A DNA stretch of 64,000 nucleotides from positions 19,960 to 83,959 of IMG/VR virus record IMGVR_UViG_3300036823_000156; one strand, given 5' to 3'. The position numbers and the translations under genes are program-made. The notes under the pieces were generated by a model. It saw only the letters and a program-made list of their open reading frames with translations, made no database searches and was not told the origin of the DNA. Source of the stretch: a virus. Below, piece by piece: positions 1 through 64,000 of the stretch (position 1 is its first letter; each line of letters starts with the position of its first letter).

Positions 1-2
1 TG

Positions 3-149
3 GAGATCGCACTGGGCCCGGACGCGCTGGACGCGCTGGCCTCGGTTCCGGACCTGGACAGCGAACATCTGGACACGATCGCCCAACGGATCACGCAGAA
101 GTTCGTGGACTCGACGAGCGTCCCAAAAGGAGAATTGAGGAGCGTATAA
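3..149 (+). CDS. tail assembly chaperone, short form (5' truncated)
   Basis: The window opens inside this gene. The reading frame starting at base 3 runs to TAA at 147-149. Its position directly before the tape measure gene, together with the frameshift site it contains, identifies it as the short (gpG-like) tail assembly chaperone of siphoviruses, which coats the tape measure protein during tail assembly and is absent from the finished virion. The visible residues are acidic and show no enzymatic motif. Identification rests on gene order and the slippery site, not on a recognised domain. The start lies outside the window. Confidence 0.7.
   Translation, partial: EIALGPDALDALASVPDLDSEHLDTIAQRITQKFVDSTSVPKGELRSV
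122..128 (+). other. -1 programmed ribosomal frameshift site (CCCAAAA)
   Basis: The heptamer CCCAAAA lies in the zero frame as C-CCA-AAA, the canonical X-XXY-YYZ pattern for -1 slippage. Slipping here moves ribosomes from the short chaperone frame (stop at 147-149) into the frame that stays open to 604. Such a shift between two frames just before the tape measure gene is a conserved feature of siphovirus tail assembly chaperones. Confidence 0.85.
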
Positions 150-604
150 ACGAACTCCTCTGGGTCCTGCACTACCTCGACGACATCCGCAGCGATCTGT
201 CCGTGTACCACAGGATCGAGGATCTGGAATGGATGCCCTCGGACACCTTCTTCGTGTACGCGGAGCGGATGGGCGCCTACAAGGGCGTGCTGTACGCGCA
301 GATGCAGATCGACGCACAGCAGGCCGGCGTCGCAGCACCACCGCAACAGGCTGCGGCCACGCCGAAGCAGCGCTACCGCCCGCACGACGTGATCGAACGG
401 GCGGACGACGGCACGAAGATCCTCAACGGCGTGGCGGTCGACGAGGAGGACATTCCACTGTGGACCAAGAAGTTGCCCGGGGCCCAGGGCAAGGTCGAGG
501 TGATCCCCGGGGACATCGGGTCCATCGGGTTCAGCGAGGCGTTCCGTGGCCAGTTCAGCTACGCACGGGTGAGCAAGCAGGAGCAGGAGGCGGTCGGTGA
601 CTAG
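128..604 (+). CDS. tail assembly chaperone, frameshift extension (gpGT-like)
   Basis: This is the -1 frame entered at the CCCAAAA site; it has no natural start of its own and ends with TAG at 602-604. The product is expected to be a fusion of the upstream frame with about 158 residues encoded here. In lambda-type phages the long form recruits the tail tube protein to the tape measure-chaperone complex, which is known for the family and only inferred here. The extension contains an alanine/glutamine-rich linker near its middle. Its stop overlaps the GTG start of the tape measure gene at 597, so the two are probably translationally coupled. An internal GTG at 203 is open in frame but lacks a good ribosome binding site. 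Confidence 0.8.
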   Translation, partial: RRIEERINELLWVLHYLDDIRSDLSVYHRIEDLEWMPSDTFFVYAERMGAYKGVLYAQMQIDAQQAGVAAPPQQAAATPKQRYRPHDVIERADDGTKILNGVAVDEEDIPLWTKKLPGAQGKVEVIPGDIGSIGFSEAFRGQFSYARVSKQEQEAVGD

Positions 605-3600
605 CGCGGGAGGCTCCTCCTCGTTCAAGATCGCCGACGCCTACGTCCTGGTCGGCGCGAACCTGGACGAGCGCTCCGTCGAGCAGACGGTCACCTCGGC
701 GCAGCGGCAGATCAGCCGGTCCGCGCTGAACCTCAAGGTCACGCTGGACAAGCGCAGCCTCAACGACGCCGTCACCACGACGCGGGCGTCGGTCAAGGAA
801 CTCGGGACCGATCTCAAGGTCAAGTTGGGGATCAACCTCGACGACAAGTCCCTGGCCGACACCGCGTTGGCCGTGGAGGCCGCGGCCGACACGATGAGTC
901 GCACGTCCGGGGTCAACCTGCACGTGGGCCTGGACAACACCTCGGTGCTGCGCGCGGGCGCCGACCTCAAGGCCGTCACCCGCGTCATGGGCACCCAGGA
1001 CGCGATCAACCTGCGGGTCAACAGCTCCGGGCTGTCCGAAGCCGACAACGAGGTGCAGTCCTTTTCCAACCGCTGGACGCGCCTGGCCAAGTTGATCACA
1101 GCCGGCGCACTGATCGGCGCCGGTCCGCTCGAAGCGGTCGGCCTGGCCACGGTCATCGCCGGGTTCGGTGCGCTGGCCATCGCGGCCGAGGCCAGCAACA
1201 AGGACGTCAAGGCCTCGTTCAAGGACATGACCGCCTCCGCCAAGCAGACGGCGGCCGAGGGGTTCTCGCCGGTCATCCCCCAGCTGGTGTCGCTGGGCGA
1301 GCAGGCCAAGACCACGATCAGCGGTCTGGAACCCGCCTTCCAGCGTGCCGGCCTGGCGATCTCGCCGATCCTGGGCACCATCGGCACCGATCTGCTGGAA
1401 TCCGTGCAACGCGGCGTCGAGGGGGCCGAGCCCCAGCTGAACAAGCTGCCGCCGCTGGCCAGCTCGATCGGCAACTCGTTCAACACCCTCGAACACGGTG
1501 TCGGCGGGTTCGTCAACAACATCGACGTCAGCAAGGCCGTACACGGCTGGGACACGCTGACCGTCGCGGTCGGGCAGCTGCTGCCGGCCCTGTCGATCTT
1601 GCTGAACACCGCCGAGCCGGTCGGCTCCGCGCTGTTGCAGATCGTGGGCGGCGCGGTCTCCACCCTGTTCCGCGAGATCGGCGAACTCAACCCGGAGATG
1701 CAGGCCGCCGGGGCGATCTTCTCCTTCATCGGCCCCGCCATCTCGGTGGTCGGGCCGCCGCTGCTGGCGGTCGCCGCCGGCACGCGGCTACTGACCGGTA
1801 GCTGGACCGACTTCGCCGGGGCCGGCACCAAGCTCAAGGGCATCGTCACCGGCATGCCCGGCATCATCGAGCAGTTGGGCCAGAAGTTCGGCTACACCAC
1901 GGCCGCCGCCAACCAGGCGGCCAAGGCGTCGGCCGAGGTCGCGCTGAACACCGCGCTGGAGTCCAAAGCGGTCGACGAGGCCGTCGTCGCCGAGGCGGCC
2001 GACGCGGTGGCCCAGGAGGACAGCGCCAAGAACGCGCAGTCCCTCTCGATCGCCAAGAAGCAACTGGCCGCGTCCACGGTCGAAGCCACCGAGGCGCAGA
2101 AGGCGTTCGACGCCACCACCGAGGAGTCCACCTTCGCGATGGGACCGCTCGGCCTGGCGCTGGGTGTGGTGACGGCCGGACTGCTGCTGTTCTCCGGTCG
2201 GTCCAAGGACGCCTCCGAGCCCACCCAGGACCTGACCGCCGACCTGGAGCGCCTGGCCGCCGCCGCGCCCGGTGCGACGCAGGGCATCCTGGCCGGCGAC
2301 CCGGCGCTGCAGAAGCTGATCACGGGCGCCAAGAACGCCGGTGTCAACGTGCAGGGCCTGCTGTCGGCCTACCAAGGCGGCACCGGCCCGCTGGACGCGT
2401 TCACCAAACAGCTGCAGAACCAGCAGAAGCAGCTGGGGGACACGCAGGTGTCGATGTCCTCGGTGACCACCGGGATCAAGCTGGGCAACGACCCGGCCGT
2501 GAAGTTCTCCGCCTCCATCGCCCAGTTGGCGGCGGCCGGCAAGCAGCTGTCGGAGAACAACGTCAAGCTGTCACCGCAGCAGCAGGCGCAGATCGCGCAG
2601 TACCGCAACCTCCAGGCCGTCACGGCACAGCTGGGCGTGTCGCAGAAGGCCCTCGCCGGCAATCAGGCCGCGGGCGCCGCGGTCACGCAGACCACGCAGC
2701 AGACGCAGACCCAGTGGAACCACACGATGACCGAGGCCAGCTCCATCACCTCGGCCTACGGCGGCAACCTCACCAGCACCGCGCTGCAGATGCAGAACTT
2801 CGCCGCACAGCAGAAAAACGGCCAGTTCTCGATGGAGGACTTCGTCAAGGCGCAGGTCACCGCGGCCGGCGGGTTCCTGCAGGCACAGGCACAACAGCAG
2901 CAACTCAACGCCGCGGTCACCCAGACCGCCCAAGCCCAGGTGCAGGCCGGTCAGTCGGTCGCGTCGGCCAAGAACCAGGAGCAGCAGGCGATTCTGCAGG
3001 TGGCCGACGCCGAGCACAGCGCGGCACAGTCCGCCGGTGCGGTCACCGACGCCGAGCACTCCTACCAGCAGTCCATTCAGGCCGTGTCCGACGCGAAAAC
3101 CGCGGTGGTCAAGGCACAGCAGCAGGAACACACCGCGCAGCTTCAGTACACACAGGACCTGGCCGCCGCACGCGCCGCCGAACTGGCGCTCTCGGCCGCC
3201 CGCAAGCAGGCGGTGCTGGACCTGCAGGCCGAGCAGCGCCAGGTGCTCGATCAGGGCGACACGGTGGCCCAGGCCGAGTTGCAACTGTTCGACGCACAGC
3301 AGGCGGTCAACAACGCCGGCCTGGCCAACAGCACACTGAAGCTGTCCGACCTGGCCAACACCAAGAACCTCAACACCGCCAACGAACAGTCCTACCAACT
3401 GCTGCTCTCGCTGTCCGAGGCGCAGCACGGACTCAACGACGCCAAGGCCCAACAGGCCCAAGTGGACAGTCAGAACGCCGCCGACCAGAAGAAGGGCGTC
3501 TCGGGCAGCCAGGACGTGCTGACCGCGCAGCAGAACATCGCCCAGGCGCAGAACCAGGTCCAGCAGTCGCAGCAGCAACTGGTGGACAGCAAGGATTCGG

Positions 3601-5120
3601 TCGTCAAGGCCAGCCAGTCGGTGGTGCAGGCCCAGTACGCGGAGAAGCAGGCGCACGACGCGGTCGCCCAGGCCCAGTACGCCGAACAGCAGGCCAACGT
3701 GGCGGTCACCCAGGCCAGTTTCGCTTCGCAGCAGGCGACCCAGGCGTTGGCCTCGGCGAATCTGCAGGCGCAGCAGGCCTCGATCGCCCACAAGACCGCG
3801 GTACAGCAGGCCAGCGGATCGATCGACATCAACACCCAGGCCGGCAACCGCAACGTCACCACCCTGCTGCAACTCTACGACAACCAGATCGCGGCCGGTA
3901 AGTCGACCGACCAGGCGCGCACCGCGGTGGAGAAGGAAGGCGTCCAGCTCGGCATCACCAAGGGCGACGTGGACAAGGTCCTGGGGTCGATCAAGAACAT
4001 CCAGGGCAAGACCGCGACGTTCGGCGTGGTCGGCACGCCCTCGGTCAACCTGTCCGAGCTGATCAACGCGGCGAGCAAGCAAGGTCTCAACCCGCGCACG
4101 CTGGGCTTCACCACCTCCGAGATCGGCAACGCCCGGGCCAGCGGGTCGGGCAGCTTCCCGACGCACGGCGCGGCCACCGGTGGCCTGATCAAGGGCCCGG
4201 GCACCAGCACGTCGGACTCGATCATGGGAGTCAGCCGCGCGGGGGTGCCCACGGCCTGGGTGAGCCCGGACGAGTACGTGGTCAACGCCAAGGCCACCTC
4301 GATGTTCCTGCCGCAGCTGGAGGCCCTCAACGCCGCCGGGCTGCCGGGCCGGGCCTCCGGTGGTCTGGCCGGCGACGGCAAGGCGATCGTGTCGGCCAAC
4401 CTGATGCTGACCGAGGTCGGCGCCATGATGCACTCCGCTCGCGAGGCCTTCCTCAAATCCGGCATCGCCAGTTCCCTGCCGGACTTCGCGCCCAAGAACC
4501 CGCCCGAGCCGGACTTCTCGGCGCTGGGCGCGGGCGGCGACACCGGGTCGCACGGCGCGGCCCAGGCCGCGGCCCAGGCCTACGCGGCGAGCGTGTTGAG
4601 TGCGCACGGATGGAGCTCCGCCCAGATGGCTCCCCTGATCAAACTGTGGAACCAGGAGTCGGGCTGGCAGTGGTGGGCGCTCAACAGCTCCAGTGGCGCC
4701 TACGGCATCCCGCAGTCCCTTCCGGCCAGCAAGATGGCGTCGGCCGGTCCGGACTGGCGCACCAACGCGCGCACGCAGATCAACTGGGGCCTGGGGTACA
4801 TTCAAGATCGTTACGGCTCGCCAGCAGCGGCATGGGCGCACGAGATCGGCTACAACTGGTACGACGAGGGCGGCGTCCTGCCCAAGGGCCTGTCGATGTC
4901 GCTGAATCAGACCGGCGCCAACGAGCACAAGGCCGTGTTCAGCACGGCGCAGTGGAACGCGCTGGGGGCCCTGGCCTCGGCGGTGCAGAGCGGCACGAGC
5001 GGCAAGACGGTCCAGATCCACAACCACTTCCTGGTGGAGTCCATGTCGGTCGCCAACGCCGTCGCGGCGCAGGCCTCGGCACAGACCAGCTGGGACCTCG
5101 CGACGAGCCTGGGGGCGTGA
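597..5120 (+). CDS. tape measure protein with C-terminal lytic transglycosylase-like domain
   Basis: At 1507 residues this is the longest gene in the window, and it sits directly after the frameshifted chaperone, which identifies it as the tape measure protein that sets tail length. Using about 1.5 Angstrom per helical residue, a tail near 220 nm would be expected (inference). Hydrophobic glycine/alanine-rich segments lie near residues 160-200, and a long Gln/Ala-rich coiled-coil region covers roughly 740-1100. Near residues 1330-1425 there is an SLT/lysozyme-like fold with a probable catalytic Glu around 1352 (in 'WNQESGW'), followed by 'GAYGIPQ' and 'GLGYIQDRYG'. This domain probably opens peptidoglycan during DNA injection. 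The GTG start overlaps the chaperone stop. Confidence 0.95.
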   Translation: MTSAGGSSSFKIADAYVLVGANLDERSVEQTVTSAQRQISRSALNLKVTLDKRSLNDAVTTTRASVKELGTDLKVKLGINLDDKSLADTALAVEAAADTMSRTSGVNLHVGLDNTSVLRAGADLKAVTRVMGTQDAINLRVNSSGLSEADNEVQSFSNRWTRLAKLITAGALIGAGPLEAVGLATVIAGFGALAIAAEASNKDVKASFKDMTASAKQTAAEGFSPVIPQLVSLGEQAKTTISGLEPAFQRAGLAISPILGTIGTDLLESVQRGVEGAEPQLNKLPPLASSIGNSFNTLEHGVGGFVNNIDVSKAVHGWDTLTVAVGQLLPALSILLNTAEPVGSALLQIVGGAVSTLFREIGELNPEMQAAGAIFSFIGPAISVVGPPLLAVAAGTRLLTGSWTDFAGAGTKLKGIVTGMPGIIEQLGQKFGYTTAAANQAAKASAEVALNTALESKAVDEAVVAEAADAVAQEDSAKNAQSLSIAKKQLAASTVEATEAQKAFDATTEESTFAMGPLGLALGVVTAGLLLFSGRSKDASEPTQDLTADLERLAAAAPGATQGILAGDPALQKLITGAKNAGVNVQGLLSAYQGGTGPLDAFTKQLQNQQKQLGDTQVSMSSVTTGIKLGNDPAVKFSASIAQLAAAGKQLSENNVKLSPQQQAQIAQYRNLQAVTAQLGVSQKALAGNQAAGAAVTQTTQQTQTQWNHTMTEASSITSAYGGNLTSTALQMQNFAAQQKNGQFSMEDFVKAQVTAAGGFLQAQAQQQQLNAAVTQTAQAQVQAGQSVASAKNQEQQAILQVADAEHSAAQSAGAVTDAEHSYQQSIQAVSDAKTAVVKAQQQEHTAQLQYTQDLAAARAAELALSAARKQAVLDLQAEQRQVLDQGDTVAQAELQLFDAQQAVNNAGLANSTLKLSDLANTKNLNTANEQSYQLLLSLSEAQHGLNDAKAQQAQVDSQNAADQKKGVSGSQDVLTAQQNIAQAQNQVQQSQQQLVDSKDSVVKASQSVVQAQYAEKQAHDAVAQAQYAEQQANVAVTQASFASQQATQALASANLQAQQASIAHKTAVQQASGSIDINTQAGNRNVTTLLQLYDNQIAAGKSTDQARTAVEKEGVQLGITKGDVDKVLGSIKNIQGKTATFGVVGTPSVNLSELINAASKQGLNPRTLGFTTSEIGNARASGSGSFPTHGAATGGLIKGPGTSTSDSIMGVSRAGVPTAWVSPDEYVVNAKATSMFLPQLEALNAAGLPGRASGGLAGDGKAIVSANLMLTEVGAMMHSAREAFLKSGIASSLPDFAPKNPPEPDFSALGAGGDTGSHGAAQAAAQAYAASVLSAHGWSSAQMAPLIKLWNQESGWQWWALNSSSGAYGIPQSLPASKMASAGPDWRTNARTQINWGLGYIQDRYGSPAAAWAHEIGYNWYDEGGVLPKGLSMSLNQTGANEHKAVFSTAQWNALGALASAVQSGTSGKTVQIHNHFLVESMSVANAVAAQASAQTSWDLATSLGA

Positions 5121-5121
5121 C

Positions 5122-6030
5122 ATGGCACCTCCGACCTATCAGATCGGCAGCTGGCTGGTCGGCGGCGACGGCGGCATCACCGACGCCGCGAACATCATCT
5201 GGCGGGTCAACCCACAGGGCACCACCGGCATCTTCGACTCGGCCGACAACCGCCTCAACCAGACGGTGTTCAACGAGTACGACGGCGCCCAGCGCTCGCG
5301 CAACTACGACAACGCGTTGCCCATCACCATCGCCGGCACCGCGCAGGGTGTCGACTTCGCCTCCGTCGCGGCGGCCCGCCGGGCGTTCGTCGGCATGCTG
5401 GCCGGCGGCGGCCAGAAGACCCTGACGGTCACCGACGTCGACGGCGCGGTGCTCACGATCACGGTGGAGAAGAACGGGAAACAGCAGGTCACACCGCAGA
5501 GCCAGGGTTGCGACTTCGATTGGCAGCTCAACTGCATCGCCGCCGACCCGCGCAAGTACCTGCCCGACCAGTCGGCCAGCATCGGGCTGCCCAGCAGTTC
5601 CGGCGGCCTGAACTGGTCGGCCGGCGGCGGTCTGAACTGGTCTTCCGGCGGCGGTCTGGACTGGGGGATCGCCGGGTCGAACGGCCTGATTCAGTTGACC
5701 AACACCGGCACCGCCGAGGCGTGGCCGGAGTTCCAGTTCTTCGCACCCACGGACGGATCCACCTTGGTCAATCCGACTGCGGTCAATCAGCTGACCGGCG
5801 AGACGCTGAAGTTCGTCGACACGCTGATCCAGGGCGACATCGTCGATATCAAGTCCTCGATCTACGAGCGGTCGGTGACCAAGAACGGCGTGCCCTACCG
5901 ACGCAATCTGCAAGTGGCGCAATGGTTCTCCATCGCGCCGGGCGAGACCATGACGGTGCAGTTCCAGGGCACCGGCACCTCGTCCACCTCCCTGATGACC
6001 GCGACCCTGTCGCCCGCCGTGTACGCCTAG
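5122..6030 (+). CDS. minor tail protein, distal-tail (Dit)-like
   Basis: This 302-residue protein starts one base after the tape measure stop, at the position where siphoviruses encode the distal tail protein that joins the tail tube to the baseplate or tip. The sequence is rich in beta-forming residues, Gly, Ser and Thr, with no enzymatic motif. Residues around 155-180 contain a short Gly/Leu/Asn-Trp-Ser repeat that looks like a duplicated beta turn. The assignment to Dit is by gene order and length; it could also be another tip protein. Confidence 0.65.
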   Translation: MAPPTYQIGSWLVGGDGGITDAANIIWRVNPQGTTGIFDSADNRLNQTVFNEYDGAQRSRNYDNALPITIAGTAQGVDFASVAAARRAFVGMLAGGGQKTLTVTDVDGAVLTITVEKNGKQQVTPQSQGCDFDWQLNCIAADPRKYLPDQSASIGLPSSSGGLNWSAGGGLNWSSGGGLDWGIAGSNGLIQLTNTGTAEAWPEFQFFAPTDGSTLVNPTAVNQLTGETLKFVDTLIQGDIVDIKSSIYERSVTKNGVPYRRNLQVAQWFSIAPGETMTVQFQGTGTSSTSLMTATLSPAVYA

Positions 6031-6040
6031 GAGAGACGCG

Positions 6041-7198
6041 ATGGCACTGACCAACCAGACGATCGGCGGCTCCGGCATCGCGGGCGGCACGTGGACGATT
6101 CAATCCACCAACACCGCGATCGTCGGCCGCTTCCACGACCTGGCCTTCCTGCAGGAGGGCAGCGCCGGGTCGCCGATGCAGAGTGCCCGCACGGGCTGCC
6201 TGCCCGGCCCGTCGCTGAGCACCGTGGCGCTGCCCGGGTGCTTCGGGGTGACGGCCGCGGGCGGCCTGTCCTGCAGCCTGGGGCGCGGATCGGCCTTCGT
6301 CGAGCGCAACACGCAGGTCGGCCCGTACAACGTGCACACCGAGGCCGTCGGCACCGTCACCTTCGGAACGGCCAACGCGACCAATCCCCGGATCGACCGG
6401 GTCGACCTCCAGGTCTTCGACGGCGTTCTCGGCGACAACGGCGGCGTGTCGCTCACCCAGTTCGTGGTGACCCAGGGCACCGCGGCCGGCGTGCCCACGC
6501 TGCCGGCCGCACCGACCAACTCGACACCCATGTTCAAGCTCACCCTGCCGGCCAACACCGTCACCATCACCTCCGGCATGCTGACCGACATCCGCCGGTC
6601 GGCGGGCCTGCGCGGCGCCAAGCGCATGATGCTGAGCGGCGACCTGCTCACCGACGTCGGCATCGAAGCCGGCGAACTGCGCGACACCTCGGCCATCCGC
6701 ACGGTCGGCACGATCGACCGGTGGGACCCGGTCAGCGCCACGTGGGTGATGACCGCCGATCTCAGCGCGGCCCAGACCGTGTTCTACAACCCCGCCGTCT
6801 CGGTCAATTCGATCACGGACAACACAACCTTCACCGGTTACCGCGACACGTCCAGCAACCTGCTGGGCACCGCGTTCGTCGCCCCCGCTTCGGGCAAGGT
6901 GGACCTCTCCTTCGGCGCGTCCTTGACCATTAGCCACATCACCACCGAGGTCCAGCTCAGTATCAACGTGAACACCGGCTCGACGATCGGTGGTGGTAGT
7001 AGCTTCCTGGCCGCGTCGGCCGGCATTTCCGCAGTCGGCAAGAACACTGACGAAACGATGGTGTCCCGTCATGTGCTAGTCACCGGCTTGACACCGGGAT
7101 CGACCTACAATGCGTCCTTCACGTGGAAGATGACTTTGTCAGGAAGCACTGCGACCTCGCAGATTCCGTGGATGCTCGCCAAGCCCATCTTTGTCTGA
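6041..7198 (+). CDS. minor tail protein
   Basis: A 385-residue protein with a ribosome binding site (GGAGAGACG) before ATG 6041. The first part resembles phage tail-tip proteins of actinophages: Gly-rich with a motif of the type 'RIDRVDLQVFDG' near residues 120-135, where many such proteins carry 'NPRIDRV'. The C-terminal third is Ser/Thr-rich and beta-like, as expected for an exposed receptor-facing domain. No catalytic signature is visible. It lies between the Dit-like and beta-helix genes, so a tip or adhesin role is likely. Confidence 0.6.
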   Translation: MALTNQTIGGSGIAGGTWTIQSTNTAIVGRFHDLAFLQEGSAGSPMQSARTGCLPGPSLSTVALPGCFGVTAAGGLSCSLGRGSAFVERNTQVGPYNVHTEAVGTVTFGTANATNPRIDRVDLQVFDGVLGDNGGVSLTQFVVTQGTAAGVPTLPAAPTNSTPMFKLTLPANTVTITSGMLTDIRRSAGLRGAKRMMLSGDLLTDVGIEAGELRDTSAIRTVGTIDRWDPVSATWVMTADLSAAQTVFYNPAVSVNSITDNTTFTGYRDTSSNLLGTAFVAPASGKVDLSFGASLTISHITTEVQLSINVNTGSTIGGGSSFLAASAGISAVGKNTDETMVSRHVLVTGLTPGSTYNASFTWKMTLSGSTATSQIPWMLAKPIFV

Positions 7199-7214
7199 TC
7201 CCAGGAGTGAATTC

Positions 7215-8438
7215 GTGATTACCACACAGGCCGACCTCGAAGCCGCCCTGCTCGTCGGGGGCGACGTGATCTGCGACCCGACCGTCACCATCGCGTTGAC
7301 CGACACGATGGCCGTGGCTCTGCCGACGCGGCTGCTGGGCGGCACGTTCACGATCGACGCGGGCCCGGCGTTCGAGGTGACCTCCAGCGACGTCGAGATC
7401 GGCGGACTCTCGATCGCCGGTGGCATCGGCGGGGGCTTCGACGACACCCAGAAGTTGATCTACGTGCTGGGCACCAGCGAGGCGCCGCTGTCGCGCGTGG
7501 ACATCCACGACTGCCACCTGTCCGACAGCGCGGCGGACAACATCTGGGTCGAGTGGTGCGTCGACTCCACGGTGCACGACAACATCATCGAGCACTACCT
7601 CTACAGCGGCATCATGGTCATCTCCGGCAGCGGGCTGACCATCGCCGACAACGTGATCTCCGACGCCACCATCGCCGCCGGCCAGCTCAACTGCTACGGC
7701 ATCGCGCTGACCGACCTCGACAACACCCTCGCGGCGCGCACCCACAACTGCTCGGTCGTCGGCAACAGGATCAACCTGATCGACTGGGAGGGCATCGACA
7801 CCCACGGCGGCACCGACCTGGTCATCACCGGCAACGTGGTGACCGCCTGCCACCGCGGCATCGCCCTGGTCACCGGCAACGCGACCCGCGTCACCAGCCC
7901 CACCAACTGCGTCGTCTCCGGCAACGTGGTCGACGGCACCGGTGCCCGGGTGACGCCGGACATCGGCGTGTTCCTGTCCGGCATCTCCGGCCAGCCCGCG
8001 TCCGCGACCGTCACCGGCAACCAGGTCGTCGGCTACGACAGCGCACAGCCCTTCTCCGCGAACTTCTACAACCGGGGTGACACCTACATCGGCGGCAACT
8101 CCCGGCCGTTCATGCCGTGGACCGCGGTGCCGCTCGCGACCGGCTTCACCGGCAACGCCACGTTCCCGCCGATGTACATGGTCGACGGCAACACCGTCTC
8201 CTTCCGCGGCGGCGTCGTCCCGCCCGCAGGAGGCATGCCCGCCAACCCGCAGATCGGCACGCTGGCCAGCGCCGCGTGGCCCGAGCACCGCACCTTCTAC
8301 GCCACCACCAAGAGCAGCAACGCGGCCGGCGGGATCGGCACGCTCAACGTCGACATCGACGGAAAGTTCCGAGTGGACTACGCCTCGACCAGTGACACGT
8401 TCACCTGGTGGTTGACCGGAAGCTACCAGGCGATCTGA
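7215..8438 (+). CDS. tail protein with parallel beta-helix (pectate-lyase-like) repeats
   Basis: I take GTG 7215 as the start because AGGAG lies 8 bases upstream. A longer reading from TTG 7191 would overlap the preceding gene and has no such site. The 407-residue product contains repeated short strands of the type 'V.DN.I..', 'NCSVVGNRI', 'VITGNVVT' and 'NCVVSGNVV' from about 80 to 290, the pattern of right-handed parallel beta-helix proteins. Such folds in phages serve as receptor-binding or polysaccharide-degrading tailspikes. A catalytic triad cannot be read with certainty. A second beta-helix protein lies on the other strand at 50063-52048. Confidence 0.75.
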   Translation: MITTQADLEAALLVGGDVICDPTVTIALTDTMAVALPTRLLGGTFTIDAGPAFEVTSSDVEIGGLSIAGGIGGGFDDTQKLIYVLGTSEAPLSRVDIHDCHLSDSAADNIWVEWCVDSTVHDNIIEHYLYSGIMVISGSGLTIADNVISDATIAAGQLNCYGIALTDLDNTLAARTHNCSVVGNRINLIDWEGIDTHGGTDLVITGNVVTACHRGIALVTGNATRVTSPTNCVVSGNVVDGTGARVTPDIGVFLSGISGQPASATVTGNQVVGYDSAQPFSANFYNRGDTYIGGNSRPFMPWTAVPLATGFTGNATFPPMYMVDGNTVSFRGGVVPPAGGMPANPQIGTLASAAWPEHRTFYATTKSSNAAGGIGTLNVDIDGKFRVDYASTSDTFTWWLTGSYQAI

Positions 8439-9598
8439 TGACCAGTGCGTTCGCGAAGTTCCGGTACTACGCGCTGGTCTACTTCACCGTGACCGGCGAA
8501 GTGATCGACGAGATTCCGCTGGCCGGGGTGCCGCAGTGGATGACCAAGATCAACGACACGGGCTCGTGGACGATCCAGACCCAGATCGGGACCGACACCT
8601 TCGACAGCGGCGGCTGTCTGTCCAAACAGCACCTGCGCGAGATCACCGACCCCTGGCGGCATTCCGTCGCCATCTGCTGGGGGACGGGATCGCGCAGCGA
8701 CTACATCGTGCAGGCCGGGCCGATCACCAGCCGGGCCAACCTGCAGTCCGGTGCCGGGCAGCCTCCGCTGCTACAGATCGGCGGCCTCGGGCCGTGGGGC
8801 GTGCTGCTCAAGACCATGCAGCTGGCCAGCTCGTGGCCCGGCGTGTCGCTCACGCAGCCCGGCGGGGCCGACACGAACTACACGGACTCGCTGTGGGGCA
8901 TCGCGACCGACATCCTGACCAACGCGGTGGCGCGCAACCCGATCCCCTTGGACATCCCGACCTTCGCCGGTGGCGGCACGAACGTCCGCAACTACTTCGG
9001 CTACGACCTCGCGACGGCGGGTCAGCGGCTGCAGGAGCTGACCCAGGTCATCGGCGGCCCGGACGTCTATCTGAAGCCGTACTTCTTCGACAACAACCAC
9101 ATCCACCACAATGTCCTCATCGGACAGCCGATGCTGGTCACGTCGGGCAATCCGATCGTGTTCGACTATCCCGGGTCGATCAAGCAGATCCTGGAGTCGC
9201 TGGACGGTAGCAACCAGGCCACCACCACGTTCGAGAAGGGCGACGGCATCGAGTACGCGATGCTGTGGGCCCAGTCGATCGACACCACGCTGACCAACGC
9301 GGGCTGGCCGAAGCTGGAGACCACCGACAACTCGCACTCCGACGTGGTGCTGCAGGCCACCCTGCAGGAGTGGGCCGACGGGCAGCAACAGCTCAACGGC
9401 ATCGGGGTCACCACCTACGCCATCACCGTCAAGATGGACGACCCGGACACGCCCTTCGGCAGTTTCGACCCCGGCTCGCCCGGCATCTACAACGTGCGCG
9501 GTCACGCGTGGCTGCCCGACGGCGAACTCCAGCAACGTATCATCGGGCTGCAGCAGGGACAGCAGGACTTCGAGTACGTGCACCTGGTAGGGACCTGA
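8438..9598 (+). CDS. minor tail protein
   Basis: The ATG at 8438 overlaps the stop of the beta-helix gene (TGATG), so translation is coupled. The product has 386 residues. The N-terminal part with 'VPQWMTKINDTGSW' and 'DPWRHSVAICWGTG', followed by a segment 'IVQAGPITSR', resembles the minor tail protein family that is common downstream of the tape measure gene in Streptomyces and other actinophages. No enzyme motif is visible. A structural role in the tail tip is inferred from position. Confidence 0.6.
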   Translation: MTSAFAKFRYYALVYFTVTGEVIDEIPLAGVPQWMTKINDTGSWTIQTQIGTDTFDSGGCLSKQHLREITDPWRHSVAICWGTGSRSDYIVQAGPITSRANLQSGAGQPPLLQIGGLGPWGVLLKTMQLASSWPGVSLTQPGGADTNYTDSLWGIATDILTNAVARNPIPLDIPTFAGGGTNVRNYFGYDLATAGQRLQELTQVIGGPDVYLKPYFFDNNHIHHNVLIGQPMLVTSGNPIVFDYPGSIKQILESLDGSNQATTTFEKGDGIEYAMLWAQSIDTTLTNAGWPKLETTDNSHSDVVLQATLQEWADGQQQLNGIGVTTYAITVKMDDPDTPFGSFDPGSPGIYNVRGHAWLPDGELQQRIIGLQQGQQDFEYVHLVGT

Positions 9599-9599
9599 C

Positions 9600-10397
9600 A
9601 TGGTAGCGACACCGGGATTCATCCCGCACTCCAACGACAATCCCGTGGTAAAGGCGATCCAACGCACCAACACCAAGATCGACGCGGTGGCCAGCAAGAC
9701 GTTGCACTCGGTGTCGGTGGTCAACACCAACGGCGAGACCATGTTCTCGATCGTGCCCTCGGACTTCGTGGACGAGGACGGGAACCCGATCGTGTCGTTG
9801 ACGATCAACGATCCGATCTCGGGCTTCGCGATCCTGCGACAGGAACCGGCTGCCGGCCACGAGAACCCCGACGGCACCATGGAGGGCACCAACTGGTTCT
9901 GGCACATGGACGACGCGGCCGACAACCGTCTGGTGGCCACCGACGGCCTGGCCGGCAAGGGGCTGGCGCTGCCCTACTTCGACGTGTCGATGTACCGGCA
10001 GTGGACACCGACCCAGTCCGCCACGCCCAGCTCGATCGGCAACAACTACGCCACCGTGGCCGCCAGCCTGGTCGCCGGGGCGGGCCTGCAGTACCTGATG
10101 TGGGAGGGGCGCGTCGGTTACTGTTCGCACCCCTTCATCAGCGTCAACGGCATCTGGGGCAATTCGAGCGGGGGCTCCGCGGTGCCGACCTACACCCTCG
10201 TGATGGACGGCGTCACGGTCGGCTCGTGGACGGCCAGCAGCTTCGGCGTGGTCCTGCACGAGTTCGACTGCTCCGACATCATCGGCAACATCGACATCCA
10301 GACCCAGCTGTTCATGCACTCGTCGGTCAGCAGCAGCGACCAGCTGGCCTGCGCCATGCTCGGCACGCACCTACGCCAGTCGCCAGCGGCCAGCTGA
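9600..10397 (+). CDS. minor tail protein, last gene of the tail module
   Basis: A 265-residue protein whose ATG follows the previous stop by one base. It begins with a short helical region (residues 10-35) and continues as beta-rich sequence with many Trp, Gly and Ser residues, typical of a C-terminal fibre or carbohydrate-binding module. It is the last rightward gene of the tail module. Its stop at 10395-10397 abuts the stop of the convergent methyltransferase gene with no spacer, so any terminator between the two units must lie inside coding DNA. Confidence 0.55.
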   Translation: MVATPGFIPHSNDNPVVKAIQRTNTKIDAVASKTLHSVSVVNTNGETMFSIVPSDFVDEDGNPIVSLTINDPISGFAILRQEPAAGHENPDGTMEGTNWFWHMDDAADNRLVATDGLAGKGLALPYFDVSMYRQWTPTQSATPSSIGNNYATVAASLVAGAGLQYLMWEGRVGYCSHPFISVNGIWGNSSGGSAVPTYTLVMDGVTVGSWTASSFGVVLHEFDCSDIIGNIDIQTQLFMHSSVSSSDQLACAMLGTHLRQSPAAS

Positions 10398-10964
10398 TCA
10401 CAGAACCTGGGCGAACATCACACCGCGTGGCGTGGGCAGATAGATCGGTCGCAGCAATCCCTCCTGCGCCAGTCGCTCCACGTCGGGGCGCACGGGGTGC
10501 TGCGGTCCACAATCGTGGAAGCCGACGATCGCGTCATGAGCCATGCGAACACGCAACGTGCGGAACTCCTGCTGCCGTAGATGTGTCAATGAGTCGAACC
10601 AGGCGAAACCGATCGGTGGTGTTTCATCAGACAGGTTGGCGTGCAGAGAGCTCTTGTGCAGCACGGTCACCGGTAGTCCGCGCACCCGGTCGGCGGACAG
10701 CACGACGCGGTTAGCGTCAGTTTCGTAGGTGTACAGGCGCCCGTGGCCGTTGGCTCGCAGAGCATCACCGATGTACCAAGCGGTCTGCCCGAACGCCGTG
10801 CCGGTCTCCACCACCGTCTCGGGCTGCAGGGCGCGCACGAAGGCGCCAACCAGCTCGCTGACCTCGATCTCGGTCGAGTCGCTGTCGGTCGAGTGCCAGT
10901 ATTCGGGATATGGACAGTCCGGTCGGGCCGGTGTCCATCGGGATTCGGGGACGATCGTCACCAT
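10398..10964 (-). CDS. class I SAM-dependent methyltransferase
   Basis: The ATG at 10964 has GGAAGG upstream and overlaps the glycosyltransferase stop by 7 bases. The 188-residue product shows the SAM-binding glycine-rich loop 'VVETGTAFGQTA' near residue 50, an acidic end of the next strand ('YTYETD'), and 'IVGFHDCG' near residue 142, as in small O-methyltransferases related to Methyltransf_24 or sugar O-methyltransferases. Lying behind three glycosyltransferases and next to the tail genes, it probably methylates a sugar placed on virion proteins or on the cell surface. The substrate cannot be read from the sequence. Confidence 0.75.
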   Translation of the reverse strand: MVTIVPESRWTPARPDCPYPEYWHSTDSDSTEIEVSELVGAFVRALQPETVVETGTAFGQTAWYIGDALRANGHGRLYTYETDANRVVLSADRVRGLPVTVLHKSSLHANLSDETPPIGFAWFDSLTHLRQQEFRTLRVRMAHDAIVGFHDCGPQHPVRPDVERLAQEGLLRPIYLPTPRGVMFAQVL

Positions 10965-11524
10965 GTGGGCCTTCCAGAAGTGTTCTGACCATGCACGTGC
11001 CAGATCCAGGTCCGCTCGGGCAGGTGGCTGAAGCTGGCGTGCTCGTCGAGCAGGGCCAGGTAGAAGCCCCAGTCGTCGTACAGCCCGTTCGGGCCGTGTT
11101 GGAAGCCGCCGACGGCCTGAGCCATCGCGGTGTTCACCAGCGACGGGGTGGGGATGTAGGAGTATCGGCGCAGCGCCTCGGCGCTGAACGGCACGCCGAA
11201 GTGCTGGGGACTGGGGTCGGCCATCCCGCGCATCTCCGGCCACGGGTACACCACGTCGGCGCCGGTGCTCAGCATGTGCCCGTGGCACTGGGCCAGGTGC
11301 TGGGGCAGGAACTCGTCGTCGTCGTCCAGGAACGCCACGTACTTCGTGGTGACCTTGGCCAGCGCCCGATTCTTGGTGCTCGCCGCGCCCAACCTCTGCA
11401 CGTCGGTCTCGACGATGATCGCATCCGGCCGGAGATCCTGCCCCAACACGGACGCCACGGCCCGCCGCAGCAACTCGCGCCGCGGCGGGATCGTGGCAAT
11501 GCACACCGTGATGTTCGAGGTCAT
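10958..11524 (-). CDS. family 2 (GT-A) glycosyltransferase
   Basis: A 188-residue protein starting 'MTSNITVCIATIPPR', the first beta strand and nucleotide-binding region of GT2 enzymes. It has 'ASTKNRAL' near residue 48 and the metal-binding acidic run 'FLDDDDEFLP' near 65-75, matching the DXD motif. A 'DDWGFYLALL' segment near 150 matches the catalytic-base region of the family. It is shorter than most GT2 proteins, so it is a minimal GT-A domain without membrane anchor. It is in an operon with two other glycosyltransferases and a methyltransferase. Confidence 0.85.
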   Translation of the reverse strand: MTSNITVCIATIPPRRELLRRAVASVLGQDLRPDAIIVETDVQRLGAASTKNRALAKVTTKYVAFLDDDDEFLPQHLAQCHGHMLSTGADVVYPWPEMRGMADPSPQHFGVPFSAEALRRYSYIPTPSLVNTAMAQAVGGFQHGPNGLYDDWGFYLALLDEHASFSHLPERTWIWHVHGQNTSGRPTW

Positions 11525-11757
11525 ACGTTGAGATCTACGACACCGAGCATCGTGCCGATGCGGTCGCGCAAGGCGGTCGCGTCAGCCTGGCTCACCGGTA
11601 TCGGGCCCACCAGGAACTCGGCGAATTGAACGCCGAAGGTGGTGTTCGTGGTGTTCCAGGCTTCGACCTGAAAACCGCCATCGGTGTTTTCGGCGACCAC
11701 AATACTGCTCATGTGATCCATATTGATGGGCTGTCCGAACTTATCCTTTATCCACAT
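11521..11757 (-). CDS. small protein, paralogue of the upstream gene
   Basis: A 78-residue protein of unknown function. It begins 'MWIKDKFGQPINMDHM' and shares layout with the 75-residue product of the next gene upstream ('MAVWIEADD...VNMDHV'): both have Trp-Ile near the start, then an Asn-Met-Asp-His motif, a short beta-rich core, and a helix before the end. The two are probably an old tandem duplication. The DNA here is visibly less G+C-rich than its surroundings. Confidence 0.7.
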   Translation of the reverse strand: MWIKDKFGQPINMDHMSSIVVAENTDGGFQVEAWNTTNTTFGVQFAEFLVGPIPVSQADATALRDRIGTMLGVVDLNV

Positions 11758-11795
11758 TATGCGCCTCTACCTTTCGCTCTCGAATAATGTTTTTG

Positions 11796-12023
11796 TTACG
11801 GCAAGTCGTATCCGCGAACCAATGCTTGCAATGTCGCTTCTGCCACCGCCACGTCGGTATATATGTTAGGGCTTTGGTGCGTAGTGCCCGACACATCGTC
11901 GAAGAATATTCCCCAGTTCTCAGTAGTGGGAATGGTCTTGACGTATGCCTTGACGACATGATCCATATTCACGTAGGAAGAGTTGTTTGAGGTGTCATCG
12001 TCTGCTTCGATCCACACAGCCAT
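11796..12023 (-). CDS. small protein, paralogue of the downstream gene
   Basis: A 75-residue protein with the same order of features as the 78-residue neighbour: Trp-Ile near the start, 'VNMDHV' near residue 20, beta-rich middle, and a C-terminal helix ending 'LVRGYDLP'. The function is unknown. The ATG at 12023 has AGAAGGG about 15 bases upstream. It lies between two glycosyltransferases and may be a small accessory protein of that pathway, but nothing in the sequence shows this. Confidence 0.65.
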   Translation of the reverse strand: MAVWIEADDDTSNNSSYVNMDHVVKAYVKTIPTTENWGIFFDDVSGTTHQSPNIYTDVAVAEATLQALVRGYDLP

Positions 12024-12032
12024 GTGAAATAC

Positions 12033-12647
12033 TCAGCCCTTCTCATACAATTTTCTGTTGGGATTGTTTGTGCTCATGTCACGATGTTCGCCAGAATGCC
12101 ACAGATCATACGCCCAAGGAAGATTGGAAGGGTGTCGAAGAAGGCGTTCTCGGCCACCGGACAGGCGACGCAGAAAGTCAGTGTCCTCGTAGCCCCATCC
12201 TTCGTAGCGTTCGTCCATTCCTCCCAACGAATCCCACACACCGCTGCGCATGGCAACGATCCCTTGACAACTGTAATCAGAATTTTCCGGCTTAAAAGAT
12301 TTTGGATTGCTGCCAGCCAGGATGCGATTGGTATCGGCCTTGCCGTAGTAGAATACGCCACTGAAAACAAAGGACCATAATGGCCAGTCAGTTGTTCTTT
12401 CGACCGCCTGCTTGATGGCATCCACGTCGGGCAAATGATCGGCGCCCAGTTTGACGTAAACATCCCCCGTCGCCTTTTTCGCTGCGCGATTTGTTGCGCG
12501 CGAACAATTGAACGGGTGTCCGTTGTCGTCGTCCTCGCCGACGCAGATTTCGAAGGGGGTGGCTTCCCACAGCGGGTGCATGTAGTTCCAGATGCGCTCG
12601 CGCTGGCCGTGATCGGTCCGCCAGGGGATCAGGATCGAGACCTTCAT
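12033..12647 (-). CDS. GT-A fold glycosyltransferase
   Basis: This 204-residue protein begins 'MKVSILIPWRTDHGQRE', typical of the first strand of GT-A enzymes. 'SRATNRAAKKATGDVYV' near residues 49-65 and 'KLGADHLP' correspond to the nucleotide and metal site. Near residue 150 the sequence 'GMDERYEGWGYEDTDF' is the signature of the galactosyltransferase-like C-terminal domain (Glyco_transf_7C), where the Glu-Asp pair binds the acceptor. It is translated in an ATGA-coupled chain. The local DNA is relatively A+T-rich, suggesting later acquisition than its neighbours. Confidence 0.8.
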   Translation of the reverse strand: MKVSILIPWRTDHGQRERIWNYMHPLWEATPFEICVGEDDDNGHPFNCSRATNRAAKKATGDVYVKLGADHLPDVDAIKQAVERTTDWPLWSFVFSGVFYYGKADTNRILAGSNPKSFKPENSDYSCQGIVAMRSGVWDSLGGMDERYEGWGYEDTDFLRRLSGGRERLLRHPSNLPWAYDLWHSGEHRDMSTNNPNRKLYEKG

Positions 12648-12967
12648 TGGCGCAGTGCCATGGTCGAGTAGTGCAGCGCTTCGTCGGCCTTCGCGGTTTC
12701 GGAGAAAACGTTCAGGCGTCCGTCTTCGTCGAACTCGGCGGGGAAGTCCTCGGGGAATTCGCGGGCCAGCGCGGTGTACAGCTCGAAGATCCAGTCACTG
12801 TTGCCGAAGGGATGCTTGGCGCTGAACCCGTCTGTCTCGTCGAGCAGGGCACTCAGCAGCAGGACCAGGTATTCCCGGATGGTGCTGGCGCCCGCGTCGT
12901 TGCCGTGGGGGTCCATCGGGCAGGCCAACACGAGTTCGGGGGACGGGAAGATCACTGCTTCGGTCAT
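12644..12967 (-). CDS. hypothetical protein, 107 aa
   Basis: No family is recognised. The protein is acidic, with one hydrophobic helix near residues 28-42 ('REYLVLLLSALLDE') that looks amphipathic rather than membrane-spanning. It overlaps the downstream glycosyltransferase start by four bases (ATGA) and the upstream gene in the same way, so it is made together with the glycosylation enzymes. Confidence 0.7.
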   Translation of the reverse strand: MTEAVIFPSPELVLACPMDPHGNDAGASTIREYLVLLLSALLDETDGFSAKHPFGNSDWIFELYTALAREFPEDFPAEFDEDGRLNVFSETAKADEALHYSTMALRQ

Positions 12968-13149
12968 GATGCCTCCTGGGGCCAGCTGATCTGCAGGGTG
13001 GGGTTGAGGGCCAGCAATTCGTTGGCGCGATCGAACTCGGCGTCACTCACGTTGCCCAACATGTCGGAGAGCGTGTCGGTGTCGGCCAGGTTGTTCAGCT
13101 GAGTCTGCAGGTCCTCGCAGATGCGCGCCTTGATCTCGTCGTCGTTCAC
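12964..13149 (-). CDS. hypothetical small acidic protein, 61 aa
   Basis: The GTG at 13149 overlaps the stop of the upstream glycosyltransferase (GTGA), which decides the start. The product is mostly alpha-helical and acidic, for example 'DLQTQLNNLADTDTLSDML'. There is no known motif. Its place between glycosyltransferase genes suggests an accessory role, but this is only context. Confidence 0.65.
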   Translation of the reverse strand: MNDDEIKARICEDLQTQLNNLADTDTLSDMLGNVSDAEFDRANELLALNPTLQISWPQEAS

Positions 13150-14213
13150 CGGGTCTCTCCTAGCAGTACGTGGGCCCATTTCCAGGCGTTCTTCTCGTAG
13201 GTGTGCGCGCGGGCGACCGCGCGGGCGTTGGCGCCCATCGTCTCGCGCAGCTCGCGGTCGTGCACGAGGGTGGTCAGGTGGGTGGCCATCTCGCCGGGGG
13301 TGCGGAACAGCAGGCCGGTCTCGCCGTGCAGCACGAAGTCGTGGTACGGGCCGTAGTCGCTGGCTACGATCGGGATGCCCAGCGCCGCGCACTCCAGCGC
13401 CTTGATCGGCGACTTGGAGAGGTTGAACGGATGCTGGCGCAGCGGGGCGACGCACACGTCGAAGTTGATCCGGCGCAGGTAGTCCTCGACGCCGTGCACC
13501 CAGCCCAGGCCGGTGACGCGCTCGGGCGGAATGGCCCGCAGGTCGGCGGTGAAGTAGTCCGTATCGCCCATGATGTGCAGCAGGGCGCTCTGCTCGCGGT
13601 CGATCCACTGCACCAGCCGGGGCAGGTAGTGCTGCCAGTCCATGCTGTGGTTGCTGCTGCCGCCCCAGCCGACCACGGTGGCGCGACGCTTCCAGTAGCT
13701 GCGGGCCACCGAGTCGTGTTCGTCGGGGATCAGGTGCTCGTGCCGCGGTCGCCGGTGCTTCAGCAGCCACGCGGGGATGTAGTTCGGGATCACGTACACC
13801 GGGGCGTCGGTGTGCTGCCGGGCCACGTCGGCCAGGGCGCGGCGGGTCACGATCACACCGGTGGACACGGCGAGGTTGGCGTGGATGCGGCCCAGGATCG
13901 CCGAGGTGTACTCGGGGTAGGCCGGGTTGGCCCGGTCGATGCTGAACACGTCGTCGTCCATCTCGAAGAACAGCCGCTGCCCCTCGGCGGCCAGGCCCTG
14001 CCACAGTCGACTGGGCTCCTCCTCGGCGACGAACTGGCCGAGGATGGTGACGTGCTCCTTCAGGCCCGCGTCACCCCGGGCGCCGGGGTGCAGCTCGTTG
14101 GGCAGGTACCGGCTCCAGGCGCACGAGTAGCCCTGCGCGTTGAGCGCGGTCATCGGCTGCTGGACGCGGTACCAGGCTACGGCGCCGTCGTTACTGGTCC
14201 ATCCAAAGAGCAT
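13146..14213 (-). CDS. family 4 (GT-B) glycosyltransferase
   Basis: From ATG 14213 the product has 355 residues. The C-terminal half shows the GT4 donor-binding pattern: 'NLSKSPIKALECAALGIPIVASDYGPY' near residues 262-288, in which the Lys, Glu and Gly residues match the conserved EX7E-like region. This is followed by 'GETGLLF' and 'LRETMGANARAVAR', typical ends of GT4 enzymes. The N-terminal half begins with a Gly-Trp-Thr-Ser strand. It is the first enzyme of the glycosylation cluster beside the tail genes and probably uses a nucleotide sugar in the cytoplasm. Confidence 0.85.
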   Translation of the reverse strand: MLFGWTSNDGAVAWYRVQQPMTALNAQGYSCAWSRYLPNELHPGARGDAGLKEHVTILGQFVAEEEPSRLWQGLAAEGQRLFFEMDDDVFSIDRANPAYPEYTSAILGRIHANLAVSTGVIVTRRALADVARQHTDAPVYVIPNYIPAWLLKHRRPRHEHLIPDEHDSVARSYWKRRATVVGWGGSSNHSMDWQHYLPRLVQWIDREQSALLHIMGDTDYFTADLRAIPPERVTGLGWVHGVEDYLRRINFDVCVAPLRQHPFNLSKSPIKALECAALGIPIVASDYGPYHDFVLHGETGLLFRTPGEMATHLTTLVHDRELRETMGANARAVARAHTYEKNAWKWAHVLLGETR

Positions 14214-14620
14214 GCGCCGGTCCGCAGGGCCTTCTCCACGTGCCGCGGTGGCCGGATCGCCTTCACGCCCCGCGACCTCGCCAGCGCCACCAGCTCTGTC
14301 CATGTGATCGGCTTCTCCAGTCGGTCCAGGCCCGCGCGGGCCCGTGCGTGGGTGTCGGGGGTGTAAGTGTCGCTGGCCAGCTCCCGGCGGTACAGCAGAC
14401 GGGTCATCTCGCGGTGCTCGCGCACCTCGGGCAGCCACAGGGCGACGAACGCGTCCCACTGGGCGTCGTCGGGCGAGCGCACGCCGGTGGACGGCCCGAG
14501 CCGGGCGATCTCCGCCTTGTGCAGGGCGCGTGCGCGTTCGTGCGGGGTGGGGTTGTTGGCGATGTAGCGGCGGTGCGCCTCGTTGTCGAGGTGGTGGCGC
14601 CAGATGCTGAATACTCCCAT
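14177..14620 (-). CDS. hypothetical protein, 147 aa
   Basis: ATG 14620 follows a GAAAGGG sequence. The protein is helical and rich in Arg and Glu, with no known motif. It overlaps the start of the GT4 gene by 37 bases. It is the first gene of the leftward glycosylation operon, preceded by a region with an inverted repeat and a CTCTGCTAGAG site that could hold the promoter. Confidence 0.6.
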   Translation of the reverse strand: MGVFSIWRHHLDNEAHRRYIANNPTPHERARALHKAEIARLGPSTGVRSPDDAQWDAFVALWLPEVREHREMTRLLYRRELASDTYTPDTHARARAGLDRLEKPITWTELVALARSRGVKAIRPPRHVEKALRTGACSLDGPVTTAP

Positions 14621-14658
14621 GTGTCGTAGCCCTTTCGTTGGAGAGCGGTATCCGGCCG

Positions 14659-14669
14659 CTCTAGCAGAG
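14659..14669 (-). promoter_or_regulatory. CTCTGCTAGAG dyad, possible operator
   Basis: The sequence CTCTAGCAGAG (plus strand) is nearly palindromic and lies about 40 bases before the ATG at 14620. The same 11-mer, or a one-base variant, occurs at 24523, 24539 and 44250, also in front of or between minus-strand genes. It may be an operator or part of a promoter; no protein is known to bind it here. Confidence 0.3.
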
Positions 14670-14680
14670 GATGGTAACAC

Positions 14681-14727
14681 GAGAGCCCGGCCAGTGGTAG
14701 GGCTACCTCACCACTGACCGGGCTCTC
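14681..14727 (-). terminator. long hairpin between operons
   Basis: GAGAGCCCGG and CCAGTGG on one side pair with CCACTG and CCGGGCTCTC on the other, leaving a loop of about 13 bases. It lies between the end of the RuvC-like gene and the start of the glycosylation operon. The T tract is weak (TGTT). It could terminate transcription from the right or insulate the two units. Confidence 0.55.
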
Positions 14728-14805
14728 GCTACTCCGGGACCACGCTGGCCGGCACCGGTATGCGTCGTGCCAGCGGCTGCCTGCGGAGTTCTCCCCGATC
14801 GTAGC

Positions 14806-15354
14806 CTACCCGAACAGGTGCGGCCACCATTCGGCGCGTCGCTTCGGGCCCAGTCGGAGGTCGTGTGCCTTGCGCAGCCACAGAACCGAGTGCCTGTCGG
14901 CGTCGCGGGCATGACCCAGGCCGCCCTTGCGTTCGTAAAGATCAATCTCTTTGAGATAGTCGTCGGTGGCCGTGCCCATCGCCTCGCTGGGCTGCTGTCG
15001 GAACGTGTAGCGCGGGTCTCCGACGAAGTGCAGCGCGAAGTCCAGCTTGGCCGTCAGGCGGACCGGGGACAGCACTTCCTTGTCCTGGTTGAACATTCGG
15101 ATGATGAAGTCCTCGACCAGGATGCAGGCGTCGGGATACTGACGGCACAACCGAAGCATGTCCTCGGCGGCCACGTCCTCGTCCTTGCTGTCGATCTGAC
15201 CGTGGTCCCAGAACAGCGCCGTGCCGAACATGGTGGCCACCGAAGCCTTCTTGTTCAGCATGGCTTGGCGGGATACGGTCAGCACCGACCAGCCCGTCGT
15301 GCCGCCCGGGTCGAAGGCCAGCACGGTGGGGTGCTCGGCGCTGAAGTCGGGCAT
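14806..15354 (-). CDS. RuvC-like RNase H-fold nuclease / resolvase
   Basis: The 182-residue product opens with 'VLAFDPGGTTGWSV' near residues 11-24, the first strand of RuvC-type nucleases with its catalytic Asp. 'ACILVEDFII' near 80 supplies the Glu. Near residues 149-158 'HARDADRHSVLWLRK' has the His and Asp expected for the last acidic site. The family cuts Holliday junctions or other branched DNA using two metal ions. In phages such proteins resolve branches before packaging. The ATG at 15354 overlaps the stop of the upstream gene (TAATG). Confidence 0.75.
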   Translation of the reverse strand: MPDFSAEHPTVLAFDPGGTTGWSVLTVSRQAMLNKKASVATMFGTALFWDHGQIDSKDEDVAAEDMLRLCRQYPDACILVEDFIIRMFNQDKEVLSPVRLTAKLDFALHFVGDPRYTFRQQPSEAMGTATDDYLKEIDLYERKGGLGHARDADRHSVLWLRKAHDLRLGPKRRAEWWPHLFG

Positions 15355-15542
15355 TACTGCTGCTCGATGGCGATGACGTGGATCAGGTTGACGTAGTCGC
15401 CGCTGGGCAGTTCCAGGAAGCTGCACGGCGAGTCGCTCATCACGACGTGCGACACGCGGTCGTCGAAGATGCTGGATGGGTCGCCGTACCACGTGCGCTG
15501 CGTGCCGTCACTGAGCCGCAGGGTGTAGTTGGCTTCGCTCAT
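15354..15542 (-). CDS. hypothetical small protein, 62 aa
   Basis: Beginning at ATG 15542, which overlaps the upstream stop by four bases, the product is beta-rich ('YTLRLSDGTQRTWYG', 'VNLIHVIAIE') and resembles a small OB- or SH3-like domain. No family is recognised. It is coupled to the RuvC-like gene. Confidence 0.6.
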   Translation of the reverse strand: MSEANYTLRLSDGTQRTWYGDPSSIFDDRVSHVVMSDSPCSFLELPSGDYVNLIHVIAIEQQ

Positions 15543-15718
15543 TCGGGATTCCTTCTCTCCCACCGGATCATGGCTTCGGCGCGGATCGCGTCCACGTCGG
15601 GGCGATAGCAGTTGAGGAACACGGCCAGCATCTCGGCCGACCCGCGCAGGTACCCGACGGACTCAGGCGTCGAGTGATCCATCACCTCGTCCATCTTCTG
15701 ATCGATCAGACTCCACAT
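15539..15718 (-). CDS. hypothetical small protein, 59 aa
   Basis: A helical, acidic small protein starting 'MWSLIDQKMDEVMDH'. It overlaps the upstream gene by 56 bases in another frame; I chose ATG 15718 because the frame upstream of it reads as low-complexity sequence. Unknown function. Confidence 0.5.
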   Translation of the reverse strand: MWSLIDQKMDEVMDHSTPESVGYLRGSAEMLAVFLNCYRPDVDAIRAEAMIRWERRNPE

Positions 15719-15995
15719 GCTCTCCAGCAGCGTCCCGCCGTGCGCGCTGATGGAAAACGTCCCACGATGTTCCGGGGCCGTAGTTCGCGGCGAGGTAGCG
15801 GCTGGCTGCGACGACCTGCTCGGCCGGGGTGCCGGCGATTCCGGCGGCGTAGTCGATGGGGGAGGGGAGGAACTGGTAGTCCGGTTTGATCCCGCGCGCC
15901 GTCGAGGGCGCGGGGTTACTACTGCCCCACTCACTCTGCCTCCTGATGAATGCCAGTTGTTCAGGCGTTGGAGCCGACGAGATCGTCATCGTCAT
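15663..15995 (-). CDS. hypothetical protein, 110 aa
   Basis: ATG 15995 has GAAGAGG six bases upstream, inside the end of the polymerase gene. The protein contains 'TPEQLAFIRRQSEWG' and a helical middle 'AEQVVAASRYLAANYG'; the C-terminal 30 residues are low complexity. It is the gene directly after the polymerase. No function is recognised. Confidence 0.55.
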   Translation of the reverse strand: MTMTISSAPTPEQLAFIRRQSEWGSSNPAPSTARGIKPDYQFLPSPIDYAAGIAGTPAEQVVAASRYLAANYGPGTSWDVFHQRARRDAAGEHVESDRSEDGRGDGSLDA

Positions 15996-18345
15996 CGTCG
16001 GCCTCTTCCGGCGCCTCATCCGGTTCCAGAACGCCGAGACTGTTCGCGTAAATGCTGACACCGAAACCACTCCCTACATCCTTCTTGGTGGCCGACACGA
16101 CGACCACGTCCACGTCCAGGTTGATCGCCTCGATCAGCTCGCGCATCGCCGGGAACGCCCACCGGTTGATCCGCACGTACACGTCCTCGTCGCCCTCGTC
16201 GTAGCCGAACAGCACGGCGCTGGTCAGCAGCTCGGGATCGCGCAACTGCTCCAGGATCTCGGCATCGGTGGCGTCCGGGTTGTCGCCGTACTTGCGCTGC
16301 TTCTCCAGTTCGTTGTCGAAGCGGATCTTGCGGATGAAACCGATCCACACCACCGGGTGCTCGCCCTTGGGCGGCATGTCGTTGGAGCTGTGCGTGGGGA
16401 TTGGCAGGCCGGCGAAGTCGGGCAGGCCGCGTCGGATGCCCTCGCGGTACTCGTGCAGCAGGTGGCTGACCCGGTGCAGCTCGAACGGGTCCTCGGCGGT
16501 GGCGAAGCCGATCATGGTGGCGATCGTCTTGGGCCCGATCCCCTTGACCGGTTTGTAGTCCCCCCAGTCGAACGCGCCGTAGCGGCGCTGCTCGGTCAGC
16601 GACCGCTCGACGGCCTCGCGGTGGGCCAGCATGGCCAGCGCGGTCGTCTCGCCGACGTTCGGGATCTGCAGCAGCCCGGCCCGCAGCGCGCCCGCCTCGC
16701 CCTCGGCCAGCAGGGCGGGGGCGGGCTCCCAGGACAGGTCGGACACCTGCGCGTCGGGGGCCAGGATGGTGATGCCGTGGTGCAGGATGTCCTGCATCAG
16801 GCGGGGTGTCTTCTCCTTGCCGGTCTTGGGCAGCTGGCCGGCGTAGAAGGCCAGCGGGTGGTTGGTCTTCAGCCACATCGACCAGTACGCGACCATGGAG
16901 TACGAGCAGGCGTGTGCGTAGTTGAACAGGTACTTGCTGGCCGTGGTCATCCTGGCCCAGATGCGCCGGGCGTCCTCACCGGAGATGCCGTGGTTGCTGG
17001 CGGCGCCGCGCTCGAAGGCGTCGTACAACTCGTTGAACGCGGCCTCGCCCAGCTTGCCGGAGATGATCCGCCGGATCCGGCCGATCTCGGTGCCGGAGAA
17101 CCCGCCGATCTGGGCCAGGATGCGGAACACCTGCTCCTGGAAGATCACCGTGCCGTAGCTGTGCCGGGTGATCTCGTCGATCACCGGATGCACCGACGGG
17201 ATGGCCAGCCGCCCGTGCCGACGGGCGACGTAGGCGGTGTACTCGCCCGATCCCAGCGGACCGGGCCGGGCCAGGGCGCTGATGTCGACGAGGTGGCGGA
17301 AGTCCTCGGGCTCGACGGCCCGGCAGACGCCGCGCTGGGTGCGTCCCTCGAACTGGAAGATGCCGGTCAGGTCGCCGTCCCGGAACGCGTCGAGCACCTT
17401 CTGGTCGTTGAGCGGGACGCGGTAGAGCTCCTCCAGCGGCATGTCGATGATCTTCAGTGACTGGCCGATCATGCCCATCGTGGTCAGTCCCAGGAAGTCG
17501 ATCTTCGTCATGCCGAGGTACTCGGCCGACTTCTTGTCCGCCGCCACGACGGAGACCTGGTGCTTGGTGGCCTTGGTCTTGCCGATCTCGCGGGTGTACG
17601 TGGCGCACACGTCGGTGATGGGTCGCGAGGAGATGACGATGCCGGCGGCGTGCACCGACATGCCGCGGTAGTCGCCCTCGAAGTTCTCGGCCTCCCGGAT
17701 CTGCGGCCACTTCTGAGCGATCTCGCGGGCCTTGGGGAACAGCTCGAACACGTCGTGCACCGAGTCGTTCTGGCGCGGGTCCCCGGCCTCCCGGTCGATG
17801 ATCAGGCCGGCCACCGTCTCGACCGCCCACTTCGGAATCCGGTAGACGCGGCCGATGTCCTTGATCGCCGTCTTGCCGCGGAACCGGGCGTAGTTGGCGA
17901 TGTTGCCGACGCAGTCCTCGCCGTACTTGCGCTTGGCGTACTCGACCATCTCGTGCCGGCGGTCGTCGGCGAAGTCGATGTCGATGTCGGGCATGTCGTC
18001 GCGGGTGGGGTCCAGGAACCGTTCGAACAGCATGTTGGGGTAGCGCATCGGGTTGATCTCGGTGATGCGCAGCAGATAGCACACCAGGCTGGCGGCGGCC
18101 GACCCCCGGCCTGGCCCGACGGCGATGCCGTGGTCCTTGGCGTGGCGCACCAGATCTGAAACGATCAAGAAGTAGTCGCAGAAGTCCTTGCCGACGATCG
18201 TGTCCATCTCGTAGTGGATGCGCGTGGTCACGTCGGCGGCGTGCTGCCCGAGGAACCCGTCGTGCGGTGCCCGGAACGTCCAGCCGTTGCGCAGCCAGGT
18301 CCATAGCAGCTCGGTGGAGTTGACCGGCTGGGACGCCGTGGTCAT
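15961..18345 (-). CDS. dnaE: DNA polymerase III alpha subunit, polymerase part (split DnaE)
   Basis: This 794-residue protein is the catalytic part of a bacterial DNA polymerase III alpha subunit without its PHP domain. Visible motifs are 'GPGRGSAAAS' near residue 80, the catalytic Asp pair in 'MPDIDIDF' near 118, the third acidic residue in 'KIDFLGL' near 283, fingers with 'FQEQVFRILAQIGGF', and a helix-hairpin-helix 'KGIGPKTIATM' near 600. An OB-like region and an acidic tail follow. The PHP part is encoded upstream at 18500-19429, separated by a 52-codon gene. The cut falls between the end of the PHP region and the palm, a natural domain border. The start ATG 18345 overlaps the small gene's stop (ATGA). 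Confidence 0.92.
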   Translation of the reverse strand: MTTASQPVNSTELLWTWLRNGWTFRAPHDGFLGQHAADVTTRIHYEMDTIVGKDFCDYFLIVSDLVRHAKDHGIAVGPGRGSAAASLVCYLLRITEINPMRYPNMLFERFLDPTRDDMPDIDIDFADDRRHEMVEYAKRKYGEDCVGNIANYARFRGKTAIKDIGRVYRIPKWAVETVAGLIIDREAGDPRQNDSVHDVFELFPKAREIAQKWPQIREAENFEGDYRGMSVHAAGIVISSRPITDVCATYTREIGKTKATKHQVSVVAADKKSAEYLGMTKIDFLGLTTMGMIGQSLKIIDMPLEELYRVPLNDQKVLDAFRDGDLTGIFQFEGRTQRGVCRAVEPEDFRHLVDISALARPGPLGSGEYTAYVARRHGRLAIPSVHPVIDEITRHSYGTVIFQEQVFRILAQIGGFSGTEIGRIRRIISGKLGEAAFNELYDAFERGAASNHGISGEDARRIWARMTTASKYLFNYAHACSYSMVAYWSMWLKTNHPLAFYAGQLPKTGKEKTPRLMQDILHHGITILAPDAQVSDLSWEPAPALLAEGEAGALRAGLLQIPNVGETTALAMLAHREAVERSLTEQRRYGAFDWGDYKPVKGIGPKTIATMIGFATAEDPFELHRVSHLLHEYREGIRRGLPDFAGLPIPTHSSNDMPPKGEHPVVWIGFIRKIRFDNELEKQRKYGDNPDATDAEILEQLRDPELLTSAVLFGYDEGDEDVYVRINRWAFPAMRELIEAINLDVDVVVVSATKKDVGSGFGVSIYANSLGVLEPDEAPEEADDDDDDLVGSNA

Positions 18346-18500
18346 CGCCACCCCCAACTCCGGTCGAGGTGCCGGCGGGCCGCCGCGCGAGCGTGGATCT
18401 GTTGCCACCACATGTGATTGGCCGTCATGTCGCCGCGCAGGCGAGCCTCCTTGGCCTGGGAGCGCATGTAGTTGTACCAATTCGTGTTGACGCGAGCCAT
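18342..18500 (-). CDS. small basic protein between the two polymerase genes, 52 aa
   Basis: This 52-residue protein lies exactly between the PHP gene and the polymerase gene and overlaps both by four bases. It is rich in Arg, Trp, Tyr and Ala ('NWYNYMRSQAKEARLRGD'), strongly basic and probably helical. Because it is translated in step with both halves of the polymerase, it could be a bridging or DNA-binding subunit, but that is speculation. It is not an intein fragment: no splicing blocks are visible. Confidence 0.65.
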   Translation of the reverse strand: MARVNTNWYNYMRSQAKEARLRGDMTANHMWWQQIHARAAARRHLDRSWGWR

Positions 18501-19429
18501 CACCACTCCAGGTCGTCGGTGGTGCCGGGGAAGCGCACGCGCTCGGTCTTGGGCAGCGTGACCTGGCAGCGCTGGCCGATCTCCTCGGAATTGCAGATGG
18601 CTTCCCACGCCTGTGTGCGGGTCAGGCCGGTGGCCATCAGCTGTTCGCCGATCTGCTTGTCGGACAGGGGGTAGGAGAGACGAATGTCGTATTCCCAGCC
18701 CGCGTCCTGGCTTTCCACCGTGCCGCCGCGCAGTGCCGCGTGAAGGGCCACCTGGACGCGATTCTGCTCTGGAAGGAGATAGTGAACGTCTGCGGTGGCA
18801 ACGAGGGGAATGCCGAACTCGGCGGAAAGCTCAGCGTAAATCCCGTTGAGTGTGCGACAACGTCGCAGTTCAGGGAAGCGCTGTACTTCGAGGTAGTACC
18901 CGTCGCCGTAGACGTCGAGGAACCAATTGATGACAGCTCTCGCTCGATCAAGGTCGAGATCGCTCGCCGTATCGCGTTGCTCACCAAGACTTTTGCCTCC
19001 CAGCAGGGTGCAGGCCAGCAGCGAGTCGGCGCAGCCCGAGGTGGAGATGAGGCCCTCGCCGTGCGCGGCCAGCATGTCGGAGTGGCAGGTGGGGAACTTG
19101 GAGGCCGCGGTCACGCCCAGGGTGGCCCACGACCCGGCCATCAGCTGGCACAGGTTGCGGTACCCGGCCAGGTTCTCCGCGACCACGGTCTGGTGCCACT
19201 TGCGCTTCTCGTTCGGCGGGGCGGTGTACAGCTCGCAGCCGAACGCCGGGTGCAGCCCGACGGCGAGCAGTTCCTTCTCCCATAGCGGGTGCGCCGTGGT
19301 GTTGCCATGGTCGGTGATGGCCGCGCCGGTGTAACCCAACTCGGCCAGCCGGGCGGCGTGCTCCTTCGGCGTCTTCGCCCCGTCGCCATAGCTGTAGGTG
19401 CAGTGCGTGTGGACACTGAAGAAGCGCAT
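18500..19429 (-). CDS. PHP-domain part of DNA polymerase III alpha (split DnaE)
   Basis: The 309-residue product is the N-terminal PHP region of a DnaE-type polymerase. Metal-binding residues are kept: His7 and His9 in 'VHTHCTYSYGDG', Asp-His in 'AITDHGN' near 40, Glu in 'FGCELY' near 68, and Asp-x-His in 'TADVHYL' near 220. Retention suggests a working metal site, either exonuclease or phosphatase. The C-terminal end, 'SEEIGQRCQV', matches the segment just before the palm in whole DnaE proteins, so the protein stops where the polymerase partner begins. In most bacteria the two parts are one chain. Confidence 0.88.
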   Translation of the reverse strand: MRFFSVHTHCTYSYGDGAKTPKEHAARLAELGYTGAAITDHGNTTAHPLWEKELLAVGLHPAFGCELYTAPPNEKRKWHQTVVAENLAGYRNLCQLMAGSWATLGVTAASKFPTCHSDMLAAHGEGLISTSGCADSLLACTLLGGKSLGEQRDTASDLDLDRARAVINWFLDVYGDGYYLEVQRFPELRRCRTLNGIYAELSAEFGIPLVATADVHYLLPEQNRVQVALHAALRGGTVESQDAGWEYDIRLSYPLSDKQIGEQLMATGLTRTQAWEAICNSEEIGQRCQVTLPKTERVRFPGTTDDLEW

Positions 19430-19659
19430 CACGGGTGTTTCGTTTGGTACTGCAGGACGGCGGCCTCCATCTTGCGGGCCGCGTTGACGATCGAGGTGCG
19501 GGCGCCGCGCACGCGGTGATCGTCGTGGGAGGCGCCGTCGATCAGCAGGTTGTCCAGGCGACCGTGCGCCATGGCCCACACGAAGATCGGCTTCTTCAGT
19601 TCCTCGTACAGGTCTTCGACGCGTTCGACGAGCTGCTCGTCCGGTGTTGGTGTCGACAT
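19429..19659 (-). CDS. hypothetical protein, 76 aa
   Basis: ATG 19659; the stop overlaps the PHP start by four bases. The product is helical throughout ('DEQLVERVEDLYEELKKPIF', then 'ARKMEAAVLQYQ'). No known motif. Its coupling to the polymerase genes suggests a role in replication. Confidence 0.6.
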   Translation of the reverse strand: MSTPTPDEQLVERVEDLYEELKKPIFVWAMAHGRLDNLLIDGASHDDHRVRGARTSIVNAARKMEAAVLQYQTKHP

Positions 19660-19670
19660 GGTCGTGCTCC

Positions 19671-20240
19671 TCACGTCTCGACGACTTCGTTGGCGCTGGC
19701 CCGGTAGGTCAGCTCCTCGGGAAGCTTCAGGGCGCCTCGGCGCAGCAGTCGGATGTCGTTGGTGGACAGTCGCAGCCGGTAGCCCCGAGGGGCGCCCTGC
19801 ACGAGCTGTGGCCACAGGATGGGCATGTCGGCCGGAGTGCCCGGCCACTGCGGCGCGTACTCACGACGGGACCGGATCAGCTGGCTGCGGTGGCTGCGGT
19901 GGATGTGCAGGTCGCCCAGCCACGGCGGGTTCAGCAGCTCGTCGCCGCCGTTCTCCAGATCCGTCCCGGTGGTGGCCAGCAGATCGGTGTCCAGGTCGGG
20001 CAGTGAGTGGTTCCGGTTGGTGACCAGCTCGTTGGCCATCATCAGGCCGTGGATGCACAGCCGCCACTGGTACGGCCCCCACATCGAGATCGCCAGAAAC
20101 CGCTTGTTCGTGGGAGAGTCGGGAGGCGCGAGGAGCAGCCGCAGCACCTCGGTCGAGGTCTCCACCTGCTCGACCAGATCCTCGTCAGTCAGGGACTGGG
20201 CCGCTTTGCCCGGCTCGATATGCGGCATCCAGGTGATCAT
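19671..20240 (-). CDS. pyrimidine-dimer DNA glycosylase-like protein (MSMEG_6728 family)
   Basis: The 189-residue protein starts 'MITWMPHIEPGKAAQSL', followed by a 'WGPYQWRLCIHGLMMANEL' helix and then 'PPWLGDLHIHRSHRSQLIR' near residue 118, with 'PGTPADMPILWP' near 145. This order matches the small actinobacterial family annotated as pyrimidine dimer DNA glycosylase. Related enzymes of the T4 endonuclease V type cut at UV-induced dimers. Whether this one is active is unknown. The longer upstream reading frame is rejected because it is Arg-rich and lacks a ribosome binding site. Confidence 0.6.
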   Translation of the reverse strand: MITWMPHIEPGKAAQSLTDEDLVEQVETSTEVLRLLLAPPDSPTNKRFLAISMWGPYQWRLCIHGLMMANELVTNRNHSLPDLDTDLLATTGTDLENGGDELLNPPWLGDLHIHRSHRSQLIRSRREYAPQWPGTPADMPILWPQLVQGAPRGYRLRLSTNDIRLLRRGALKLPEELTYRASANEVVET

Positions 20241-20326
20241 GCTTGCAGCCCATGTCCTTCCTGTGTGCTCCCGGCCGCCGCTCTCTGCGAACGACGGCCG
20301 GGACCCGTGGGTAGTGCAACTTTCAA

Positions 20327-20446
20327 TTACCTGCAGAAGTACAGGTAACCGGTCACCATCAGGATGGCGACGTTCAGAACAACCAACAGGACGCGCCACA
20401 GCGCCTGGTGGTTAGAACGGCGGCGCGCCGCCGGCAGTACGAGCAC
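20327..20446 (-). CDS. possible small single-span membrane protein, 39 aa
   Basis: A frame from GTG 20446 to TAA 20327 encodes a basic start followed by 'LWRVLLVVLNVAILMVTGYL', a clear hydrophobic span, and ends 'YFCR'. It overlaps the last 35 bases of the SSB-like gene. There is no strong ribosome binding site, so coupling to the upstream gene would be needed. It fills a gap that has no other gene on this strand. Confidence 0.35.
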   Translation of the reverse strand: MLVLPAARRRSNHQALWRVLLVVLNVAILMVTGYLYFCR

Positions 20447-21371
20447 CACGCGCACGCCGAGCGGGGGGAGCCGCAGCCGGTTCGGGAGCAGGGGCGGGGG
20501 CGGCATCCTCTTCGGCTTCTTCCTCGTCGGCGTCCTCGGGCGTCACGTTCGGGAACTCGGTGGTGAGGATCATGTCGATGATGTCGTCGTCGGAGTGCCG
20601 CTTCAGGGGCTTGAGCTCCAGCGACTTGGCGATCTTCACCAGCTCGGGCCGCTTGCCCCCTTCGGCCAGCGCGTCCAGCTCCTCGGCCCGCGCGGTGTAG
20701 GCGGGGTCGACCTCGGACTCGGCCTCCTCCTCGACCTCGTCGGCTTCCTCGGCCTCCTCCTCGACCTCGTCGGCCTCGTCCTCGTCCGACTCCTCGGCCG
20801 GCGACTCGATGCCCTCTTCGGCCTCGTCCTCCTCGTCCTCCGGAGCGGCGTGGTCCTCGGTCGGGGGCACCAGGAAGGACTTGATCTCCATCTTGGCGTC
20901 GGTCGTCACACCGGTCTGCGGGTTGGTGTACGGCTTGCCCATGTTGATCGAGACGACCAGCGCCATGCCGGCCTCGTCGACCTTCAGCGACCCGATCTTG
21001 GTGATCTTGTCGTCGCCCCGGGACGTCTTGGTCGCCGACACCATCGGGCCGTTCGCCCAGAAGTCCTGGATGTCGGAGTCGCTGGCACCCAGGGCCACCA
21101 GGAAGCCGTTGACGAAGCGCGAGCTGTCGTCGGTGACGTTCTGGTTGTTCCAGATGGACTGGCCGTTGTACTGGGCCTTGTTCGACCCGGTCGCCTCGTC
21201 GCATTCCCACACGAAGCGCAGCATGTCGTCGTTGTTCTTGTTCTTGGACAGCGTGAGCTGCTTCAACTTTCCGCGGTACGCACCGGCCGGACCCTCGAAG
21301 GCGGTGAAACCGGTGGCCGGGGTGGACTTGGCGGAAGCGGATGAGACTCCGCCGAGTTTCCTACGAGGCAT
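20412..21371 (-). CDS. SSB-like / recombination-associated protein with acidic linker
   Basis: A 319-residue protein. Residues 25-170 form a beta-rich domain ('AYRGKLKQLTLSKNKNNDDML', 'FVWECDEATG', 'LKVDEAGMALVVSINMGKP') of the kind found in phage single-strand DNA binding proteins that sit beside Sak4-type annealases. A Glu/Asp-rich segment covers about 170-230, then comes a short SAP- or Rho-N-like helical motif ('LVKIAKSLELKPLKRHSDDD'). The chain ends in a basic stretch and '-Pro-Pro-Phe'; ending in Phe recalls SSB tips that recruit partners. The gene lies 53 bases after the ATPase gene. Assignment is by pattern and context. Confidence 0.6.
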   Translation of the reverse strand: MPRRKLGGVSSASAKSTPATGFTAFEGPAGAYRGKLKQLTLSKNKNNDDMLRFVWECDEATGSNKAQYNGQSIWNNQNVTDDSSRFVNGFLVALGASDSDIQDFWANGPMVSATKTSRGDDKITKIGSLKVDEAGMALVVSINMGKPYTNPQTGVTTDAKMEIKSFLVPPTEDHAAPEDEEDEAEEGIESPAEESDEDEADEVEEEAEEADEVEEEAESEVDPAYTARAEELDALAEGGKRPELVKIAKSLELKPLKRHSDDDIIDMILTTEFPNVTPEDADEEEAEEDAAPAPAPEPAAAPPARRARGARTAGGAPPF

Positions 21372-21424
21372 GGAGATTGCCCTCTTTCTGTTGTACGACC
21401 CACGGGTTGGGGTGGGGGACTGTG

Positions 21425-22270
21425 TTACTTCTTCGCGCGGGCGGCCCGCCGGGCGGCGGCACCTGACAGGCCACCGGTCGCGGTCGCGGTCGCGGGCGCG
21501 GGTCGGGACTCGCCTTCCGCGTTGAACGCGCCGTTGATGCGCGCGCTGATCTGCGCCAGGGTGCGGTTGTCGGTGAACTTGCCGAGGCTGTCGGTCCAGT
21601 CCTTGGCGAAGTAGGGAGGCCGGGGCTGCCAGTAGATCCGCCGGACCTCGGTGCCCTTCTCGTTCTCCGTACCGTGTTCGATGATCTTCATGTAGCCGAC
21701 GCAGGTCATCATGCCACAGACGAAGTTGCTGATCTTGCCCTTCCCGCCCTCCAGAGCGGGAAGAACGGACTCGTCACCGCCGTCGGTGTCGACGTTCATG
21801 TCCTGTGCGGTCATGATCACGTTGCGCGGGTTGTCGCACAGCTCACCGATCAACCGGCGGGTCAGGTTCTGGTACTCCAGGTGGTCCTGGATCTGCAGGA
21901 CGTCGAGCTTGCGGGTGCCTTGCGCCGCCTTGCCGAACTCCCGGGACAAGATCCAGTCGATCGCCTTGGACTGGATGGAGGTGAGCGAGTCGAACAGTGT
22001 CCACTCGGGATCACCGTACTCGCCGTCCTCCCACGCCTGCTTGGCGGCCAGGAACGTCTCGAAGTCGGGACACACGATGATCTTGCCCTTGCCGCCGAGA
22101 CGGCGGGCCGAGGCGCCCTTGTCCTTCTCGCAGGAGATCACCAGATCCGCACCGCCGGCACCAGCGCCGAACACGGTCTTCCCGATGCCGGACTTCCCGT
22201 ACACCAACATGTTGACCGATACTGGCGTCTCGTCCAGGGCGACGGGGGTGGGTGCCTTGCGAGCGGGCAT
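21425..22270 (-). CDS. Sak4-like RecA-fold ATPase (AAA_24)
   Basis: This 281-residue protein has a Walker A motif 'GKSGIGKT' at residues 25-32, a Walker B-like strand 'EWTLFDSLTSI' near 88-98 and 'NVIMTAQDMN' near 148-157, typical of the single RecA-core ATPases called AAA_24 or Sak4. These phage proteins bind single-stranded DNA and promote annealing with an SSB partner. The SSB-like gene directly downstream fits that. The C-terminal 35 residues are Ala/Thr/Arg-rich and disordered. Function is inferred from fold and neighbours. Confidence 0.8.
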   Translation of the reverse strand: MPARKAPTPVALDETPVSVNMLVYGKSGIGKTVFGAGAGGADLVISCEKDKGASARRLGGKGKIIVCPDFETFLAAKQAWEDGEYGDPEWTLFDSLTSIQSKAIDWILSREFGKAAQGTRKLDVLQIQDHLEYQNLTRRLIGELCDNPRNVIMTAQDMNVDTDGGDESVLPALEGGKGKISNFVCGMMTCVGYMKIIEHGTENEKGTEVRRIYWQPRPPYFAKDWTDSLGKFTDNRTLAQISARINGAFNAEGESRPAPATATATGGLSGAAARRAARAKK

Positions 22271-22297
22271 GGTGTAGATCCTTCCGGCCGGAGACGA

Positions 22298-22444
22298 TCA
22301 GCTTAGCCTCTGCTGGAGAGGCTGGTCAAGCAGGTCGGGCAACGTGGCGTCGTCCGGGTGCACGGCCCGGTGCCGGTCGGAGAACATCCACACCAACTCC
22401 ACCAGCGCGACCACGCATACCAGTACTGCCAACATAAAGTTCAC
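22298..22444 (-). CDS. single-span membrane protein, 48 aa
   Basis: The GTG at 22444 overlaps the upstream stop (GTGA) and sets the start. Residues 3-21 ('FMLAVLVCVVALVELVWMF') form one membrane helix, followed by a short polar cytoplasmic or external tail. Unknown role. Confidence 0.6.
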   Translation of the reverse strand: MNFMLAVLVCVVALVELVWMFSDRHRAVHPDDATLPDLLDQPLQQRLS

Positions 22445-22731
22445 TGCATCCTCCTCTCGGTATGTTCGGCATTGATCTGATCGACCATCGCACGGGCGCC
22501 GACCAGAAAGTCCCGCCACCGGGTCGGTTCGGGCCCCGTCATGCCGAAATGCTCGCGCAACTCGGCCACCAGCACATCGTCGCCAGGGTTGCGATCAGGA
22601 TGCCCGAGAGCCTCGGAGAGTACGTCTCGGAACCTATCTGCCACGTCCGATGCAATGCGGTGCGCCGCTCGCGAATTCTCCAGCATGGCCAGTAGTCGCT
22701 GGATCTCGGCCGACGGTTCGATGTCCTTCAC
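22441..22731 (-). CDS. hypothetical helical protein, 96 aa
   Basis: I take GTG 22731 as start: a near-perfect GGAAGGAGAAGGA precedes it, and its GTGA overlaps the stop of the 52-residue gene upstream. The product is alpha-helical and acidic, with 'AHRIASDVADRFRDVLSEAL' and 'ELREHFGMTG'. No family recognised. Confidence 0.65.
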   Translation of the reverse strand: MKDIEPSAEIQRLLAMLENSRAAHRIASDVADRFRDVLSEALGHPDRNPGDDVLVAELREHFGMTGPEPTRWRDFLVGARAMVDQINAEHTERRMQ

Positions 22732-22886
22732 TCCTTCTCCTTCCCTTCCTCGTCTCGGCGTCGGTTCAGATCCCATGCTGTCGTGCCCTCGTAGCCGAAG
22801 TGGATGTGCGGCCCCATGTGATCAGCGGGCAGGTCGCAATGCAGGTCGCGCAACGCCTCGTAGGCCTCGCAGTCAGTCGGCAGCAT
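22728..22886 (-). CDS. small Cys/His-containing protein, 52 aa
   Basis: A short gene from ATG 22886 to TGA 22728. The product has the pattern Cys-x11-His-Cys-x5-His-x4-His-x-His ('DLHCDLPADHMGPHIHFG'), which could bind a metal ion. It overlaps the gene before it by 14 bases and is joined to the next by a GTGA overlap. The tight coupling on both sides supports it as a real gene. Confidence 0.6.
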   Translation of the reverse strand: MLPTDCEAYEALRDLHCDLPADHMGPHIHFGYEGTTAWDLNRRRDEEGKEKE

Positions 22887-23475
22887 GCTGCTTGCTCAGC
22901 CGGTTCAGGAATACCTGGTACTGCGCGCGGTGTTCGGTGATCTCGTGGATGATCTCGGCGACGCCGTCGTCGAACGGACGCGCACGCCACCCGGCGATCT
23001 CCCGATCCTTCCACTCGATGGCGTCGACCAGCAGCGCGATCACCGCATCGCGCGTGGCCCACCGGTCGTCGAAGACCAGCCGAGCATTGTGTTCCACGGC
23101 TTTGTATACGTATTCGCGGAGATCGGTCACTCGGCAGAACGCACGCCGGTCGTAGAACGCGGCCTTGTAGAAGATCGACACTCGACTGCGACCGAACGCG
23201 TCCGTGATCTCCGACCACATCGAATGCTCGGTCGCGCTCTTGGCCCAGCCTTCAGGTATCGTCACGTGACGAAACAACGTGTCGTGCTGGACGACATCGC
23301 CCAGCGTGAATCCGATCTCGGCCAGCTTGTCGCTGCCCTTGGTCGGCACCTGGTCGGAGTGCACCAGTTGGCGCTGCCCGTCGGCCTCCATGCCGGTGAT
23401 GTAGCCGCTCTGTCCCAGGGCCAGTAGGCCCACGAAGTTGGTCGCAGGATCGCGCCCGGACGTGTCCTCGATCAT
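22873..23475 (-). CDS. hypothetical protein, 200 aa
   Basis: ATG 23475 has GGAAGGG upstream. The protein is of mixed alpha/beta type. It contains 'ALGQSGYITGMEADGQRQLV' near residue 20 and a C-terminal helical region of about 70 residues. No enzyme motif is visible. It is the first of a run of four coupled small genes before the Sak4-like ATPase. Confidence 0.6.
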   Translation of the reverse strand: MIEDTSGRDPATNFVGLLALGQSGYITGMEADGQRQLVHSDQVPTKGSDKLAEIGFTLGDVVQHDTLFRHVTIPEGWAKSATEHSMWSEITDAFGRSRVSIFYKAAFYDRRAFCRVTDLREYVYKAVEHNARLVFDDRWATRDAVIALLVDAIEWKDREIAGWRARPFDDGVAEIIHEITEHRAQYQVFLNRLSKQHAAD

Positions 23476-23549
23476 CGCCTTCCCTTCCTCGCCAACGAGT
23501 CGGGCCGGCACCCCGTTCGAGATGCCGACCCGTACTCACTTCTGGTTGC

Positions 23550-23627
23550 TCAGCCGTCGCACTTCGTGCGGAAGCAGCTGGTACACACGTACCCTTCCTG
23601 GTGGCACGAACACCCGCAGGGGGTCAT
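23550..23627 (-). CDS. cysteine-rich microprotein, 25 aa
   Basis: The ATG at 23627 overlaps the stop of the secreted-protein gene (TGATG). The 25-residue product contains six Cys and one His: Cys-x-Cys-x-Cys-His near its start, then Cys-x2-Cys and a last Cys ('VCTSCFRTKC'). It resembles half of a zinc ribbon. Such a small, dense cysteine pattern with translational coupling is unlikely by chance, but expression is not proven. Confidence 0.5.
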   Translation of the reverse strand: MTPCGCSCHQEGYVCTSCFRTKCDG

Positions 23628-24481
23628 CAGTCGTTCGGGTTGTCGTTGGCCTTCAGGCAGACCACCCACGTGCGCACAGTCTGCGTCGTGTCGGTCGTGT
23701 TCTGGAAGGTGACCAGCCAACCCTTGCCGTTCGTGCCGGTCAGTTCGTCCCTGCTCATGCTGACGTTCACACCGGTCACGCTGCCCGAGCCGTTCCCGAC
23801 CGAGTAGCCACCGCCGACGGCGACGAAATCGGTGGCGGGACCGTTGGCGGCATCCCCACCGATCGGGTAGCCGGGGTCGGTGATCAGGTTGTCATCCGCC
23901 GTACCAGCACACGTCGCGGCAACCTGGGCCTGCCCATTGGGCGGGACCGTCGAGCCGAACGAATTGTGCAGCACGTTGCCGACCGTGGGGTCGGCCGGCA
24001 GCACCGACTCGGCGTCGATCTCGACCAGGGCGTGCGTGGCTGCACCCTCTTCTTCGATCACGAACGTGCCGGCCGCGTCCAGCTTGACCCACGCGACGCC
24101 GGAGTTCTCGCTGCCCTTGGTGTAGGCCACGGTCGGGTTGCCCGGCGCGCCGGTGCCGGTCGCGTGGGCGACGAGCTGGCCGGTGCCGGTCGGGTTGAAC
24201 GCGGTGACCTTGACCAGGACCGCCGTGGCGCCCGGGTCGGCCAGACCCGCAGCGGCACCGGTGGCCTGCACGGTCACGTCATGACCGTTGAACAGTGGTC
24301 CACCGTTCGGGACGCTGAAACCCGGCACGCGCACGTTGGCGGGCAGGGTGACGACGTTGGACGGGGCGCTGGCGGTACCGGGCGCCGGGGCGGCGCTGGC
24401 CGTGCCGGCCAGGCCGAGGCCGGTCAGCGCGAGGGCGCCGACGGCGAGGCCGATGACGGCCCGCTTGCTGATCTTGAACAA
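23627..24481 (-). CDS. secreted protein with Sec signal peptide
   Basis: The 284-residue product starts with a classical signal peptide: 'KISKR', a hydrophobic core of about 18 residues ('AVIGLAVGALALTGLGLAG') and a cleavage site Ala-Ser-Ala near 30. The mature protein is beta-rich. Residues about 75-160 ('AVLVKVTAFNPTG', 'VAYTKGSENSG', 'THALVEIDAES') follow the layout of a domain that is repeated in many secreted proteins of Streptomyces and relatives ('VVVNVTAT...GFLTAYP...HVVVDVAGY'). It was probably taken from a host gene. A phage protein exported to the host wall could act in exclusion, biofilm or spore interaction; the role is unknown. Confidence 0.7.
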   Translation of the reverse strand: MFKISKRAVIGLAVGALALTGLGLAGTASAAPAPGTASAPSNVVTLPANVRVPGFSVPNGGPLFNGHDVTVQATGAAAGLADPGATAVLVKVTAFNPTGTGQLVAHATGTGAPGNPTVAYTKGSENSGVAWVKLDAAGTFVIEEEGAATHALVEIDAESVLPADPTVGNVLHNSFGSTVPPNGQAQVAATCAGTADDNLITDPGYPIGGDAANGPATDFVAVGGGYSVGNGSGSVTGVNVSMSRDELTGTNGKGWLVTFQNTTDTTQTVRTWVVCLKANDNPND

Positions 24482-24522
24482 GGTGTATCCCTTCGAGTAG
24501 GTGATGGTGCGTAGCCCTGATG

Positions 24523-24549
24523 CTCTAGCGGAGGCTGACTCTAGCAGAG
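24523..24549 (-). promoter_or_regulatory. two CTCTGCTAGAG-like dyads upstream of the secreted-protein gene
   Basis: CTCTAGCGGAG (24523) and CTCTAGCAGAG (24539) lie 16 bases apart in the gap before ATG 24481. A single copy lies upstream of 14620 and another at 44250. Two spaced copies would suit a dimeric repressor. Only sequence similarity supports this. Confidence 0.3.
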
Positions 24550-24550
24550 C

Positions 24551-24757
24551 CTAGTCGTCGGGCGCAACGCCCGGGGGCGCGCTTTGGTTGAACAGCGCGA
24601 TCGTGATGTGGAACTGGCACAGCACGACCATGTACCGCTGGATCTCCCCGCCGATCTCCATGGCCAGCATCTGCTGGGACGTGTCCGGCGAGCCGCACAG
24701 GTCGTAGGTGTCGGCCTCGGCGTTGTGGCCGGTGACCCGGACGCAGGGGCCGCTCAC
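24551..24757 (-). CDS. hypothetical protein, 68 aa
   Basis: A small protein with two Cys ('DLCGSPDTSQ', 'VLCQFH') and a hydrophobic helix near 40-55. It overlaps the gene upstream by four bases (ATGA). Unknown function. Confidence 0.55.
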   Translation of the reverse strand: MSGPCVRVTGHNAEADTYDLCGSPDTSQQMLAMEIGGEIQRYMVVLCQFHITIALFNQSAPPGVAPDD

Positions 24758-24987
24758 TCCGGCACGATCGGGCAGTGGCGGTACTGGTCGATGGCGGTCA
24801 GGACCGACGGCAGCCGCATCAGCACGTTGTTCATGCTCGCCGCGATCTCGGGGGCGGCGGCGTCGGACATCGTCACCGCCACGAACCGCGACACGTTCGG
24901 CTCACCCTCGAACTGGACGTCGAGGTAGATCGTGCGCGGGTTGTGCCGGCCGACCCGGAAACTCACGTGCTCGATGAACTCGCTCAC
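24754..24987 (-). CDS. hypothetical protein, 77 aa
   Basis: Beta-rich N-terminal half ('HVSFRVGRHNPRTIYLDVQF') followed by one helix. It is linked by ATGA overlaps to both neighbours. No family recognised. Confidence 0.6.
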   Translation of the reverse strand: MSEFIEHVSFRVGRHNPRTIYLDVQFEGEPNVSRFVAVTMSDAAAPEIAASMNNVLMRLPSVLTAIDQYRHCPIVPE

Positions 24988-25991
24988 CAGTCCTCCCCGT
25001 CGATCGTGTCGGCCAGTACCGAGACCTCGGTCGGGCGGTAGCCGTAGTGCACCCGGTCATTGATCATCTTGGCCTCGGCCAGACTCATGGCTGTGTTGGC
25101 CCACTGCCGGCTGCGTTCACCTCGGGGCAGCGAGACGGCGAAACCGGTGACGCCGCCCCGACCACTGGGCTTGGTCGGGATGCCGGCGCCGACGGTGCTG
25201 AACTCGACCACCATGCGATCTAGCTTGGGCGTTCGTTTCGTGCGGCCCAGAAGCATCCGTTCCAGCTGCAGGTTGACCGGGTAGTCGTCCTCGGGCAGGT
25301 GCAACACGCCCGCGACCGGCTCGCCGACCTTCTCGTAGCTGTAGCGCTTCGGTCCCCAGATCCGGTCCAGCAGGCTGGTGTTCAGGGTGCCGTACTGCCA
25401 CTTCGGGTCGTCGCGGCTGTGCGTGTCGCGCTTGGCCCACAGCGACCACGAGAGGAACTTGCCCTCCTGGTTGTAGCTGATGCCGGTGACGCGCGATTCG
25501 TAGCCGGTCGGGTTGAGGCGGCGCTGCAGGCCCTGACCGAATTTCTGGGTGTGCAGGTAGAGCGCGCCGAGACGACCCAGATGCAGGTGTGCGGCCAGCG
25601 TGTGCTCCGATCCGCAGTTGCCGACCTTGAACTCGATCGAGGCCCCGCGATGCGCCTTCCACAGCACGAGCTGGCCGCCGACGTTGCCGCGCGGTGTCTC
25701 GACCAGGAAGGTGCCGGGTTGCGGACGCAGAGGCGCTCCGATGACCCGGTCGCCATCCAGCCGCAGGTCCGACGTGCCCGGAGCACCGCCCCGGGCGCCG
25801 CACCGGTCACACACCGCCCAGGCCGCCCGGTCGGTGCCGTCCACGACGGGCCGGTGCCCGAACAGCCGGCACAGCGGGATCAGCCGGGGCAGCTCGTGCA
25901 CCCAGAAGCCGACGTCGACCGCGGCCTCGACGCCGCCGTCCTTACGGTAGTCGGTGGCGAACGCGTAGATCTTCTCGCCGAAGTGCTTCAC
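24984..25991 (-). CDS. hypothetical protein, 335 aa
   Basis: GTG 25991 overlaps the upstream stop (GTGA), which decides the start. The protein has a Cys pair in 'CDRCGARGG' near residue 57, possibly half of a zinc site, then a long alpha/beta part with 'GGQLVLWKAHRG', 'KVGNCGSEHTLAAHLHLG' and 'RDTHSRDDPKWQYG'. I recognise no family. Its place between the Cas4-like nuclease and recombination genes points to DNA metabolism. Confidence 0.6.
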   Translation of the reverse strand: MKHFGEKIYAFATDYRKDGGVEAAVDVGFWVHELPRLIPLCRLFGHRPVVDGTDRAAWAVCDRCGARGGAPGTSDLRLDGDRVIGAPLRPQPGTFLVETPRGNVGGQLVLWKAHRGASIEFKVGNCGSEHTLAAHLHLGRLGALYLHTQKFGQGLQRRLNPTGYESRVTGISYNQEGKFLSWSLWAKRDTHSRDDPKWQYGTLNTSLLDRIWGPKRYSYEKVGEPVAGVLHLPEDDYPVNLQLERMLLGRTKRTPKLDRMVVEFSTVGAGIPTKPSGRGGVTGFAVSLPRGERSRQWANTAMSLAEAKMINDRVHYGYRPTEVSVLADTIDGEDW

Positions 25992-26344
25992 CGGACGCGC
26001 TCGCTCATGTGCAAGGCCTGGTGCGGGTCCTCGACCAGGGTGTAGTGCGCGCCGCCGTCGGTCGACATGGCCTTCGAGTTGCGCTTGTTCTGCCACAGCG
26101 GCGTTCCGCTGATGCCGGTCTGATCGACCCACTCGTCCGGGTCGTTCGTCAGCGGCGTCAGGTTCTCGTACTGCAGCAGCGCGTTCAGCGTCGGGATGAA
26201 GACGGACGCCGACCCTCCACTGTGGCGCATGTCGGCGAACACCCGGATCATCTCCAGGTATCCGCGGACCATGTCCGGCTCCTCGCCCAGCAGTGCCAGC
26301 TCGCGCTGGGCGTGCTTGATCAGGTTACTGTCGCTCTCGCTCAC
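25988..26344 (-). CDS. hypothetical protein, 118 aa
   Basis: GTG 26344 overlaps the stop of the Cas4-like gene (GTGA). The product is mostly helical in its first half ('NLIKHAQRELALLGEEP', 'GYLEMIRVFADMR') and has a more variable C-terminal half. No known motif. It is co-translated with the nuclease. Confidence 0.6.
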   Translation of the reverse strand: MSESDSNLIKHAQRELALLGEEPDMVRGYLEMIRVFADMRHSGGSASVFIPTLNALLQYENLTPLTNDPDEWVDQTGISGTPLWQNKRNSKAMSTDGGAHYTLVEDPHQALHMSERVR

Positions 26345-27471
26345 TTCGTGGGCTCCTTCACCTTGAGAAACTTGCTGGACACCGCGTCGACCCGGTGGTC
26401 GGCGTACGGGTCCTCCTGGTGGTAGGCGTAGTGCTGGTAGGACTCCCAGTCGCCGCCCTGCTCGTGCAGCTCGCACATCTCGACGAACGGACAGAAGACG
26501 CACTCGCGCGTGGGGGTCTTGGTGATCGGCAACTCGCCGGTGCGCACCAGGTTCATGTGCTCGACCTCGTCCTGGATGCGGTCAAGCTGGATCTGGCGCT
26601 CCTTGGCGGTGCGCCGGATCGTGGTGCGCAGGAACAGCGGTGCCGGCTGGACCTTGCTGACCTCGCCCAGCACCTGCAGCATGAGTGCCGCCGCGATGGA
26701 CTCCAGGCCGTCCTTGGACAGCTTCTTCAGGTCGGCCTCGGTCCAGCCGTCCAGCCCGGTCAGCGCCGCGATGTAGTGCGGCTTGGTCGGCTGGTTGGTG
26801 GCCAGACCCTGCTCGGTGCGCGGCCGGTCGTCGGGCATCCCCTTGCGCATGAAGTTGTACTCGATGCCGTACAGGGATTCCTTCGGGCCGATCTTGCCCT
26901 GGTGCCGCAGCTCGTGCGTGGCGACCGCCCAGTACGACCCGGCCTGGTCGTCGAGCACCAGGTGCGAGGTCGAGATGGTGGCCGCGGTCTTGTGCTCCAT
27001 GAGCTTGATCTTGCCGTCAGCGTGGTCGCGGATGACGCCGTCGAACGTGCCGACGTAGTTGATCACCGGCGAGGGCCGTCCAATGAGGACATGGAAGGCG
27101 TACTCCGGTGAGATCACCTCCCACGACGGGTCGCCCCGGTAGCGCTGGACGTAGCCCTCCATCATGGCCGCGCCCAGCTTCTTCGCATCCACCCACTCGG
27201 CCTGTTCCGGATCGCCGGTGCCCCGGTTGTCCCGGATGAAGGCCAACGTGTCGCCGCAGTAGCGCTCCCACGTCTCGCGCGGGTCGGCGCCCCGGACCAT
27301 GCCGGGCGGGTAGTACTCGGCCAGCGCGAGGTGGATGCCGGTGCCGAACCACAGGGCATCCGGCTTCACCGCGTTGGTCCGCAGGCCCATCCGGTAGGAC
27401 CAGAACCATTGCTGGATGCAACGTTTGAACGAACCGCGCTCGCTGGTGCGCAGGTAGGGCAGATCGTTCAT
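26341..27471 (-). CDS. Cas4/RecB-like PD-(D/E)XK nuclease
   Basis: A 376-residue protein. 'FKRCIQQWFWSYRMGL' near residue 15 is the start of Cas4-like nucleases, with the first Cys. 'YVGTFDGVIR' near 140 and 'LMEHKTA' near 153 give the Asp and the Glu-x-Lys of the PD-(D/E)XK active site. 'CVFCPFVEMC' near 325 supplies three further Cys, as in the iron-sulphur-binding members. Such enzymes resect DNA ends for recombination. In this phage it stands with a Sak4-like ATPase, an SSB-like protein and a SNF2 helicase. Confidence 0.85.
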   Translation of the reverse strand: MNDLPYLRTSERGSFKRCIQQWFWSYRMGLRTNAVKPDALWFGTGIHLALAEYYPPGMVRGADPRETWERYCGDTLAFIRDNRGTGDPEQAEWVDAKKLGAAMMEGYVQRYRGDPSWEVISPEYAFHVLIGRPSPVINYVGTFDGVIRDHADGKIKLMEHKTAATISTSHLVLDDQAGSYWAVATHELRHQGKIGPKESLYGIEYNFMRKGMPDDRPRTEQGLATNQPTKPHYIAALTGLDGWTEADLKKLSKDGLESIAAALMLQVLGEVSKVQPAPLFLRTTIRRTAKERQIQLDRIQDEVEHMNLVRTGELPITKTPTRECVFCPFVEMCELHEQGGDWESYQHYAYHQEDPYADHRVDAVSSKFLKVKEPTK

Positions 27472-27472
27472 C

Positions 27473-27793
27473 TCAGTCTTCCGGCCGCAAGGCGGGGTCG
27501 TCGAGCACCTGGTCCTCGGGGACGCCCTTGCGAGTGGCGTAGGCGTGCCGGGCGTTGCCGCTCCTACACTTCGGGCAGCGGCAGTAGTAGTTGTTGTAGG
27601 AGTTGAGGACGCCGTGCTCCGGAGCGTCCGGTGCCCACATGAACTCCTGGTCGTGCAGCTCGGCGCGCTCGGCCTGGGTGAAGACCATGCGCTGCGCGTT
27701 CTCCAGGTCGTCCCAGCCCGGCGGCATCGAACCGGCCCGGGACAGAACACGTGCGTCGCGTCGTTTCTCGCGTAGTTCGGCCGTGTTGGGCAT
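27473..27793 (-). CDS. hypothetical protein with CxCxxC motif, 106 aa
   Basis: A basic N-terminal half rich in Arg and Glu is followed by 'NNYYCRCPKCRSGNARHAY' near residue 70. The three closely spaced Cys plus a nearby His could bind zinc. It ends right before the nuclease gene, with one base between stop and next start. Function unknown. Confidence 0.6.
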   Translation of the reverse strand: MPNTAELREKRRDARVLSRAGSMPPGWDDLENAQRMVFTQAERAELHDQEFMWAPDAPEHGVLNSYNNYYCRCPKCRSGNARHAYATRKGVPEDQVLDDPALRPED

Positions 27794-27805
27794 GGGTACG
27801 CCTCT

Positions 27806-28447
27806 CTAGAATTCGACTTCGCCCGGCTGCAGGACGCCCGCGGACCGTCCCCGCCGCTTGGTCGACCGGGTGGGGGCCGGGGTCACGCTGGCCCGCACCG
27901 CGACCGTCTCGGTCTTCGGCGCGGCGGCGCGGCGGGCGGCCCGCCGTTCGGCCAGGGTCGTCCGAGCCTTGGCGGGCGTGGACGGCGCGGCGGCCTTCGC
28001 AGCGCGCTTCGCGGCTCGCTCCTGTTTCTGCTCTTCCTGGGCCTTGTAGGCCGCGATGAACGCCTCGCGCACGTTGATCGCGATCCGGCCACGAGGGGCG
28101 ACCTCGTAGCCGTGCTTGACCGCCCACTGGCGAATCGCGATGGCCGAGAATTTGTCGGTGATCTCGGGCGAGGACGTGACCTTGCCGGGCTTTTGGGGCG
28201 CACGCTTGGGTTCGCTGGTCGCGTACTGCACGGCGCCGTTGTGCTTGTCGGTGGCGTCGGCGTACTCCTTCGAGCCGACCCACGCCTGTCGCGCGGTGCT
28301 CTGCGCGAGGTGGATGCCCAACTCGAACATGCGTCGGCCGGTCCGCGACATCTCCAGCCCGGCCTGCTGGACGAACCATTCCGCTTCGTCGGTCTCGATC
28401 GGCTTGGGACCACTTTCAATGGCCCGCAGAACCCGTTCCTCCGCCAT
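27806..28447 (-). CDS. Lsr2-like DNA-binding protein
   Basis: Residues 105-134 ('IRQWAVKHGYEVAPRGRI' and following) match the DNA-binding half of actinobacterial Lsr2, including the Arg-Gly-Arg hook (119-121) that enters the minor groove of A+T-rich DNA. The N-terminal 100 residues differ from the Lsr2 oligomerisation domain, and a long basic Ala/Arg/Lys tail follows. At 213 residues it is about twice the length of host Lsr2. Phage versions may silence or counter-silence transcription. It has its own promoter at 28483, just upstream. Confidence 0.75.
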   Translation of the reverse strand: MAEERVLRAIESGPKPIETDEAEWFVQQAGLEMSRTGRRMFELGIHLAQSTARQAWVGSKEYADATDKHNGAVQYATSEPKRAPQKPGKVTSSPEITDKFSAIAIRQWAVKHGYEVAPRGRIAINVREAFIAAYKAQEEQKQERAAKRAAKAAAPSTPAKARTTLAERRAARRAAAPKTETVAVRASVTPAPTRSTKRRGRSAGVLQPGEVEF

Positions 28448-28482
28448 GCTTTCCTCCCGTGTCGACTGTCAGCGAAGAATGT

Positions 28483-28488
28483 ACACTA
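28483..28488 (-). promoter_or_regulatory. promoter -10 box (TAGTGT family) for the Lsr2-like gene
   Basis: The minus strand reads GATAGTGTACATTC, one of a family of near-identical sites. TAGTGT fits the TAnnnT form of a -10 box. It lies 35 bases before ATG 28447 and its TAG is the stop codon of the upstream gene. I see no clear -35 box here. Confidence 0.55.
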
Positions 28489-29094
28489 TCGTTGCCAGGC
28501 CTCCACGGCGATGACCGCGTCGTCGTTGTCACGCAGCTGCAGCGAGTAGGTGTCGTTGTCGACTCCCAGCACGGCGTGCACGATCAGGTTTTTGCGCACA
28601 ATGCCTTCGACCCAGTGACCGTCGACCGACGCCCAGACCTTCTCGAAGTACAAGCCCTGCGGGGCACGGTGTACGACCAGCCCGTTCGACACCGGCTTCG
28701 GCTTCGCCTCCAACTCGGACAGACGCTGGATCAATGGCTTGGCCCGCAGCCAGTACAGCGCGCTGGTGGCGAAGTGCTCCCGCAACATCTCGTCCGGGCT
28801 CCACGAGCGACCCCGACCGCCCAGTTCGGTGTCACGCGCGGCCACGCACAACATCGCCTCCTGCGTCTGCAGGTAGCCGGCCCGCCGCTCGAACCACGCG
28901 ATCAGGTTCGCCCGATGTCCCGGCGCCAGCTGCTTGACCTTCAGCTTGCGTCCGTCGGCCGGGTACCACCACTTCTTCTGCTCCAGCAACTCCAGTGTGC
29001 TGGGACGGCCGTCGGCGTTCCAGCCGGACGTCGCGTTCTTGTAGTCCTCATCCCGGTCGAACGTCACGTCCTCGTAGTCCGTGTCGTCACCCAC
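28486..29094 (-). CDS. hypothetical protein next to SNF2 helicase, 202 aa
   Basis: GTG 29094 shares one base with the stop of the helicase gene (TAGTG). The product has an acidic start ('DDTDYEDVTFDRDEDYK'), a helical middle with 'GHRANLIAWFERRAGYLQTQ', and a beta-rich end ('VWASVDGHWVEGIVRKNLIV'). No family recognised. Its coupling to the helicase suggests it acts with it. Confidence 0.65.
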   Translation of the reverse strand: MGDDTDYEDVTFDRDEDYKNATSGWNADGRPSTLELLEQKKWWYPADGRKLKVKQLAPGHRANLIAWFERRAGYLQTQEAMLCVAARDTELGGRGRSWSPDEMLREHFATSALYWLRAKPLIQRLSELEAKPKPVSNGLVVHRAPQGLYFEKVWASVDGHWVEGIVRKNLIVHAVLGVDNDTYSLQLRDNDDAVIAVEAWQR

Positions 29095-30854
29095 TAGATC
29101 AACTCCTTCGCTCTGCGCCCGTCGAGGGCGAACTTCTGGACGGCATCCGCCGCGCGGTTGTCGTTGTGGATCTTGTGCTCGATCGTGCCGGTCGAGCCGA
29201 GGTACCAGATGGTGACCTGGTGCATGCGGGACACGCGGTGCGCGCGGTCCTCGACCTGCTCCTGGTCGTCGGGCACCCAGGTCTGGTCCAGGAAGATCAC
29301 GTCGTCGGCCGCGTCCAGGGTCAGCGAGACGCCACCGGCCGTGGTGGTCAGCAGCATGACCTGCGGGGCGCCGTCCTCCTGGAACGAGCGCTTCGCCGTG
29401 GCCCGGCGGGCCTTGGACACGTCGCCGGTGATCTTGGTGACCTGCACGCCCGCCTCGATCAGCGCGGTCTCGAACAGGTCGATGACCGAGCTGAACTGGC
29501 TGGCGACGATCACCTTCTGGTCGGCGTCGCGCTCGGAGAGCCAGTTGAGCAACCACTTCAGCTTGTTGGAGGGCGTTTCGGGAACGAAGTTGCCCTCGTC
29601 GTCCAGCCGACCGGCGGTGGTGGCGAACTGCTTGAGCCGGGTCAGCACGGCCAACACGCCGTCGGCCTGCAGCTCCCCGCCGTCCAGCTCGACCAGGGCG
29701 CGCTGGCGCATGTCCTTGTAGATGCGGGCCTGCTCGGGCTCCATGTCCAGCCAGATGGCGCCGTTGCCGGCGTAGAACTTCGGCGGCAGGTCGGGGGCCG
29801 CGTCCTTCTTCGTGCGGCGCAGCATCACCGAGTCCAGCTCGGCGTAGAACTCCGGCTTGCGGTGGATCTTCAGGCCGTCGATGATCCGGCCGCGGCCCGC
29901 CGCGTCGTCGTAGACCTCGAACCAGTGCTCGACCCACGTCCAGTACGAGCGGTATCGCTCGGGGTAGAGCCAGTTCAGCGTGCCCCACAGGTTCTCCAGC
30001 TTGCCGCGGAACGGCGTGCCCGACATCGCGATCCGCAGGCCACCCTCGGCCACCTTCAGTCGACCCAGGCCCTGCCGACGGGCGGCCTGCTTGTAGATGG
30101 CACCGGTGCGGGTGATCAACATCTGGTGCGACTCGTCAGCGATGATCGAGGCCCACTCGACGTCGTGCAGCTGGGTGTAGCCGTCCTTGAGACGGAACAT
30201 CTCCGGGTTGCACACCAGCCACTTGCGGCCGGGCGCGGCCAGGAACGCGGCGATCGTCTTCTCGCGCCTGACCCGGCCGCCGCAGCAGGCGAACACCGCG
30301 TCGCCGGGGACCCACCGGTGCAGCTCGGGCTCCCAGGTGAGGTCGACCGCGGTGGCCGGGGCGATGACCAGGTTCGGCCCGTCGATCCCGCTCTCCAGTA
30401 CGGCGCCGATCGACTGCAGCGTCTTGCCCAGGCCGGGCTGGTCGCCCAGCAGGCCGCAGCGCGAGGAGGCCAGCCAGGCCGCGCCGACCTGCTGGTAGGT
30501 GCGGGTGCTCATCGCCTCGGCGAGCACCGGGAAGAGGGTGCGCACGCGATCCACGTCGGCGCCCTCCTGCCCGGCGATCGCCGCGATCCGCTCGCGGCGC
30601 TGCTTCTCCTCGATCGCCCACGCGGTCAGCGCCGGGCCGATCGAGAGCTGCGTGCCCCACACCCGACGCAGGTCGGTGCAGCTGTACCACGCCAGTGGGT
30701 AGGTCCAGGCCTTGTGCGTCTTGTTCCAGGAGTGGCCTTGCACCGACTTGCACAGGCGCTTCATCTCCTCGAACGCCGCGTCGTCGCCGTAGGGGACGCG
30801 TGGCGTCCGGAGGTGGATCCGGCCGCTGACCAGTTCGATGGCGGGAAGCTGCAT
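29094..30854 (-). CDS. SNF2-family (SF2) helicase
   Basis: A 586-residue helicase. Motif I 'GDQPGLGKTLQS' near 137, motif II 'IIADESHQ' near 239, motif III 'AMSGTPFRG' near 280 and motif VI 'DQEQVEDRAHRVSR' near 545 are all present, and 'TTTAGGVSLTL' precedes the last. SNF2 proteins use ATP to move along double-stranded DNA. In phages they are thought to help recombination or replication restart. I chose ATG 30854; a TTG at 30863 is in frame. A -10 box lies only 12 bases before this ATG, so the mRNA would be nearly leaderless. Confidence 0.9.
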   Translation of the reverse strand: MQLPAIELVSGRIHLRTPRVPYGDDAAFEEMKRLCKSVQGHSWNKTHKAWTYPLAWYSCTDLRRVWGTQLSIGPALTAWAIEEKQRRERIAAIAGQEGADVDRVRTLFPVLAEAMSTRTYQQVGAAWLASSRCGLLGDQPGLGKTLQSIGAVLESGIDGPNLVIAPATAVDLTWEPELHRWVPGDAVFACCGGRVRREKTIAAFLAAPGRKWLVCNPEMFRLKDGYTQLHDVEWASIIADESHQMLITRTGAIYKQAARRQGLGRLKVAEGGLRIAMSGTPFRGKLENLWGTLNWLYPERYRSYWTWVEHWFEVYDDAAGRGRIIDGLKIHRKPEFYAELDSVMLRRTKKDAAPDLPPKFYAGNGAIWLDMEPEQARIYKDMRQRALVELDGGELQADGVLAVLTRLKQFATTAGRLDDEGNFVPETPSNKLKWLLNWLSERDADQKVIVASQFSSVIDLFETALIEAGVQVTKITGDVSKARRATAKRSFQEDGAPQVMLLTTTAGGVSLTLDAADDVIFLDQTWVPDDQEQVEDRAHRVSRMHQVTIWYLGSTGTIEHKIHNDNRAADAVQKFALDGRRAKELI

Positions 30855-30866
30855 GCCGGCCAATGT

Positions 30867-30872
30867 ACACTA
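30867..30872 (-). promoter_or_regulatory. promoter -10 box (TAGTGT family) for the SNF2 gene
   Basis: The minus strand reads GGTTAGTGTACATTGG. TAGTGT at 30872-30867 begins with the TAG stop of the gene at 30870-31121. With transcription starting about seven bases after the box, the RNA would begin only about five bases before ATG 30854. Confidence 0.55.
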
Positions 30873-31121
30873 ACCTTCCGCTACGGGTCCAGTCGGTTCC
30901 GGCCCGGCGTGCTCACCGAGGCTGAGATGGACGTGGGTGAGCAGCATCAGCTTCCGGGCGCCCTCCTGCACCTCCGCCAGCTCGTTGGCCGTGAGCTTCT
31001 TCAGCCCATGCGCCGCCATCGCGTTGCCCTCGGCGTTCTTGTCCATCAGACAAGTCAGGGCGGTCGCCGCCGACACCTGCGCGTCGGGCAGGGTCAGGAT
31101 CTTGTGGGCGTAGGCGTCCAT
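30870..31121 (-). CDS. hypothetical protein, 83 aa
   Basis: ATG 31121 has GAGGAGCGG directly upstream. The product is helical: 'DAYAHKILTLPDAQVSAATA' and 'ANELAEVQEGARKLMLL'. It overlaps the frame at 30913-31290 over most of its length. Both frames look partly protein-like, one in each half, which suggests either a long natural overlap or a frameshift joining them. Confidence 0.55.
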   Translation of the reverse strand: MDAYAHKILTLPDAQVSAATALTCLMDKNAEGNAMAAHGLKKLTANELAEVQEGARKLMLLTHVHLSLGEHAGPEPTGPVAEG

Positions 31122-31290
31122 TCCGCTCCTCTTCCAGTGAGACGATCAACTGCCGGAGGGATCCGGCAATCGCTTCGAAGTCCAGCACGTACTCCGCATG
31201 CACGCGCTGGTCGCGCTTGCGGGCGATCCGCAAGATGTTCTCGCAGGTGTCCAGCGCCCGCCGGGCGAGCGTCAGATGCAGTGGGTACAA
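30913..31290 (-). CDS. overlapping reading frame, possibly the N-terminal half of the 83-aa gene
   Basis: A frame from TTG 31290, preceded by AAAGGA, encodes 125 residues. The first 57 ('YPLHLTLARRALDTCENILR', 'HAEYVLDFEAIAGSLRQLIV') look like a real helical protein. The part after 31121 reads as Arg/Gly/Pro-rich shadow of the gene at 30870-31121. A short real gene, or an N-terminal half joined by frameshifting, would both explain this. Confidence 0.35.
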   Translation of the reverse strand: MYPLHLTLARRALDTCENILRIARKRDQRVHAEYVLDFEAIAGSLRQLIVSLEEERNGRLRPQDPDPARRAGVGGDRPDLSDGQERRGQRDGGAWAEEAHGQRAGGGAGGRPEADAAHPRPSQPR

Positions 31291-31316
31291 AGGTGTCCTT
31301 TCCAGACGGTTCAGAA

Positions 31317-31892
31317 CCGCACGGGCATTACTAAATGGCGTGCGCCAGCATGGTTGGCTCGTGCGGAGCGAGGTCCGCCCGGCCGGCGGGTCTACTTGGC
31401 GCACAGGAGGTCATGGCCAACCGGGCGGAGCGAGTTCCCAGCCTGCGTCCCGCTATGGGTACACGATAATCACTGGCAGACCGGGAGGTGGAGCCGCCCG
31501 GCTGGCGACCGATTTCTGGAGCGCGCTCCGTACTGGCCAGCCGGGCGGAGTAGGTGATCGAGCGGTCAATTTTGGTGTGTCGCGAAGTAATGGCTCGATC
31601 GGAAGGGGACCGCCCGGCTGGCGGGGTCGGGGTGGAGTGCGATGTGAGCTGGCCAACCGGGCGGAGTGGTTCCGAGGCGGGACACATTTGGGGTGCGCCA
31701 CGAAATGGCCTCGGTGTGTTGGGCCGCCCGGCTGGTGGCATTAGTTGGAGTGCGACACTCTGATGACCAACCGGGCGGAGTAGATGACCGGGCATAACGA
31801 TATGGAATGCGAATCGCGTTGGCCCGATCAGAAGGGACCGCCCGGCTGGCGGTTCAAGATGGGTTGTGTCGGATTTCTGGCCAGCCGGGCGG
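31317..31892 (-). repeat. hairpin array I: ten inverted-repeat units, period about 58 bp
   Basis: Ten hairpins follow one another at 31317-31366, 31375-31428, 31437-31485, 31494-31548, 31556-31600, 31610-31664, 31672-31714, 31724-31778, 31788-31826 and 31838-31892. Five, every second one from 31375, share the arms CCGCCCGGYTGGC and GCCAGCCGGGCGG; the others have unrelated stems of 5-10 bp. Differences between arms are compensating (GGT with ACC at 31724) or become G-U pairs when read as minus-strand RNA. Loops are 26-36 nt and usually carry a GCRnnCCA-like core. The array begins right behind the stop of the helix-hairpin-helix gene, so it would form part of its 3' untranslated RNA or of the leader of the next gene. 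Confidence 0.8.
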
Positions 31893-31896
31893 AGTC

Positions 31897-32823
31897 TCAG
31901 GCCGCGTCCTGCAGGTCGGGCGGTCCGAAGCCGTGGGCGACGTGGATGGCGCGGGACTGCCGCCACAGGTCGCGCAGGACCTCCTTGGACACGCACCGCA
32001 GGGCGCGAGCGTGGATGTGGTTCTTCGACAGCGGGGTGCCGGCGAGCGCGGGGCTGCCCGAGGGTCCGCATCGGACGCAGGCCAACTCGTGCACGGCGTC
32101 GGCGTAGAACTCCTTCTCCTGGTCGTAGACCTCGCGGTACGGGCCGCCGGACTTCATGCAGGACTCGGAAATCATCCGGCAGCGCATCCGCGCGGTGACC
32201 GACCAGTTGACCTTGGTGCCCTTGCGGCGGGCCGGAGCCAGACCGGCGATCACGCTGTAGCCGGAGTAGCTCCACAGCTCGGCGATCGTGCGGGGGCGGC
32301 CCATCTTGACGTTCCAGTACGGATCCCCGATCGCGGCCAGCAGTCGACCGACCTGCTTGGCGCCCAGGCCCTTCTGCGCCTCGATCCAGCCGTACAGCGG
32401 GTGGTCCTGAATGGTCTTCTGCAGGTTCTTCGTCGCGTTGACCTCGGCCCGCTGCATCGGCGGCACGATCAGGCCCATCTGCCACACCATCGGGTTCCAG
32501 CCCTTGGGCATGGTGAAGATCTTGCGGTTGGCCGCGGCCTGGATGGACAGGTGCGTCTCGACCTCGTCGAGCACGGCCTGCACGAGGTCGAAATCCTCCT
32601 CGTCCTCGGGCACGTGGATGTTCGGGGGCAGGAAGCCGAAGCCGACGTCCTTGCCGTCCTTGTTCATCCGGGGCAGCACGAGCTGGCGCAACCGGTTCTG
32701 GTTGGCGATGCGCACGCGCTCCATGTCGTCGAGCACGTCGGCGGCCATCGTCAACGTGGGCGGCGACATCAGTTCGGCGAGGGGATTCGGTACCGCTTCG
32801 ACCTCTTCGATCTCTTCTGTCAT
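31897..32823 (-). CDS. helix-hairpin-helix protein resembling the C-terminal domain of IS110-type transposases
   Basis: A 308-residue protein with AAGGAG seven bases before ATG 32823. Residues 150-185 ('GLGAKQVGRLLAAIGDPYW', then 'TIAELWSYSGYSV') match the helix-hairpin-helix segment of the Transposase_20 domain of IS110/IS116 enzymes, and the region after it ('HIHARALRCVSKEVLRDLW') is similarly placed. The RuvC-like N-terminal domain and the catalytic Ser of IS110 recombinases are not seen; the N-terminal 110 residues are unrelated and acidic. It is therefore more likely a DNA-binding phage protein than a transposase. Hairpin arrays lie directly on both sides of it. Confidence 0.55.
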   Translation of the reverse strand: MTEEIEEVEAVPNPLAELMSPPTLTMAADVLDDMERVRIANQNRLRQLVLPRMNKDGKDVGFGFLPPNIHVPEDEEDFDLVQAVLDEVETHLSIQAAANRKIFTMPKGWNPMVWQMGLIVPPMQRAEVNATKNLQKTIQDHPLYGWIEAQKGLGAKQVGRLLAAIGDPYWNVKMGRPRTIAELWSYSGYSVIAGLAPARRKGTKVNWSVTARMRCRMISESCMKSGGPYREVYDQEKEFYADAVHELACVRCGPSGSPALAGTPLSKNHIHARALRCVSKEVLRDLWRQSRAIHVAHGFGPPDLQDAA

Positions 32824-32907
32824 GCACTTTCTCCTTGGGTGGGTGGGGATTCCGACTGACGGGGAGTGCTGGTCGCACGATCGCTGATGGTCAGTCGGAG
32901 CGGTGGT

Positions 32908-33216
32908 CCGCTCGGCCGGCGGGATGACTTGTGTCGTGCTTCCGTGTTGGCCGACCGAGCGGAACTCGGTCACCCGGCCGACGTCGTCAGCGTTGGTTCG
33001 CCGCGCGCTGTTGGTCGACCGGGCAAATCTCTTCGGGTGGAACCGCCCGACTGGCGAAAGGTGTTTGGGCAGCGATCGCTCCTGGCCAGCCGGGCGGAGT
33101 CGGGCCCGTTGCCGACACGACGATTGTGAGTCGAGTCGTGCGGTGGTCGGCAACGGGAGTGGGCGTCCGGCCAACGTTCACCCGTGGGGCGCATGGGTCG
33201 AGCTGGTCGGCCGGAC
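32908..33216 (-). repeat. hairpin array II: five-hairpin leader in front of the helix-hairpin-helix gene
   Basis: Five hairpins at 32908-32962, 32973-33023, 33043-33097, 33105-33157 and 33165-33216 have stems of 10-13 bp. Arms differ from one another yet stay paired: CCGCTCGG with CCGAGCGG at the first, CCCGTTGCCGAC with GTCGGCAACGGG at the fourth. Several positions are G-U pairs only on the minus strand. Three of the five loops contain GCRnnCCA-like cores such as GCGCCCCA. A promoter at 33225-33252 would start RNA at about 33218, immediately before the fifth hairpin, so the whole array is probably a transcribed 5' leader of about 400 nt. Confidence 0.75.
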
Positions 33217-33224
33217 TGAAATGT

Positions 33225-33252
33225 ACACTAACACAGGTCGGTGTAGCGGTAA
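33225..33252 (-). promoter_or_regulatory. promoter TTACCG-16-TAGTGT for hairpin array II
   Basis: On the minus strand TTACCG (33252-33247) and TAGTGT (33230-33225) are 16 bases apart, and the box continues as TAGTGTACATTTC like the other members of the family. The predicted start is near 33218. Unlike the others, its TAG is not the stop of a gene. Confidence 0.6.
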
Positions 33253-33258
33253 TGATCC

Positions 33259-33338
33259 AAGCCTCGCCTCGCCTGGCCGCGCCCTGCCCAGCCTCGCCCC
33301 GCCATGCACCGCCTTGCCTAGCACCGCATCGCCAAGCG
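33259..33338 (-). repeat. GGCNN pentamer run, 16 units
   Basis: The plus strand is readable as sixteen consecutive five-base units, almost all of the form NNGCC (NNGCA or NNGCG in four). On the minus strand this is GGC followed by two variable bases. The fixed triplet with free spacers is unlike an ordinary microsatellite. Confidence 0.75.
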
Positions 33339-33396
33339 CGTCCGGCAGCGGAGTCGAACCGCTGCTACGACCATCCGGACAACCATTCTCCCAGCC
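33336..33396 (-). ncRNA. tRNA-like mini-helix T1
   Basis: Minus strand: a leader GGCTGGGAGAATGGTT, then GTCCGG, a nine-base link, a T-arm (GCAGCGG-TTCGACT-CCGCTGC) and the closing strand CCGGAC. The T-loop matches the tRNA consensus, but D and anticodon arms are absent. Three other copies have different but still paired stems. It could be a processing site for RNase P or RNase Z, or a protein-binding element. Confidence 0.55.
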
Positions 33397-33451
33397 TTGC
33401 CATGCCGCGCCATGCCTCGCCGGGCACCGCCCAGCCTCGCCACGCCGAGCG
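33397..33451 (-). repeat. GGCNN pentamer run, 11 units
   Basis: Eleven NNGCC-type units on the plus strand (one NNGCA and one NNGCG) fill the space between mini-helices T1 and T2 with no remainder. The variable dinucleotides show no order. Confidence 0.75.
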
Positions 33452-33509
33452 TGCTGCCCCCGGGAGTCGAACCCGAGATGCGACCATCGCAGCTACCATT
33501 CTCCTAGCC
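33449..33509 (-). ncRNA. tRNA-like mini-helix T2
   Basis: Same layout as T1: leader GGCTAGGAGAATGGTA, stem GCTGC, a link with GATGGTCGCAT, T-arm with loop TTCGACT and stem TCGGG/CCCGG, and closing strand GCAGC. The acceptor-like stem (GCTGC/GCAGC) replaces GTCCGG/CCGGAC of T1, which is covariation. Confidence 0.55.
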
Positions 33510-33574
33510 ACGCCGCGCACCGCCGCGCCCTGCCGCGCCGAGCCACGCCATGCCAAGCCACGCCCTGCCGAGCG
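33510..33574 (-). repeat. GGCNN pentamer run, 13 units
   Basis: Thirteen units of NNGCC type on the plus strand join mini-helices T2 and T3 exactly. Confidence 0.75.
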
Positions 33575-33632
33575 TGCTGCCCCCGGGAGTCGAACCCGAG
33601 GTACGACCATCGCAGCCACCATTCTCCTAGCC
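33572..33632 (-). ncRNA. tRNA-like mini-helix T3
   Basis: Nearly identical to T2: leader GGCTAGGAGAATGGTG, stem GCTGC/GCAGC, link GATGGTCGTAC, and a T-arm with loop TTCGACT. Distances between T3, T2 and T1 are 123 and 114 bp. Confidence 0.55.
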
Positions 33633-33697
33633 TGGCCCAGCCGCGCCCTGCCCTGCCGAGCCACGCCCTGCCCTGCCGAGCCACGCCACGCCCTGCA
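33633..33697 (-). repeat. GGCNN pentamer run, 13 units
   Basis: Thirteen units of NNGCC type between T3 and the stop of the gene at 33706. As minus-strand RNA this run would come first after the stop codon, in the 3' region of that transcript. Confidence 0.75.
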
Positions 33698-33705
33698 TCT
33701 TCGCG

Positions 33706-34191
33706 CTAGGCGCGAAGTTTCTTGGGAGCGTTGCGCTCCAATTCTGCCACTCGCTCGGCGAGTGACCGAGTTTCGCGGCGGCGGCGGCCGTTGATCTCGG
33801 CCTTGCGAGCTGCTACGCGTTCCTCGAAGTCCACCTCGGCCCGCCGTTCGTGTACCAGTTCGGCACGACGGCGTTGTGAGGCATTGATCTTGGCGGCGTG
33901 ACGGTCGTCAGCGCGTGCAGCTTTCTTGCGTTGCCTGCCGATCAGCGGCACGGCGGCGTTCGGCTCCAACACCAGCCACCCGATGTTCTCCTTGGTTTCG
34001 ACCGTGTTCTTGCCGGCACGACCGAGTTCCAGATTGGCCTTGATCATCGCGCCTTGGACCGAGTTCCGGCTGGGCGCCTTGCAGTCCTCGATAGCCTGGG
34101 CATAGGTGATGACGCCACCCACCTCGGTCTCGCACACGATGTCGTACAGGATCCGCCAACGTGCCTTGCCGTTCGCAGGTTCGATGTTCAT
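33706..34191 (-). CDS. hypothetical basic protein, 161 aa
   Basis: ATG 34191 overlaps the upstream stop (ATGA). The N-terminal 85 residues ('RWRILYDIVCETEVGGVITY', 'SRNSVQGAMIKANLELG', 'ENIGWLVLEPN') have the layout of a winged-helix DNA-binding domain. The rest is a long Arg/Glu-rich helix, probably a coiled coil, ending 'NAPKKLRA'. It is not a known family to me. GGCNN runs and mini-helices begin right behind it. Confidence 0.6.
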   Translation of the reverse strand: MNIEPANGKARWRILYDIVCETEVGGVITYAQAIEDCKAPSRNSVQGAMIKANLELGRAGKNTVETKENIGWLVLEPNAAVPLIGRQRKKAARADDRHAAKINASQRRRAELVHERRAEVDFEERVAARKAEINGRRRRETRSLAERVAELERNAPKKLRA

Positions 34192-34763
34192 TGAGTCACC
34201 TCGACCGTGAACCTCCCGTAGAACCGGCGGAACGTGCCGACACCGATCATCTTGCCCGCCTTGGTCGCGATATCTTGGAAGTCCTCGGTCGACAGCACGC
34301 GGTCGTCGACGTCGATCTCGAACGCGCAGGACCACTGCGGGAAGATCGGCCGGACGCGCGGGATGCGCTTGCCCTCCACATTCACCATCAGGCGGCTGAC
34401 GTACGGACTGGTCGGCCCGTCGCCCCAGAGACCGTCGACATCGCGCGGCCCGTCATAGGACAGTGGCGCCTTCAGATCAAAAACCTGAAGAGCTTGAGCG
34501 ACTTTCTTGCCCGACCGGGTGATGGACCCCGCCTCCATCAGCGCCCGGAAGATGTTGTCACCCGGCAGGTACGGACCGAGCTCGGCGTTGTGGTACAGCG
34601 CCCCGACCCAGGACAACCGGTCGATCTCGGCCCTGTCCTCGTCGGTCTTGTTGGTTCGTTTGGACGTCAGTTTCTTTACGGCCCTGGTGATCGGCTCATC
34701 GGGGTCGGCAAGTCTGATGTTGTGCATGATGAGCGGCGCGATGCCGGTCAGCTCGATTCGCAT
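34188..34763 (-). CDS. hypothetical protein, 191 aa
   Basis: ATG 34763 has GGAAAG upstream. The protein begins 'MRIELTGIAPLIMHNIRLAD' and has 'YLPGDNIFRALMEAG' near 65-80 and 'GKMIGVGTFRRFYGRFTVEV' at the end. The layout, with two beta-alpha-beta-like halves and a glycine-rich loop, recalls conserved phage proteins that look distantly RAMP-like. I cannot name the family. It follows mini-helix T4 in its own leader. Confidence 0.6.
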   Translation of the reverse strand: MRIELTGIAPLIMHNIRLADPDEPITRAVKKLTSKRTNKTDEDRAEIDRLSWVGALYHNAELGPYLPGDNIFRALMEAGSITRSGKKVAQALQVFDLKAPLSYDGPRDVDGLWGDGPTSPYVSRLMVNVEGKRIPRVRPIFPQWSCAFEIDVDDRVLSTEDFQDIATKAGKMIGVGTFRRFYGRFTVEVTQ

Positions 34764-34811
34764 GACTTTCCGTTCTGTGGTCAGTGTTTGACGGCAGTTC
34801 CGTCTCACTTC

Positions 34812-34830
34812 ACATCGGACATTGTCCGAT
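34812..34830 (-). promoter_or_regulatory. ATCGGACA dyad after mini-helix T4
   Basis: ATCGGACATTGTCCGAT is an almost perfect 17-base palindrome directly downstream of T4 in the leader of the gene at 34763. It could be a protein-binding site; as RNA the single-base centre would make a poor hairpin. Confidence 0.35.
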
Positions 34831-34882
34831 CGTGCGGGCCGAGGACTCGAACCTCGGTGTGTGCCGCTCCCGCTTCCTAGCC
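34830..34882 (-). ncRNA. tRNA-like mini-helix T4
   Basis: Minus strand: GGCTAGGA, stem GCGGG, an 11-base link, T-arm CCGAGG-TTCGAGT-CCTCGG and closing strand CCCGC. The acceptor-like stem and the T-stem both differ from T1-T3 but remain fully paired. It lies within the 5' leader of the gene at 34763, after the GGCNN run that starts at the predicted transcription start. Confidence 0.55.
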
Positions 34883-34942
34883 TGGCCCCGCCAAGCCCTG
34901 CCCTGCCGAGCCACGCCCTGCCATGCCGAGCCCTGCCTTGCA
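34883..34942 (-). repeat. GGCNN pentamer run, 12 units, at a transcription start
   Basis: Twelve NNGCC-type units on the plus strand. The promoter at 34950-34978 should start RNA at about 34943, so the transcript would open with this run (minus strand GGCNN). Confidence 0.75.
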
Positions 34943-34949
34943 AGAATGT

Positions 34950-34978
34950 ACACTAACGTAGGTCGGTGATCGCGTCAA
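34950..34978 (-). promoter_or_regulatory. promoter TTGACG-17-TAGTGT
   Basis: The best-formed promoter of the window: TTGACG (34978-34973), 17 bases, TAGTGT (34955-34950), continuing as TAGTGTACATTC. It drives the GGCNN run, mini-helix T4 and the two genes down to 33706. Its TAG is the stop codon of the upstream gene. Confidence 0.75.
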
Positions 34979-35420
34979 GTCCGACGGAGCGGAAAGCACT
35001 GTCCGCAAAGGTCAGAACGCGGCGGCCCATGCGAGTGCTGTAGACGTGGGTGGAGCGGGCATCCTTGGGCACGGTGGCCTTCTCGCGCAGACCGGTGAAC
35101 GTGTTGATCCACTCGATCTGCTTGCCGGCCAGGCATTCCGCTGCCGTGTTGTCGTCCATGGCCGCGAAGTCGTAGGTCGGCTCGCTGGTGCGCAGTGCGG
35201 TGGCCGCCGCGGCCGGGTCCAGGATCTGCTGGCGCCCCCGCACTTCGGGCGACTCGAACCAGGACTCCGAACTGGCGAAGCGCTCGCCGCGCCAGATCAG
35301 CTCCATCCGCTCACCCTCGCCGCGCCAGAACCGCATCCGGTAGTCGCTCTCGTAGCCCAGCTCGTCGTGCTCCCAGCCCATCTTGGTGGCCCAGTGCGCC
35401 AACTCCTCGGTGCCTTTCAC
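34953..35420 (-). CDS. hypothetical protein, 155 aa
   Basis: GTG 35420 overlaps the upstream stop (GTGA). The protein is of mixed type with 'YRMRFWRGEGERMELIWRGE' near 25 and 'DARSTHVYSTRMGRRVLTFA' near 125. Unknown function. Its stop codon forms the first three bases of a promoter -10 box. Confidence 0.6.
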   Translation of the reverse strand: MKGTEELAHWATKMGWEHDELGYESDYRMRFWRGEGERMELIWRGERFASSESWFESPEVRGRQQILDPAAAATALRTSEPTYDFAAMDDNTAAECLAGKQIEWINTFTGLREKATVPKDARSTHVYSTRMGRRVLTFADSAFRSVGLDAITDLR

Positions 35421-35737
35421 GCCGGATACCCTCTCTCCATCAGCTCGACCGGGCGCTCGCCGACGTAGCCCTGGCACGCGCACCGCACATCGACGTCGTG
35501 CCAGTCCACATTGGTGGCCCACTTGCGTTGTTGGTGCGTGACCTGGCACGGCCCGCCGTGGAGCAGCTCACGCGTGCTGGTGACGAGGTGCTCGTGCGCA
35601 CTGATGGGATCTCCGCACGTGCACCGGTAGCTCGGCGGCTTCGGGTCCTGGTGGTCCCGCTTGTAGTAACCGGTCACGCGGCCGACGACGAAGGCCACCA
35701 CCGTCGCCGCCGCGAGAACGATGTCGAGCAGGTGCAT
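35417..35737 (-). CDS. membrane-anchored zinc-binding-like protein, 106 aa
   Basis: ATG 35737. One N-terminal membrane span ('LLDIVLAAATVVAFVVGRV') is followed by a polar domain with 'CTCGDPISAHEH' and later 'CQVTHQQ' and 'CACQG', giving several Cys and His that could bind zinc. It lies in the same operon as the SPFH-like lipoprotein and probably sits at the cytoplasmic membrane. Confidence 0.65.
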   Translation of the reverse strand: MHLLDIVLAAATVVAFVVGRVTGYYKRDHQDPKPPSYRCTCGDPISAHEHLVTSTRELLHGGPCQVTHQQRKWATNVDWHDVDVRCACQGYVGERPVELMERGYPA

Positions 35738-35739
35738 GG

Positions 35740-36630
35740 TCAGTTGCCGCCCACGACGACCGGCGACCCCTGCGGGATCGGGATGATCTTGACCTTGCCG
35801 TCGGTGATGGCCTGGTTGACGGCCTGCTGTTCCTGGTAGGCCTGGTAACCGGCCACGCCGCCCGGGAAGTTCTTGGCCGCCTGCTCGTCCACGGCGGCGG
35901 CCTGCTGCCGCAGCACCGCGGCCTGCTTGGCCGACAGACCGGCCTGCAGCTGGGGCTGGATGCCCGGCTTCTGCAGCAGCACCACGTCGATGTCGATCAG
36001 GTTGGTGCCCAGCGTGAGCTGGTTGAGGATGCGCGGGATGTCCTGCTGCACCTGCGTGGACCACGAGGTGGTGGCCTGCGCGGAGGTGTAGAGGTCCTGC
36101 CAGCCGAAGTTCAGCGCCTCGGTGTCACTGGCCCGGTCGACGGCCGCGCCCAGGTAGTTCTTCAGCATCTCGTCCCAGCCGCCGGGCAGGTCCGCGTCCG
36201 CGTCGGTGGGCAGCGCGTCGTACTTCTTGCCGATCAGCTCCCAGAACGCCTGCAGGCGCCCGCCGGGCCAGGTGCGGCCGGTCGAGTCCTTCCACGGCAC
36301 GCAGGAGGTGTTGAGGGTGAACTTGACCGTGCCGGTCACGCTGATCTGCTGGCCGTCCTTGGTGGCCGAGGTCAGCGCCGGGGAGTCCTCACCCTTGCCG
36401 GTGCCGAAGGACCAGTCGCGCTGGCCCAGCGGTGCGTAGTACTCGGTGTCGTTGACGTCGCGAGCGCCGTGCGTCGAGGGACCGGTGCACTGGACGAACT
36501 TCACGCTGTCGAAGGGGCCGCCGCCGTACTGCAGGGCGACCTGGGAGGCCGTGGTGTTGACGATCGAGCAGGCCGCGACGGCGGCCAGCACGACGGGGGC
36601 GAGGACTGCTGCTCGCAGGTACCTTTTCAC
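35740..36630 (-). CDS. SPFH/prohibitin-like lipoprotein
   Basis: GTG 36630 overlaps the upstream stop. The 296-residue product has a lipoprotein signal: 'KRYLRAA', a hydrophobic stretch and the lipobox Ala-Val-Ala-Ala-Cys near 17-21. The mature part contains a beta-rich domain and then a long Ala/Gln-rich helix ('QLQAGLSAKQAAVLRQQ' and 'AYQEQQAVNQAITDG'), the usual order of SPFH/Band 7 proteins, which form membrane rings. Phages of actinobacteria often carry such proteins; a role in membrane protection or exclusion of other phages is possible but unproven. Confidence 0.7.
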   Translation of the reverse strand: MKRYLRAAVLAPVVLAAVAACSIVNTTASQVALQYGGGPFDSVKFVQCTGPSTHGARDVNDTEYYAPLGQRDWSFGTGKGEDSPALTSATKDGQQISVTGTVKFTLNTSCVPWKDSTGRTWPGGRLQAFWELIGKKYDALPTDADADLPGGWDEMLKNYLGAAVDRASDTEALNFGWQDLYTSAQATTSWSTQVQQDIPRILNQLTLGTNLIDIDVVLLQKPGIQPQLQAGLSAKQAAVLRQQAAAVDEQAAKNFPGGVAGYQAYQEQQAVNQAITDGKVKIIPIPQGSPVVVGGN

Positions 36631-36893
36631 AGCTGTCGTATGTCCTTTCTGGACTTCTGGATGATCTCCTTGACCTTGCTGGCCAGGGGGTGATCGAGGT
36701 CGCTGTACTCGGCGGCGGCCATGTCGATCTCGTACAGGGCGTCCTGGCGCAGGTTGTTCTGCGCCTCGACGCGCCGCAGGTGCCGCCGGTTGATCCCGGC
36801 CCGCCGCCCGAGCAGGAAGTAGGCCGCCCACATCAGCACCGCCAGCACGGCGACCGCACCGACACTGAGCCCGGCCAGATCCGCGAGCTTCAT
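36627..36893 (-). CDS. membrane protein, 88 aa
   Basis: One clear span near residues 8-29 ('GLSVGAVAVLAVLMWAAYFL') and a basic, helical cytoplasmic tail. It is coupled by GTGA overlap to the SPFH-like lipoprotein and may anchor or regulate it. Confidence 0.65.
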   Translation of the reverse strand: MKLADLAGLSVGAVAVLAVLMWAAYFLLGRRAGINRRHLRRVEAQNNLRQDALYEIDMAAAEYSDLDHPLASKVKEIIQKSRKDIRQL

Positions 36894-37321
36894 TCCTCGT
36901 CCTCCGGCTGTGCCGCTGGGGCAGCACCCACAACCTCGTGCGACATGATGCGGATGCGGTGGCGGCTCGGCCCGGCAGCCTCAACGGCGTCTTGCTCCGT
37001 CGCGTAGACGGCGTACACTTCATCGTCCATTTCGCTGCTACCAGCGAGCCAGACGACCGCCGGGGCAGCGAGCAGACCGGCGGCGGCCAGAGTGCGGGCG
37101 ACTTCCTCGGCGTATTGGTGCGCGGCAGTGCGTGGCCCGTCGTAGGCGCCACCCCACATGGCGCGGAACACCGCTCGCGCTGCTCTTTCGGTGAGGTCGG
37201 TGGCGAGGTGTAACTCGGATCGGGTGAACAGCTCCTCGGCGTCGGCCGGCACGGTGTCGCGGGTGCCACCCCGGATGAGGTCCTGCGACGGGGACCACCA
37301 GAGGCGGATGCGGGTGGCCAT
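36890..37321 (-). CDS. hypothetical protein, 143 aa
   Basis: Start ATG 37321 from the ATGA overlap. An N-terminal 'ATRIRLWWSPSQDL', a long helical middle ('LATDLTERAARAVFRAMWGG') and an acidic end. No motif recognised. Confidence 0.55.
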   Translation of the reverse strand: MATRIRLWWSPSQDLIRGGTRDTVPADAEELFTRSELHLATDLTERAARAVFRAMWGGAYDGPRTAAHQYAEEVARTLAAAGLLAAPAVVWLAGSSEMDDEVYAVYATEQDAVEAAGPSRHRIRIMSHEVVGAAPAAQPEDEE

Positions 37322-37524
37322 CAGAGGTTCACCGGCGCGTGCAGGTCCCCGCTGATCTGGGTGACGGTGCCGTGCACGCCGCCGACGACCTGGTTGCCGA
37401 TGTTCAGCAGCCCGGCCCGGTGCAGGTGTTCGGCCAGCTGTCGGCACTCGCGCTTGTTCAGCGGCTGCGACCACTCGTCGCTGGCCACCTCGATGTGCTG
37501 GGCCGCGATCTCCACGATGCCCAT
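37321..37524 (-). CDS. hypothetical small protein, 67 aa
   Basis: ATG 37524, with ATGA overlaps at both ends. A helical first half ('EIAAQHIEVASDEWSQPLNK') and a beta-rich end. Unknown function. Confidence 0.55.
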   Translation of the reverse strand: MGIVEIAAQHIEVASDEWSQPLNKRECRQLAEHLHRAGLLNIGNQVVGGVHGTVTQISGDLHAPVNL

Positions 37525-37937
37525 CAGTCGTCCTCGCTCTCTTCCTCGTCCGGGAACTCGTTGTCCAGAATGAACTCGATCAGATCCGCGTCCCGGGTGC
37601 CGGTCGTGACGTAGAGGGTGGGGTCCAGCTGTCGGGCGACGGCCTCCAGATCGGTCCGCTTCATGGTGGTGAGTTCGCCCTCCCGGGCGTTCTCGGCGTC
37701 CGCGGTCAGCAGCTCGACGTCGGGTTCGTGGCCGCCCTCGGTCATGACCTCCAGCTCGCCGGTGTACGCGACCGCGCCGCAGCTCCCGCAGGTCAGCCGC
37801 TCCTGGGCGCCCATGTCGATCGGGATGGCGACGAGACCCTTGTGTTGGAACAGGGTCAGGCACGGACCGAAGAACACGTCCTCGCCGCAGTTCTCGCACT
37901 CCAGGAACAGATAGAAGCGCCCGTCGTTCTCGTCCAT
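37524..37937 (-). CDS. zinc-ribbon protein with C-terminal SAP-like helix, 137 aa
   Basis: Two Cys pairs, 'CENCG' near 14 and 'CGSCG' near 50, form a zinc ribbon. The C-terminal 45 residues ('MKRTDLEAVARQLDPTLY', then 'ADLIEFILDNEFPDEE') resemble the helical motif near the end of the SSB-like protein at 20412. It probably binds nucleic acid. It lies in a chain of coupled small genes. Confidence 0.65.
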   Translation of the reverse strand: MDENDGRFYLFLECENCGEDVFFGPCLTLFQHKGLVAIPIDMGAQERLTCGSCGAVAYTGELEVMTEGGHEPDVELLTADAENAREGELTTMKRTDLEAVARQLDPTLYVTTGTRDADLIEFILDNEFPDEEESEDD

Positions 37938-38287
37938 CAGCCCAACACCTCCACGTCGGCTCGGTCCAGATCGTGCATCGTCTCGGTGGTGCAGTCCTCG
38001 GGATCGGCCGGGTAGGCGAACGACACGGTGCCGGCCCCTCGGTCGACCGCGGTGATCAGGTAGACGTGTCCGGCGAGCGGGAACCGGATGCGCTTACCGA
38101 CCTGGTACTTGCCGGCGGGCTCGGCCACCGGGGCCGGTGTGGCTTCACCCAGTGCCAGGGTGAGCACGCGGGTGGACTCCAGGCCGTCCTTGGCCCGGAT
38201 GTTGATCGGCTTGAGCAGTTGCTTGTCCTCGCAGGTGAGGTGGACCTCGCCCTTGGCGTTGCACCAGACCTCGAACATCAGCTTCAT
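37937..38287 (-). CDS. hypothetical protein, 116 aa
   Basis: Start ATG 38287 from the ATGA overlap. Beta-rich, with 'GKRIRFPLAGHVYLITAVD' near 72-90. Two Cys lie near the start. No family recognised. Confidence 0.55.
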   Translation of the reverse strand: MKLMFEVWCNAKGEVHLTCEDKQLLKPINIRAKDGLESTRVLTLALGEATPAPVAEPAGKYQVGKRIRFPLAGHVYLITAVDRGAGTVSFAYPADPEDCTTETMHDLDRADVEVLG

Positions 38288-38523
38288 GACGCGCTCCCCT
38301 CGGCCACCGGGGCCGTCGAGACCCACTGGCTGGCGCGGGCGTCCCATTCCAGCTGCTTGGCCTCGGCGAAGCTGGCGTAGCTGCCCCGGCAGGTCACGGT
38401 GGCGATCATGCTGCCGCGGAACGCGCGTTTGGCCTGGTGCTTGGCCAGCGTGCCGTTGGCCAGCAGGCGAATCGGTTGCACGCAGGCCAGGCACGTGCCG
38501 TAGTACGGTTGTGCGGTTGTCAT
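38284..38523 (-). CDS. small Cys/His protein, 79 aa
   Basis: 'YYGTCLACVQPIRLL' near residue 8 with Cys-x2-Cys, a His near 28 and another Cys near 45 suggest a zinc-binding fold. ATGA overlaps connect it on both sides. Confidence 0.55.
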   Translation of the reverse strand: MTTAQPYYGTCLACVQPIRLLANGTLAKHQAKRAFRGSMIATVTCRGSYASFAEAKQLEWDARASQWVSTAPVAEGSAS

Positions 38524-39299
38524 TCGGCTCCTTCCCAGGTTGCCTCGTAGATGGTGGCCATCAGGCCGTTGGCCCAGTCGCGGTCGGGCACCGTCCGCAA
38601 CGGCGACTTCTCGATCGCTTCCTGGATGTCCAGCTCCCAGTCCTCGATCATCGACAGCACCTCGTCCAGCGTGTAGACGCCGGTGCGGATGTGGTGCAGC
38701 AGGGTGCGCTGGGGCTCGGGGATCGGCAGCGTGATGCGGCCGGTGGACAGCAGCTCGTGTCCCTGGAAACCCAGGCGCACCGCGTGGTAGGCGAACTTCG
38801 TGTCGAAGCCGTACTCGGCGATCAGCTCGGGACGGTTGGTGTGCTGCGACTTCAGGCCCAGCATGCGCAGGCGCTGGTTGTGCAGGTAACCCAGGAACTT
38901 GTGCGTGATCTGCTTGGACAGGATGTGTTCGATCGCGTGGTTCGAGCGCAGCACCCGACCCCAGTGCGTGATGGTCACGGTGTCCTGCTTCGGCGCGAAC
39001 AGCGGCATGATGACGGTGGGGTTGCCGTCCAGCGCCAGGCGCATCCACTTGCGCAGCCCGTAGACGTTCAGATCGAGATCGCCCGGTCCGGAACGCACGT
39101 GCTGCGGCTGGGTGCGGAACTCGTACTGGTCGAAGCGCTTCAGCCCGAGCACGTACTCCTTGGGTTCGACGCAGATGCCCATCTCGTCGCGGTCGTCGGT
39201 GTCCTCGACGGTCACCCCGTACAGGCCGGAACCGACCTGGGTCCGCAGGATCGTGAACCGGTTGGCGATGTCCTCGCGGTCCGGCGTCTGGTACTTCAT
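38520..39299 (-). CDS. nucleotidyltransferase-fold protein (pol beta superfamily, COG3541-like)
   Basis: A 259-residue protein. 'TQVGSGLYGVTVEDTDDRDE' near residues 20-40 matches the Gly-Ser helix and the acidic pair of minimal nucleotidyltransferases of the DNA polymerase beta superfamily. The later 'MRLALDGNPTVIMPLFAP' and 'YLHNQRLRMLG' segments also occur in the predicted nucleotidyltransferases grouped as COG3541. These may transfer nucleotides to RNA or protein ends. The substrate is unknown. Confidence 0.65.
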   Translation of the reverse strand: MKYQTPDREDIANRFTILRTQVGSGLYGVTVEDTDDRDEMGICVEPKEYVLGLKRFDQYEFRTQPQHVRSGPGDLDLNVYGLRKWMRLALDGNPTVIMPLFAPKQDTVTITHWGRVLRSNHAIEHILSKQITHKFLGYLHNQRLRMLGLKSQHTNRPELIAEYGFDTKFAYHAVRLGFQGHELLSTGRITLPIPEPQRTLLHHIRTGVYTLDEVLSMIEDWELDIQEAIEKSPLRTVPDRDWANGLMATIYEATWEGAE

Positions 39300-39300
39300 C

Positions 39301-39516
39301 TCAGCCACCGTTGGCCCCCTTCCAGTTCTGCTCGATGGTGCGCGCGATCTCCACGACGTCGTCGTCGGCCGACACGCCCGCATCGGCGTGCTCCAGGCCG
39401 ATCCGGGCCAGCGCCAGCAAGGCCTCGCGCTGCCGGGAGGACAGCAGATCCCGAATCAACGAGCTGGCGCTGATCTTCTTGAACTCGGTCTGCTTCGGGA
39501 TGCCCTTAGTCGTCAT
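39301..39516 (-). CDS. hypothetical small protein, 71 aa
   Basis: ATG 39516 overlaps the upstream stop by 11 bases. The product is helical ('ISASSLIRDLLSSRQREALL'). It ends just before the nucleotidyltransferase and may work with it. Confidence 0.5.
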   Translation of the reverse strand: MTTKGIPKQTEFKKISASSLIRDLLSSRQREALLALARIGLEHADAGVSADDDVVEIARTIEQNWKGANGG

Positions 39517-39949
39517 CGGTCGTGTAGCCTCCCGCCAGATATGCGAGCAGGCGGCGGAACGCCACGCTGTTGCTGACGCCGGGGACCGTGCGCACCTCGG
39601 GCTCGCCCAGGTCGACCGCACCCTCGAACACCGTGATCGTGGACGTGCAGATCTCGGACTCCCAGTCGTCGCCGAGGTGCACCTTCAGCACCAGGCTGGG
39701 CGCGACCTCCACGAGTCGGCGCAAGGTGTCGACCACGCTGTCGTCGCTGTAGTCGCGTTCGGACAGGTTGCCGTCGGCGTGGATCTCCTCGGCGACCCAC
39801 ATGCCCAGACTGCCCAGGCCCGGCCCCGACACTGGGTTGTACGCCAAGGGGTGCCAGCGCTCGTAGTCGACCGACACGAAGTCCTCGGCCGCCGCGATAT
39901 CCCGGGACGCCAGCGTGCCGCGCAGCTGTGCGTGTCGCCAGTTACCCAT
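39506..39949 (-). CDS. hypothetical protein, 147 aa
   Basis: ATG 39949. Mixed alpha/beta protein with 'HPLAYNPVSGPGLGSLGMWV' near 35 and 'APSLVLKVHLGDDWESE' near 85. No family recognised. Confidence 0.55.
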   Translation of the reverse strand: MGNWRHAQLRGTLASRDIAAAEDFVSVDYERWHPLAYNPVSGPGLGSLGMWVAEEIHADGNLSERDYSDDSVVDTLRRLVEVAPSLVLKVHLGDDWESEICTSTITVFEGAVDLGEPEVRTVPGVSNSVAFRRLLAYLAGGYTTDDD

Positions 39950-40190
39950 TGCTCTCACGCACCTTCCTGCCCGCGCGGATCGCACCGCGGACGGTCATGT
40001 AGCCGATACCGACACCGATGATGTGGACCTTGGGGTAGTCCTGCCAGTTGCCGGAGTACAGCGTGTAGCGAAAGAAGCGCGTCATGTTGTTGCGGGTCAC
40101 GAACGCGGTGCCGGTCTCGTTGGACCACATCACGGACTCGATGTAGTTCCCCCGGAGCGTGGCAAAGGCCCGTATCTTGGTTCTGCGCAA
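39942..40190 (-). CDS. small basic beta-rich protein, 82 aa
   Basis: I take TTG 40190, preceded by AAGGAGG at 12 bases and GGAG at 3. The product is basic and beta-rich ('GNYIESVMWSNETGTAFVTR'). It is the first gene downstream of the promoter at 40236. Unknown function. Confidence 0.55.
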   Translation of the reverse strand: MRRTKIRAFATLRGNYIESVMWSNETGTAFVTRNNMTRFFRYTLYSGNWQDYPKVHIIGVGIGYMTVRGAIRAGRKVRESNG

Positions 40191-40235
40191 AGACTCCAGC
40201 CTCCTTGGCGGGTGAGTGGGTGGTAGAAGGAATGT

Positions 40236-40241
40236 ACACTA
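40236..40241 (-). promoter_or_regulatory. promoter -10 box (TAGTGT family)
   Basis: The minus strand reads AGTTAGTGTACATTCC. The TAG is the stop of the gene at 40239-40505. No convincing -35 box at the proper distance. It would drive the genes from 40190 leftward. Confidence 0.55.
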
Positions 40242-40505
40242 ACTGGCGAGGTTCTTGCAACAGGTACCGATCCAGCCGACGTCGGACAGGCGATGGATCA
40301 GGGCGTCCTGCACGAGGGGTTCCTCGCAGGCCGCGCAGATACCGGGGAAGCTCGCCGGCACCCAGCCGACCATCTCCTCAGCGGCGTAGCGCTCCCGGCG
40401 CTGCGACATCTCGTACTCGACCTGCTCCTCGGGCGTGCGCGTGTTCCCCTTGCAGTGCGCGCACTGCGACACCAGCAGGTCGGTGCGTTCGCAACGCTCA
40501 TCCAC
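40239..40505 (-). CDS. zinc-ribbon-like protein, 88 aa
   Basis: GTG 40505 follows a GAGGAGG sequence. Three cysteine clusters, 'CAHCKG' near 15, 'CAACEEP' near 57 and 'GTCCKN' near 80, indicate a zinc-binding fold. Unknown partner. Confidence 0.6.
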   Translation of the reverse strand: MDERCERTDLLVSQCAHCKGNTRTPEEQVEYEMSQRRERYAAEEMVGWVPASFPGICAACEEPLVQDALIHRLSDVGWIGTCCKNLAS

Positions 40506-40548
40506 CGGACGCCACCTCCTCGGCCAGCTCGGCGATCACGGCGTTCAC
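40498..40548 (-). CDS. possible 16-aa peptide between two genes
   Basis: A GTG at 40548 overlaps the stop of the gene at 40545 (GTGA), and the frame ends with TGA at 40498, directly before the GTG of the zinc-ribbon gene. The peptide 'NAVIAELAEEVASGG' could simply carry ribosomes across the gap. Confidence 0.25.
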   Translation of the reverse strand: MNAVIAELAEEVASGG

Positions 40549-41105
40549 CGCAGGGCCGCGAGCTTCGGGTAGCGGGCGTCGGCCTCGGCGGTGGAAATGA
40601 CCGTGAGGTCGCGCAGCAGGGCGGTGTGCACCGAGGAGCGGCGCAGGGCCTTCGCGTGGCGCTCGACCCGGTCGCGCAGCTCGTTGAACTCGTTCATGCC
40701 GGCGAAGTGCTTCGAGTTGGCCTCGGTCAGCCAGTCGCGGAACTTGGTCTGGCCGTGGTGGCGATGGTGGTGGGTCGCGGACATCGGCACGATCACCGGG
40801 CCCGAGTCGGTGAACCGGATGCGCACGGTGGGGCTCTCGTCGGCCGCCGGCTCGGGCGCCACGAACAGGGCGTCGGCGGTCAGCATGGTGGGCAGCTGGA
40901 TGCGCACGACCGCGGTGGCCGCCGCGTCCAGGGCGGCGGTGACCCGGGTGCCGGCGACCGCGTGCGCGGCAGCTGCCCACTCGCGGGCGGTCGCCCGCAG
41001 TCTGGGACCGGCCTCGGGGTTCATGCCGAAGTAGTAGGCCCAGCAGATCCCCACGAAACCGGCCAGCAGTGCGGGGACCTCAAAGGACTGGAAGAAGAGC
41101 GCCAT
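40545..41105 (-). CDS. membrane-anchored protein, 186 aa
   Basis: One N-terminal span ('VPALLAGFVGICWAYYFGMN') followed by a soluble domain with an Ala-rich helix, a beta-rich part, a His-rich motif ('ATHHHRHHGQTK') near 112 and a helical end. The His cluster could bind metal. Unknown function. Confidence 0.6.
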   Translation of the reverse strand: MALFFQSFEVPALLAGFVGICWAYYFGMNPEAGPRLRATAREWAAAAHAVAGTRVTAALDAAATAVVRIQLPTMLTADALFVAPEPAADESPTVRIRFTDSGPVIVPMSATHHHRHHGQTKFRDWLTEANSKHFAGMNEFNELRDRVERHAKALRRSSVHTALLRDLTVISTAEADARYPKLAALR

Positions 41106-41130
41106 GAGACTTTCCCTTCTGTGTCAGGAA

Positions 41131-41162
41131 AGCCCCGGCCCCGCACTGTGCGGGGCCGGGGC
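41131..41162 (-). terminator. intrinsic terminator after the Ro60-like gene
   Basis: GCCCCGGCCCCGCA (41132-41145) pairs perfectly with TGCGGGGCCGGGGC (41149-41162), loop CTG, followed on the minus strand by CTTTCC. It lies 14 bases after the stop of the TROVE gene. Confidence 0.75.
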
Positions 41163-41175
41163 GTGAGCTGGTACG

Positions 41176-42813
41176 TCAGGCGGAATAGAACGGCCAGTTG
41201 GCGTTCTGCCCGCGCTCCAGCAGTTCGATCTGTCGGAACGCGGAGTCGGTCAGACCGCTCATCACGTGCCGGTTGGCCGCGCCCGACGGGGCGTGCCCGC
41301 GCCGGTATCCGGCCAGATTGTAGGTGTAGAGCGGGGTGCTGTCCGGCAGGGCCGAGCCGGGATCTTTGCCCCAGTAGTCGCTGGCCTGCTCGTCGGTCAG
41401 GATGACCACGCGGTCGTGCTTGTCGAAGTTCCGGGCCACCGCCTGGGTGGTTTCCGTGCCGCCCGCCAGGAAGTAGCCCGCACTCTTCCACCGGGCGATG
41501 CCACTGAGCAGCGACTCTTCCTTGCGGAACGGGAACTTCGTCGAGGCGTTGGAGAACGACACGACGGTCGGCTGATCGCACCGATGGGCCAGGGCCAGGC
41601 CGAACAGCACCGCCGCGTCCCAGCGGGCCAGCGTGCCGTCCTTGCTGAACGTCGCGTCCATCGACGCGGACGTGTCCACCAGGATCAGTGTGCGACCCTC
41701 CAGCGTCGTGATGTTGTCCAGCGAGTTCTGCAGAGCGCGTTCCAGCGCGCCCTGCCACCGGCCACCGCTGCCGACGGCGCGGGCACTGGAGAGCAGCTGC
41801 ATCGGCCACTGGCGGGCGGCCACGATCTCGGCCGGGTCGGACAGCCGCGCCACGACGTGCTTGACCGAGGCGGGAGAGATGCCGGCCTGGTCGAAGTTGC
41901 GCAGGTTCATCCGCAACGCCTGGAACCCCATCGACGGGATCAGCGCGTCCCACACCGGGCCGGTCATCTCGCCCTGCAGCCAGCCCGACACGGTCTCCCA
42001 CGTCATGCCGGCCGACGCGATCTTGTTGGCCGCCTTGACCGGGTCCTTGGTGAACAGCCTGCGCCGCTTGTCCAGGTCCCACTGCTGCATCTTCCGGTTG
42101 GCCGTGATCATCTTCAACTCGGCCGGGATCACGGCGTCCTTGTGCTTGTAGTGGCGGTCCAGGATGTAGGAGAACAACGCGGACTGCTCGGCGTCACGCG
42201 GTCGCGGCCGGCACAACGCGATCACCCGGGCGAAGTCGAACTCCCGTTCGCCGGTGTCGTACTTGAGGAACGCGCGCTGCGTGTACATCCGGGTGGCCGC
42301 CGAGGCCGCGCCCCGACGCCAGGAGATCGGCAGGGTGTCCTTGCCCGGGTGCGTGCTGCGCCAGTAGGCCAGGGCCTCGCCGGGCTCGTCCGGGCGCTGC
42401 AGGGCCGCGTCGAGGAACAGGCGGCCGGAGAACTCCTCGTGCCCTTCGTAGCGCTTGAGGCCGTCCAGCGCGTGCGCGGCGGCCACCATCGGGGCGGTGC
42501 GCAGGAATCCCTCGGTCCGCAGCCACTTGATCCACGCCATGGTCCACTGTGGATTCAGCGCGGCGACGTTGCGGGTGAGGGTGGCGAAGCGCGAGTCGCG
42601 GTCTTTGGCGGTCTCGTAGAAGGTGTCCTGCCCGACCATGTTCTGGACCGAGAGCAGGAACAGCTCGGACTGCAGGCCGCGGGCGTAGCCGGGGCCGCCC
42701 TCCTCGGTGCGTCCGGTCGGCGTCGACTCGGAGAGGATCGGGGACATGCCCGGCGCGGACGGCGGCGCCGTCCGCGCCGTGCGGGCGGAGGCCGGTGGAT
42801 TGAAACGAGCCAT
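41176..42813 (-). CDS. TROVE/vWA protein, Ro60 homologue (Rsr-like)
   Basis: The 545-residue product has an N-terminal HEAT-like TROVE region (about 40-350) with 'DGLKRYEGHEEFSGRLFLDA' and 'RHYKHKDAVIPAEL', and a C-terminal von Willebrand A domain with the metal site 'LILVDTSASMD' near 374-384 and 'VVSFSNAST' and 'GGTETTQAV' further on. This is the Ro60/Rsr arrangement: a ring that binds Y RNA on its outside and RNA ends in its centre. Ro homologues were reported in mycobacteriophages of the Bxz1 type. A Y-RNA-like gene lies 37 bases upstream on the same strand. Confidence 0.9.
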   Translation of the reverse strand: MARFNPPASARTARTAPPSAPGMSPILSESTPTGRTEEGGPGYARGLQSELFLLSVQNMVGQDTFYETAKDRDSRFATLTRNVAALNPQWTMAWIKWLRTEGFLRTAPMVAAAHALDGLKRYEGHEEFSGRLFLDAALQRPDEPGEALAYWRSTHPGKDTLPISWRRGAASAATRMYTQRAFLKYDTGEREFDFARVIALCRPRPRDAEQSALFSYILDRHYKHKDAVIPAELKMITANRKMQQWDLDKRRRLFTKDPVKAANKIASAGMTWETVSGWLQGEMTGPVWDALIPSMGFQALRMNLRNFDQAGISPASVKHVVARLSDPAEIVAARQWPMQLLSSARAVGSGGRWQGALERALQNSLDNITTLEGRTLILVDTSASMDATFSKDGTLARWDAAVLFGLALAHRCDQPTVVSFSNASTKFPFRKEESLLSGIARWKSAGYFLAGGTETTQAVARNFDKHDRVVILTDEQASDYWGKDPGSALPDSTPLYTYNLAGYRRGHAPSGAANRHVMSGLTDSAFRQIELLERGQNANWPFYSA

Positions 42814-42849
42814 GAGTGCTCAACTCCTTGTCAGAGAAGGAGGAGCGGC

Positions 42850-42993
42850 AAGCCAAGAGTCCGAGAAAAGGTGGTCGAAGGTATTGTCGCGCTCTACCGC
42901 TGAGCTACCCACCGAAGTGGGGCGGGATTCGAACCCGCGACCTCGTCCTTACAGGGGAAGTAACCCTCAACCTGACTGCGGACTCATAAGCTT
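42850..42993 (-). ncRNA. yrlA: YrlA-type Y RNA (circularly permuted tRNA mimic)
   Basis: On the minus strand the order is: an outer stem (AAGC...GAGTCCG at 42993-42979 pairing with CGGACTC...GCTT at 42863-42850), a T-arm (GCGGG-TTCGAAT-CCCGC, 42938-42922), an acceptor-like stem CCCAC-TTCG-GTGGG closed by a UUCG tetraloop (42921-42908), and a D-arm (GCTC...GAGC, 42905-42891). A T-arm before a D-arm, joined by a closed acceptor stem, is the known YrlA design: a tRNA mimic without a free CCA end. The exact RNA ends are not determined. It lies next to the Ro60-like gene, its expected partner. Confidence 0.8.
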
Positions 42994-43140
42994 GACGCTC
43001 CCGAGGAAAAGGTGGACCAGGCGTAATTTCGCCGAATGAAGTAGCCCGGTCTGAGACAGCGGGAGCTGTCGGGAAAAGCTAGCCCGGCGGTCGGCTTGGC
43101 GTGTGGTCCCCGCCGAACCGCCGGTGGTGCAACCGTACCG

Positions 43141-43159
43141 GACGCTCCAGCGGAGCGTC
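43141..43159 (-). terminator. hairpin after the coiled-coil gene
   Basis: GACGCTC (43141-43147) and GAGCGTC (43153-43159) form a seven-base-pair stem 15 bases after the stop at 43174. There is no T tract. A second hairpin, GACAGC/GCTGTC, lies at 43055-43070. The stretch from here to the Y RNA holds no gene that I can see. Confidence 0.45.
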
Positions 43160-43173
43160 AAGCGGGTTTCTGA

Positions 43174-43602
43174 CTACGCTGCCGGCGGCTGGTCGGTCGC
43201 CGGGGGCACGAGGGCGGTGACGCCGTCGACCGCGGTCGAGAGGTCGGCGGTCGCGGCCTGGAGGCCGGTCACGTCGACGCCCTGAGCCTGGAGATTCGCG
43301 ATCTCCGTCTGCAGTGCGCTGGTGTCGTCGGTGACCTTGGTCTTCAGGTCGGTGACCGCGGTGGTCAGGGCGTCGATGTCGGCCTGCGAAGCGGCCATCA
43401 GGTCCTCCAAGTGATCGAATCGAATGTCGAGGTCGGACTCGGAGCCTACCGCACCGCCAGCGGCGAGGAACTGTGTGAACTGGGCGGCCGTGGCCAGGAT
43501 GGCCTGGGTCAGTCCGCCGACGCGGGGGCGTCGGCCGTGCCAGGCGGCGACCGCCTGGTCGAGAGCGATCTGCCGGTTGTTCAAGCTGTGTGGAGTGGTC
43601 AT
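43174..43602 (-). CDS. coiled-coil protein, 142 aa
   Basis: A helical N-terminal region is followed by heptad-like sequence ('DIDALTTAVTDLKTKVTD', 'SALQTEIANLQAQG') typical of a coiled coil, and a short Pro-rich end. No enzymatic motif. Such proteins in phages may be fibre bases or oligomerisation tags; this one has no structural neighbours. Confidence 0.6.
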   Translation of the reverse strand: MTTPHSLNNRQIALDQAVAAWHGRRPRVGGLTQAILATAAQFTQFLAAGGAVGSESDLDIRFDHLEDLMAASQADIDALTTAVTDLKTKVTDDTSALQTEIANLQAQGVDVTGLQAATADLSTAVDGVTALVPPATDQPPAA

Positions 43603-43611
43603 GCCGGCAGC

Positions 43612-43737
43612 CTAGTGAGGCTGGACCTGCTGGGACAAACAATGCCCGACGTGGTGGCGGGCCTGGCAGGACAGGGTGCCGTCGCACTGCACTTCCCGGC
43701 GCGGCGGTGGCGCGTTCTTCTCCTTGGCCACGGTCAT
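43612..43737 (-). CDS. small Cys/His protein, 41 aa
   Basis: From ATG 43737 (GGGAGAG upstream, ATGA overlap with the gene before) to TAG 43612. It contains 'QCDGTLSCQARHHVGHCLSQ', with three Cys and three His, likely a zinc knuckle. Confidence 0.5.
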   Translation of the reverse strand: MTVAKEKNAPPPRREVQCDGTLSCQARHHVGHCLSQQVQPH

Positions 43738-43859
43738 CTCTCCCTCGGTGGCTTGGGCTCCTCGGGCTTACTGGGCTTGCCCGGCGGTCCCGGCTTCGTG
43801 TCGCGCCCCGGCTTCGGGGATCGCGGTTTCGGCGCGGGCTGCGGATTCGGTTTGGGCAT
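43734..43859 (-). CDS. small Pro/Lys-rich protein, 41 aa
   Basis: 'PKPNPQPAPKPRSPKPG' and similar sequence up to the stop. Disordered and basic. ATG 43859 is chosen; a GTG at 43874 in the same frame is also possible and has AAAGGAA just before it. Confidence 0.45.
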   Translation of the reverse strand: MPKPNPQPAPKPRSPKPGRDTKPGPPGKPSKPEEPKPPRER

Positions 43860-43900
43860 CCTGGCGTCGATCACTTCCTTTCGTGACAAGGGGAGGAGGG

Positions 43901-43939
43901 GCCGACCCGGACCGCCGCTACGGTTCGGTCCGGGTCGGC
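43901..43939 (-). terminator. strong hairpin, probable terminator
   Basis: GCCGACCCGGACCG (43901-43914) and CGGTCCGGGTCGGC (43926-43939) form a 14-base-pair stem with an 11-base loop. No T tract follows. Together with the hairpin at 44167 it brackets a stretch of about 230 bases in which the only possible gene is a 16-residue peptide. Confidence 0.5.
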
Positions 43940-44087
43940 GTGGGGTGGCCTGCCTTGCACAGGCCGCGAAAGACGCGGGCACGGCATGAAACCCGCTCTC
44001 CAGGTCCGGATCGCAGCGGGCCGCTTGGTCTGTGACAACGGCGCGGTCCCGCTGGTTCCTGGTCCTGAGCACCCCATCGGGAGGTGC

Positions 44088-44138
44088 CTAGCGCCAACCG
44101 AAGTCGTCGCCGGTGAAGCTGAAATCGCGATCGGTCAT
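44088..44138 (-). CDS. possible 16-aa peptide
   Basis: ATG 44138 has AGAGGTGAG upstream and the frame runs 16 codons to TAG 44088, encoding 'TDRDFSFTGDDFGWR' after Met. It is flanked by strong hairpins on both sides. The rest of 43860-44275 shows no gene. Confidence 0.3.
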   Translation of the reverse strand: MTDRDFSFTGDDFGWR

Positions 44139-44166
44139 GGTTCTCACCTCTTCTCGGACTATGGCT

Positions 44167-44191
44167 CCCGCACGTCTGTGTGACGTGCGGG
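44167..44191 (-). terminator. hairpin CCCGCACGTC/GACGTGCGGG
   Basis: A perfect ten-base-pair stem with a five-base loop (TGTGT), between the gene at 44276 and the small peptide frame. No T tract, so it may be an RNA processing or insulation site rather than a classical terminator. Confidence 0.45.
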
Positions 44192-44249
44192 ACCATACGT
44201 CAGGGAATCGTTTGCACCACGACGTCCTTGGCCGAGCCAGTATGGCAGG

Positions 44250-44260
44250 CTCTGCTAGAG
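44250..44260 (-). promoter_or_regulatory. CTCTGCTAGAG dyad within a possible promoter
   Basis: On the minus strand TGGACA, an 18-base spacer containing CTCTAGCAGAG, and CATACT follow one another, so the dyad would sit between a -35 and a -10 box. The same dyad occurs at 14659 and 24539. Confidence 0.35.
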
Positions 44261-44353
44261 CTTGTCCAGTATCGCTTAGTGCTGCGAGCGGTGCGGACCC
44301 TCTAGGAGCTTGTCCAGTATCGCTTCGTGCTGCGAGCGGTGCAGACCCTCCAG
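44258..44353 (-). repeat. tandem duplication of 48 bp across a gene end
   Basis: Two copies (44258-44305 and 44306-44353) differ at only a few bases. They encode 'LEGLHRSQH' and 'LEGPHRSQH' at the end of the gene at 44276. In the distal copy GAA has become TAA, which is the present stop. Confidence 0.8.
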
Positions 44354-44518
44354 GATCTCCTGCAGCGGCGCGGCCAGAGCCTGCGCGCCGGTGAAGATCG
44401 ACGGGTCCCAGCCCGGCCGCTGGGTGTCGAACAACAGGTCCTCGACCCAGGTGATGGCGTCCAGCACCTTGTCCTCGGCCTCGTCCAGTTCTGGCAGCAA
44501 GCTGCCGTTAGCCGACAT
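44276..44518 (-). CDS. hypothetical acidic protein with duplicated end, 80 aa
   Basis: ATG 44518. Helical and acidic ('LLPELDEAEDKVLDAITWVE'). The last 25 residues repeat ('EGLHRSQHEAILDKLLEGPH') because of the 48-bp duplication. It overlaps the stop of the upstream gene. Unknown function. Confidence 0.55.
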   Translation of the reverse strand: MSANGSLLPELDEAEDKVLDAITWVEDLLFDTQRPGWDPSIFTGAQALAAPLQEILEGLHRSQHEAILDKLLEGPHRSQH

Positions 44519-45035
44519 GGGCACGCACCTCCTTGATCAACTCCTGCCACGTCAACGTGGTGTTGCGGTGATGGCCCAACGCGGTGGCCAGCTCGCCGTG
44601 CAGATCAAGCACCGCCTCGGCCGCGCTGTCCTGCTGTTGGAGGAGGTGTACCAGCTCCAGCATGTTGGCCCAGCTGCCGGTGGCCGGGTCGACCTCCAGC
44701 GCCTTGGCCAGTTCGGCCTCGTGCGACTCGGGGGCGGGCGGGACCAGGCGGTGGTAGACGGGCCACTGCTGCAGGGTCGCGGCGGCCAGCACCACGGCAC
44801 CGGGGCCGAAGTTGGTACCCAGCTGCTGCAGGCCCTGCAGCAGTGGGGCGGGGAACTGGTTCTGGTAGCGCTGCAGCATGGCCTGGGCGAACTCCTGCAC
44901 GGTGTCCGGGACGTCCTCGGCATCGGCGTCCTGCCATTCGCCGAGGAAGTAGCGTGCCCACTCGTGCGTCCAGGGCGGCAGGGTGGTCTCGACGACCTGC
45001 AGGGCTTCCTTGAGCGGATTCTTCTTCGGTGGCAT
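44508..45035 (-). CDS. hypothetical helical protein, 175 aa
   Basis: ATG 45035 follows GGAGAACGA. Almost entirely helical, with Gln-rich segments ('EFAQAMLQRYQNQFPAPLLQ') and 'ATLQQWPVYHRLVPPAP'. No motif recognised. Confidence 0.55.
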   Translation of the reverse strand: MPPKKNPLKEALQVVETTLPPWTHEWARYFLGEWQDADAEDVPDTVQEFAQAMLQRYQNQFPAPLLQGLQQLGTNFGPGAVVLAAATLQQWPVYHRLVPPAPESHEAELAKALEVDPATGSWANMLELVHLLQQQDSAAEAVLDLHGELATALGHHRNTTLTWQELIKEVRAHVG

Positions 45036-45188
45036 TCGTTCTCCAGTTGTGAGTGGGGACGAAAGAGTGCGACGACGGCTGGCTGGATCAACCACTTCCG
45101 GGCGCCTGCGAGAGATCGCGTCGCACCGTCCGTCGACCTTGAAACCTTCCTGGCGGGTTGGCAGGTCGACACCGTCGTCACACTCAGC

Positions 45189-45218
45189 GCCGGAGAGAGC
45201 GATGAAACTCTCTCCGGC
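45189..45218 (-). terminator. hairpin GCCGGAGAGAG/CTCTCTCCGGC
   Basis: An 11-base-pair perfect stem with an eight-base loop in the gene-free stretch 45036-45509. That stretch also holds the hairpin at 45302 and a CACACTC/GAGTGTG dyad near 45345; I see no gene in it. Confidence 0.5.
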
Positions 45219-45301
45219 TCACTCCTCGGGGAGCAGCGACAATCAGGGGGCTTCTTGTCGTTTGGGGGTTTCCCGAGGAAGTCTGGGTCTATCCGGGGTG
45301 T

Positions 45302-45331
45302 GCCGGGCGGGGTCTCACCTCCCCGCCCGGC
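45302..45331 (-). terminator. hairpin GCCGGGCGGGG/CCCCGCCCGGC
   Basis: An 11-base-pair perfect stem with an eight-base loop, the stronger of the two hairpins between 45036 and 45509. It would end transcripts coming from the gene at 45722. Confidence 0.55.
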
Positions 45332-45509
45332 CTATCACCCACCCACACTCAGAGTGTGGCCTGGACCCGCTCGATCGACGAGGCAACATGGGGACACACA
45401 GTCCACTGGCCGGTCGACGGGAAGTTGTCGCGAGTTTAGCAGTGCCGCGGCCGGTCCGGCATAAGGTCGTGGGTGCCACTGGGCCCCTGACCGGACCGGC
45501 CTCGGCACG

Positions 45510-45722
45510 TCAGGCGTGCAGAGCGGCCACGTGGTCGATCGCGGCGTGCGCGGCGGTGATGTACTCCAGGGTCGGATCCTTGCGGATCTCCTGACCCGGC
45601 ACGTACTCGTCCCACACCGCCTTCTGCAGAGCGTAGGGCACGAGCTTCCAGTGCCGGAAGCACATCAGCAGTCGAGGTGCCACTTCTTTGGCGCACCCTC
45701 GGGCGTGGCACTTGTGCCCCAT
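45510..45722 (-). CDS. small Cys/His protein, 70 aa
   Basis: ATG 45722 with GAGAGCG upstream. 'MGHKCHARGCAKEV' and 'CFRHWKLV' supply three Cys and three His in the first 25 residues, a likely zinc-binding site, followed by helices. It lies directly downstream of hairpin array III. Confidence 0.6.
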   Translation of the reverse strand: MGHKCHARGCAKEVAPRLLMCFRHWKLVPYALQKAVWDEYVPGQEIRKDPTLEYITAAHAAIDHVAALHA

Positions 45723-45741
45723 GCGCTCTCCTGTTCTTGTC

Positions 45742-46259
45742 GCCAACCGGGCGACCGAATGTGGGTCGCGTGAACTTATGGCCCGGCTGGCCGCCATGGG
45801 ATGAGTGTCGCGTGCGAATGAGCCAGCCGGGGGTCGTTAGCCATTGGGATTCGGGACACAGTGGGCCGCCCGGCTGGCGCCATCCGTTGAGGTGGGGTGC
45901 CTTTTTGGCCAAACGGGCGGACGTTAGACGGGCAGCTCCCTAATCCAGACTACTCAGGTCCGGCCAATCGGGACTTCGCACGAGTGACTAGCTCGCACTC
46001 GGTGTTAGTCAGACACACTGCCCTGCTTGGGATCCGACCGCTCGGCTGGCGACTCAAGATGGAGCCCGGAACGTGATGGCCAGTCGAGAGGTCGGATGGC
46101 CAGCCGGGCGGTCGGGGAGTGTTGGGGCCCGCGGAGAAGTGGACCGCCCGGCTGGCGCGAGTCAATGGTGTCGCGTGTCAGCGTTGGCCAACCGGGCGGG
46201 GCCTCCGCCCGGCTGGTACGTCCCTGCTTGGAGAACGCGATCAAGTGACCAGCCGGGCG
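45742..46259 (-). repeat. hairpin array III: about six hairpins with shared arms
   Basis: Inverted-repeat pairs of the array I type at 45742-45791, 45866-45920, 46034-46095, 46099-46156, 46144-46199 and 46205-46259; a further weaker pair shares the arm at 45784. Loops carry cores such as GCGACCCA, GGCTCCA, GCGGGCCCCA and GTTCTCCA. The arm at 46144-46156 can pair either left or right, so two alternative folds exist. The array fills the whole gap between the genes at 46264 and 45722. Confidence 0.7.
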
Positions 46260-46263
46260 AATG

Positions 46264-46677
46264 TCAGTTGCTGTGGTCGTAGGGCCAGCCGTGCTTCTCG
46301 GCGCACGTGGGGCCGTACCCGTTCTTGATCGACTCCTCGCGGGTCAGCGGAAGGCCGCAGTTGCAACACACACCGTACAGGGCGCCGAACTCGGCGGCCT
46401 GCTCGGCGGTGATCTTGTCCACCGAGGACAGGCGGTAGATCGCACCCTTGGCGTACTCCCACTTGGCCCGAGCGCCCACTTCTTCGGGTGGTGCCAGGAT
46501 CTTGGCGTACAGCCGGCCCGAGCCGTGCCTGGCCTGCACCACCTTGTAGACCCGGTCCTCGAAGACGTAGACGCCGGCCTCGGTGATCGGCGGTCGGGGC
46601 GCGGTCGTACCCTGCGCGCAGTCGCGCACCTGGGCCACCGTCTCGTGCGCGTGGTGGCAGTGTCCACACTGGATCAC
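46264..46677 (-). CDS. zinc-binding protein with two Cys clusters, 137 aa
   Basis: GTG 46677 overlaps the upstream stop (GTGA). 'IQCGHCHHAHETVAQVRDCA' near the start and 'CCNCGLPLTREESI...CAEKHG' at the end give two probable zinc sites; the last is a type often seen in actinophage proteins of unknown role ('NGYGPTCAEKHG'). The middle is beta-rich. Confidence 0.65.
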   Translation of the reverse strand: MIQCGHCHHAHETVAQVRDCAQGTTAPRPPITEAGVYVFEDRVYKVVQARHGSGRLYAKILAPPEEVGARAKWEYAKGAIYRLSSVDKITAEQAAEFGALYGVCCNCGLPLTREESIKNGYGPTCAEKHGWPYDHSN

Positions 46678-46844
46678 TCGTCCGCCTCCTTCCGCTTCGG
46701 GTCGACCACGAGAATCATCATCCCCGCGTACGCGATGCAGAAGGCCAGGAGCGGCGACAAGATCCATCCCATCAGATCGTTGTTACTGGCCAAGGACACC
46801 ATGGCGGTGCCCCAGGACAACAGGAGGATGGAAAACTTGATCAT
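46674..46844 (-). CDS. membrane protein with two spans, 56 aa
   Basis: From ATG 46844 (overlap ATGA with the previous gene) to TGA 46674 (overlap GTGA with the next). Hydrophobic segments near 3-19 and 24-46 ('WILSPLLAFCIAYAGMMILV'), then a charged tail. Coupling on both sides supports it. Confidence 0.6.
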   Translation of the reverse strand: MIKFSILLLSWGTAMVSLASNNDLMGWILSPLLAFCIAYAGMMILVVDPKRKEADE

Positions 46845-46936
46845 CCGATCACCAGCGCCAGCGTGATCACGATGACGACGAAGAAGACGGCGAGCAGGAA
46901 GACGCCCGCGTCGCTGCCGGGTTCGGGTTCGGTCAC
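46841..46936 (-). CDS. single-span membrane peptide, 31 aa
   Basis: GTG 46936 overlaps the upstream stop. After ten polar residues the chain is hydrophobic to its end ('GVFLLAVFFVVIVITLALVI'). Probably a small membrane protein acting with the 56-residue neighbour. Confidence 0.55.
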   Translation of the reverse strand: MTEPEPGSDAGVFLLAVFFVVIVITLALVIG

Positions 46937-47340
46937 TTGGCGCCTGCCTTGTTCTTCAGCCACTCCTTGCCGGTCAGGCGGCGCAGGGTGGTGACGGACT
47001 TGGTGTCGGTGATCTGCGCCCACAGCTTGGGGTGCTGGGTCTGCAGCAACGCCTTGCCGTCCTTCGTGATCTCCGTGCGATCACCGGTGCCCAGCCGGAG
47101 GATGAAGTCCAGCTTGGCGGAGTCGAGGTTGAGCTTGTTCTCGATGCGGTCCAGTCCGAGGTTCTCGACCTCGGCCTTGATCGCCGCCACCAGCAGGTCG
47201 TGTTCGGCCTGCAGTCCTTCGGCCTGCTTGGCGGCGGCGTCCTTGCGGCTGTAGCTGGCGTCGTAGCCGGCCAACAGCTTGCCGATCCTCGATCGGCCGT
47301 CGAACTCGTATGTCGGAGGCTTCGTTTCGTTGGTGTGCAT
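46933..47340 (-). CDS. hypothetical helical protein, 135 aa
   Basis: ATG 47340. Helical with a coiled-coil-like section ('KDAAAKQAEGLQAEHDLLVA') and a C-terminal 'LRRLTGKEWLKNKAGAK'. No family recognised. Confidence 0.55.
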   Translation of the reverse strand: MHTNETKPPTYEFDGRSRIGKLLAGYDASYSRKDAAAKQAEGLQAEHDLLVAAIKAEVENLGLDRIENKLNLDSAKLDFILRLGTGDRTEITKDGKALLQTQHPKLWAQITDTKSVTTLRRLTGKEWLKNKAGAK

Positions 47341-47455
47341 CGTTTCCTCGCAGGTGAGAGTTTTCGGAGGCTTCGTGTTCTGACGATTCGTGTTCTGAGG
47401 ATTCGTGTGTGGTGTGTGAGTGATTGGTTGCTACGCGCCGGAGCGCGCCTTCTGC

Positions 47456-47569
47456 GTGGCCCTAGGGGATTCGAACCCCTGTCTCCGTGACTTCACGGGT
47501 CCACCGGGGCCGCCGGCAAGCAGGACGAGGAGAGGTCAGGGTGTCTTGGGCCGCTAAACGATCGGGCCG
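47456..47569 (-). other. tRNA-like sequence with unresolved anticodon region
   Basis: Minus strand: GGCCC (47568-47564), a D-arm like that of tRNA-Glu ('GTTTAGCGGCCCAAGAC'), then about 60 bases without a normal anticodon arm, a CCGTG-AAGT-CACGG hairpin, a good T-arm (AGGGG-TTCGAAT-CCCCT, 47480-47464) and GGGCC. Acceptor, D and T parts fit a tRNA, the middle does not. It is either a degenerate tRNA or another tRNA mimic. The rest of 47341-47891 shows no gene. Confidence 0.45.
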
Positions 47570-47867
47570 TAAGGTTTCCGTTGTGCCTGGTGCATGCCGT
47601 CCGAGCCCGCGCTCGTGTCATCGCGCAAGGACCGTGGGGTATGACGTGTTGTTCGTGGTGCCAGGCCACCATTCAGTTGTCAGGAAGACGGTCGCACAGC
47701 CGCTGTCCTGGCCGGTCAGGGCCTCTCTAGCGGGGCGATGACGGGAACGTTAGTGCACGGTGCCGGGTCGCGCAACCCTCCAGCAGGATCAGAGAGGTCG
47801 ACGGTCTTGTTTTGGCTGGTCAGACGGCCCAAAAAATTTCTGGCCCATTTTTCTTGATCAAACCCGT

Positions 47868-47873
47868 TATTGT
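47868..47873 (+). promoter_or_regulatory. TATTGT site of the TGTACA family
   Basis: The plus strand reads CCCGTTATTGTACATTTC. It resembles the TAGTGTACATT sites, and its neighbourhood is shared almost exactly with the minus strand at 62953-62948 (CCCGTTATTGTACTTTC). No -35 box and no plus-strand gene follow, so this may be a protein-binding site. Confidence 0.35.
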
Positions 47874-47891
47874 ACATTTCGGACATCGGAA

Positions 47892-47931
47892 AGCCCCCGG
47901 TCCACGCCGTGACGTGCGCGAACCGGGGGCT
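47892..47931 (-). terminator. terminator of the lysis operon
   Basis: AGCCCCCGGT (47892-47901) and ACCGGGGGCT (47922-47931) form a perfect ten-base-pair stem, with CTTTCC following on the minus strand, 21 bases after the holin stop. Confidence 0.75.
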
Positions 47932-47951
47932 CCGAGCGCCTGCCTGCGAGT

Positions 47952-48242
47952 TCAGGCGCCCGTCGTGGGCAGTTGCACGTCGTTGGGGGCGTGCTTGGTG
48001 ACGTAGCCGCTCACGAACGCGACCGCGGCCGGCACCAACGGGGCGACCAGCACGTCGACCCAGTCGGGCAGGCCGGGCAGCACCAGCGGGTGCGCGCCCA
48101 CGGCCTGCAGGATGGCCAGCAGCGCGACGCCGCCCAGCCAGGTCCCCACCGACGCGGCGGTGACCTTGCGGGTGGGCTGGCCGGGCACGACCGGCGTGGC
48201 CGGCAGGGGAACGGTGGGGACCGGTTCGGCGGCGTGCGTCAT
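47952..48242 (-). CDS. holin-like membrane protein, 96 aa
   Basis: A Pro-rich start is followed by two hydrophobic segments, about 29-47 ('SVGTWLGGVALLAILQAVGA') and 60-80 ('WVDVLVAPLVPAAVAFVSGY'). Size, two spans and location in the endolysin operon indicate a holin, which makes holes in the membrane at lysis. ATGA overlap with the gene before. Confidence 0.65.
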   Translation of the reverse strand: MTHAAEPVPTVPLPATPVVPGQPTRKVTAASVGTWLGGVALLAILQAVGAHPLVLPGLPDWVDVLVAPLVPAAVAFVSGYVTKHAPNDVQLPTTGA

Positions 48243-48394
48243 GCGCTGACTCCCGTCAGGTCGATGATGACGGCGATCGCGGCCACGATGCCGGCGACGA
48301 TGGCCAGCGCGATGCGCCACGTCGGGGCGGTCGCGGCGATCGCGAAGGCCAGGAACATCAGGGCGGCGGCCAGCAGCGCGAAGATGATCTTCAT
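48239..48394 (-). CDS. small membrane protein, second holin candidate, 51 aa
   Basis: Two hydrophobic helices ('IIFALLAAALMFLAFAIAAT' and 'IALAIVAGIVAAIAVIID') with a very short loop. It lies between the endolysin part of the operon and the holin-like gene, so it may be a holin partner or antiholin. Confidence 0.6.
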   Translation of the reverse strand: MKIIFALLAAALMFLAFAIAATAPTWRIALAIVAGIVAAIAVIIDLTGVSA

Positions 48395-48843
48395 GAGGCC
48401 GGCACCGCCCGGGTCGCGTTCCACTGCGCCACCGTCATGCCCGGCGTGTCGTCGGGCACGAGGTAGCGGCGCAGGTGGTGCATGGCCACGTACAGGTCGA
48501 CGCTGGACCAGTTCTCCCAGGTGTCCACCACGAGGTTGTGGTCGGACCCGTCGGGGGTGTGGGCGATCATCGTGCCGCCGACCGCACCGACGTACATGGT
48601 CGCCTCGCGCCACCACTCGCCGCGGTGCGCGAAGTCGTCGAAGGCGGGCGGCCGGACCGGCGGGGCCCACTCGGTGCACGAGTCGGGGACCTCGAAGATC
48701 CCGCCGTGCGGCATCGCCTCCCAGCGCTGGGCGTCGTCGACCTGCAGCACGTTGTCGAAGGTCCACATCCGGGCCGGGTGGTCGGTGATCTCGTCACCCT
48801 CGACGACCTCGTAGGTGTGCGGGTGCGCGGCGGCGTACTTCAT
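48391..48843 (-). CDS. hypothetical protein of the lysis operon, 150 aa
   Basis: ATG 48843 overlaps the endolysin stop (ATGA). Many Trp, His and Asp residues ('HRGEWWREATMYVGAVGG', 'DTWENWSSVDLYVAMHH'). No membrane span. No family recognised; position suggests a role in lysis or wall binding. Confidence 0.55.
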   Translation of the reverse strand: MKYAAAHPHTYEVVEGDEITDHPARMWTFDNVLQVDDAQRWEAMPHGGIFEVPDSCTEWAPPVRPPAFDDFAHRGEWWREATMYVGAVGGTMIAHTPDGSDHNLVVDTWENWSSVDLYVAMHHLRRYLVPDDTPGMTVAQWNATRAVPAS

Positions 48844-49754
48844 GCGGTCGCCACCGGCGGCTGCAGGGTGACCGTCCAGCCGGCACCGAGGACCGCGGCG
48901 AATGCGGTCTCCATGTCGGCCACGCTCGTGCCGCCGCCCAGGTGCGCGTCCACGGCGGCCAGCAGGGCGGCCTGGTTGGCCGGCAGCGCCCCGGCGATCT
49001 TGGTGACGTTGGCCGACGTGCTGGCGATGGCCAGCGCCATCGGTCCGGCCGTGTTGACGCCGGTGGTGCCGGGCAGGTATTTGCGCAGGAAGAAGCCGAC
49101 GGTGCCGGGCGCCGGGTTCTCGGGAATCTTGTCGGTGAACTGCACGTCGATCTCCTCGGTCGGTGCGGGGGCGGTGGTGGCGGGCAGCGGGACCAGGATC
49201 CAGTCCTTGTCGTCCGCGCTGCCGGCGATGGTGATGCTGGTGGTGTTGTCCTGCCAGATGTTGACGTAGGGCGGCATGTCCTTCTTGGACCCGGCACCGA
49301 CGTAGAAGTCGGTGATGCCCGCGTCGTGGCAGGCGATCAGCACCTCGGAGAACCCGTAGATGCCGATCCTGCCCTTCCAGCCGCCCAGCTTCAGGGTGTT
49401 GCGGAAGGACCGGACGTAGACCAGCATGCCGGGGATGTTGCGGGACGAGACGTGCTCGTCGACGGCGGGCAGCGCGTTCTCGGTGAAGGCGATCTTCTTC
49501 TTGCGGGCGTCGGCCAGGAACGCGTTGGCGTGCGCCGCACCGGCCGCCCCGCCGCCGGAGATGTCGGTGGACAGATTCTCGTAGGCCAGAATCAGCAGTA
49601 GCCGGTGCTCGACGTAATCGGCGTACTGGGCCGCCGTCATGTCCTTGGCGGAGTTCGGGGTGCCGACGTAGCCCAGCCAGCCCTGCGCCCCGTCGGCCAG
49701 CAGTGTCACGGCCGAGGGGTGGTTGATCCCGTCGGCGATGTAGCCCTGGGTCAT
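48840..49754 (-). CDS. endolysin with DUF1906-like glycoside-hydrolase domain
   Basis: The 304-residue product starts 'MTQGYIADGINHPSAVTLLA' and continues with 'WLGYVGTPNSAKDMTAAQYA', 'LLILAYENLSTDISGG' and 'GIYGFSEVLIACHDAGITDF', the barrel pattern of DUF1906 (Rv2525c-like) glycoside-hydrolase-like domains used by Streptomyces phage lysins. A linker near 190 leads to a helical domain of about 100 residues that may bind the wall. The acidic residues expected in such a site are visible (Asp9, Glu58), but activity is inferred. Confidence 0.75.
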   Translation of the reverse strand: MTQGYIADGINHPSAVTLLADGAQGWLGYVGTPNSAKDMTAAQYADYVEHRLLLILAYENLSTDISGGGAAGAAHANAFLADARKKKIAFTENALPAVDEHVSSRNIPGMLVYVRSFRNTLKLGGWKGRIGIYGFSEVLIACHDAGITDFYVGAGSKKDMPPYVNIWQDNTTSITIAGSADDKDWILVPLPATTAPAPTEEIDVQFTDKIPENPAPGTVGFFLRKYLPGTTGVNTAGPMALAIASTSANVTKIAGALPANQAALLAAVDAHLGGGTSVADMETAFAAVLGAGWTVTLQPPVATA

Positions 49755-49921
49755 GACACTTCCAGCGGCGGCAGCGAGAAGTTGTCACCGGTGTCGATGA
49801 CGATCTGGTGCACCTCGTCGACCTCGCAGTGGTGGAAATTGCCCATCGGCGTCACGTCCGGCTTGCACCAGCAGTCGGCGCCTTCGGTGTGCACCTTGAC
49901 GTTCTCGTCCAGTTCGGTCAT
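49751..49921 (-). CDS. small Cys/His acidic protein, 56 aa
   Basis: From ATG 49921 to TGA 49751. 'GADCWCKPDVTPMGNFHHCE' gives a Cys-x-Cys and a His-His-Cys group, a likely zinc site. Overlaps at both ends couple it to the endolysin and to the basic peptide upstream. Confidence 0.6.
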   Translation of the reverse strand: MTELDENVKVHTEGADCWCKPDVTPMGNFHHCEVDEVHQIVIDTGDNFSLPPLEVS

Positions 49922-50052
49922 CTCTTGCCCCTCGGTCGTTTGTGCGCGTGTGAGCGCGATCGGTGCTTGCGCCGTATCCTCTTCGACGGCACGATCCGGC
50001 CCGTCTTGTTCGCCGTCCTCCTCGGCAGATCCCCCGTCGGCTCACCATCCAC
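49918..50052 (-). CDS. highly basic small protein, 44 aa
   Basis: GTG 50052 is preceded by a perfect AGGAGGT at five bases. The C-terminal half ('SKRIRRKHRSRSHAHKRPRG') is strongly basic and could bind nucleic acid or the cell envelope. It is coupled by ATGA to the next gene. Confidence 0.6.
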   Translation of the reverse strand: MDGEPTGDLPRRTANKTGRIVPSKRIRRKHRSRSHAHKRPRGKR

Positions 50053-50062
50053 AGTGGACCTC

Positions 50063-52048
50063 CTACTGGTGGTTGTTGTACAACGAGTAGGAAACGGGCA
50101 CGTCGGTGTTCGCCAGGAACGTTCCCGAACCACCCGATCGCCAGCACAGGCAGAACCGCACGGCACCGTCGACCAGATCGCCGTCGGCCACGGTAAACCA
50201 CTGGCGTGCGTTGCAACCGGCAATGTTGCCGTCCGGGTTGACACCGCCCATGCCTTCGTACGTGCCGGGCGCCGGGAAAGAAGGGCTACCCAGCTGCCGT
50301 ACCAGGTTGCCGTCCGTATCCACCACCCCGATGTCGTAGTACGTGCCGGCGCCGGACAGGACGGTGAACCCGTACTCGGCGGACACCTGGTCGCCCGCGA
50401 CGGCCGAGATCGACTCCTCGGTGCCCGCGATCGGCAGATAGGCGCCGCCGGTGTTCACCGCGCCCACGTTGCCGGTGACGATGAAGCCCGACGCGATCGA
50501 CATGGCGGCACCACCGCCGCCGGAGGGCGCGTCCTCCCAGGACATGCCGATGTCGGCGCCGGAATTGGCCATGATGACCTGGCCCGGGGTGCCGACGGGG
50601 AAGCGGGAGACGGTGCCGGCGCCGGTGCCCACGACCAGGTCGCCGACGGTGGTCACGGTGGATAGCGGGATGCCGTCGCCCGAGCCACCGCCGCTCGGGG
50701 TGGCCGGGACCCAGCGGGAGGCCGCCGCGTCGAAGGCCAGCACCTGCTGGTCGGTGACGCCGGTGGGGTCGACGTCGGTCAGGTCGCCCAGGACCGGCTC
50801 GCGGAAGGCGGTCAGCGAGCTGATCGACAGCGGCACGCCGGCATCGTCGGTGTTGCCGTACCCGATGACGGTGGCCGCCGCGTCGATGTTGGCGTAGTCG
50901 GTGGTGCCCTTCGCGATCGCACACTCCACCAGGGACACCTTGGCGTGCGCGCCGAGCACGACCGAGTAGTTCTGCGGGCTCTTGAAAAAGCACCCGTTGG
51001 CGAACACCCAGCCGACCCGGTTCGGGTCGGGGTCGCCCTCGGGGATGCCGGTGTCGTCGGGGTCGGCGAACAGCGCGCCGGTGAACCCCGCGTCGCCGGG
51101 CAGCGTGTAGTCCGGGTCCACGGACAGGTCGAGGTAGCAGCCGTAGAGGTGCACGTCGGCCGCCGGGGGCGCCAGCTGCTGCAGACCGTCCGCGTGTGCC
51201 CCGGCGGCCGGGCGGGTGTCGTGCACGTAGCAGTACTCCAGTACCGGGCCTTGCGTGTAGGTGCGACCGAACTGGAAGGCGTCGTCGCCGTGCTGCGTGA
51301 TCTCGCACAGCCGGATCGTGACGCCCGAACCGCCCGAGAACGCCCGGCCCAGCGCGGTGATCTTGCACTGGGAGAACACCCGGCCGTGCTCCAGGCCGGT
51401 GTTGGCGTCCAGGCGGACCCCGAAATCGGCGTTGCCGCACTCGACGTGCGAATTGGTGACGGTGACGTCGTTGCCCAGCACGATCAGCTCGGAGCAGACG
51501 AAGTGGGTCTTGTCCCACGTCTCGCCGTCGGTGAGGGTGATCGCGTTGTCCGGGTCGTTGTCCGGGTGCGGGGTCAGTTCGCCGGCAGCGAACGGGAAGA
51601 CCGCGCGCGCCTTGGCCAGCTCGTAGGGCCGGGCGGCGCCGGACTGGCCGGCCGGCAGGCTGCCGTCGGCCCCTAGCGGACCGGCCGGGCCGCCGGGCTG
51701 GCCGACCGAGGACAGCGGCACGAACAGCGCCGGGCTGGCCGGGGCCGGGGCGGCCAGGTCGTGCAGGGTGCCCAGCGTGGTCGTGCTCGGCGTGGCCGGC
51801 ACGTGCACCTGGAAGCGCTCCCGCCACACCGGGGTCTGCACGGTGATGATCCAGTCGGCCTCGGCGGTCAGCGTGACCGTGTCCGCGAACGCTCCGGCGA
51901 CCACGTCCACCACGCCGGTCGGCTCGTCGCCGTAGATGATCGAGCCCTCGGCGGTCGCCCGGACCAGCTGAAAGGCCACCGAGCCGGACGCGGTCGGGGT
52001 GTCGGTCAGCGGGTCGCGGATGTCCGCGGTGACGGTGACGGTGCTCAT
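50063..52048 (-). CDS. fibre or depolymerase-like protein with beta-helix
   Basis: A 661-residue protein. Residues 1-90 form a beta-sandwich-like domain, then a short collagen-like stretch ('GQPGGPAGPLGADG') near 117-130. From about 165 to 390 there is a right-handed beta-helix ('VTNSHVECGNADFGVRLDAN', 'VTIRLCEITQHGDDAFQFG', 'HLYGCYLDLSVDPDY'). The end is a Gly-rich beta domain. Although it lies among lysis genes on the minus strand, it looks like a virion fibre or a polysaccharide-binding enzyme. It is a second such protein besides 7215-8438. Confidence 0.7.
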   Translation of the reverse strand: MSTVTVTADIRDPLTDTPTASGSVAFQLVRATAEGSIIYGDEPTGVVDVVAGAFADTVTLTAEADWIITVQTPVWRERFQVHVPATPSTTTLGTLHDLAAPAPASPALFVPLSSVGQPGGPAGPLGADGSLPAGQSGAARPYELAKARAVFPFAAGELTPHPDNDPDNAITLTDGETWDKTHFVCSELIVLGNDVTVTNSHVECGNADFGVRLDANTGLEHGRVFSQCKITALGRAFSGGSGVTIRLCEITQHGDDAFQFGRTYTQGPVLEYCYVHDTRPAAGAHADGLQQLAPPAADVHLYGCYLDLSVDPDYTLPGDAGFTGALFADPDDTGIPEGDPDPNRVGWVFANGCFFKSPQNYSVVLGAHAKVSLVECAIAKGTTDYANIDAAATVIGYGNTDDAGVPLSISSLTAFREPVLGDLTDVDPTGVTDQQVLAFDAAASRWVPATPSGGGSGDGIPLSTVTTVGDLVVGTGAGTVSRFPVGTPGQVIMANSGADIGMSWEDAPSGGGGAAMSIASGFIVTGNVGAVNTGGAYLPIAGTEESISAVAGDQVSAEYGFTVLSGAGTYYDIGVVDTDGNLVRQLGSPSFPAPGTYEGMGGVNPDGNIAGCNARQWFTVADGDLVDGAVRFCLCWRSGGSGTFLANTDVPVSYSLYNNHQ

Positions 52049-52072
52049 GGGCGCCTCTCCTCCAGCAGGAGT

Positions 52073-52531
52073 CTACCGGGGTCGCACAAGGCTGACGACC
52101 TGCGCGTATTCGTTGTCGTCGAGCAGGTCCAGCAACGCGACGGCCTGCGTGACCGGGTCGGCCGGATCACCGGCCAGCGCGGTCCGCCGGGAGCGCTGGG
52201 CGGCCCGGGCGCCCCGCATCCCGCCCTTGCGCCACACCAGCACCTGCCACAGGCCTCCGGTCAGCAGCAGCTCGAACAGCGCCAGGATCCCCCACGCCAC
52301 GATGGCGGGAGCCTGCTGCCCGGGCGGGATCGGTGGTCCGGGGGCGACCGCGTGCCGCTCGATCGCGTAGATCATCACCAAGAAAATTCCGGATTCCAGC
52401 AGCACCAGGCCCCGGGTGAAGAAGTTGCGCCACGGCGAGCCGAACGTCACGAACACCAGCATGAACACGAAACTGAGCAGACCGATCATCGACTGCAATC
52501 CGGTGACGACGTCGTTCACCAGCACCATCAT
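52073..52531 (-). CDS. membrane protein with three spans, 152 aa
   Basis: Hydrophobic segments near 14-32, 42-58 and 77-98 ('AIVAWGILALFELLLTGGLW') are followed by a basic cytoplasmic tail. Coupled by ATGA to the gene upstream. It could be another lysis or membrane-remodelling protein; no family recognised. Confidence 0.6.
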   Translation of the reverse strand: MMVLVNDVVTGLQSMIGLLSFVFMLVFVTFGSPWRNFFTRGLVLLESGIFLVMIYAIERHAVAPGPPIPPGQQAPAIVAWGILALFELLLTGGLWQVLVWRKGGMRGARAAQRSRRTALAGDPADPVTQAVALLDLLDDNEYAQVVSLVRPR

Positions 52532-52767
52532 GTCGTCCTCCTGGAGACCACGACGGCCTGTACCGACCGCGTGATGTCATTCTCCCGAAGGTGCTGACGG
52601 ATCTGGGCCAGCAGAGGCTCCAGCTCCGTCCTTTTGCGAGCAACGTCACGCTGGGCCTCGTGGGCACTGAGCAGGGCCGCACGCGCTTCGGAGCTGGGCA
52701 TGGACTCGGTCGCCTCGTCCTGGTGGGGGGATGCCGTGGGAGGACGACGGCGACGGAGGAACGACAT
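52528..52767 (-). CDS. hypothetical helical protein, 79 aa
   Basis: A basic start ('SFLRRRRPPTASPHQD') and a long helix ('ARAALLSAHEAQRDVARKRT'). It follows the 113-residue gene with no gap between stop and ATG. Unknown function. Confidence 0.55.
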   Translation of the reverse strand: MSFLRRRRPPTASPHQDEATESMPSSEARAALLSAHEAQRDVARKRTELEPLLAQIRQHLRENDITRSVQAVVVSRRTT

Positions 52768-53109
52768 CTACGTCACCCCGCCCGGCAATTGCTGGCGGAT
52801 CGCCGTCATCACCGAGTTGGCGATCACCGCGGACTGCTGCGTCGAGCGGTTGATATCCAGCAGCCCGTCGTGGGCTTCCTTCATCGATCCGAACGCCTCC
52901 TTCCACGTCGCCGCCTCGGCCTCGGCCTTCGCCAGCTGCGTGGCGGCACTCGCCCGCACCTCGTCGACCCGGTTCGAGGGGACCAACTGGCCGATCATGC
53001 GCGGGATCACGGTAAACCCGATCACGGTGGCGGCGATACCCAGCAGTGCCAGAAGGACGGTGATCAAGGTGGTCTGATCAGCCACGGCGTCCGCTGCCGA
53101 CAGGATCAT
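52768..53109 (-). CDS. membrane-anchored coiled-coil protein, 113 aa
   Basis: One span near 13-38 ('TTLITVLLALLGIAATVIGF') and a helical, charged tail with coiled-coil character ('ATQLAKAEAEAATWKEAFG'). First gene of the leftward lysis/fibre operon, divergent from the operon at 53260. Confidence 0.6.
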   Translation of the reverse strand: MILSAADAVADQTTLITVLLALLGIAATVIGFTVIPRMIGQLVPSNRVDEVRASAATQLAKAEAEAATWKEAFGSMKEAHDGLLDINRSTQQSAVIANSVMTAIRQQLPGGVT

Positions 53110-53177
53110 CCGGGCCTCCCTGTTCTTCGCCGTTTCCGCAGGTCACACATAACGGCAGGGTAGCATGCACGCGGGTG

Positions 53178-53207
53178 TGGACAATCCGCACTCGTACAGG
53201 GTAGTGT
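53178..53207 (+). promoter_or_regulatory. promoter TGGACA-18-TAGTGT of the rightward operon
   Basis: TGGACA (53178-53183), an 18-base spacer and TAGTGT (53202-53207) followed by ACGG. The -10 box is of the same family as those on the minus strand. It starts the operon of the HTH gene at 53260. The rest of the 150-base gap 53110-53259 must also hold the leftward promoter; only a weak TATGTG is visible. Confidence 0.7.
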
Positions 53208-53259
53208 ACGGCCTCACGCCCTGGGCGGGGCGTGCAGAAGTACGGAAGGAGTTGATCAT

Positions 53260-53514
53260 ATGCGACGCCGGAAGTTCGGCCTGTGGCTCACACGCGGCGA
53301 CGCCGCGTCCTACCTGGGCGTCTCCGAGCGCACGATCTACAAGTGGCTGGCCAACGGCATGCTGGACGCGGTGCGGGTGGAGGGCTACAACAAGACCCGG
53401 ATCGCGCGCAAGCAGCTGGAGGAGCTGAAGGCCGAGGCCGAGCAGCGGGGCGTCTCGCTGGTCATGCAGCTGGCCCTGGCGCGACACCGCGACCAGGACC
53501 AGGTGAGCGCCTGA
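53260..53514 (+). CDS. excisionase-like HTH (HTH_17) DNA-binding protein
   Basis: ATG 53260 with GGAAGGAG upstream. The 84-residue protein contains 'LTRGDAASYLGVSERTIYKW' near residues 10-29 and 'MLDAVRVEGYNKTRI', the winged helix of excisionase/MerR-type proteins. As first gene of a divergent operon it may regulate both directions. No integrase is present in the window, so excision is not implied. Confidence 0.75.
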   Translation: MRRRKFGLWLTRGDAASYLGVSERTIYKWLANGMLDAVRVEGYNKTRIARKQLEELKAEAEQRGVSLVMQLALARHRDQDQVSA

Positions 53515-53768
53515 TGCCCGACGACACCTCCGCCGAGGCGCTGCGCGAGCTGCTCGGCCTGCCGGCCGACGCCTGCGAGCACCACGTGCTGCTCAAGGTC
53601 AGCGCGCTGCGCTGGGCGGCACACCGCACCGAGGCGCTGGTCGAGTCCTATCAGGACGCGGCCACGGTCGCGCTGGGCCTGACCGGTCCGGTCAACCACC
53701 GGGTGCTGATCTCGCTGCTGCCCGAACTGCGGCGGGAGCTGGACCAGCTGGCGGCGGTGCCGCGATGA
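53514..53768 (+). CDS. hypothetical protein, 84 aa
   Basis: TGATG overlap with the HTH gene. Helical ('AEALRELLGLPADACEHHVL', 'LPELRRELDQLAAVP'). Unknown. Confidence 0.55.
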   Translation: MPDDTSAEALRELLGLPADACEHHVLLKVSALRWAAHRTEALVESYQDAATVALGLTGPVNHRVLISLLPELRRELDQLAAVPR

Positions 53769-54274
53769 CGCTGCCGGCACCCAGATCCACCGAGCGCGAC
53801 CGGAATCGAGCGCTGCTCCGGTTTGCCGGGGTCAGTCAGGACGTGCTGGTGAACCAGGAGATGGACGACCAGATCGGCAGCGCGGTGATGTGGGCGGTGG
53901 CGCAGCAGAAGATCGCGCCGCCGCCGCACCACTGCGACGGCCGCTATCTGCGGTACCGCGAGACGATCCTGTCCTGGCTGGACGGCGACCTGTTCGGCGG
54001 CTCGGAGAAGCTCTTCGTGCTGGCACTGCCGGCCCCGGGCACCAGCGACCACGTCTGGGAAGGCGGGGGCTCGCTCGACGTGATCGAGCCCGACCATCTG
54101 CGCTGTATCGGCAGGGCGTGGCACCTGGCGCCGTTCGTGGGTGATCCGTTCTTCTACTGGTGGCGGATCGCGGAAGACGATCGCGGCCGGAGAGTTGCTG
54201 GGCGGCAACAGATCCGGCACATCGAAGAATGGGAATACGAAAGACTCCGTGGAAGGGAGCCGTGGAATTTCTGA
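53765..54274 (+). CDS. hypothetical protein, 169 aa
   Basis: ATGA overlap with the previous gene. Mixed alpha/beta with several Trp and 'PPPHHCDGRYLRYRETILSW' near 50. No family recognised. Confidence 0.55.
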   Translation: MTLPAPRSTERDRNRALLRFAGVSQDVLVNQEMDDQIGSAVMWAVAQQKIAPPPHHCDGRYLRYRETILSWLDGDLFGGSEKLFVLALPAPGTSDHVWEGGGSLDVIEPDHLRCIGRAWHLAPFVGDPFFYWWRIAEDDRGRRVAGRQQIRHIEEWEYERLRGREPWNF

Positions 54275-54522
54275 TGTACACCCTCACGATCATGATGGAC
54301 AACAATTACACGCACACCGTCGAGATGGACACCGTCGAGATGGCGGCGAGCTTGTTCGGGCACCTGGCCCGGACCATCGGCAACGCGAACGAGACGAACG
54401 CGCTGACGTGGGAGGGGATGACCTCCTCCGTCATCATTCCCCTGCGCAAGATCACCTTCGTCAGTTGCTCGCCACCGGTGTCCGGCCCGCCGCTGCGCGG
54501 CAGTCGGGCGGCGAACGCATGA
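54274..54522 (+). CDS. hypothetical protein, 82 aa
   Basis: TGATG overlap, GGAAGGG upstream. Beta-alpha-beta start ('MYTLTIMMDNNYTHTVEM'). Unknown. Confidence 0.5.
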   Translation: MYTLTIMMDNNYTHTVEMDTVEMAASLFGHLARTIGNANETNALTWEGMTSSVIIPLRKITFVSCSPPVSGPPLRGSRAANA

Positions 54523-55040
54523 GCCTCCTACTGGGCATCACCATCGATCCGACAGTCGAGCCTGATCGGAACAAGGTCTACACCATCGCGACGACCGATC
54601 GGCCGCACTTCTGGCACACAGCCGGCGACGGCGGCGGCGGCTGGGTGCGTGGTATCTACAACAGCGGCAGCTCTTTCGGGTCGCCGATGCGTTCGTGGGC
54701 AGAGATGGCCAGCGCGCTGGTCGTCATGACGGCCAGGTACGCGGAACTCGGCACGCGATCGACGGTACTGGTCGAACAGCCGGATGAGCAGCCGACCCAG
54801 GATCGCTTCACCGAGCTGGCCGAGAAGGTCGACGCTCTGAGCCAGCGAGTCCACATGCTCGAAGAGTCGCAGACGACCGCGGCCGAGGTGCTACATCGTC
54901 GTGATCGACTCAGGGCCACGATGGACAACGCACTCAAGGCGTTGGACCTGATGGTCAGCGGTACCGGATTCTCGACGCCTGCGACCTACGATCGCATCAT
55001 CCGGGACGCCCTGACCAAGGCGCGTGATGGCGGTGAGTGA
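54519..55040 (+). CDS. hypothetical protein with coiled coil, 173 aa
   Basis: ATGA overlap. A beta-rich half with 'HFWHTAGDGGGGWVRGIYNS' and then a coiled-coil region ('FTELAEKVDALSQRVHMLEE'). Unknown. Confidence 0.55.
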   Translation: MSLLLGITIDPTVEPDRNKVYTIATTDRPHFWHTAGDGGGGWVRGIYNSGSSFGSPMRSWAEMASALVVMTARYAELGTRSTVLVEQPDEQPTQDRFTELAEKVDALSQRVHMLEESQTTAAEVLHRRDRLRATMDNALKALDLMVSGTGFSTPATYDRIIRDALTKARDGGE

Positions 55041-55494
55041 GCTGCTGGACGTCATCATGGTGCTGGAAGTTCTGGTCGCCGCGCTGGGGCTGGTCTTCGG
55101 AATGGTCAACCACGGCGCCGTCTACGGGACGCGCCAACACCTCTACACCCAGTTCCGCGGTGGCGCGGTCGTCCTGGTGATCTTCGCGTTCCTGGCCTAC
55201 GGCCTGTGGATCACCTACGCGTTGGCCACCGGGCTGTGGCAGTTCATCGTGATCTTCACGCTGCCGCTGGCGCTCAAGATGGCCTACCGGCGGATCGGCC
55301 GCACGCGCGGTCGCAAGGCCGACGCCGTGGCGATCGTCCCGGCCAAGATCGGCACCGTGATCCTGTGCGAGGACCGGGTGTTCCGGTTGGACAGCATGCA
55401 GGCCGACGGCCGGTTCGACACCGCCTCGCTGATGTTCGTCAGCTCGGGCCCGAAGTACCCGACGGTGGTGGATGCCCGTGCTGCGCAAAGGTGA
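55027..55494 (+). CDS. membrane protein, 155 aa
   Basis: ATG 55027, overlapping the previous gene by 14 bases. Spans near 6-25, 46-64 and 68-86 ('AVVLVIFAFLAYGLWITYAL'), then a soluble part of about 65 residues. No family recognised. Confidence 0.6.
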   Translation: MAVSELLDVIMVLEVLVAALGLVFGMVNHGAVYGTRQHLYTQFRGGAVVLVIFAFLAYGLWITYALATGLWQFIVIFTLPLALKMAYRRIGRTRGRKADAVAIVPAKIGTVILCEDRVFRLDSMQADGRFDTASLMFVSSGPKYPTVVDARAAQR

Positions 55495-55795
55495 GGTGCT
55501 CGATGCCGACCTGCCGATGTCCTGGGCACTGGAGGTGACCGGGCGGACGCTGCTGCTGCTGTGCCGCGACGTCGAGCCCGGCGAGGGCCTGGGTGCCGTT
55601 CTGGTGCGGGTGATCCGGGGCTACCCGAACGACCACATGGGCTGGGTGGCCGTGCCCAAGACGCTGTTCGACCGACAGCTCTGGGTCGACCTGCGGCCCC
55701 TGCTGCCGCTGCGGCTGGTGCCGCGCCTGGAAGTGCTGATCGCGTGCGACAAGCACAACACGGAATTCGAGGAGCTGCTGTGCCTGTCGAACTGA
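55472..55795 (+). CDS. hypothetical protein, 107 aa
   Basis: Overlaps the previous gene by 23 bases. Beta-rich ('MSWALEVTGRTLLLLCRD', 'LLPLRLVPRLEVLIACDK'). Its last codons overlap the GTG of the helicase gene. Unknown. Confidence 0.55.
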   Translation: MPVLRKGEVLDADLPMSWALEVTGRTLLLLCRDVEPGEGLGAVLVRVIRGYPNDHMGWVAVPKTLFDRQLWVDLRPLLPLRLVPRLEVLIACDKHNTEFEELLCLSN

Positions 55796-57972
55796 CCGAG
55801 GAACAGACCAAGGCGGTGGACCTGTGTGCCAGCCGCCTGCGGTCCAGGATCCCACTGTCCACCTTGTTCGGTCCGGCTGGCTGTGTGGCCGGGGAGACCG
55901 AGCTGTGGGACCCGGTGGCGATGCGTGGACGCCGCATCGACGAGTTGGAAGCGACAGGGGCTCGCCCCTGGGTGCAGACGCTCGCCGGTCCGGTATTGGC
56001 CGAGGTGCCGTTCAAGAAAGGTGTCGCGGATCTCTATCGAATCGTGCTGGCTTCCGGGCGATCTCTTGTCGCGACCGCTGATCATCTGTGTCTGACGCCA
56101 GACGGATGGACCTTCGTCGGTTCGCTCGCGCCGGGCAAGGCACTCCTGTCAGGGTCGCCTTCAGATGAGCCGCGTTGTTCGGAAACAGCCGAAGGTTGCA
56201 TGGATCGTTGTTGCTCGTGTTCTGGTCAATATGATCCACTACTTCCTCGTGGGTCAGTGGCCGACCGAGCGTTTTCGCCATCACGATCCGGTGTTCTCGC
56301 ACATATCCATGGCTGTTCGCCTCGGGATGACCAGGAACCCACAGCAGGACGTAGCCGTGCTTGTCCAGCACCCGACCCCCGCGCCATGCCGGATTCGAGC
56401 GGCCCGATGTGTTGCGTGCCATCGGATGGTCGCTGGGCGGCTGCCGCCACACTGGTCGCTGGATGCCGTGACGAGTCAGGTAGCTGCGAACAGCACTCTG
56501 GTTCGTCCCAACGGTCCGACCGATGGCATCGAGCGTCGCGCCTGCTTCCGCCATCCGCACGACTACTTCGTGTTGCTTCTCGCACGCACCCACTCGGCCG
56601 TGTCGGGACCAGTGCGAGTGATCGCGCGAGACATCTCGCGCTTTCAGGCCGTGGCGTTTCAGGTATTTATGCACCGTTGAGCGGTCGACGTGCAGAAGCC
56701 CAGCTATCTGCAGAGCACTCCAGCCTTGGTCGATCTTGGACAGGATCTCCTCGTGGCGCAGCGCAAGATCAGGCGATCGGCGGCGTTGTCTCTCATTATC
56801 GGTCACAGTGGGAACCTATCATCAGTGTCAGCTACGTGCGCACGGACACGTACTACGACCTGCATGTTCCTGGTGAGGAGCACTATCTGGCTGACGGAAT
56901 CTGGTCACACAACACGGGCAAGACCGAGGTGGCCCGGCACATCGCCGCGCGGCTGGGCGGGGACGTGGCGTTCTGCGCGCCGACCGGCAAGGCGGCGCTG
57001 GTGCTGCGCAACCGGGGCGTGCCGGCCAGCACCGTGCACTCGCTGATCTACCGGCCGCTGGGCGTGTCGCAGCGGATGCTGGAGGAGGCGCAGCGCAAGC
57101 TGGGCGACGCCGAACGCCGGGGCAACCAGCGGCTGTCCCTGGCGCTGCGGGCGGAGATCACCAAGCTGATCGAGATGGTCAACTCGCCCAAGTTCGTGCT
57201 GCGGGAGAAGGAGGAGGTCGGCCCCTACTCGGCCATCGTGGTGGACGAGTCCAGCATGGTCAGTGAGGAGATGCTGACCGACCTGATGTCCTTCGGCATC
57301 CCGGTGCTGGCGCTGGGGGACCCGGCCCAGCTGCCGCCCGTCAAGGCGACCACCCCGCTGGCCGAGGTCGGCTACCGGCCGACGGTGATGCTGACCCAGA
57401 TGCACCGCTTCGCGTTGGAGAGCCCGATCAACCGGCTGGCCACCGAGGTTCGGATGGCCCGCAACCCCCGGGCGATCAGTTCGTGGCTGCCGGAGGGCAG
57501 CGGCGTCAACATGGTCAGGACGTTCCTGTTCACCGACGAGCAGGCGGCCGGCCTGCTGGCCTGGGACCAGGTCCTGTGCGGACGCAACGCCACCCGTATC
57601 AGGTTGAACGCGCAGCTGCGTTCGATCAAGGGCCTGCCGCACAACGAGCTGGACGACGAGGACCGGATGATCTGCCTGCGCAACGACCCCCAGCACGACC
57701 TGGTCAACGGCGAGCAGTACACGGTGAAGGAGCTCGCCGCCAACGACGTCCCCGAACGGATGATCACCTCGGTCGAGGGCTGGACGGCCGAGAACGTACG
57801 CCCCCAGTTCGCGTTCGGCTACGTCTCCACCGTCCACAAGGCACAGGGCAGCGAGTGGGACAACGTGGTGATCTTCGACGAGAGCCAGATCTTCCGGCAG
57901 GACGACTGGAAGTGGCTCTACACCGGGATCACCCGCGCGGCCAAGGCGGTCTGCGTGGTGCGCTGTGCCTAG
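55780..57972 (+). CDS. RecD-like SF1B helicase interrupted by an intein in Walker A
   Basis: GTG 55780 with GAGGAG upstream, 730 codons. Before the insertion: 'LTEEQTKAVDLCASRLR' and 'LFGPAG'. After it: 'TGKTEVARHIAARLGG', so the ATP-binding loop is cut between Gly and Thr. Then follow 'IVVDESSMVSEEM' (motif II), 'ALGDPAQLPPV' (III), 'QMHRF' and, near the end, 'VSTVHKAQGSEW' and 'YTGITRAAKAV' (V and VI), the RecD/UvrD_C_2 pattern. The mature helicase would have 386 residues after a 344-residue intein is removed. A 5'-3' helicase role in replication or recombination is inferred from family. Confidence 0.9.
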   Translation: MPVELTEEQTKAVDLCASRLRSRIPLSTLFGPAGCVAGETELWDPVAMRGRRIDELEATGARPWVQTLAGPVLAEVPFKKGVADLYRIVLASGRSLVATADHLCLTPDGWTFVGSLAPGKALLSGSPSDEPRCSETAEGCMDRCCSCSGQYDPLLPRGSVADRAFSPSRSGVLAHIHGCSPRDDQEPTAGRSRACPAPDPRAMPDSSGPMCCVPSDGRWAAAATLVAGCRDESGSCEQHSGSSQRSDRWHRASRLLPPSARLLRVASRTHPLGRVGTSASDRARHLALSGRGVSGIYAPLSGRRAEAQLSAEHSSLGRSWTGSPRGAAQDQAIGGVVSHYRSQWEPIISVSYVRTDTYYDLHVPGEEHYLADGIWSHNTGKTEVARHIAARLGGDVAFCAPTGKAALVLRNRGVPASTVHSLIYRPLGVSQRMLEEAQRKLGDAERRGNQRLSLALRAEITKLIEMVNSPKFVLREKEEVGPYSAIVVDESSMVSEEMLTDLMSFGIPVLALGDPAQLPPVKATTPLAEVGYRPTVMLTQMHRFALESPINRLATEVRMARNPRAISSWLPEGSGVNMVRTFLFTDEQAAGLLAWDQVLCGRNATRIRLNAQLRSIKGLPHNELDDEDRMICLRNDPQHDLVNGEQYTVKELAANDVPERMITSVEGWTAENVRPQFAFGYVSTVHKAQGSEWDNVVIFDESQIFRQDDWKWLYTGITRAAKAVCVVRCA
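55882..56913 (+). mobile_element. intein with antisense homing endonuclease gene
   Basis: Block A begins with Cys ('CVAGETELWDP'). Block B has the Thr-x-x-His signature ('GRSLVATADHLCLTPDGWTF'). At the other end block F ('YYDLHVPGEEHYLADGI') and block G ('WSHN' before Thr) are present, so all splicing residues are kept. The 220 codons between the N-part (to about 56150) and the C-part (from about 56813) read as Ser/Arg/Ala-rich sequence without motifs in the sense frame. On the other strand the same bases encode an HNH endonuclease. Confidence 0.9.
56012..56806 (-). CDS. HNH homing endonuclease encoded antisense within the intein
   Basis: From GTG 56806 the minus strand encodes 264 residues. 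The N-terminal third has two HTH-like segments ('WSALQIAGLLHVDRSTVHKY' and 'DAIGRTVGTNQSAVRSYLTR'). Then comes 'GYVREHRIVMAKTLGRPL' and 'EEVVDHIDQNTSNNDPCNLR', the HNH_3 core with His, Asp-His and Asn in place. The last 50 codons overlap the N-terminal splicing region on the other strand. The combination of DNA-reading helices and HNH core is that of free-standing homing endonucleases of phages. Its target would be the uninterrupted Walker A site of the helicase. Confidence 0.85.
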   Translation of the reverse strand: MTDNERQRRRSPDLALRHEEILSKIDQGWSALQIAGLLHVDRSTVHKYLKRHGLKARDVSRDHSHWSRHGRVGACEKQHEVVVRMAEAGATLDAIGRTVGTNQSAVRSYLTRHGIQRPVWRQPPSDHPMARNTSGRSNPAWRGGRVLDKHGYVLLWVPGHPEANSHGYVREHRIVMAKTLGRPLTHEEVVDHIDQNTSNNDPCNLRLFPNNAAHLKATLTGVPCPARANRRRSIRLASDTDDQRSRQEIARKPARFDRDPRHLS

Positions 57973-58339
57973 GTGGAAGTGGCGGCACAGCAAGGAAGTG
58001 CTGGACCGCATCGACACGCTGATCGGCCGGCGCTGCTGGCTGTGCGGTGCGGCGGGCGGTTTCTGCCGGGACGTGTGCCGGGTCGAGAGTGGCCGGCAGT
58101 GGGAGTTCCGAGTGAACATCCCGTCTGAGTACGTGGTCTGCGACGAGTCGAATGTCGCATCTCCCGAGGCAGTGGCCGCTTTCGAGCGGCGTCAGCGGGC
58201 CCCCGCGCCCGCTTTCCGGCGGCCACCCGTGATCAGCGTGCAGACGGGCCCGGCACGCATGTACGTGGCTGCTCCGGGCGATCCGGAATGGCACGACATC
58301 GGATGGACAACCAACGATCTCCTTGGAAGGAGTCTTTAG
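57965..58339 (+). CDS. zinc-binding-like protein, 124 aa
   Basis: GTG 57965 overlaps the helicase stop. 'RRCWLCGAAGGFCRDVC' near 22-38 has four Cys in a zinc-ribbon-like order. The rest is beta-rich. Coupled to the helicase. Confidence 0.55.
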   Translation: MPRWKWRHSKEVLDRIDTLIGRRCWLCGAAGGFCRDVCRVESGRQWEFRVNIPSEYVVCDESNVASPEAVAAFERRQRAPAPAFRRPPVISVQTGPARMYVAAPGDPEWHDIGWTTNDLLGRSL

Positions 58340-58953
58340 TGGACAGTAACGATGTGATGCGCAAGACGTTGCAGGACATCATGACCAGCCTGAAGCGTTT
58401 CGAGACCGAGGTGCTTCTGGCGTTGCGGCACGTCGAATCGGAGCGCTCCGCGGTGGCTGCGGCGGCGGACACGGATGCCATGCGGCTGATCGTGAAGGTG
58501 CTGGCGGCGACCGGGCCGGTGAAGCTCTCGCGGGAGGTACTGGAGTCGGAGACGCCGGGGCTGCTGGAGATGTACCACAACCCGATCGACTACAGCGAGA
58601 CCGTACGGCTGGTGCCGACGTCGGGCGCTCGGACCGGCTGGGTCGCGCTGGCCGGGCAACTCGTGGGCAACGGGATGGACGGCTTCCACACCGTGCACAA
58701 CTGGGACGGCCGCTACTACGACACGTATGCCGAGGCCGAGAAGGCCGGGTGGCAGCTGGCCGTCGACACCGACGACTTCCGCAACGCGCACGTGAGCGAG
58801 GGCGTGCTGGACTGGCTCGGTTTCGACGGCCAGAAGTTCAGCCCGGACAGCGACCACTGGGAGGACTACTGCGACACCGCCGCCGAGTTCGGCTGGGCGG
58901 TGGACTCGGTCGAGGCCATTCTGGCGTCTCCTGTGGAGGTGCCGCGTGGCTGA
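58339..58953 (+). CDS. hypothetical protein, 204 aa
   Basis: GTG 58339 with GGAAGGAG upstream and one-base overlap TAGTG. Helical first third ('LKRFETEVLLALRHVESERS') and mixed remainder with several Trp. Unknown. Confidence 0.55.
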   Translation: MDSNDVMRKTLQDIMTSLKRFETEVLLALRHVESERSAVAAAADTDAMRLIVKVLAATGPVKLSREVLESETPGLLEMYHNPIDYSETVRLVPTSGARTGWVALAGQLVGNGMDGFHTVHNWDGRYYDTYAEAEKAGWQLAVDTDDFRNAHVSEGVLDWLGFDGQKFSPDSDHWEDYCDTAAEFGWAVDSVEAILASPVEVPRG

Positions 58954-59149
58954 GTACACCGACGCCGTGCGGGCGGCGGCCCAGCGGTTGCGCAACCACC
59001 TGAACTACCAGATCGTGCGGGAAGACCTGGGTCGCCACGCGGCCGACGACATCCAGACCGTGGTCGACGCCATTCTGGCGACTCCTCGGCACGAGGACCC
59101 GTGCGACGACATCCGGCTGTGCGCCGAGACGGAGGTGCCGCGTGGCTAG
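58946..59149 (+). CDS. hypothetical protein, 67 aa
   Basis: GTG 58946 follows GGAGGTGCC. Helical ('AVRAAAQRLRNHLNYQIV'). Its own end repeats the DNA around its start (GGAGGTGCCGCGTGGCT occurs at both), so the next gene has the same start signal, a small duplication of a translation start. Confidence 0.5.
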   Translation: MAEYTDAVRAAAQRLRNHLNYQIVREDLGRHAADDIQTVVDAILATPRHEDPCDDIRLCAETEVPRG

Positions 59150-59255
59150 GCGGGACAAGGAGGAGCGGCCCGAGGAGCGGCGCGGGCTGACTCCGGCCGA
59201 GCAGGCGGAGATCCGGCGCCGGGCGGCCGAGATCGAGGCGGAGCGGAAGAAATGA
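59142..59255 (+). CDS. small highly charged protein, 37 aa
   Basis: GTG 59142 with the duplicated GGAGGTGCC signal, to TGA 59255. Almost only Arg, Glu, Ala and Lys ('RRGLTPAEQAEIRRRAAEIE'), a single charged helix. ATGA overlap with the next gene. Confidence 0.5.
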   Translation: MARRDKEERPEERRGLTPAEQAEIRRRAAEIEAERKK

Positions 59256-59629
59256 AGCTGATGCCGAGGTTCGTGCTGAGCCACAACCAGTACGCGGTGG
59301 ACCTGAACTCCTTCCGGATCGACTCGGACTGCGGGGTGCGGGTGAACGCGTACTGGTTCCGGCGGCGCCGGGGCGTGGACGTGGCGTGCCTGGGGTTCCT
59401 GTGGGGCTACCAGGGCGTGCACAGCATGCCCCCGTGGACGGCGCTGGAGTTCCTGGAGCGCCTGACCGACAACCGGTACGGCGGCACGTGCGAGGGCCGC
59501 TGGGACGGGCAGGGCTACTGGGGCTCGGAGGACCCGGTGACGGTCGCGACCCACCTGGAGACGCTCAGGCCGATGCTGCGTCAGTGGGGCCACGTCCCGC
59601 CGCACACGACCGGGTGGTGGGAGCTGTGA
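59252..59629 (+). CDS. hypothetical protein, 125 aa
   Basis: Rich in Trp, Tyr and Gly ('PPWTALEFLERLTDNRYGG'), compact alpha/beta. ATGA overlap before, GTGA after. Unknown. Confidence 0.5.
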   Translation: MKLMPRFVLSHNQYAVDLNSFRIDSDCGVRVNAYWFRRRRGVDVACLGFLWGYQGVHSMPPWTALEFLERLTDNRYGGTCEGRWDGQGYWGSEDPVTVATHLETLRPMLRQWGHVPPHTTGWWEL

Positions 59630-59850
59630 ACGTCCAGATCGACCTCGTGGAGGCGGAGGCGGAGGAGGGCGACGAACGCACGGTGTTGCTGTGGCTGACC
59701 ATGCCGCAGGCCCCGGCGGTCGGGGACACCCTGGAGATCCGCAGTGACGAAGACCGTGCGGCGCGCACCTACGTGGTGCTCGGCGTGCACTGGGTGCTGC
59801 ATTCGGACGCGCGCGTGCTGCCCTCGGTGATCGTGGAGGTGCGCCGGTGA
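59626..59850 (+). CDS. hypothetical beta-rich protein, 74 aa
   Basis: GTG 59626 in a GTGA overlap. Alternating strands ('ERTVLLWLTMPQAPAVGDTL', 'YVVLGVHWVLHSD') suggest a small barrel. Unknown. Confidence 0.5.
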   Translation: MNVQIDLVEAEAEEGDERTVLLWLTMPQAPAVGDTLEIRSDEDRAARTYVVLGVHWVLHSDARVLPSVIVEVRR

Positions 59851-60251
59851 GCCGCCTGCTGGTGACCGGGTCCCGGGCGTGGACGGACGTGCCGGCGCTG
59901 CGGGCGCGGCTGTGGCAGGCGGTTGTCGAACTGGGCGGGTCGGAGGCGGTGACGCTGGTGCACGGCGGCTGCCCGCTCGGGGCGGACGCGATGGCGATGG
60001 CCGCGTGGGGTGCGTGGGGACTGGGCCTGATGGAGGTCTTTCCCCCGGACCTGGCGCGGCACGGCTCGCCCTGGGCCTACCGCATCCGCAACCAGCAGAT
60101 GGTGAACGCCGGGGCGGCGCTGTGCCTGGCGTTCGTGGTGGACGTGCCGGGCTGCTCGCGCGGCACCCGGATGACGATGGGTATGGCGCGGCGGGCGGGA
60201 ATCCCGGTGGTGGAAGTGGTGCAGAGTCAGGAGAAAGCAGGTGGCAGTTAG
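59847..60251 (+). CDS. SLOG-family (DUF2493/YspA-like) nucleotide-binding protein
   Basis: The 134-residue product begins 'MSRLLVTGSRAWTDVPALRA' and has 'VTLVHGGCPLGADAMAMAAW' near 35-54, the Rossmann-like signature of DUF2493 proteins of the SLOG superfamily, which bind nucleotides or their derivatives. 'FPPDLARHG' and 'IRNQQMVNAGAALCLAF' are further matches. Phages often carry one; the ligand is unknown. Confidence 0.8.
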   Translation: MSRLLVTGSRAWTDVPALRARLWQAVVELGGSEAVTLVHGGCPLGADAMAMAAWGAWGLGLMEVFPPDLARHGSPWAYRIRNQQMVNAGAALCLAFVVDVPGCSRGTRMTMGMARRAGIPVVEVVQSQEKAGGS

Positions 60252-61023
60252 CAAGAAGCCCACCTTTCGGCGGGAGCCGGAGGAGGAGTACATCTACCGC
60301 TCACTGGACCGGGCCGAGCTGTTCCGGAAGGTTCGCTACGGACTTTTCGACGCGGCCGGGGAACGGGTGGACAAGGCGTTCGGGTACTCCTATCAATCCG
60401 GGGAATCCAAGACCTCTCATGCCTATGACAACTGGGAGAGAGACAAGCCGCAGATCGCCGACCGAATCCCGTTCTTCTTGCCCGAGCTGATGGACGCCGT
60501 GGCCGGCGGCTACGACGTGTTGTTGACTGCTGGGGAAAAAGACGCCTGCGCGTCCGTCAATGCGTGGGGGATGGTCGCCACGACCATGCACCAGGGCGAG
60601 AGCGTGGGATGGGACAACCAGCAAATCGCCTGGCTGCCCCGCTTCGACCGGCTGCGCGAGTCTGGGTGCGAGCGCAGTCGGCTGTGGATCGTGGCTGACC
60701 GGGATCCGACCGGGTGGCTGCACGCCTGGCGCACCTACCGGCAACTGCTCAACGGGAAGGTCGGCGCGTGGGACAAGCACTACGTATGCGTGCTGGCCCC
60801 CGCCGTGCACGGGCACGGGGCCGACCTGGCCGACCACATCGCATTGGGTGAACGGGCAGGAAGTTTCGACGAACTAGAAATTGTTGATCTTCATTGGCTG
60901 GAAGAAGAAGCAGGAGACGCACTGGTAGCGCGGCATAGAACAGGCGGCGCAAAGTATTGGCAGGGATCGGGCCCGTACGCGGCGGGGTATGAACTGCCAC
61001 GGCAATATGAACAGGAGTCGTGA
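60241..61023 (+). CDS. TOPRIM primase-like protein
   Basis: A 260-residue protein. 'VLLTAGEKDACASVNAWGMV' near 92-111 has the Glu of a TOPRIM domain, and 'LWIVADRDPTGWLHAWRT' near 148-165 the Asp-x-Asp. The N-terminal 60 residues resemble the part that follows the zinc finger in DnaG-type primases, but no zinc finger is visible. The next gene is an SF3 helicase, so the two probably act together as primase-helicase. Confidence 0.8.
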   Translation: MAVSKKPTFRREPEEEYIYRSLDRAELFRKVRYGLFDAAGERVDKAFGYSYQSGESKTSHAYDNWERDKPQIADRIPFFLPELMDAVAGGYDVLLTAGEKDACASVNAWGMVATTMHQGESVGWDNQQIAWLPRFDRLRESGCERSRLWIVADRDPTGWLHAWRTYRQLLNGKVGAWDKHYVCVLAPAVHGHGADLADHIALGERAGSFDELEIVDLHWLEEEAGDALVARHRTGGAKYWQGSGPYAAGYELPRQYEQES

Positions 61024-61027
61024 GCAG

Positions 61028-62764
61028 ATGGGTTCAGCAATGAAGCCCGCCGATGTTGTCACTGTCGGGCAGATGGAAGCGCTCCGAGCGCGCAAAGCTT
61101 CGGGAGCGGGCCCTGGTCGTCTCACGACCGCCCAACGTCGGGCGCTGCGGGAATTGGAGAAAGAAGAAGCTCGGCTGATCGACTGGGCCGACAACGGAAC
61201 GCCGCAGGGCGCGTCAGGCGGCGCGGACGCGCCGCACCCGATCTTCTTCGAGTTCATGGACACCTCGGTGGCGCTGCGGCTGTACGAGGAGGTGATCTCC
61301 GGGCGCTACATCTGGGTGGCCGGGCTGGGGTGGCACCGGTGGACCGGCAAGCGGTGGAAAGGCTGCGGAGACGTCGGCATCGCGGCGAAGGTGGCCGAGG
61401 CGGTGCGCGAGTGGGCGGTGGCCTACCTGCGGGACGCGGACGCGGAGCGGGCCAAGAAGTGCGTGGGCCTCAACGCGGAGGGCAAGGTGGCCGCGCTGTG
61501 CCGGCTGCTGCGCGGGCACGCCGAGATCGAGATGAGCCTGCTGGACGCCGATCCGGACCTGTTCAACGTGGCCAACGGCGTGCTGAACCTGCGGACCGGC
61601 CAGCTGGAGGACCACGACACCGTGCGGATGCGCGGGGTCTTCATCACCAAGCTGTCCGAGGTGGCCTACGTCGAGGACGCGCACGTCGGGCACGGCAGCG
61701 GCGCGATCACCTGGCGCCGCGCCCTGGAAGCGGTCCCGGCCGACGTGCGCGAGTGGCTGCGGGTGCGACTGGGGCAGGCCCTGACCGGACACCCGCCCGA
61801 GGACGACATGCTGCCCCTGCTGCACGGCAGCGGCGCCAACGGCAAGAGTTCGTTCCTGGGGGCGGTCGCCGCCGCTGCCGGCGAGTACTCGGTGCTGCTG
61901 GACGACAAGGTGATCCTCGGGGACCCGGGCGGGCACTCGACCGAACTGATGGACCTGCGCGGGGCCCGGCTGGCCTGGATCGAGGAGCTGCCCGAGGGCC
62001 GCTACCTCAACGTGACCCGGCTCAAAAAGATCATGGGCACGAACGTGATCCGGGCCCGGCGGATGCGTCAGGACCCGGTCGAGTTCGCGGTGACGCACTC
62101 GCTGTTCGTGAACACCAACTACAAGCCGATCGTGACCGAGACCGACCACGGCACCTGGCGGCGGCTGGCCCTGGTCAGCTTCCCCTACACCTTCCGCAAG
62201 GGCAAGGAGAAGGGAGAGCCCCTGCGCAACGGGACGGACAAGTTGGGCAACGTGCGGCTGCGGGCCCAGCTGCGCCGCGGCCGGGCCCGGGAGGCGGTGC
62301 TGTCCTGGCTGGTCAGCGGCGCGATGGCCTGGTACGAGGCCGGCAAGGAAATGGCCGCACTGCCGGCCCGGATCGAGACCGACACAGCGGGATGGCGAGG
62401 GCAGGTGGACCTGATCGAGCAGTTCTGGGACGAGGTGCTGGTGGCGGACGCCGGTCGGCACGTGGACTCCGGGCACCTGCACACGGTCTTCATGGCGTGG
62501 TGCAAGGACAAGGGCTACAGCACGATGGTCGACCGGATCTTCCGGGCCCGGATGGAGACGCACGAGCGGACGCGGGGGGCGGAGGTCCGGTACGAGGAGA
62601 CGCGACGGGTCGACTCGGAGGCTTCGGAGGGCATGCCGGACTGGACGACATTGTCCCTTCCGGGCGGTGAGTGGATTCGGCTCAACGTCAGTGCGCATTA
62701 TCGGTACCGGTCGTGGACGGGGGTGCGGTTCGGCTCGGAGATCGGGGGCTCTGCTGGAGACTGA
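61028..62764 (+). CDS. SF3 (D5/P4-type) helicase-primase C-terminal protein
   Basis: A 578-residue protein. Residues about 175-200 ('DLFNVANGVLNLRTGQL') match the D5_N domain. 'LLHGSGANGKSSFLGAV' near 266-282 is the Walker A motif, 'ARLAWIEELPEGRYLN' near 315-330 Walker B, and 'HSLFVNTNYKPIV' near 358-370 motif C of SF3 helicases. I chose ATG 61028, five bases after the primase stop, with AGGAG at 10 bases. It is the replicative helicase candidate of this phage. Confidence 0.85.
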   Translation: MGSAMKPADVVTVGQMEALRARKASGAGPGRLTTAQRRALRELEKEEARLIDWADNGTPQGASGGADAPHPIFFEFMDTSVALRLYEEVISGRYIWVAGLGWHRWTGKRWKGCGDVGIAAKVAEAVREWAVAYLRDADAERAKKCVGLNAEGKVAALCRLLRGHAEIEMSLLDADPDLFNVANGVLNLRTGQLEDHDTVRMRGVFITKLSEVAYVEDAHVGHGSGAITWRRALEAVPADVREWLRVRLGQALTGHPPEDDMLPLLHGSGANGKSSFLGAVAAAAGEYSVLLDDKVILGDPGGHSTELMDLRGARLAWIEELPEGRYLNVTRLKKIMGTNVIRARRMRQDPVEFAVTHSLFVNTNYKPIVTETDHGTWRRLALVSFPYTFRKGKEKGEPLRNGTDKLGNVRLRAQLRRGRAREAVLSWLVSGAMAWYEAGKEMAALPARIETDTAGWRGQVDLIEQFWDEVLVADAGRHVDSGHLHTVFMAWCKDKGYSTMVDRIFRARMETHERTRGAEVRYEETRRVDSEASEGMPDWTTLSLPGGEWIRLNVSAHYRYRSWTGVRFGSEIGGSAGD

Positions 62765-62854
62765 CGAGTCGGGCTCGGGCCGGGCGGGAATGAGTTCGGG
62801 TCGGGCTCGGGGGCTGGGAGACATTGTTTTAGGTAACAGAACGGTAACGTTGAC

Positions 62855-62885
62855 GAGGGCCGCCGAGGGCGATTCGGCGGCCCTC
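62855..62885 (+). terminator. hairpin after the helicase-primase gene
   Basis: GAGGGCCGCCGA (62855-62866) and TCGGCGGCCCTC (62874-62885) form a 12-base-pair stem with a seven-base loop about 90 bases after the stop. No T tract. Confidence 0.6.
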
Positions 62886-62947
62886 GGGGCGTTCGGAGAG
62901 GGATGCGGGGAGAGCGGTGAAAAAGTGGTTAGTGTTTTCGGGAAAGT

Positions 62948-62953
62948 ACAATA
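62948..62953 (-). promoter_or_regulatory. TATTGT site of the TGTACA family
   Basis: The minus strand reads ACCCGTTATTGTACTTTC, almost the same as the plus strand at 47868. It lies at the left border of the structured intergenic region. Confidence 0.3.
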
Positions 62954-62974
62954 ACGGGTCATTTGGGTGTTTGC

Positions 62975-63197
62975 GCAGGTCAGCGCTTCCGGGCAAGCTG
63001 GGACAGTTAGTTTGGTCAACTGCCGATGTGCGCACGCGTAAGGGGGAACAGTAGTAGCTGTCCCAGCTAGCCCTTACTTTGATCATGGGTCTGACCTGCG
63101 GAAACAGATTGGTACTGGGACAGCTGAAACGATCTTGAAAAAAAATAAAAAGGATCGCCTGGTCGGTGCTTTGTTTCGATGTGCTACAAGCTTGTAG
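62975..63197. other. origin-like structured intergenic region
   Basis: Within a gene-free stretch (62765-63357) several inverted repeats are nested: GCAGGTCAG (62975) with CTGACCTGC (63091); AGCTGGGACAG (62996) with CTGTCCCAGCT (63058) and a third copy CTGGGACAGCT (63115); GTAAGGG (63038) with CCCTTAC (63071). An A-rich tract (about 63137-63152) and the palindrome CTACAAGCTTGTAG (63184-63197) follow. Repeats, an A+T-rich part and replication genes directly upstream fit a replication origin; a packaging site next to the terminase gene or a structured RNA is also possible. Confidence 0.5.
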
Positions 63198-63299
63198 AAA
63201 TATACCAATGCTGGAGGGGGCTGAGAGTGGGCCGAGACGAGGGCGGAACGAGGGTGGGACGGAATGAGAAGAGGAAATGTAGAATGCGGATCAGAGGGT

Positions 63300-63305
63300 T
63301 AGTGC
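63300..63305 (+). promoter_or_regulatory. possible promoter -10 box (TAGTGC) before the terminase gene
   Basis: The plus strand reads GGGTTAGTGCACATTCTTGG, differing from the TTAGTGTACATTC family by one base. It lies about 50 bases before the terminase-small-like gene. No clear -35 box. Confidence 0.4.
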
Positions 63306-63357
63306 ACATTCTTGGACGGGTAGCGGGCGAGTCGTGTTCTGGGAAGGGGTGGCTCTA

Positions 63358-64000
63358 GTGGAGATTGAATTTCCTGGGTCGGAGGCGAGGATCGAGGTTC
63401 CGGCGACCAGGGGCGAGGCGACGGGGAAGAGCGAGCGGTACGCGGCGACGGTGAAGCGGGCGAGCAACGGGGGGCGGCGGGGGCCGGGTCGGCCGCCGGG
63501 GAATGCGGTGATGACGGCCCGGCGGACGGCGGCGGCGGTGCAGCGGATCCAGGAGTTGGCCGAGGCCGGGAAGACGCATGCCGAGATCGGTGAGGAACTC
63601 GGGATGACCGGGGCGATGGTGGGCAGGCACTACGCGAAGGTGCTGGAGATGGTGCCGCTGCGGACGGTTTTGCAGAGGCGGGAGTTGCAGTTGCTGCGGA
63701 TCGAGCACGCGCAGCAGCGGGTGATCGAGGTGTTGGACGCGGAGCACCCGTACGTGTCGGAGGGGCGGGAGGTGTTCCCGGTGGTGGCGTGGGAGGTGGG
63801 GGAGGACGGGAAGCGGCGGCCGGTCTACGGGGACAAGCCGTTGCAGGACGCGCGGCCGGTGCTCCAGGCGGCGGGGCAGTTGGTGGGGTTGCTCAAGCGC
63901 GAGGCCGAGACGGTGGGGACGGATGCGCCGAAGCGGATCGAGACGGTCAACACGCACGTGTCGGCGGAGGATCTGCGGATCGGCGGGGTGTTGCAGGGGT
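63358..64000 (+). CDS. terminase small subunit-like protein (3' truncated by window end)
   Basis: GTG 63358 (or GTG 63349 in the same frame) with GGAAGGGG upstream. The visible 214 codons have a disordered, Arg/Gly-rich start ('RRGPGRPPGNAVMTARRT') and an HTH segment ('IQELAEAGKTHAEIGEELGM', then 'TGAMVGRHYAKVLEM'), followed by a helical part. This is the order of small terminase or DNA-packaging recognition proteins; it follows an origin- or pac-like region. The gene runs past the window. Confidence 0.6.
   Translation, partial: MEIEFPGSEARIEVPATRGEATGKSERYAATVKRASNGGRRGPGRPPGNAVMTARRTAAAVQRIQELAEAGKTHAEIGEELGMTGAMVGRHYAKVLEMVPLRTVLQRRELQLLRIEHAQQRVIEVLDAEHPYVSEGREVFPVVAWEVGEDGKRRPVYGDKPLQDARPVLQAAGQLVGLLKREAETVGTDAPKRIETVNTHVSAEDLRIGGVLQG

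What the first reader, a model, noticed from the sequence alone, without database searches (positions are those of the whole stretch)
55882..56913. Intein whose homing endonuclease gene lies on the opposite strand
All splicing blocks of a Cys-type intein are present in the helicase frame (Cys, Thr-x-x-His, His-Asn, Thr). Where an endonuclease domain would normally be fused in frame, the sense frame is open but motif-free for about 220 codons, while the antisense strand encodes a 264-residue HNH homing endonuclease with its own start. So an independent endonuclease gene seems to have invaded a mini-intein in reverse orientation, and the sense frame was kept free of stops because the helicase needs it. 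The same DNA is thus under selection on both strands. In-frame fusion is the usual arrangement; I know of no described antisense case.
Basis: partly seen in the sequence, partly recalled or inferred. Interest (0 to 1): 0.92.

Follow-up and report, generated by a model that had tools for sequence, protein, structure and literature searches.

The report
Intein hiding an antisense homing endonuclease
A phage helicase gene is interrupted by a self-splicing protein element (intein) whose DNA-cutting "homing" enzyme is written backwards on the opposite DNA strand; at least 137 distinct viral sequences carry the same odd layout, which appears not to have been described, so this is a widespread hidden class of selfish gene rather than a one-off.

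Summary
Confirmed, and much larger than reported. A complete Cys-type intein (55882-56913, 344 aa) sits in the Walker A motif (GPAG|TGKT) of a Dda/RecD-like helicase. AlphaFold gives a HINT fold (pLDDT 95-98) with a disordered ~210-aa insert. The opposite strand of that insert encodes an intact HNH endonuclease with two HTH motifs. Searching with the HNH protein alone gave 168 loci (137 distinct inteins, 104 clusters at 60% identity) with the same antisense arrangement, all in one of three possible antisense phases. No in-frame fusion, one split and one single-stop version were found; cultured phages carry it. Divergence shows selection protecting the antisense protein (wobble moves to HNH codon position 3); the sense strand is held only to being stop-free (0 stops where shuffles expect 1-11). 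Closely related terminases lack the intein exactly at its site, so the element is mobile. Likely mechanism: protein splicing on one strand, a separately expressed homing nuclease on the other. Hosts are nearly all P-loop ATPases. Expression, splicing and cutting are inferred, not shown. No antisense-HEG intein was found in the open literature; one relevant preprint could not be read.

The parts
55780..57972 (+). Dda/RecD-like SF1 helicase gene, precursor with intein (likely GTG start at 55780 behind AGGAG; N-extein 34 aa, C-extein 352 aa)
   Evidence: Sequence; AAA_30 1.2e-20, UvrD_C_2 2.3e-16; PHROG Dda-like helicase 1e-69
55882..56913 (+). Intein, 344 aa, inserted between GPAG and TGKT of Walker A
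   Evidence: C1, H68, D326, H343, N344, T+1; invariant or nearly invariant in 51 aligned relatives; AF2 and Foldseek
55882..56160 (+). IntN half of the splicing (HINT) domain, residues 1-93
   Evidence: pLDDT 95-98
56785..56913 (+). IntC half of the splicing domain, residues 302-344
   Evidence: pLDDT 96-98
56161..56784 (+). Sense read-through linker, ~208 codons, stop-free, predicted disordered
   Evidence: pLDDT about 45; stop-free in 0.4% of synonymous shuffles
56012..56806 (-). Antisense HNH homing endonuclease ORF, 264 aa, GTG start
   Evidence: HNH_3 1.3e-8; PHROG 1.7e-23; model pLDDT 83
56171..56293 (-). HNH_3 catalytic domain (residues 172-212) of the antisense protein
   Evidence: Pfam match; H172, R173, H192, N200, N204, H214 invariant in 37 relatives
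56654..56746 (-). First helix-turn-helix (HTH_23, residues 21-51) of the antisense protein
   Evidence: Pfam 7.9e-8
56474..56581 (-). Second helix-turn-helix-like motif (residues 76-111)
   Evidence: Sigma70_r4-like match 3e-4, below cut-off; three helices at high pLDDT in the model

Best explanation
This is a mobile intein made of two genes on opposite strands. Sense strand: the helicase precursor is translated through the whole insert; the HINT domain (residues 1-93 and 302-344) folds around a disordered ~210-aa linker, excises itself and joins GPAG to TGKT, restoring the Walker A motif. Antisense strand: a separately expressed HNH endonuclease (tandem HTH for recognition, HNH for nicking or cutting) attacks the intein-less Walker A codons of a co-infecting or related phage; repair copies intein and nuclease together into the gap, and the intein then protects the site by interrupting it. 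Because the nuclease is not fused to the intein, its expression is uncoupled from the host gene; the price is that nuclease codons must avoid stops on the sense strand. The composite is a large viral family living in P-loop ATPase genes (mostly terminase large subunits, also helicases, a clamp loader, AAA+ ATPases). The window's copy probably came from a terminase with the same GPAG|TGK site. SHOWN: anatomy, recurrence, fixed phase, purifying selection on the antisense protein, sense stop avoidance, presence/absence of the intein at one site. INFERRED: splicing, expression of the antisense gene, site-specific cutting, homing, transfer from a terminase.
For: Complete splicing motifs and HINT fold. 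Intact HNH with invariant catalytic residues. 168 loci / 137 distinct antisense-HNH inteins found by HNH search alone, one phase, no in-frame fusion. Position-specific divergence: five disjoint pairs give changes at sense positions 1/2/3 of 67/46/169 in the splicing domain and 54/208/45 in the HNH region, whose sense position 2 is HNH codon position 3; the same in isolated Pectobacterium phages. Sense frame stop-free where 1-11 stops are expected; free-standing relatives show the expected number. Exact empty sites: 70 of 79 close terminase alleles lack it, 9 carry it at one codon boundary; Sabo versus Susuwatari. Shine-Dalgarno enrichment at antisense starts, 40/81 versus 12/81 shuffled. P-loop sites in 95/95 and 70/71. 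Window splicing domain about 55% identical to those of terminase inteins at GPAG|TGK although hosts are unrelated.
Against: No expression, splicing or cleavage data. The window's own antisense start is a GTG with weak Shine-Dalgarno, and no convincing promoter was found. No relative of the window's own helicase with or without the intein was found in viral contigs, so selection and empty-site evidence come from terminase relatives. The intein HMMs were built from antisense members, so very different inteins could be missed.
Confidence: 0.85

Rival explanations
1. The antisense HNH is a decayed or unexpressed relic; the element is now effectively a mini-intein with a junk linker.
For: Weak start signals and no promoter in the window; no expression data; some members have lost part of the HNH (L061, a 222-aa intein).
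Against: HNH catalytic residues intact and invariant; strong amino-acid constraint on the antisense frame in relatives; Shine-Dalgarno enrichment. In the window itself the insert's base composition follows the antisense codon positions.
Confidence: 0.08
2. The arrangement is real and active but arose many times: HNH genes repeatedly invaded separate mini-inteins in reverse, and the fixed phase reflects which frame is tolerated rather than common descent.
For: HNH tree does not recover one clade (14 changes needed, poorly resolved); HNH and intein distances correlate only moderately (0.34); the same phase occurs in antisense HNH insertions in methylases without an intein; the frame used is the most hydrophilic antisense frame.
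Against: All 137 distinct inteins share one phase although the codon-aligned antisense phase has fewer stops; labels strongly clustered on the tree (14 changes against 46.5 shuffled); HNH-intein correlation persists when host distance is controlled (0.30).
Confidence: 0.3
3. The antisense ORF is a chance by-product of an open GC-rich sense frame.
For: Long antisense ORFs are common in GC-rich DNA; the window is 67% GC.
Against: Specific HNH and HTH domain matches; same arrangement at 32-48% GC; the constraint is on the antisense, not the sense, amino acids; relatives of the HNH exist as free-standing genes.
Confidence: 0.01

Closest known systems
Canonical bifunctional intein (HINT splicing domain with an in-frame endonuclease domain, e.g. 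PI-SceI, PI-PfuI)
   Same: HINT fold, catalytic residues, insertion between IntN and IntC halves, conserved host site, presumed homing
   Different: Nuclease is a separate gene on the opposite strand; the sense insert is a disordered linker under no detectable amino-acid constraint
[quoted passage not shown]
   Same: Hidden HNH, host frame kept open through it; HNH of the same broad family (about 42-43% identity over 76 residues)
   Different: ShiLan is on the same strand and has no splicing domain; here antisense and inside a complete intein
Antisense homing-endonuclease genes in nuclear group I introns (Didymium Dir.S956-2 and Dsq.L2066; PMC9548176)
   Same: Nuclease gene on the opposite strand of a self-splicing mobile element
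   Different: RNA intron in rDNA, His-Cys nuclease, eukaryotes; no requirement for an open sense frame
Fractured genes: split inteins with a free-standing endonuclease gene between the halves (Dassa et al. 2009; text not held, recalled from memory)
   Same: Nuclease not fused to the splicing domain; L120 is such a split form with an antisense HNH
   Different: The window and 137 distinct sequences are contiguous, read through in one frame
I-HmuI-type HNH homing endonucleases
   Same: Best fold match of the antisense protein (probability 0.99)
   Different: I-HmuI is group I intron-encoded; the window protein has tandem N-terminal HTH motifs; only local similarity (E 0.12)

Membership tests
Class 1 intein (HINT) | Cys1, block B TxxH, block F Asp, C-terminal HN, +1 Ser/Thr/Cys | tested here: met
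   C1, H68, N344 invariant, D326 and H343 nearly invariant in 51 relatives; +1 Thr
Class 1 intein (HINT) | HINT fold | tested here: met
   AF2 pLDDT 95-98; Foldseek to Mtu RecA and Npu DnaB mini-inteins
Class 1 intein (HINT) | Precise insertion at a conserved host site with intein-free alleles | tested here: met
   For terminase relatives: 70 empty, 9 filled; Sabo/Susuwatari. Not shown for the window's own helicase
Class 1 intein (HINT) | Protein splicing activity | not testable with these tools
   Needs expression
Canonical bifunctional intein | Endonuclease domain fused in frame within the intein | tested here: not met
   Sense insert has no nuclease match and is predicted disordered; the nuclease is on the other strand
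HNH homing endonuclease | HNH motif with catalytic residues and a DNA-binding region | tested here: met
   HNH_3 and HTH_23; invariant residues; model
HNH homing endonuclease | Cuts or nicks the element-free allele and promotes its own spread | not testable with these tools
   Sporadic presence at one site is consistent
ShiLan-type hidden HNH insertion | Same-strand, out-of-frame HNH without a splicing domain | tested here: not met
   Antisense, with a complete HINT domain
Split (fractured) intein | IntN and IntC on separate reading frames or genes | tested here: not met
   Contiguous in the window; met by relative L120
Group I or II intron | Conserved intron RNA structure | tested here: not met
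   No Rfam match at E<=1 in 55400-57400

The most novel reading that the evidence does not exclude
Antisense-HEG inteins are a major, overlooked class of mobile inteins in viruses, with a rule for which frame can hide the nuclease (the most hydrophilic frame on the strand used, so the translated junk linker stays disordered), and they are a source of natural split inteins: once the sense frame acquires a stop and the IntC half a start, the contiguous intein becomes a fractured one with the nuclease gene already between its halves (L120; L158 may be a first step).
Probability: 0.45. Interest if true: 0.93.

Novelty: new variant of a known kind. Interest (0 to 1): 0.9.

Why it matters
Mobile inteins are normally defined by a nuclease fused in frame. 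Here is a large family in which splicing and homing are two genes on opposite strands of the same DNA: a clean natural case of antisense overlapping genes in which the selection on each strand can be separated and measured. It explains over-long 'hypothetical' terminases and mis-split annotations in deposited phages, uncouples nuclease expression from the host gene, suggests how inteins jump between unrelated P-loop ATPases, and offers an origin for split inteins that can be tested in cultured phages.

Tried and rejected
Helicase C-extein scan of viral contigs found no relative and a DNA search of phage records found none, so the window's own empty site could not be shown. RNA-intron reading: Rfam empty. 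Promoter scan: one weak match, its -10 inside the ORF, not informative. The HNH phylogeny has too few columns (87) to prove or exclude one origin. 'The fixed phase is the one with fewest stops' was rejected: in free-standing HNHs the codon-aligned antisense phase has fewer (3.4 against 4.8 per 100 codons) but is more hydrophobic. 'Openness from high GC' was rejected because the pattern holds at 32-48% GC. My first shuffle of the window used a wrong frame (last line); it was redone. Literature: ten searches found no antisense-HEG intein; the preprint 10.1101/2025.01.02.630785 ('Actinobacteriophage Inteins ... Non-Canonical Architecture') and Dassa 2009 are not held, so an earlier description there cannot be excluded.

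Full report
OBSERVATION. The window is part of an 83,959-base viral record with tail and replication genes. At 55882-56913 a helicase gene contains a complete Cys-type intein, splitting GPAG from TGKT of its Walker A motif. The host is a Dda/RecD-like SF1 helicase (AAA_30 1.2e-20, UvrD_C_2 2.3e-16; PHROG Dda-like helicase 1e-69). With 50 relatives in the alignment, AlphaFold2 gives residues 1-93 and 302-344 as a confident HINT fold (pLDDT 95-98) and the ~210 residues between as disorder (about 45); Foldseek returns mini-inteins. The opposite strand of the insert encodes a 264-residue protein with two HTH motifs and an HNH_3 domain, model pLDDT 83, best PDB match I-HmuI. The antisense ORF runs past the insert at both ends: about 47 codons over IntN and a few over IntC.

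IS IT MORE THAN CHANCE? Keeping the HNH protein and its codon usage but shuffling synonymous codons, the sense frame would hold 4.3 stops in the core (stop-free in 0.4% of shuffles) and 5.1 over the whole ORF (0.06%). In the window, GC at sense positions 1/2/3 is 0.65/0.44/0.97 in the C-extein but 0.69/0.68/0.46 in the insert: the coding signature of the insert belongs to the antisense frame.

RECURRENCE. Searching viral contigs with the HNH protein alone, the two best hits were again antisense, inside inteins of terminase large subunits. Wider scans, scored with two HMMs for the intein halves, gave 168 loci holding 137 distinct antisense-HNH inteins (123 clusters at 95%, 104 at 60% identity). 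All share one antisense phase (98/98, 71/71; some contigs recur between the sets). None of the relatives found is fused in frame. In the last scan 71 of 72 newly listed loci were antisense inteins. Because the search used only the nuclease, the open sense frame is not an artefact of ascertainment. The HMMs were built from antisense members, so inteins of very different sequence could be missed. Two Acidobacteria MAG contigs carry it too (L090/L091).

CULTURED CARRIERS. Pectobacterium phages Sabo, Ymer, Koroua, Amona, Pappous and Taid and Dickeya phage Setonix carry it in TerL, deposited as an over-long 'hypothetical protein' or without annotation; Abuela gives the same HNH and TerL matches. 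Pseudoalteromonas phage PHS3 is annotated as a truncated terminase plus a separate opposite-strand HNH, yet the sense frame is open across both.

SELECTION ON EACH STRAND. Among 18 aligned terminase inteins, five disjoint pairs (L190-L246, L248-L249, L100-L104, L185-L223, L113-L116) give substitutions at sense positions 1/2/3 of 67/46/169 in the splicing domain and 54/208/45 in the HNH region. Sense position 2 there is HNH codon position 3. So the antisense protein is conserved while the sense insert changes amino acids freely. The same appears among the isolated phages, e.g. Sabo/Koroua HNH region 2/14/3. The sense strand is held to one thing: antisense members have no sense stops where shuffles expect 1.0-11.1, including in genomes of 32-48% GC, while free-standing relatives have the expected number.

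MOBILITY AND TARGET. Of 79 terminase alleles 75-97% identical to one carrier, 70 have no intein and 9 have one exactly between GGNR and SGKS. Sabo's FVAGFG|TGKSQT is uninterrupted FVAGFGSGKSQT in Serratia phage Susuwatari. In one set 95 of 95 and in another 70 of 71 inteins are at the P-loop, in terminases, SNF2/DEAD helicases, a clamp loader and an AAA+ ATPase. The window's splicing domain is nearest to those of terminases with the same GPAG|TGK site (about 55% identical) although the hosts are unrelated, which suggests transfer between non-homologous P-loop genes.

WHY THIS PHASE? In free-standing HNH genes the antisense frame that inteins use is the most hydrophilic of the three (Kyte-Doolittle -0.37 against 0.55 and 0.26), though not the one with fewest stops; same-strand hidden HNHs (ShiLan-like, 10 of the 11 loci of that class) use the more hydrophilic same-strand frame (-0.86 against 0.40). 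Hypothesis: the read-through linker must stay soluble and disordered. Common descent is the alternative; the HNH tree cannot decide, and HNH and intein distances correlate moderately (0.34; 0.30 with host distance controlled).

EXPRESSION. Antisense starts have Shine-Dalgarno matches of 5 nt or more in 40 of 81 cases against 12 of 81 in shuffles. The window's own start (GTG, AGG) is weak. No promoter was identified. Expression, splicing and cutting remain to be shown.

BROKEN AND SPLIT FORMS. L120 (AAA+ ATPase, GIPG|TGKS) has six stops between IntN and IntC, with IntC restarting at an ATG behind GAGGTGG: a natural split intein with the antisense HNH between the halves. L158 has one TAA in an otherwise typical member (sequencing error not excluded). 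L061 has lost part of the HNH. These suggest a path from antisense-HEG inteins to 'fractured' genes (Dassa 2009, recalled from memory).

COMPARISON. Same-strand out-of-frame HNHs in phage methylases (ShiLan, PMC11855218; related HNH) and antisense nuclease genes in group I introns (PMC9548176) are known. Ten library searches found no antisense-nuclease intein; the preprint 10.1101/2025.01.02.630785 could not be read. I file it as a new variant of a known kind: it works as a mobile intein but fails the defining feature of canonical ones, the in-frame nuclease.

Noticed in passing
L120:3522-4595 (IMGVR_UViG_3300049489_001113): Natural split intein in an AAA+ ATPase: IntN ends at a TGA, an antisense HNH lies between, IntC restarts at ATG behind GAGGTGG. 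The 100-kb record holds five HNH_3 matches.
   Followed up: partly
L158:3795-4736: Antisense-HNH intein with a single TAA in the sense frame between HNH and IntC; either a sequencing error or a nascent split intein.
   Followed up: partly
L028, L030, L032, L035: Antisense HNH genes inside DNA methyltransferase genes with no intein blocks, host frame open, same phase: an antisense counterpart of the ShiLan element.
   Followed up: partly
L022:1-1200: Intein-like element (NHP..., ending VVHN|C) with the HNH on the same strand but out of frame; a third architecture.
   Followed up: partly
KX912252.1 18604-19314 (L087); PQ008974.1 37606-39870 (L086): Deposited phage records are mis-annotated because of this architecture: PHS3 terminase truncated at the intein, Sabo terminase 'hypothetical' and its HNH missing.
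   Followed up: yes
L326 (IMGVR_UViG_3300001765_000047): Antisense-HNH intein at a site that is not a P-loop (GDTVKNDS|SEIHSVL); host gene not identified.
   Followed up: no
L061:3894-4559 and L021:3948-4859: Near-identical inteins, one with a large in-frame deletion inside the antisense HNH (222 against 304 aa): the nuclease can be lost while the intein stays.
   Followed up: no
window 57965-58339 +: Small Cys-containing ORF (CWLCGAAGGFCRDVC) overlapping the end of the helicase gene; function unknown.
   Followed up: no
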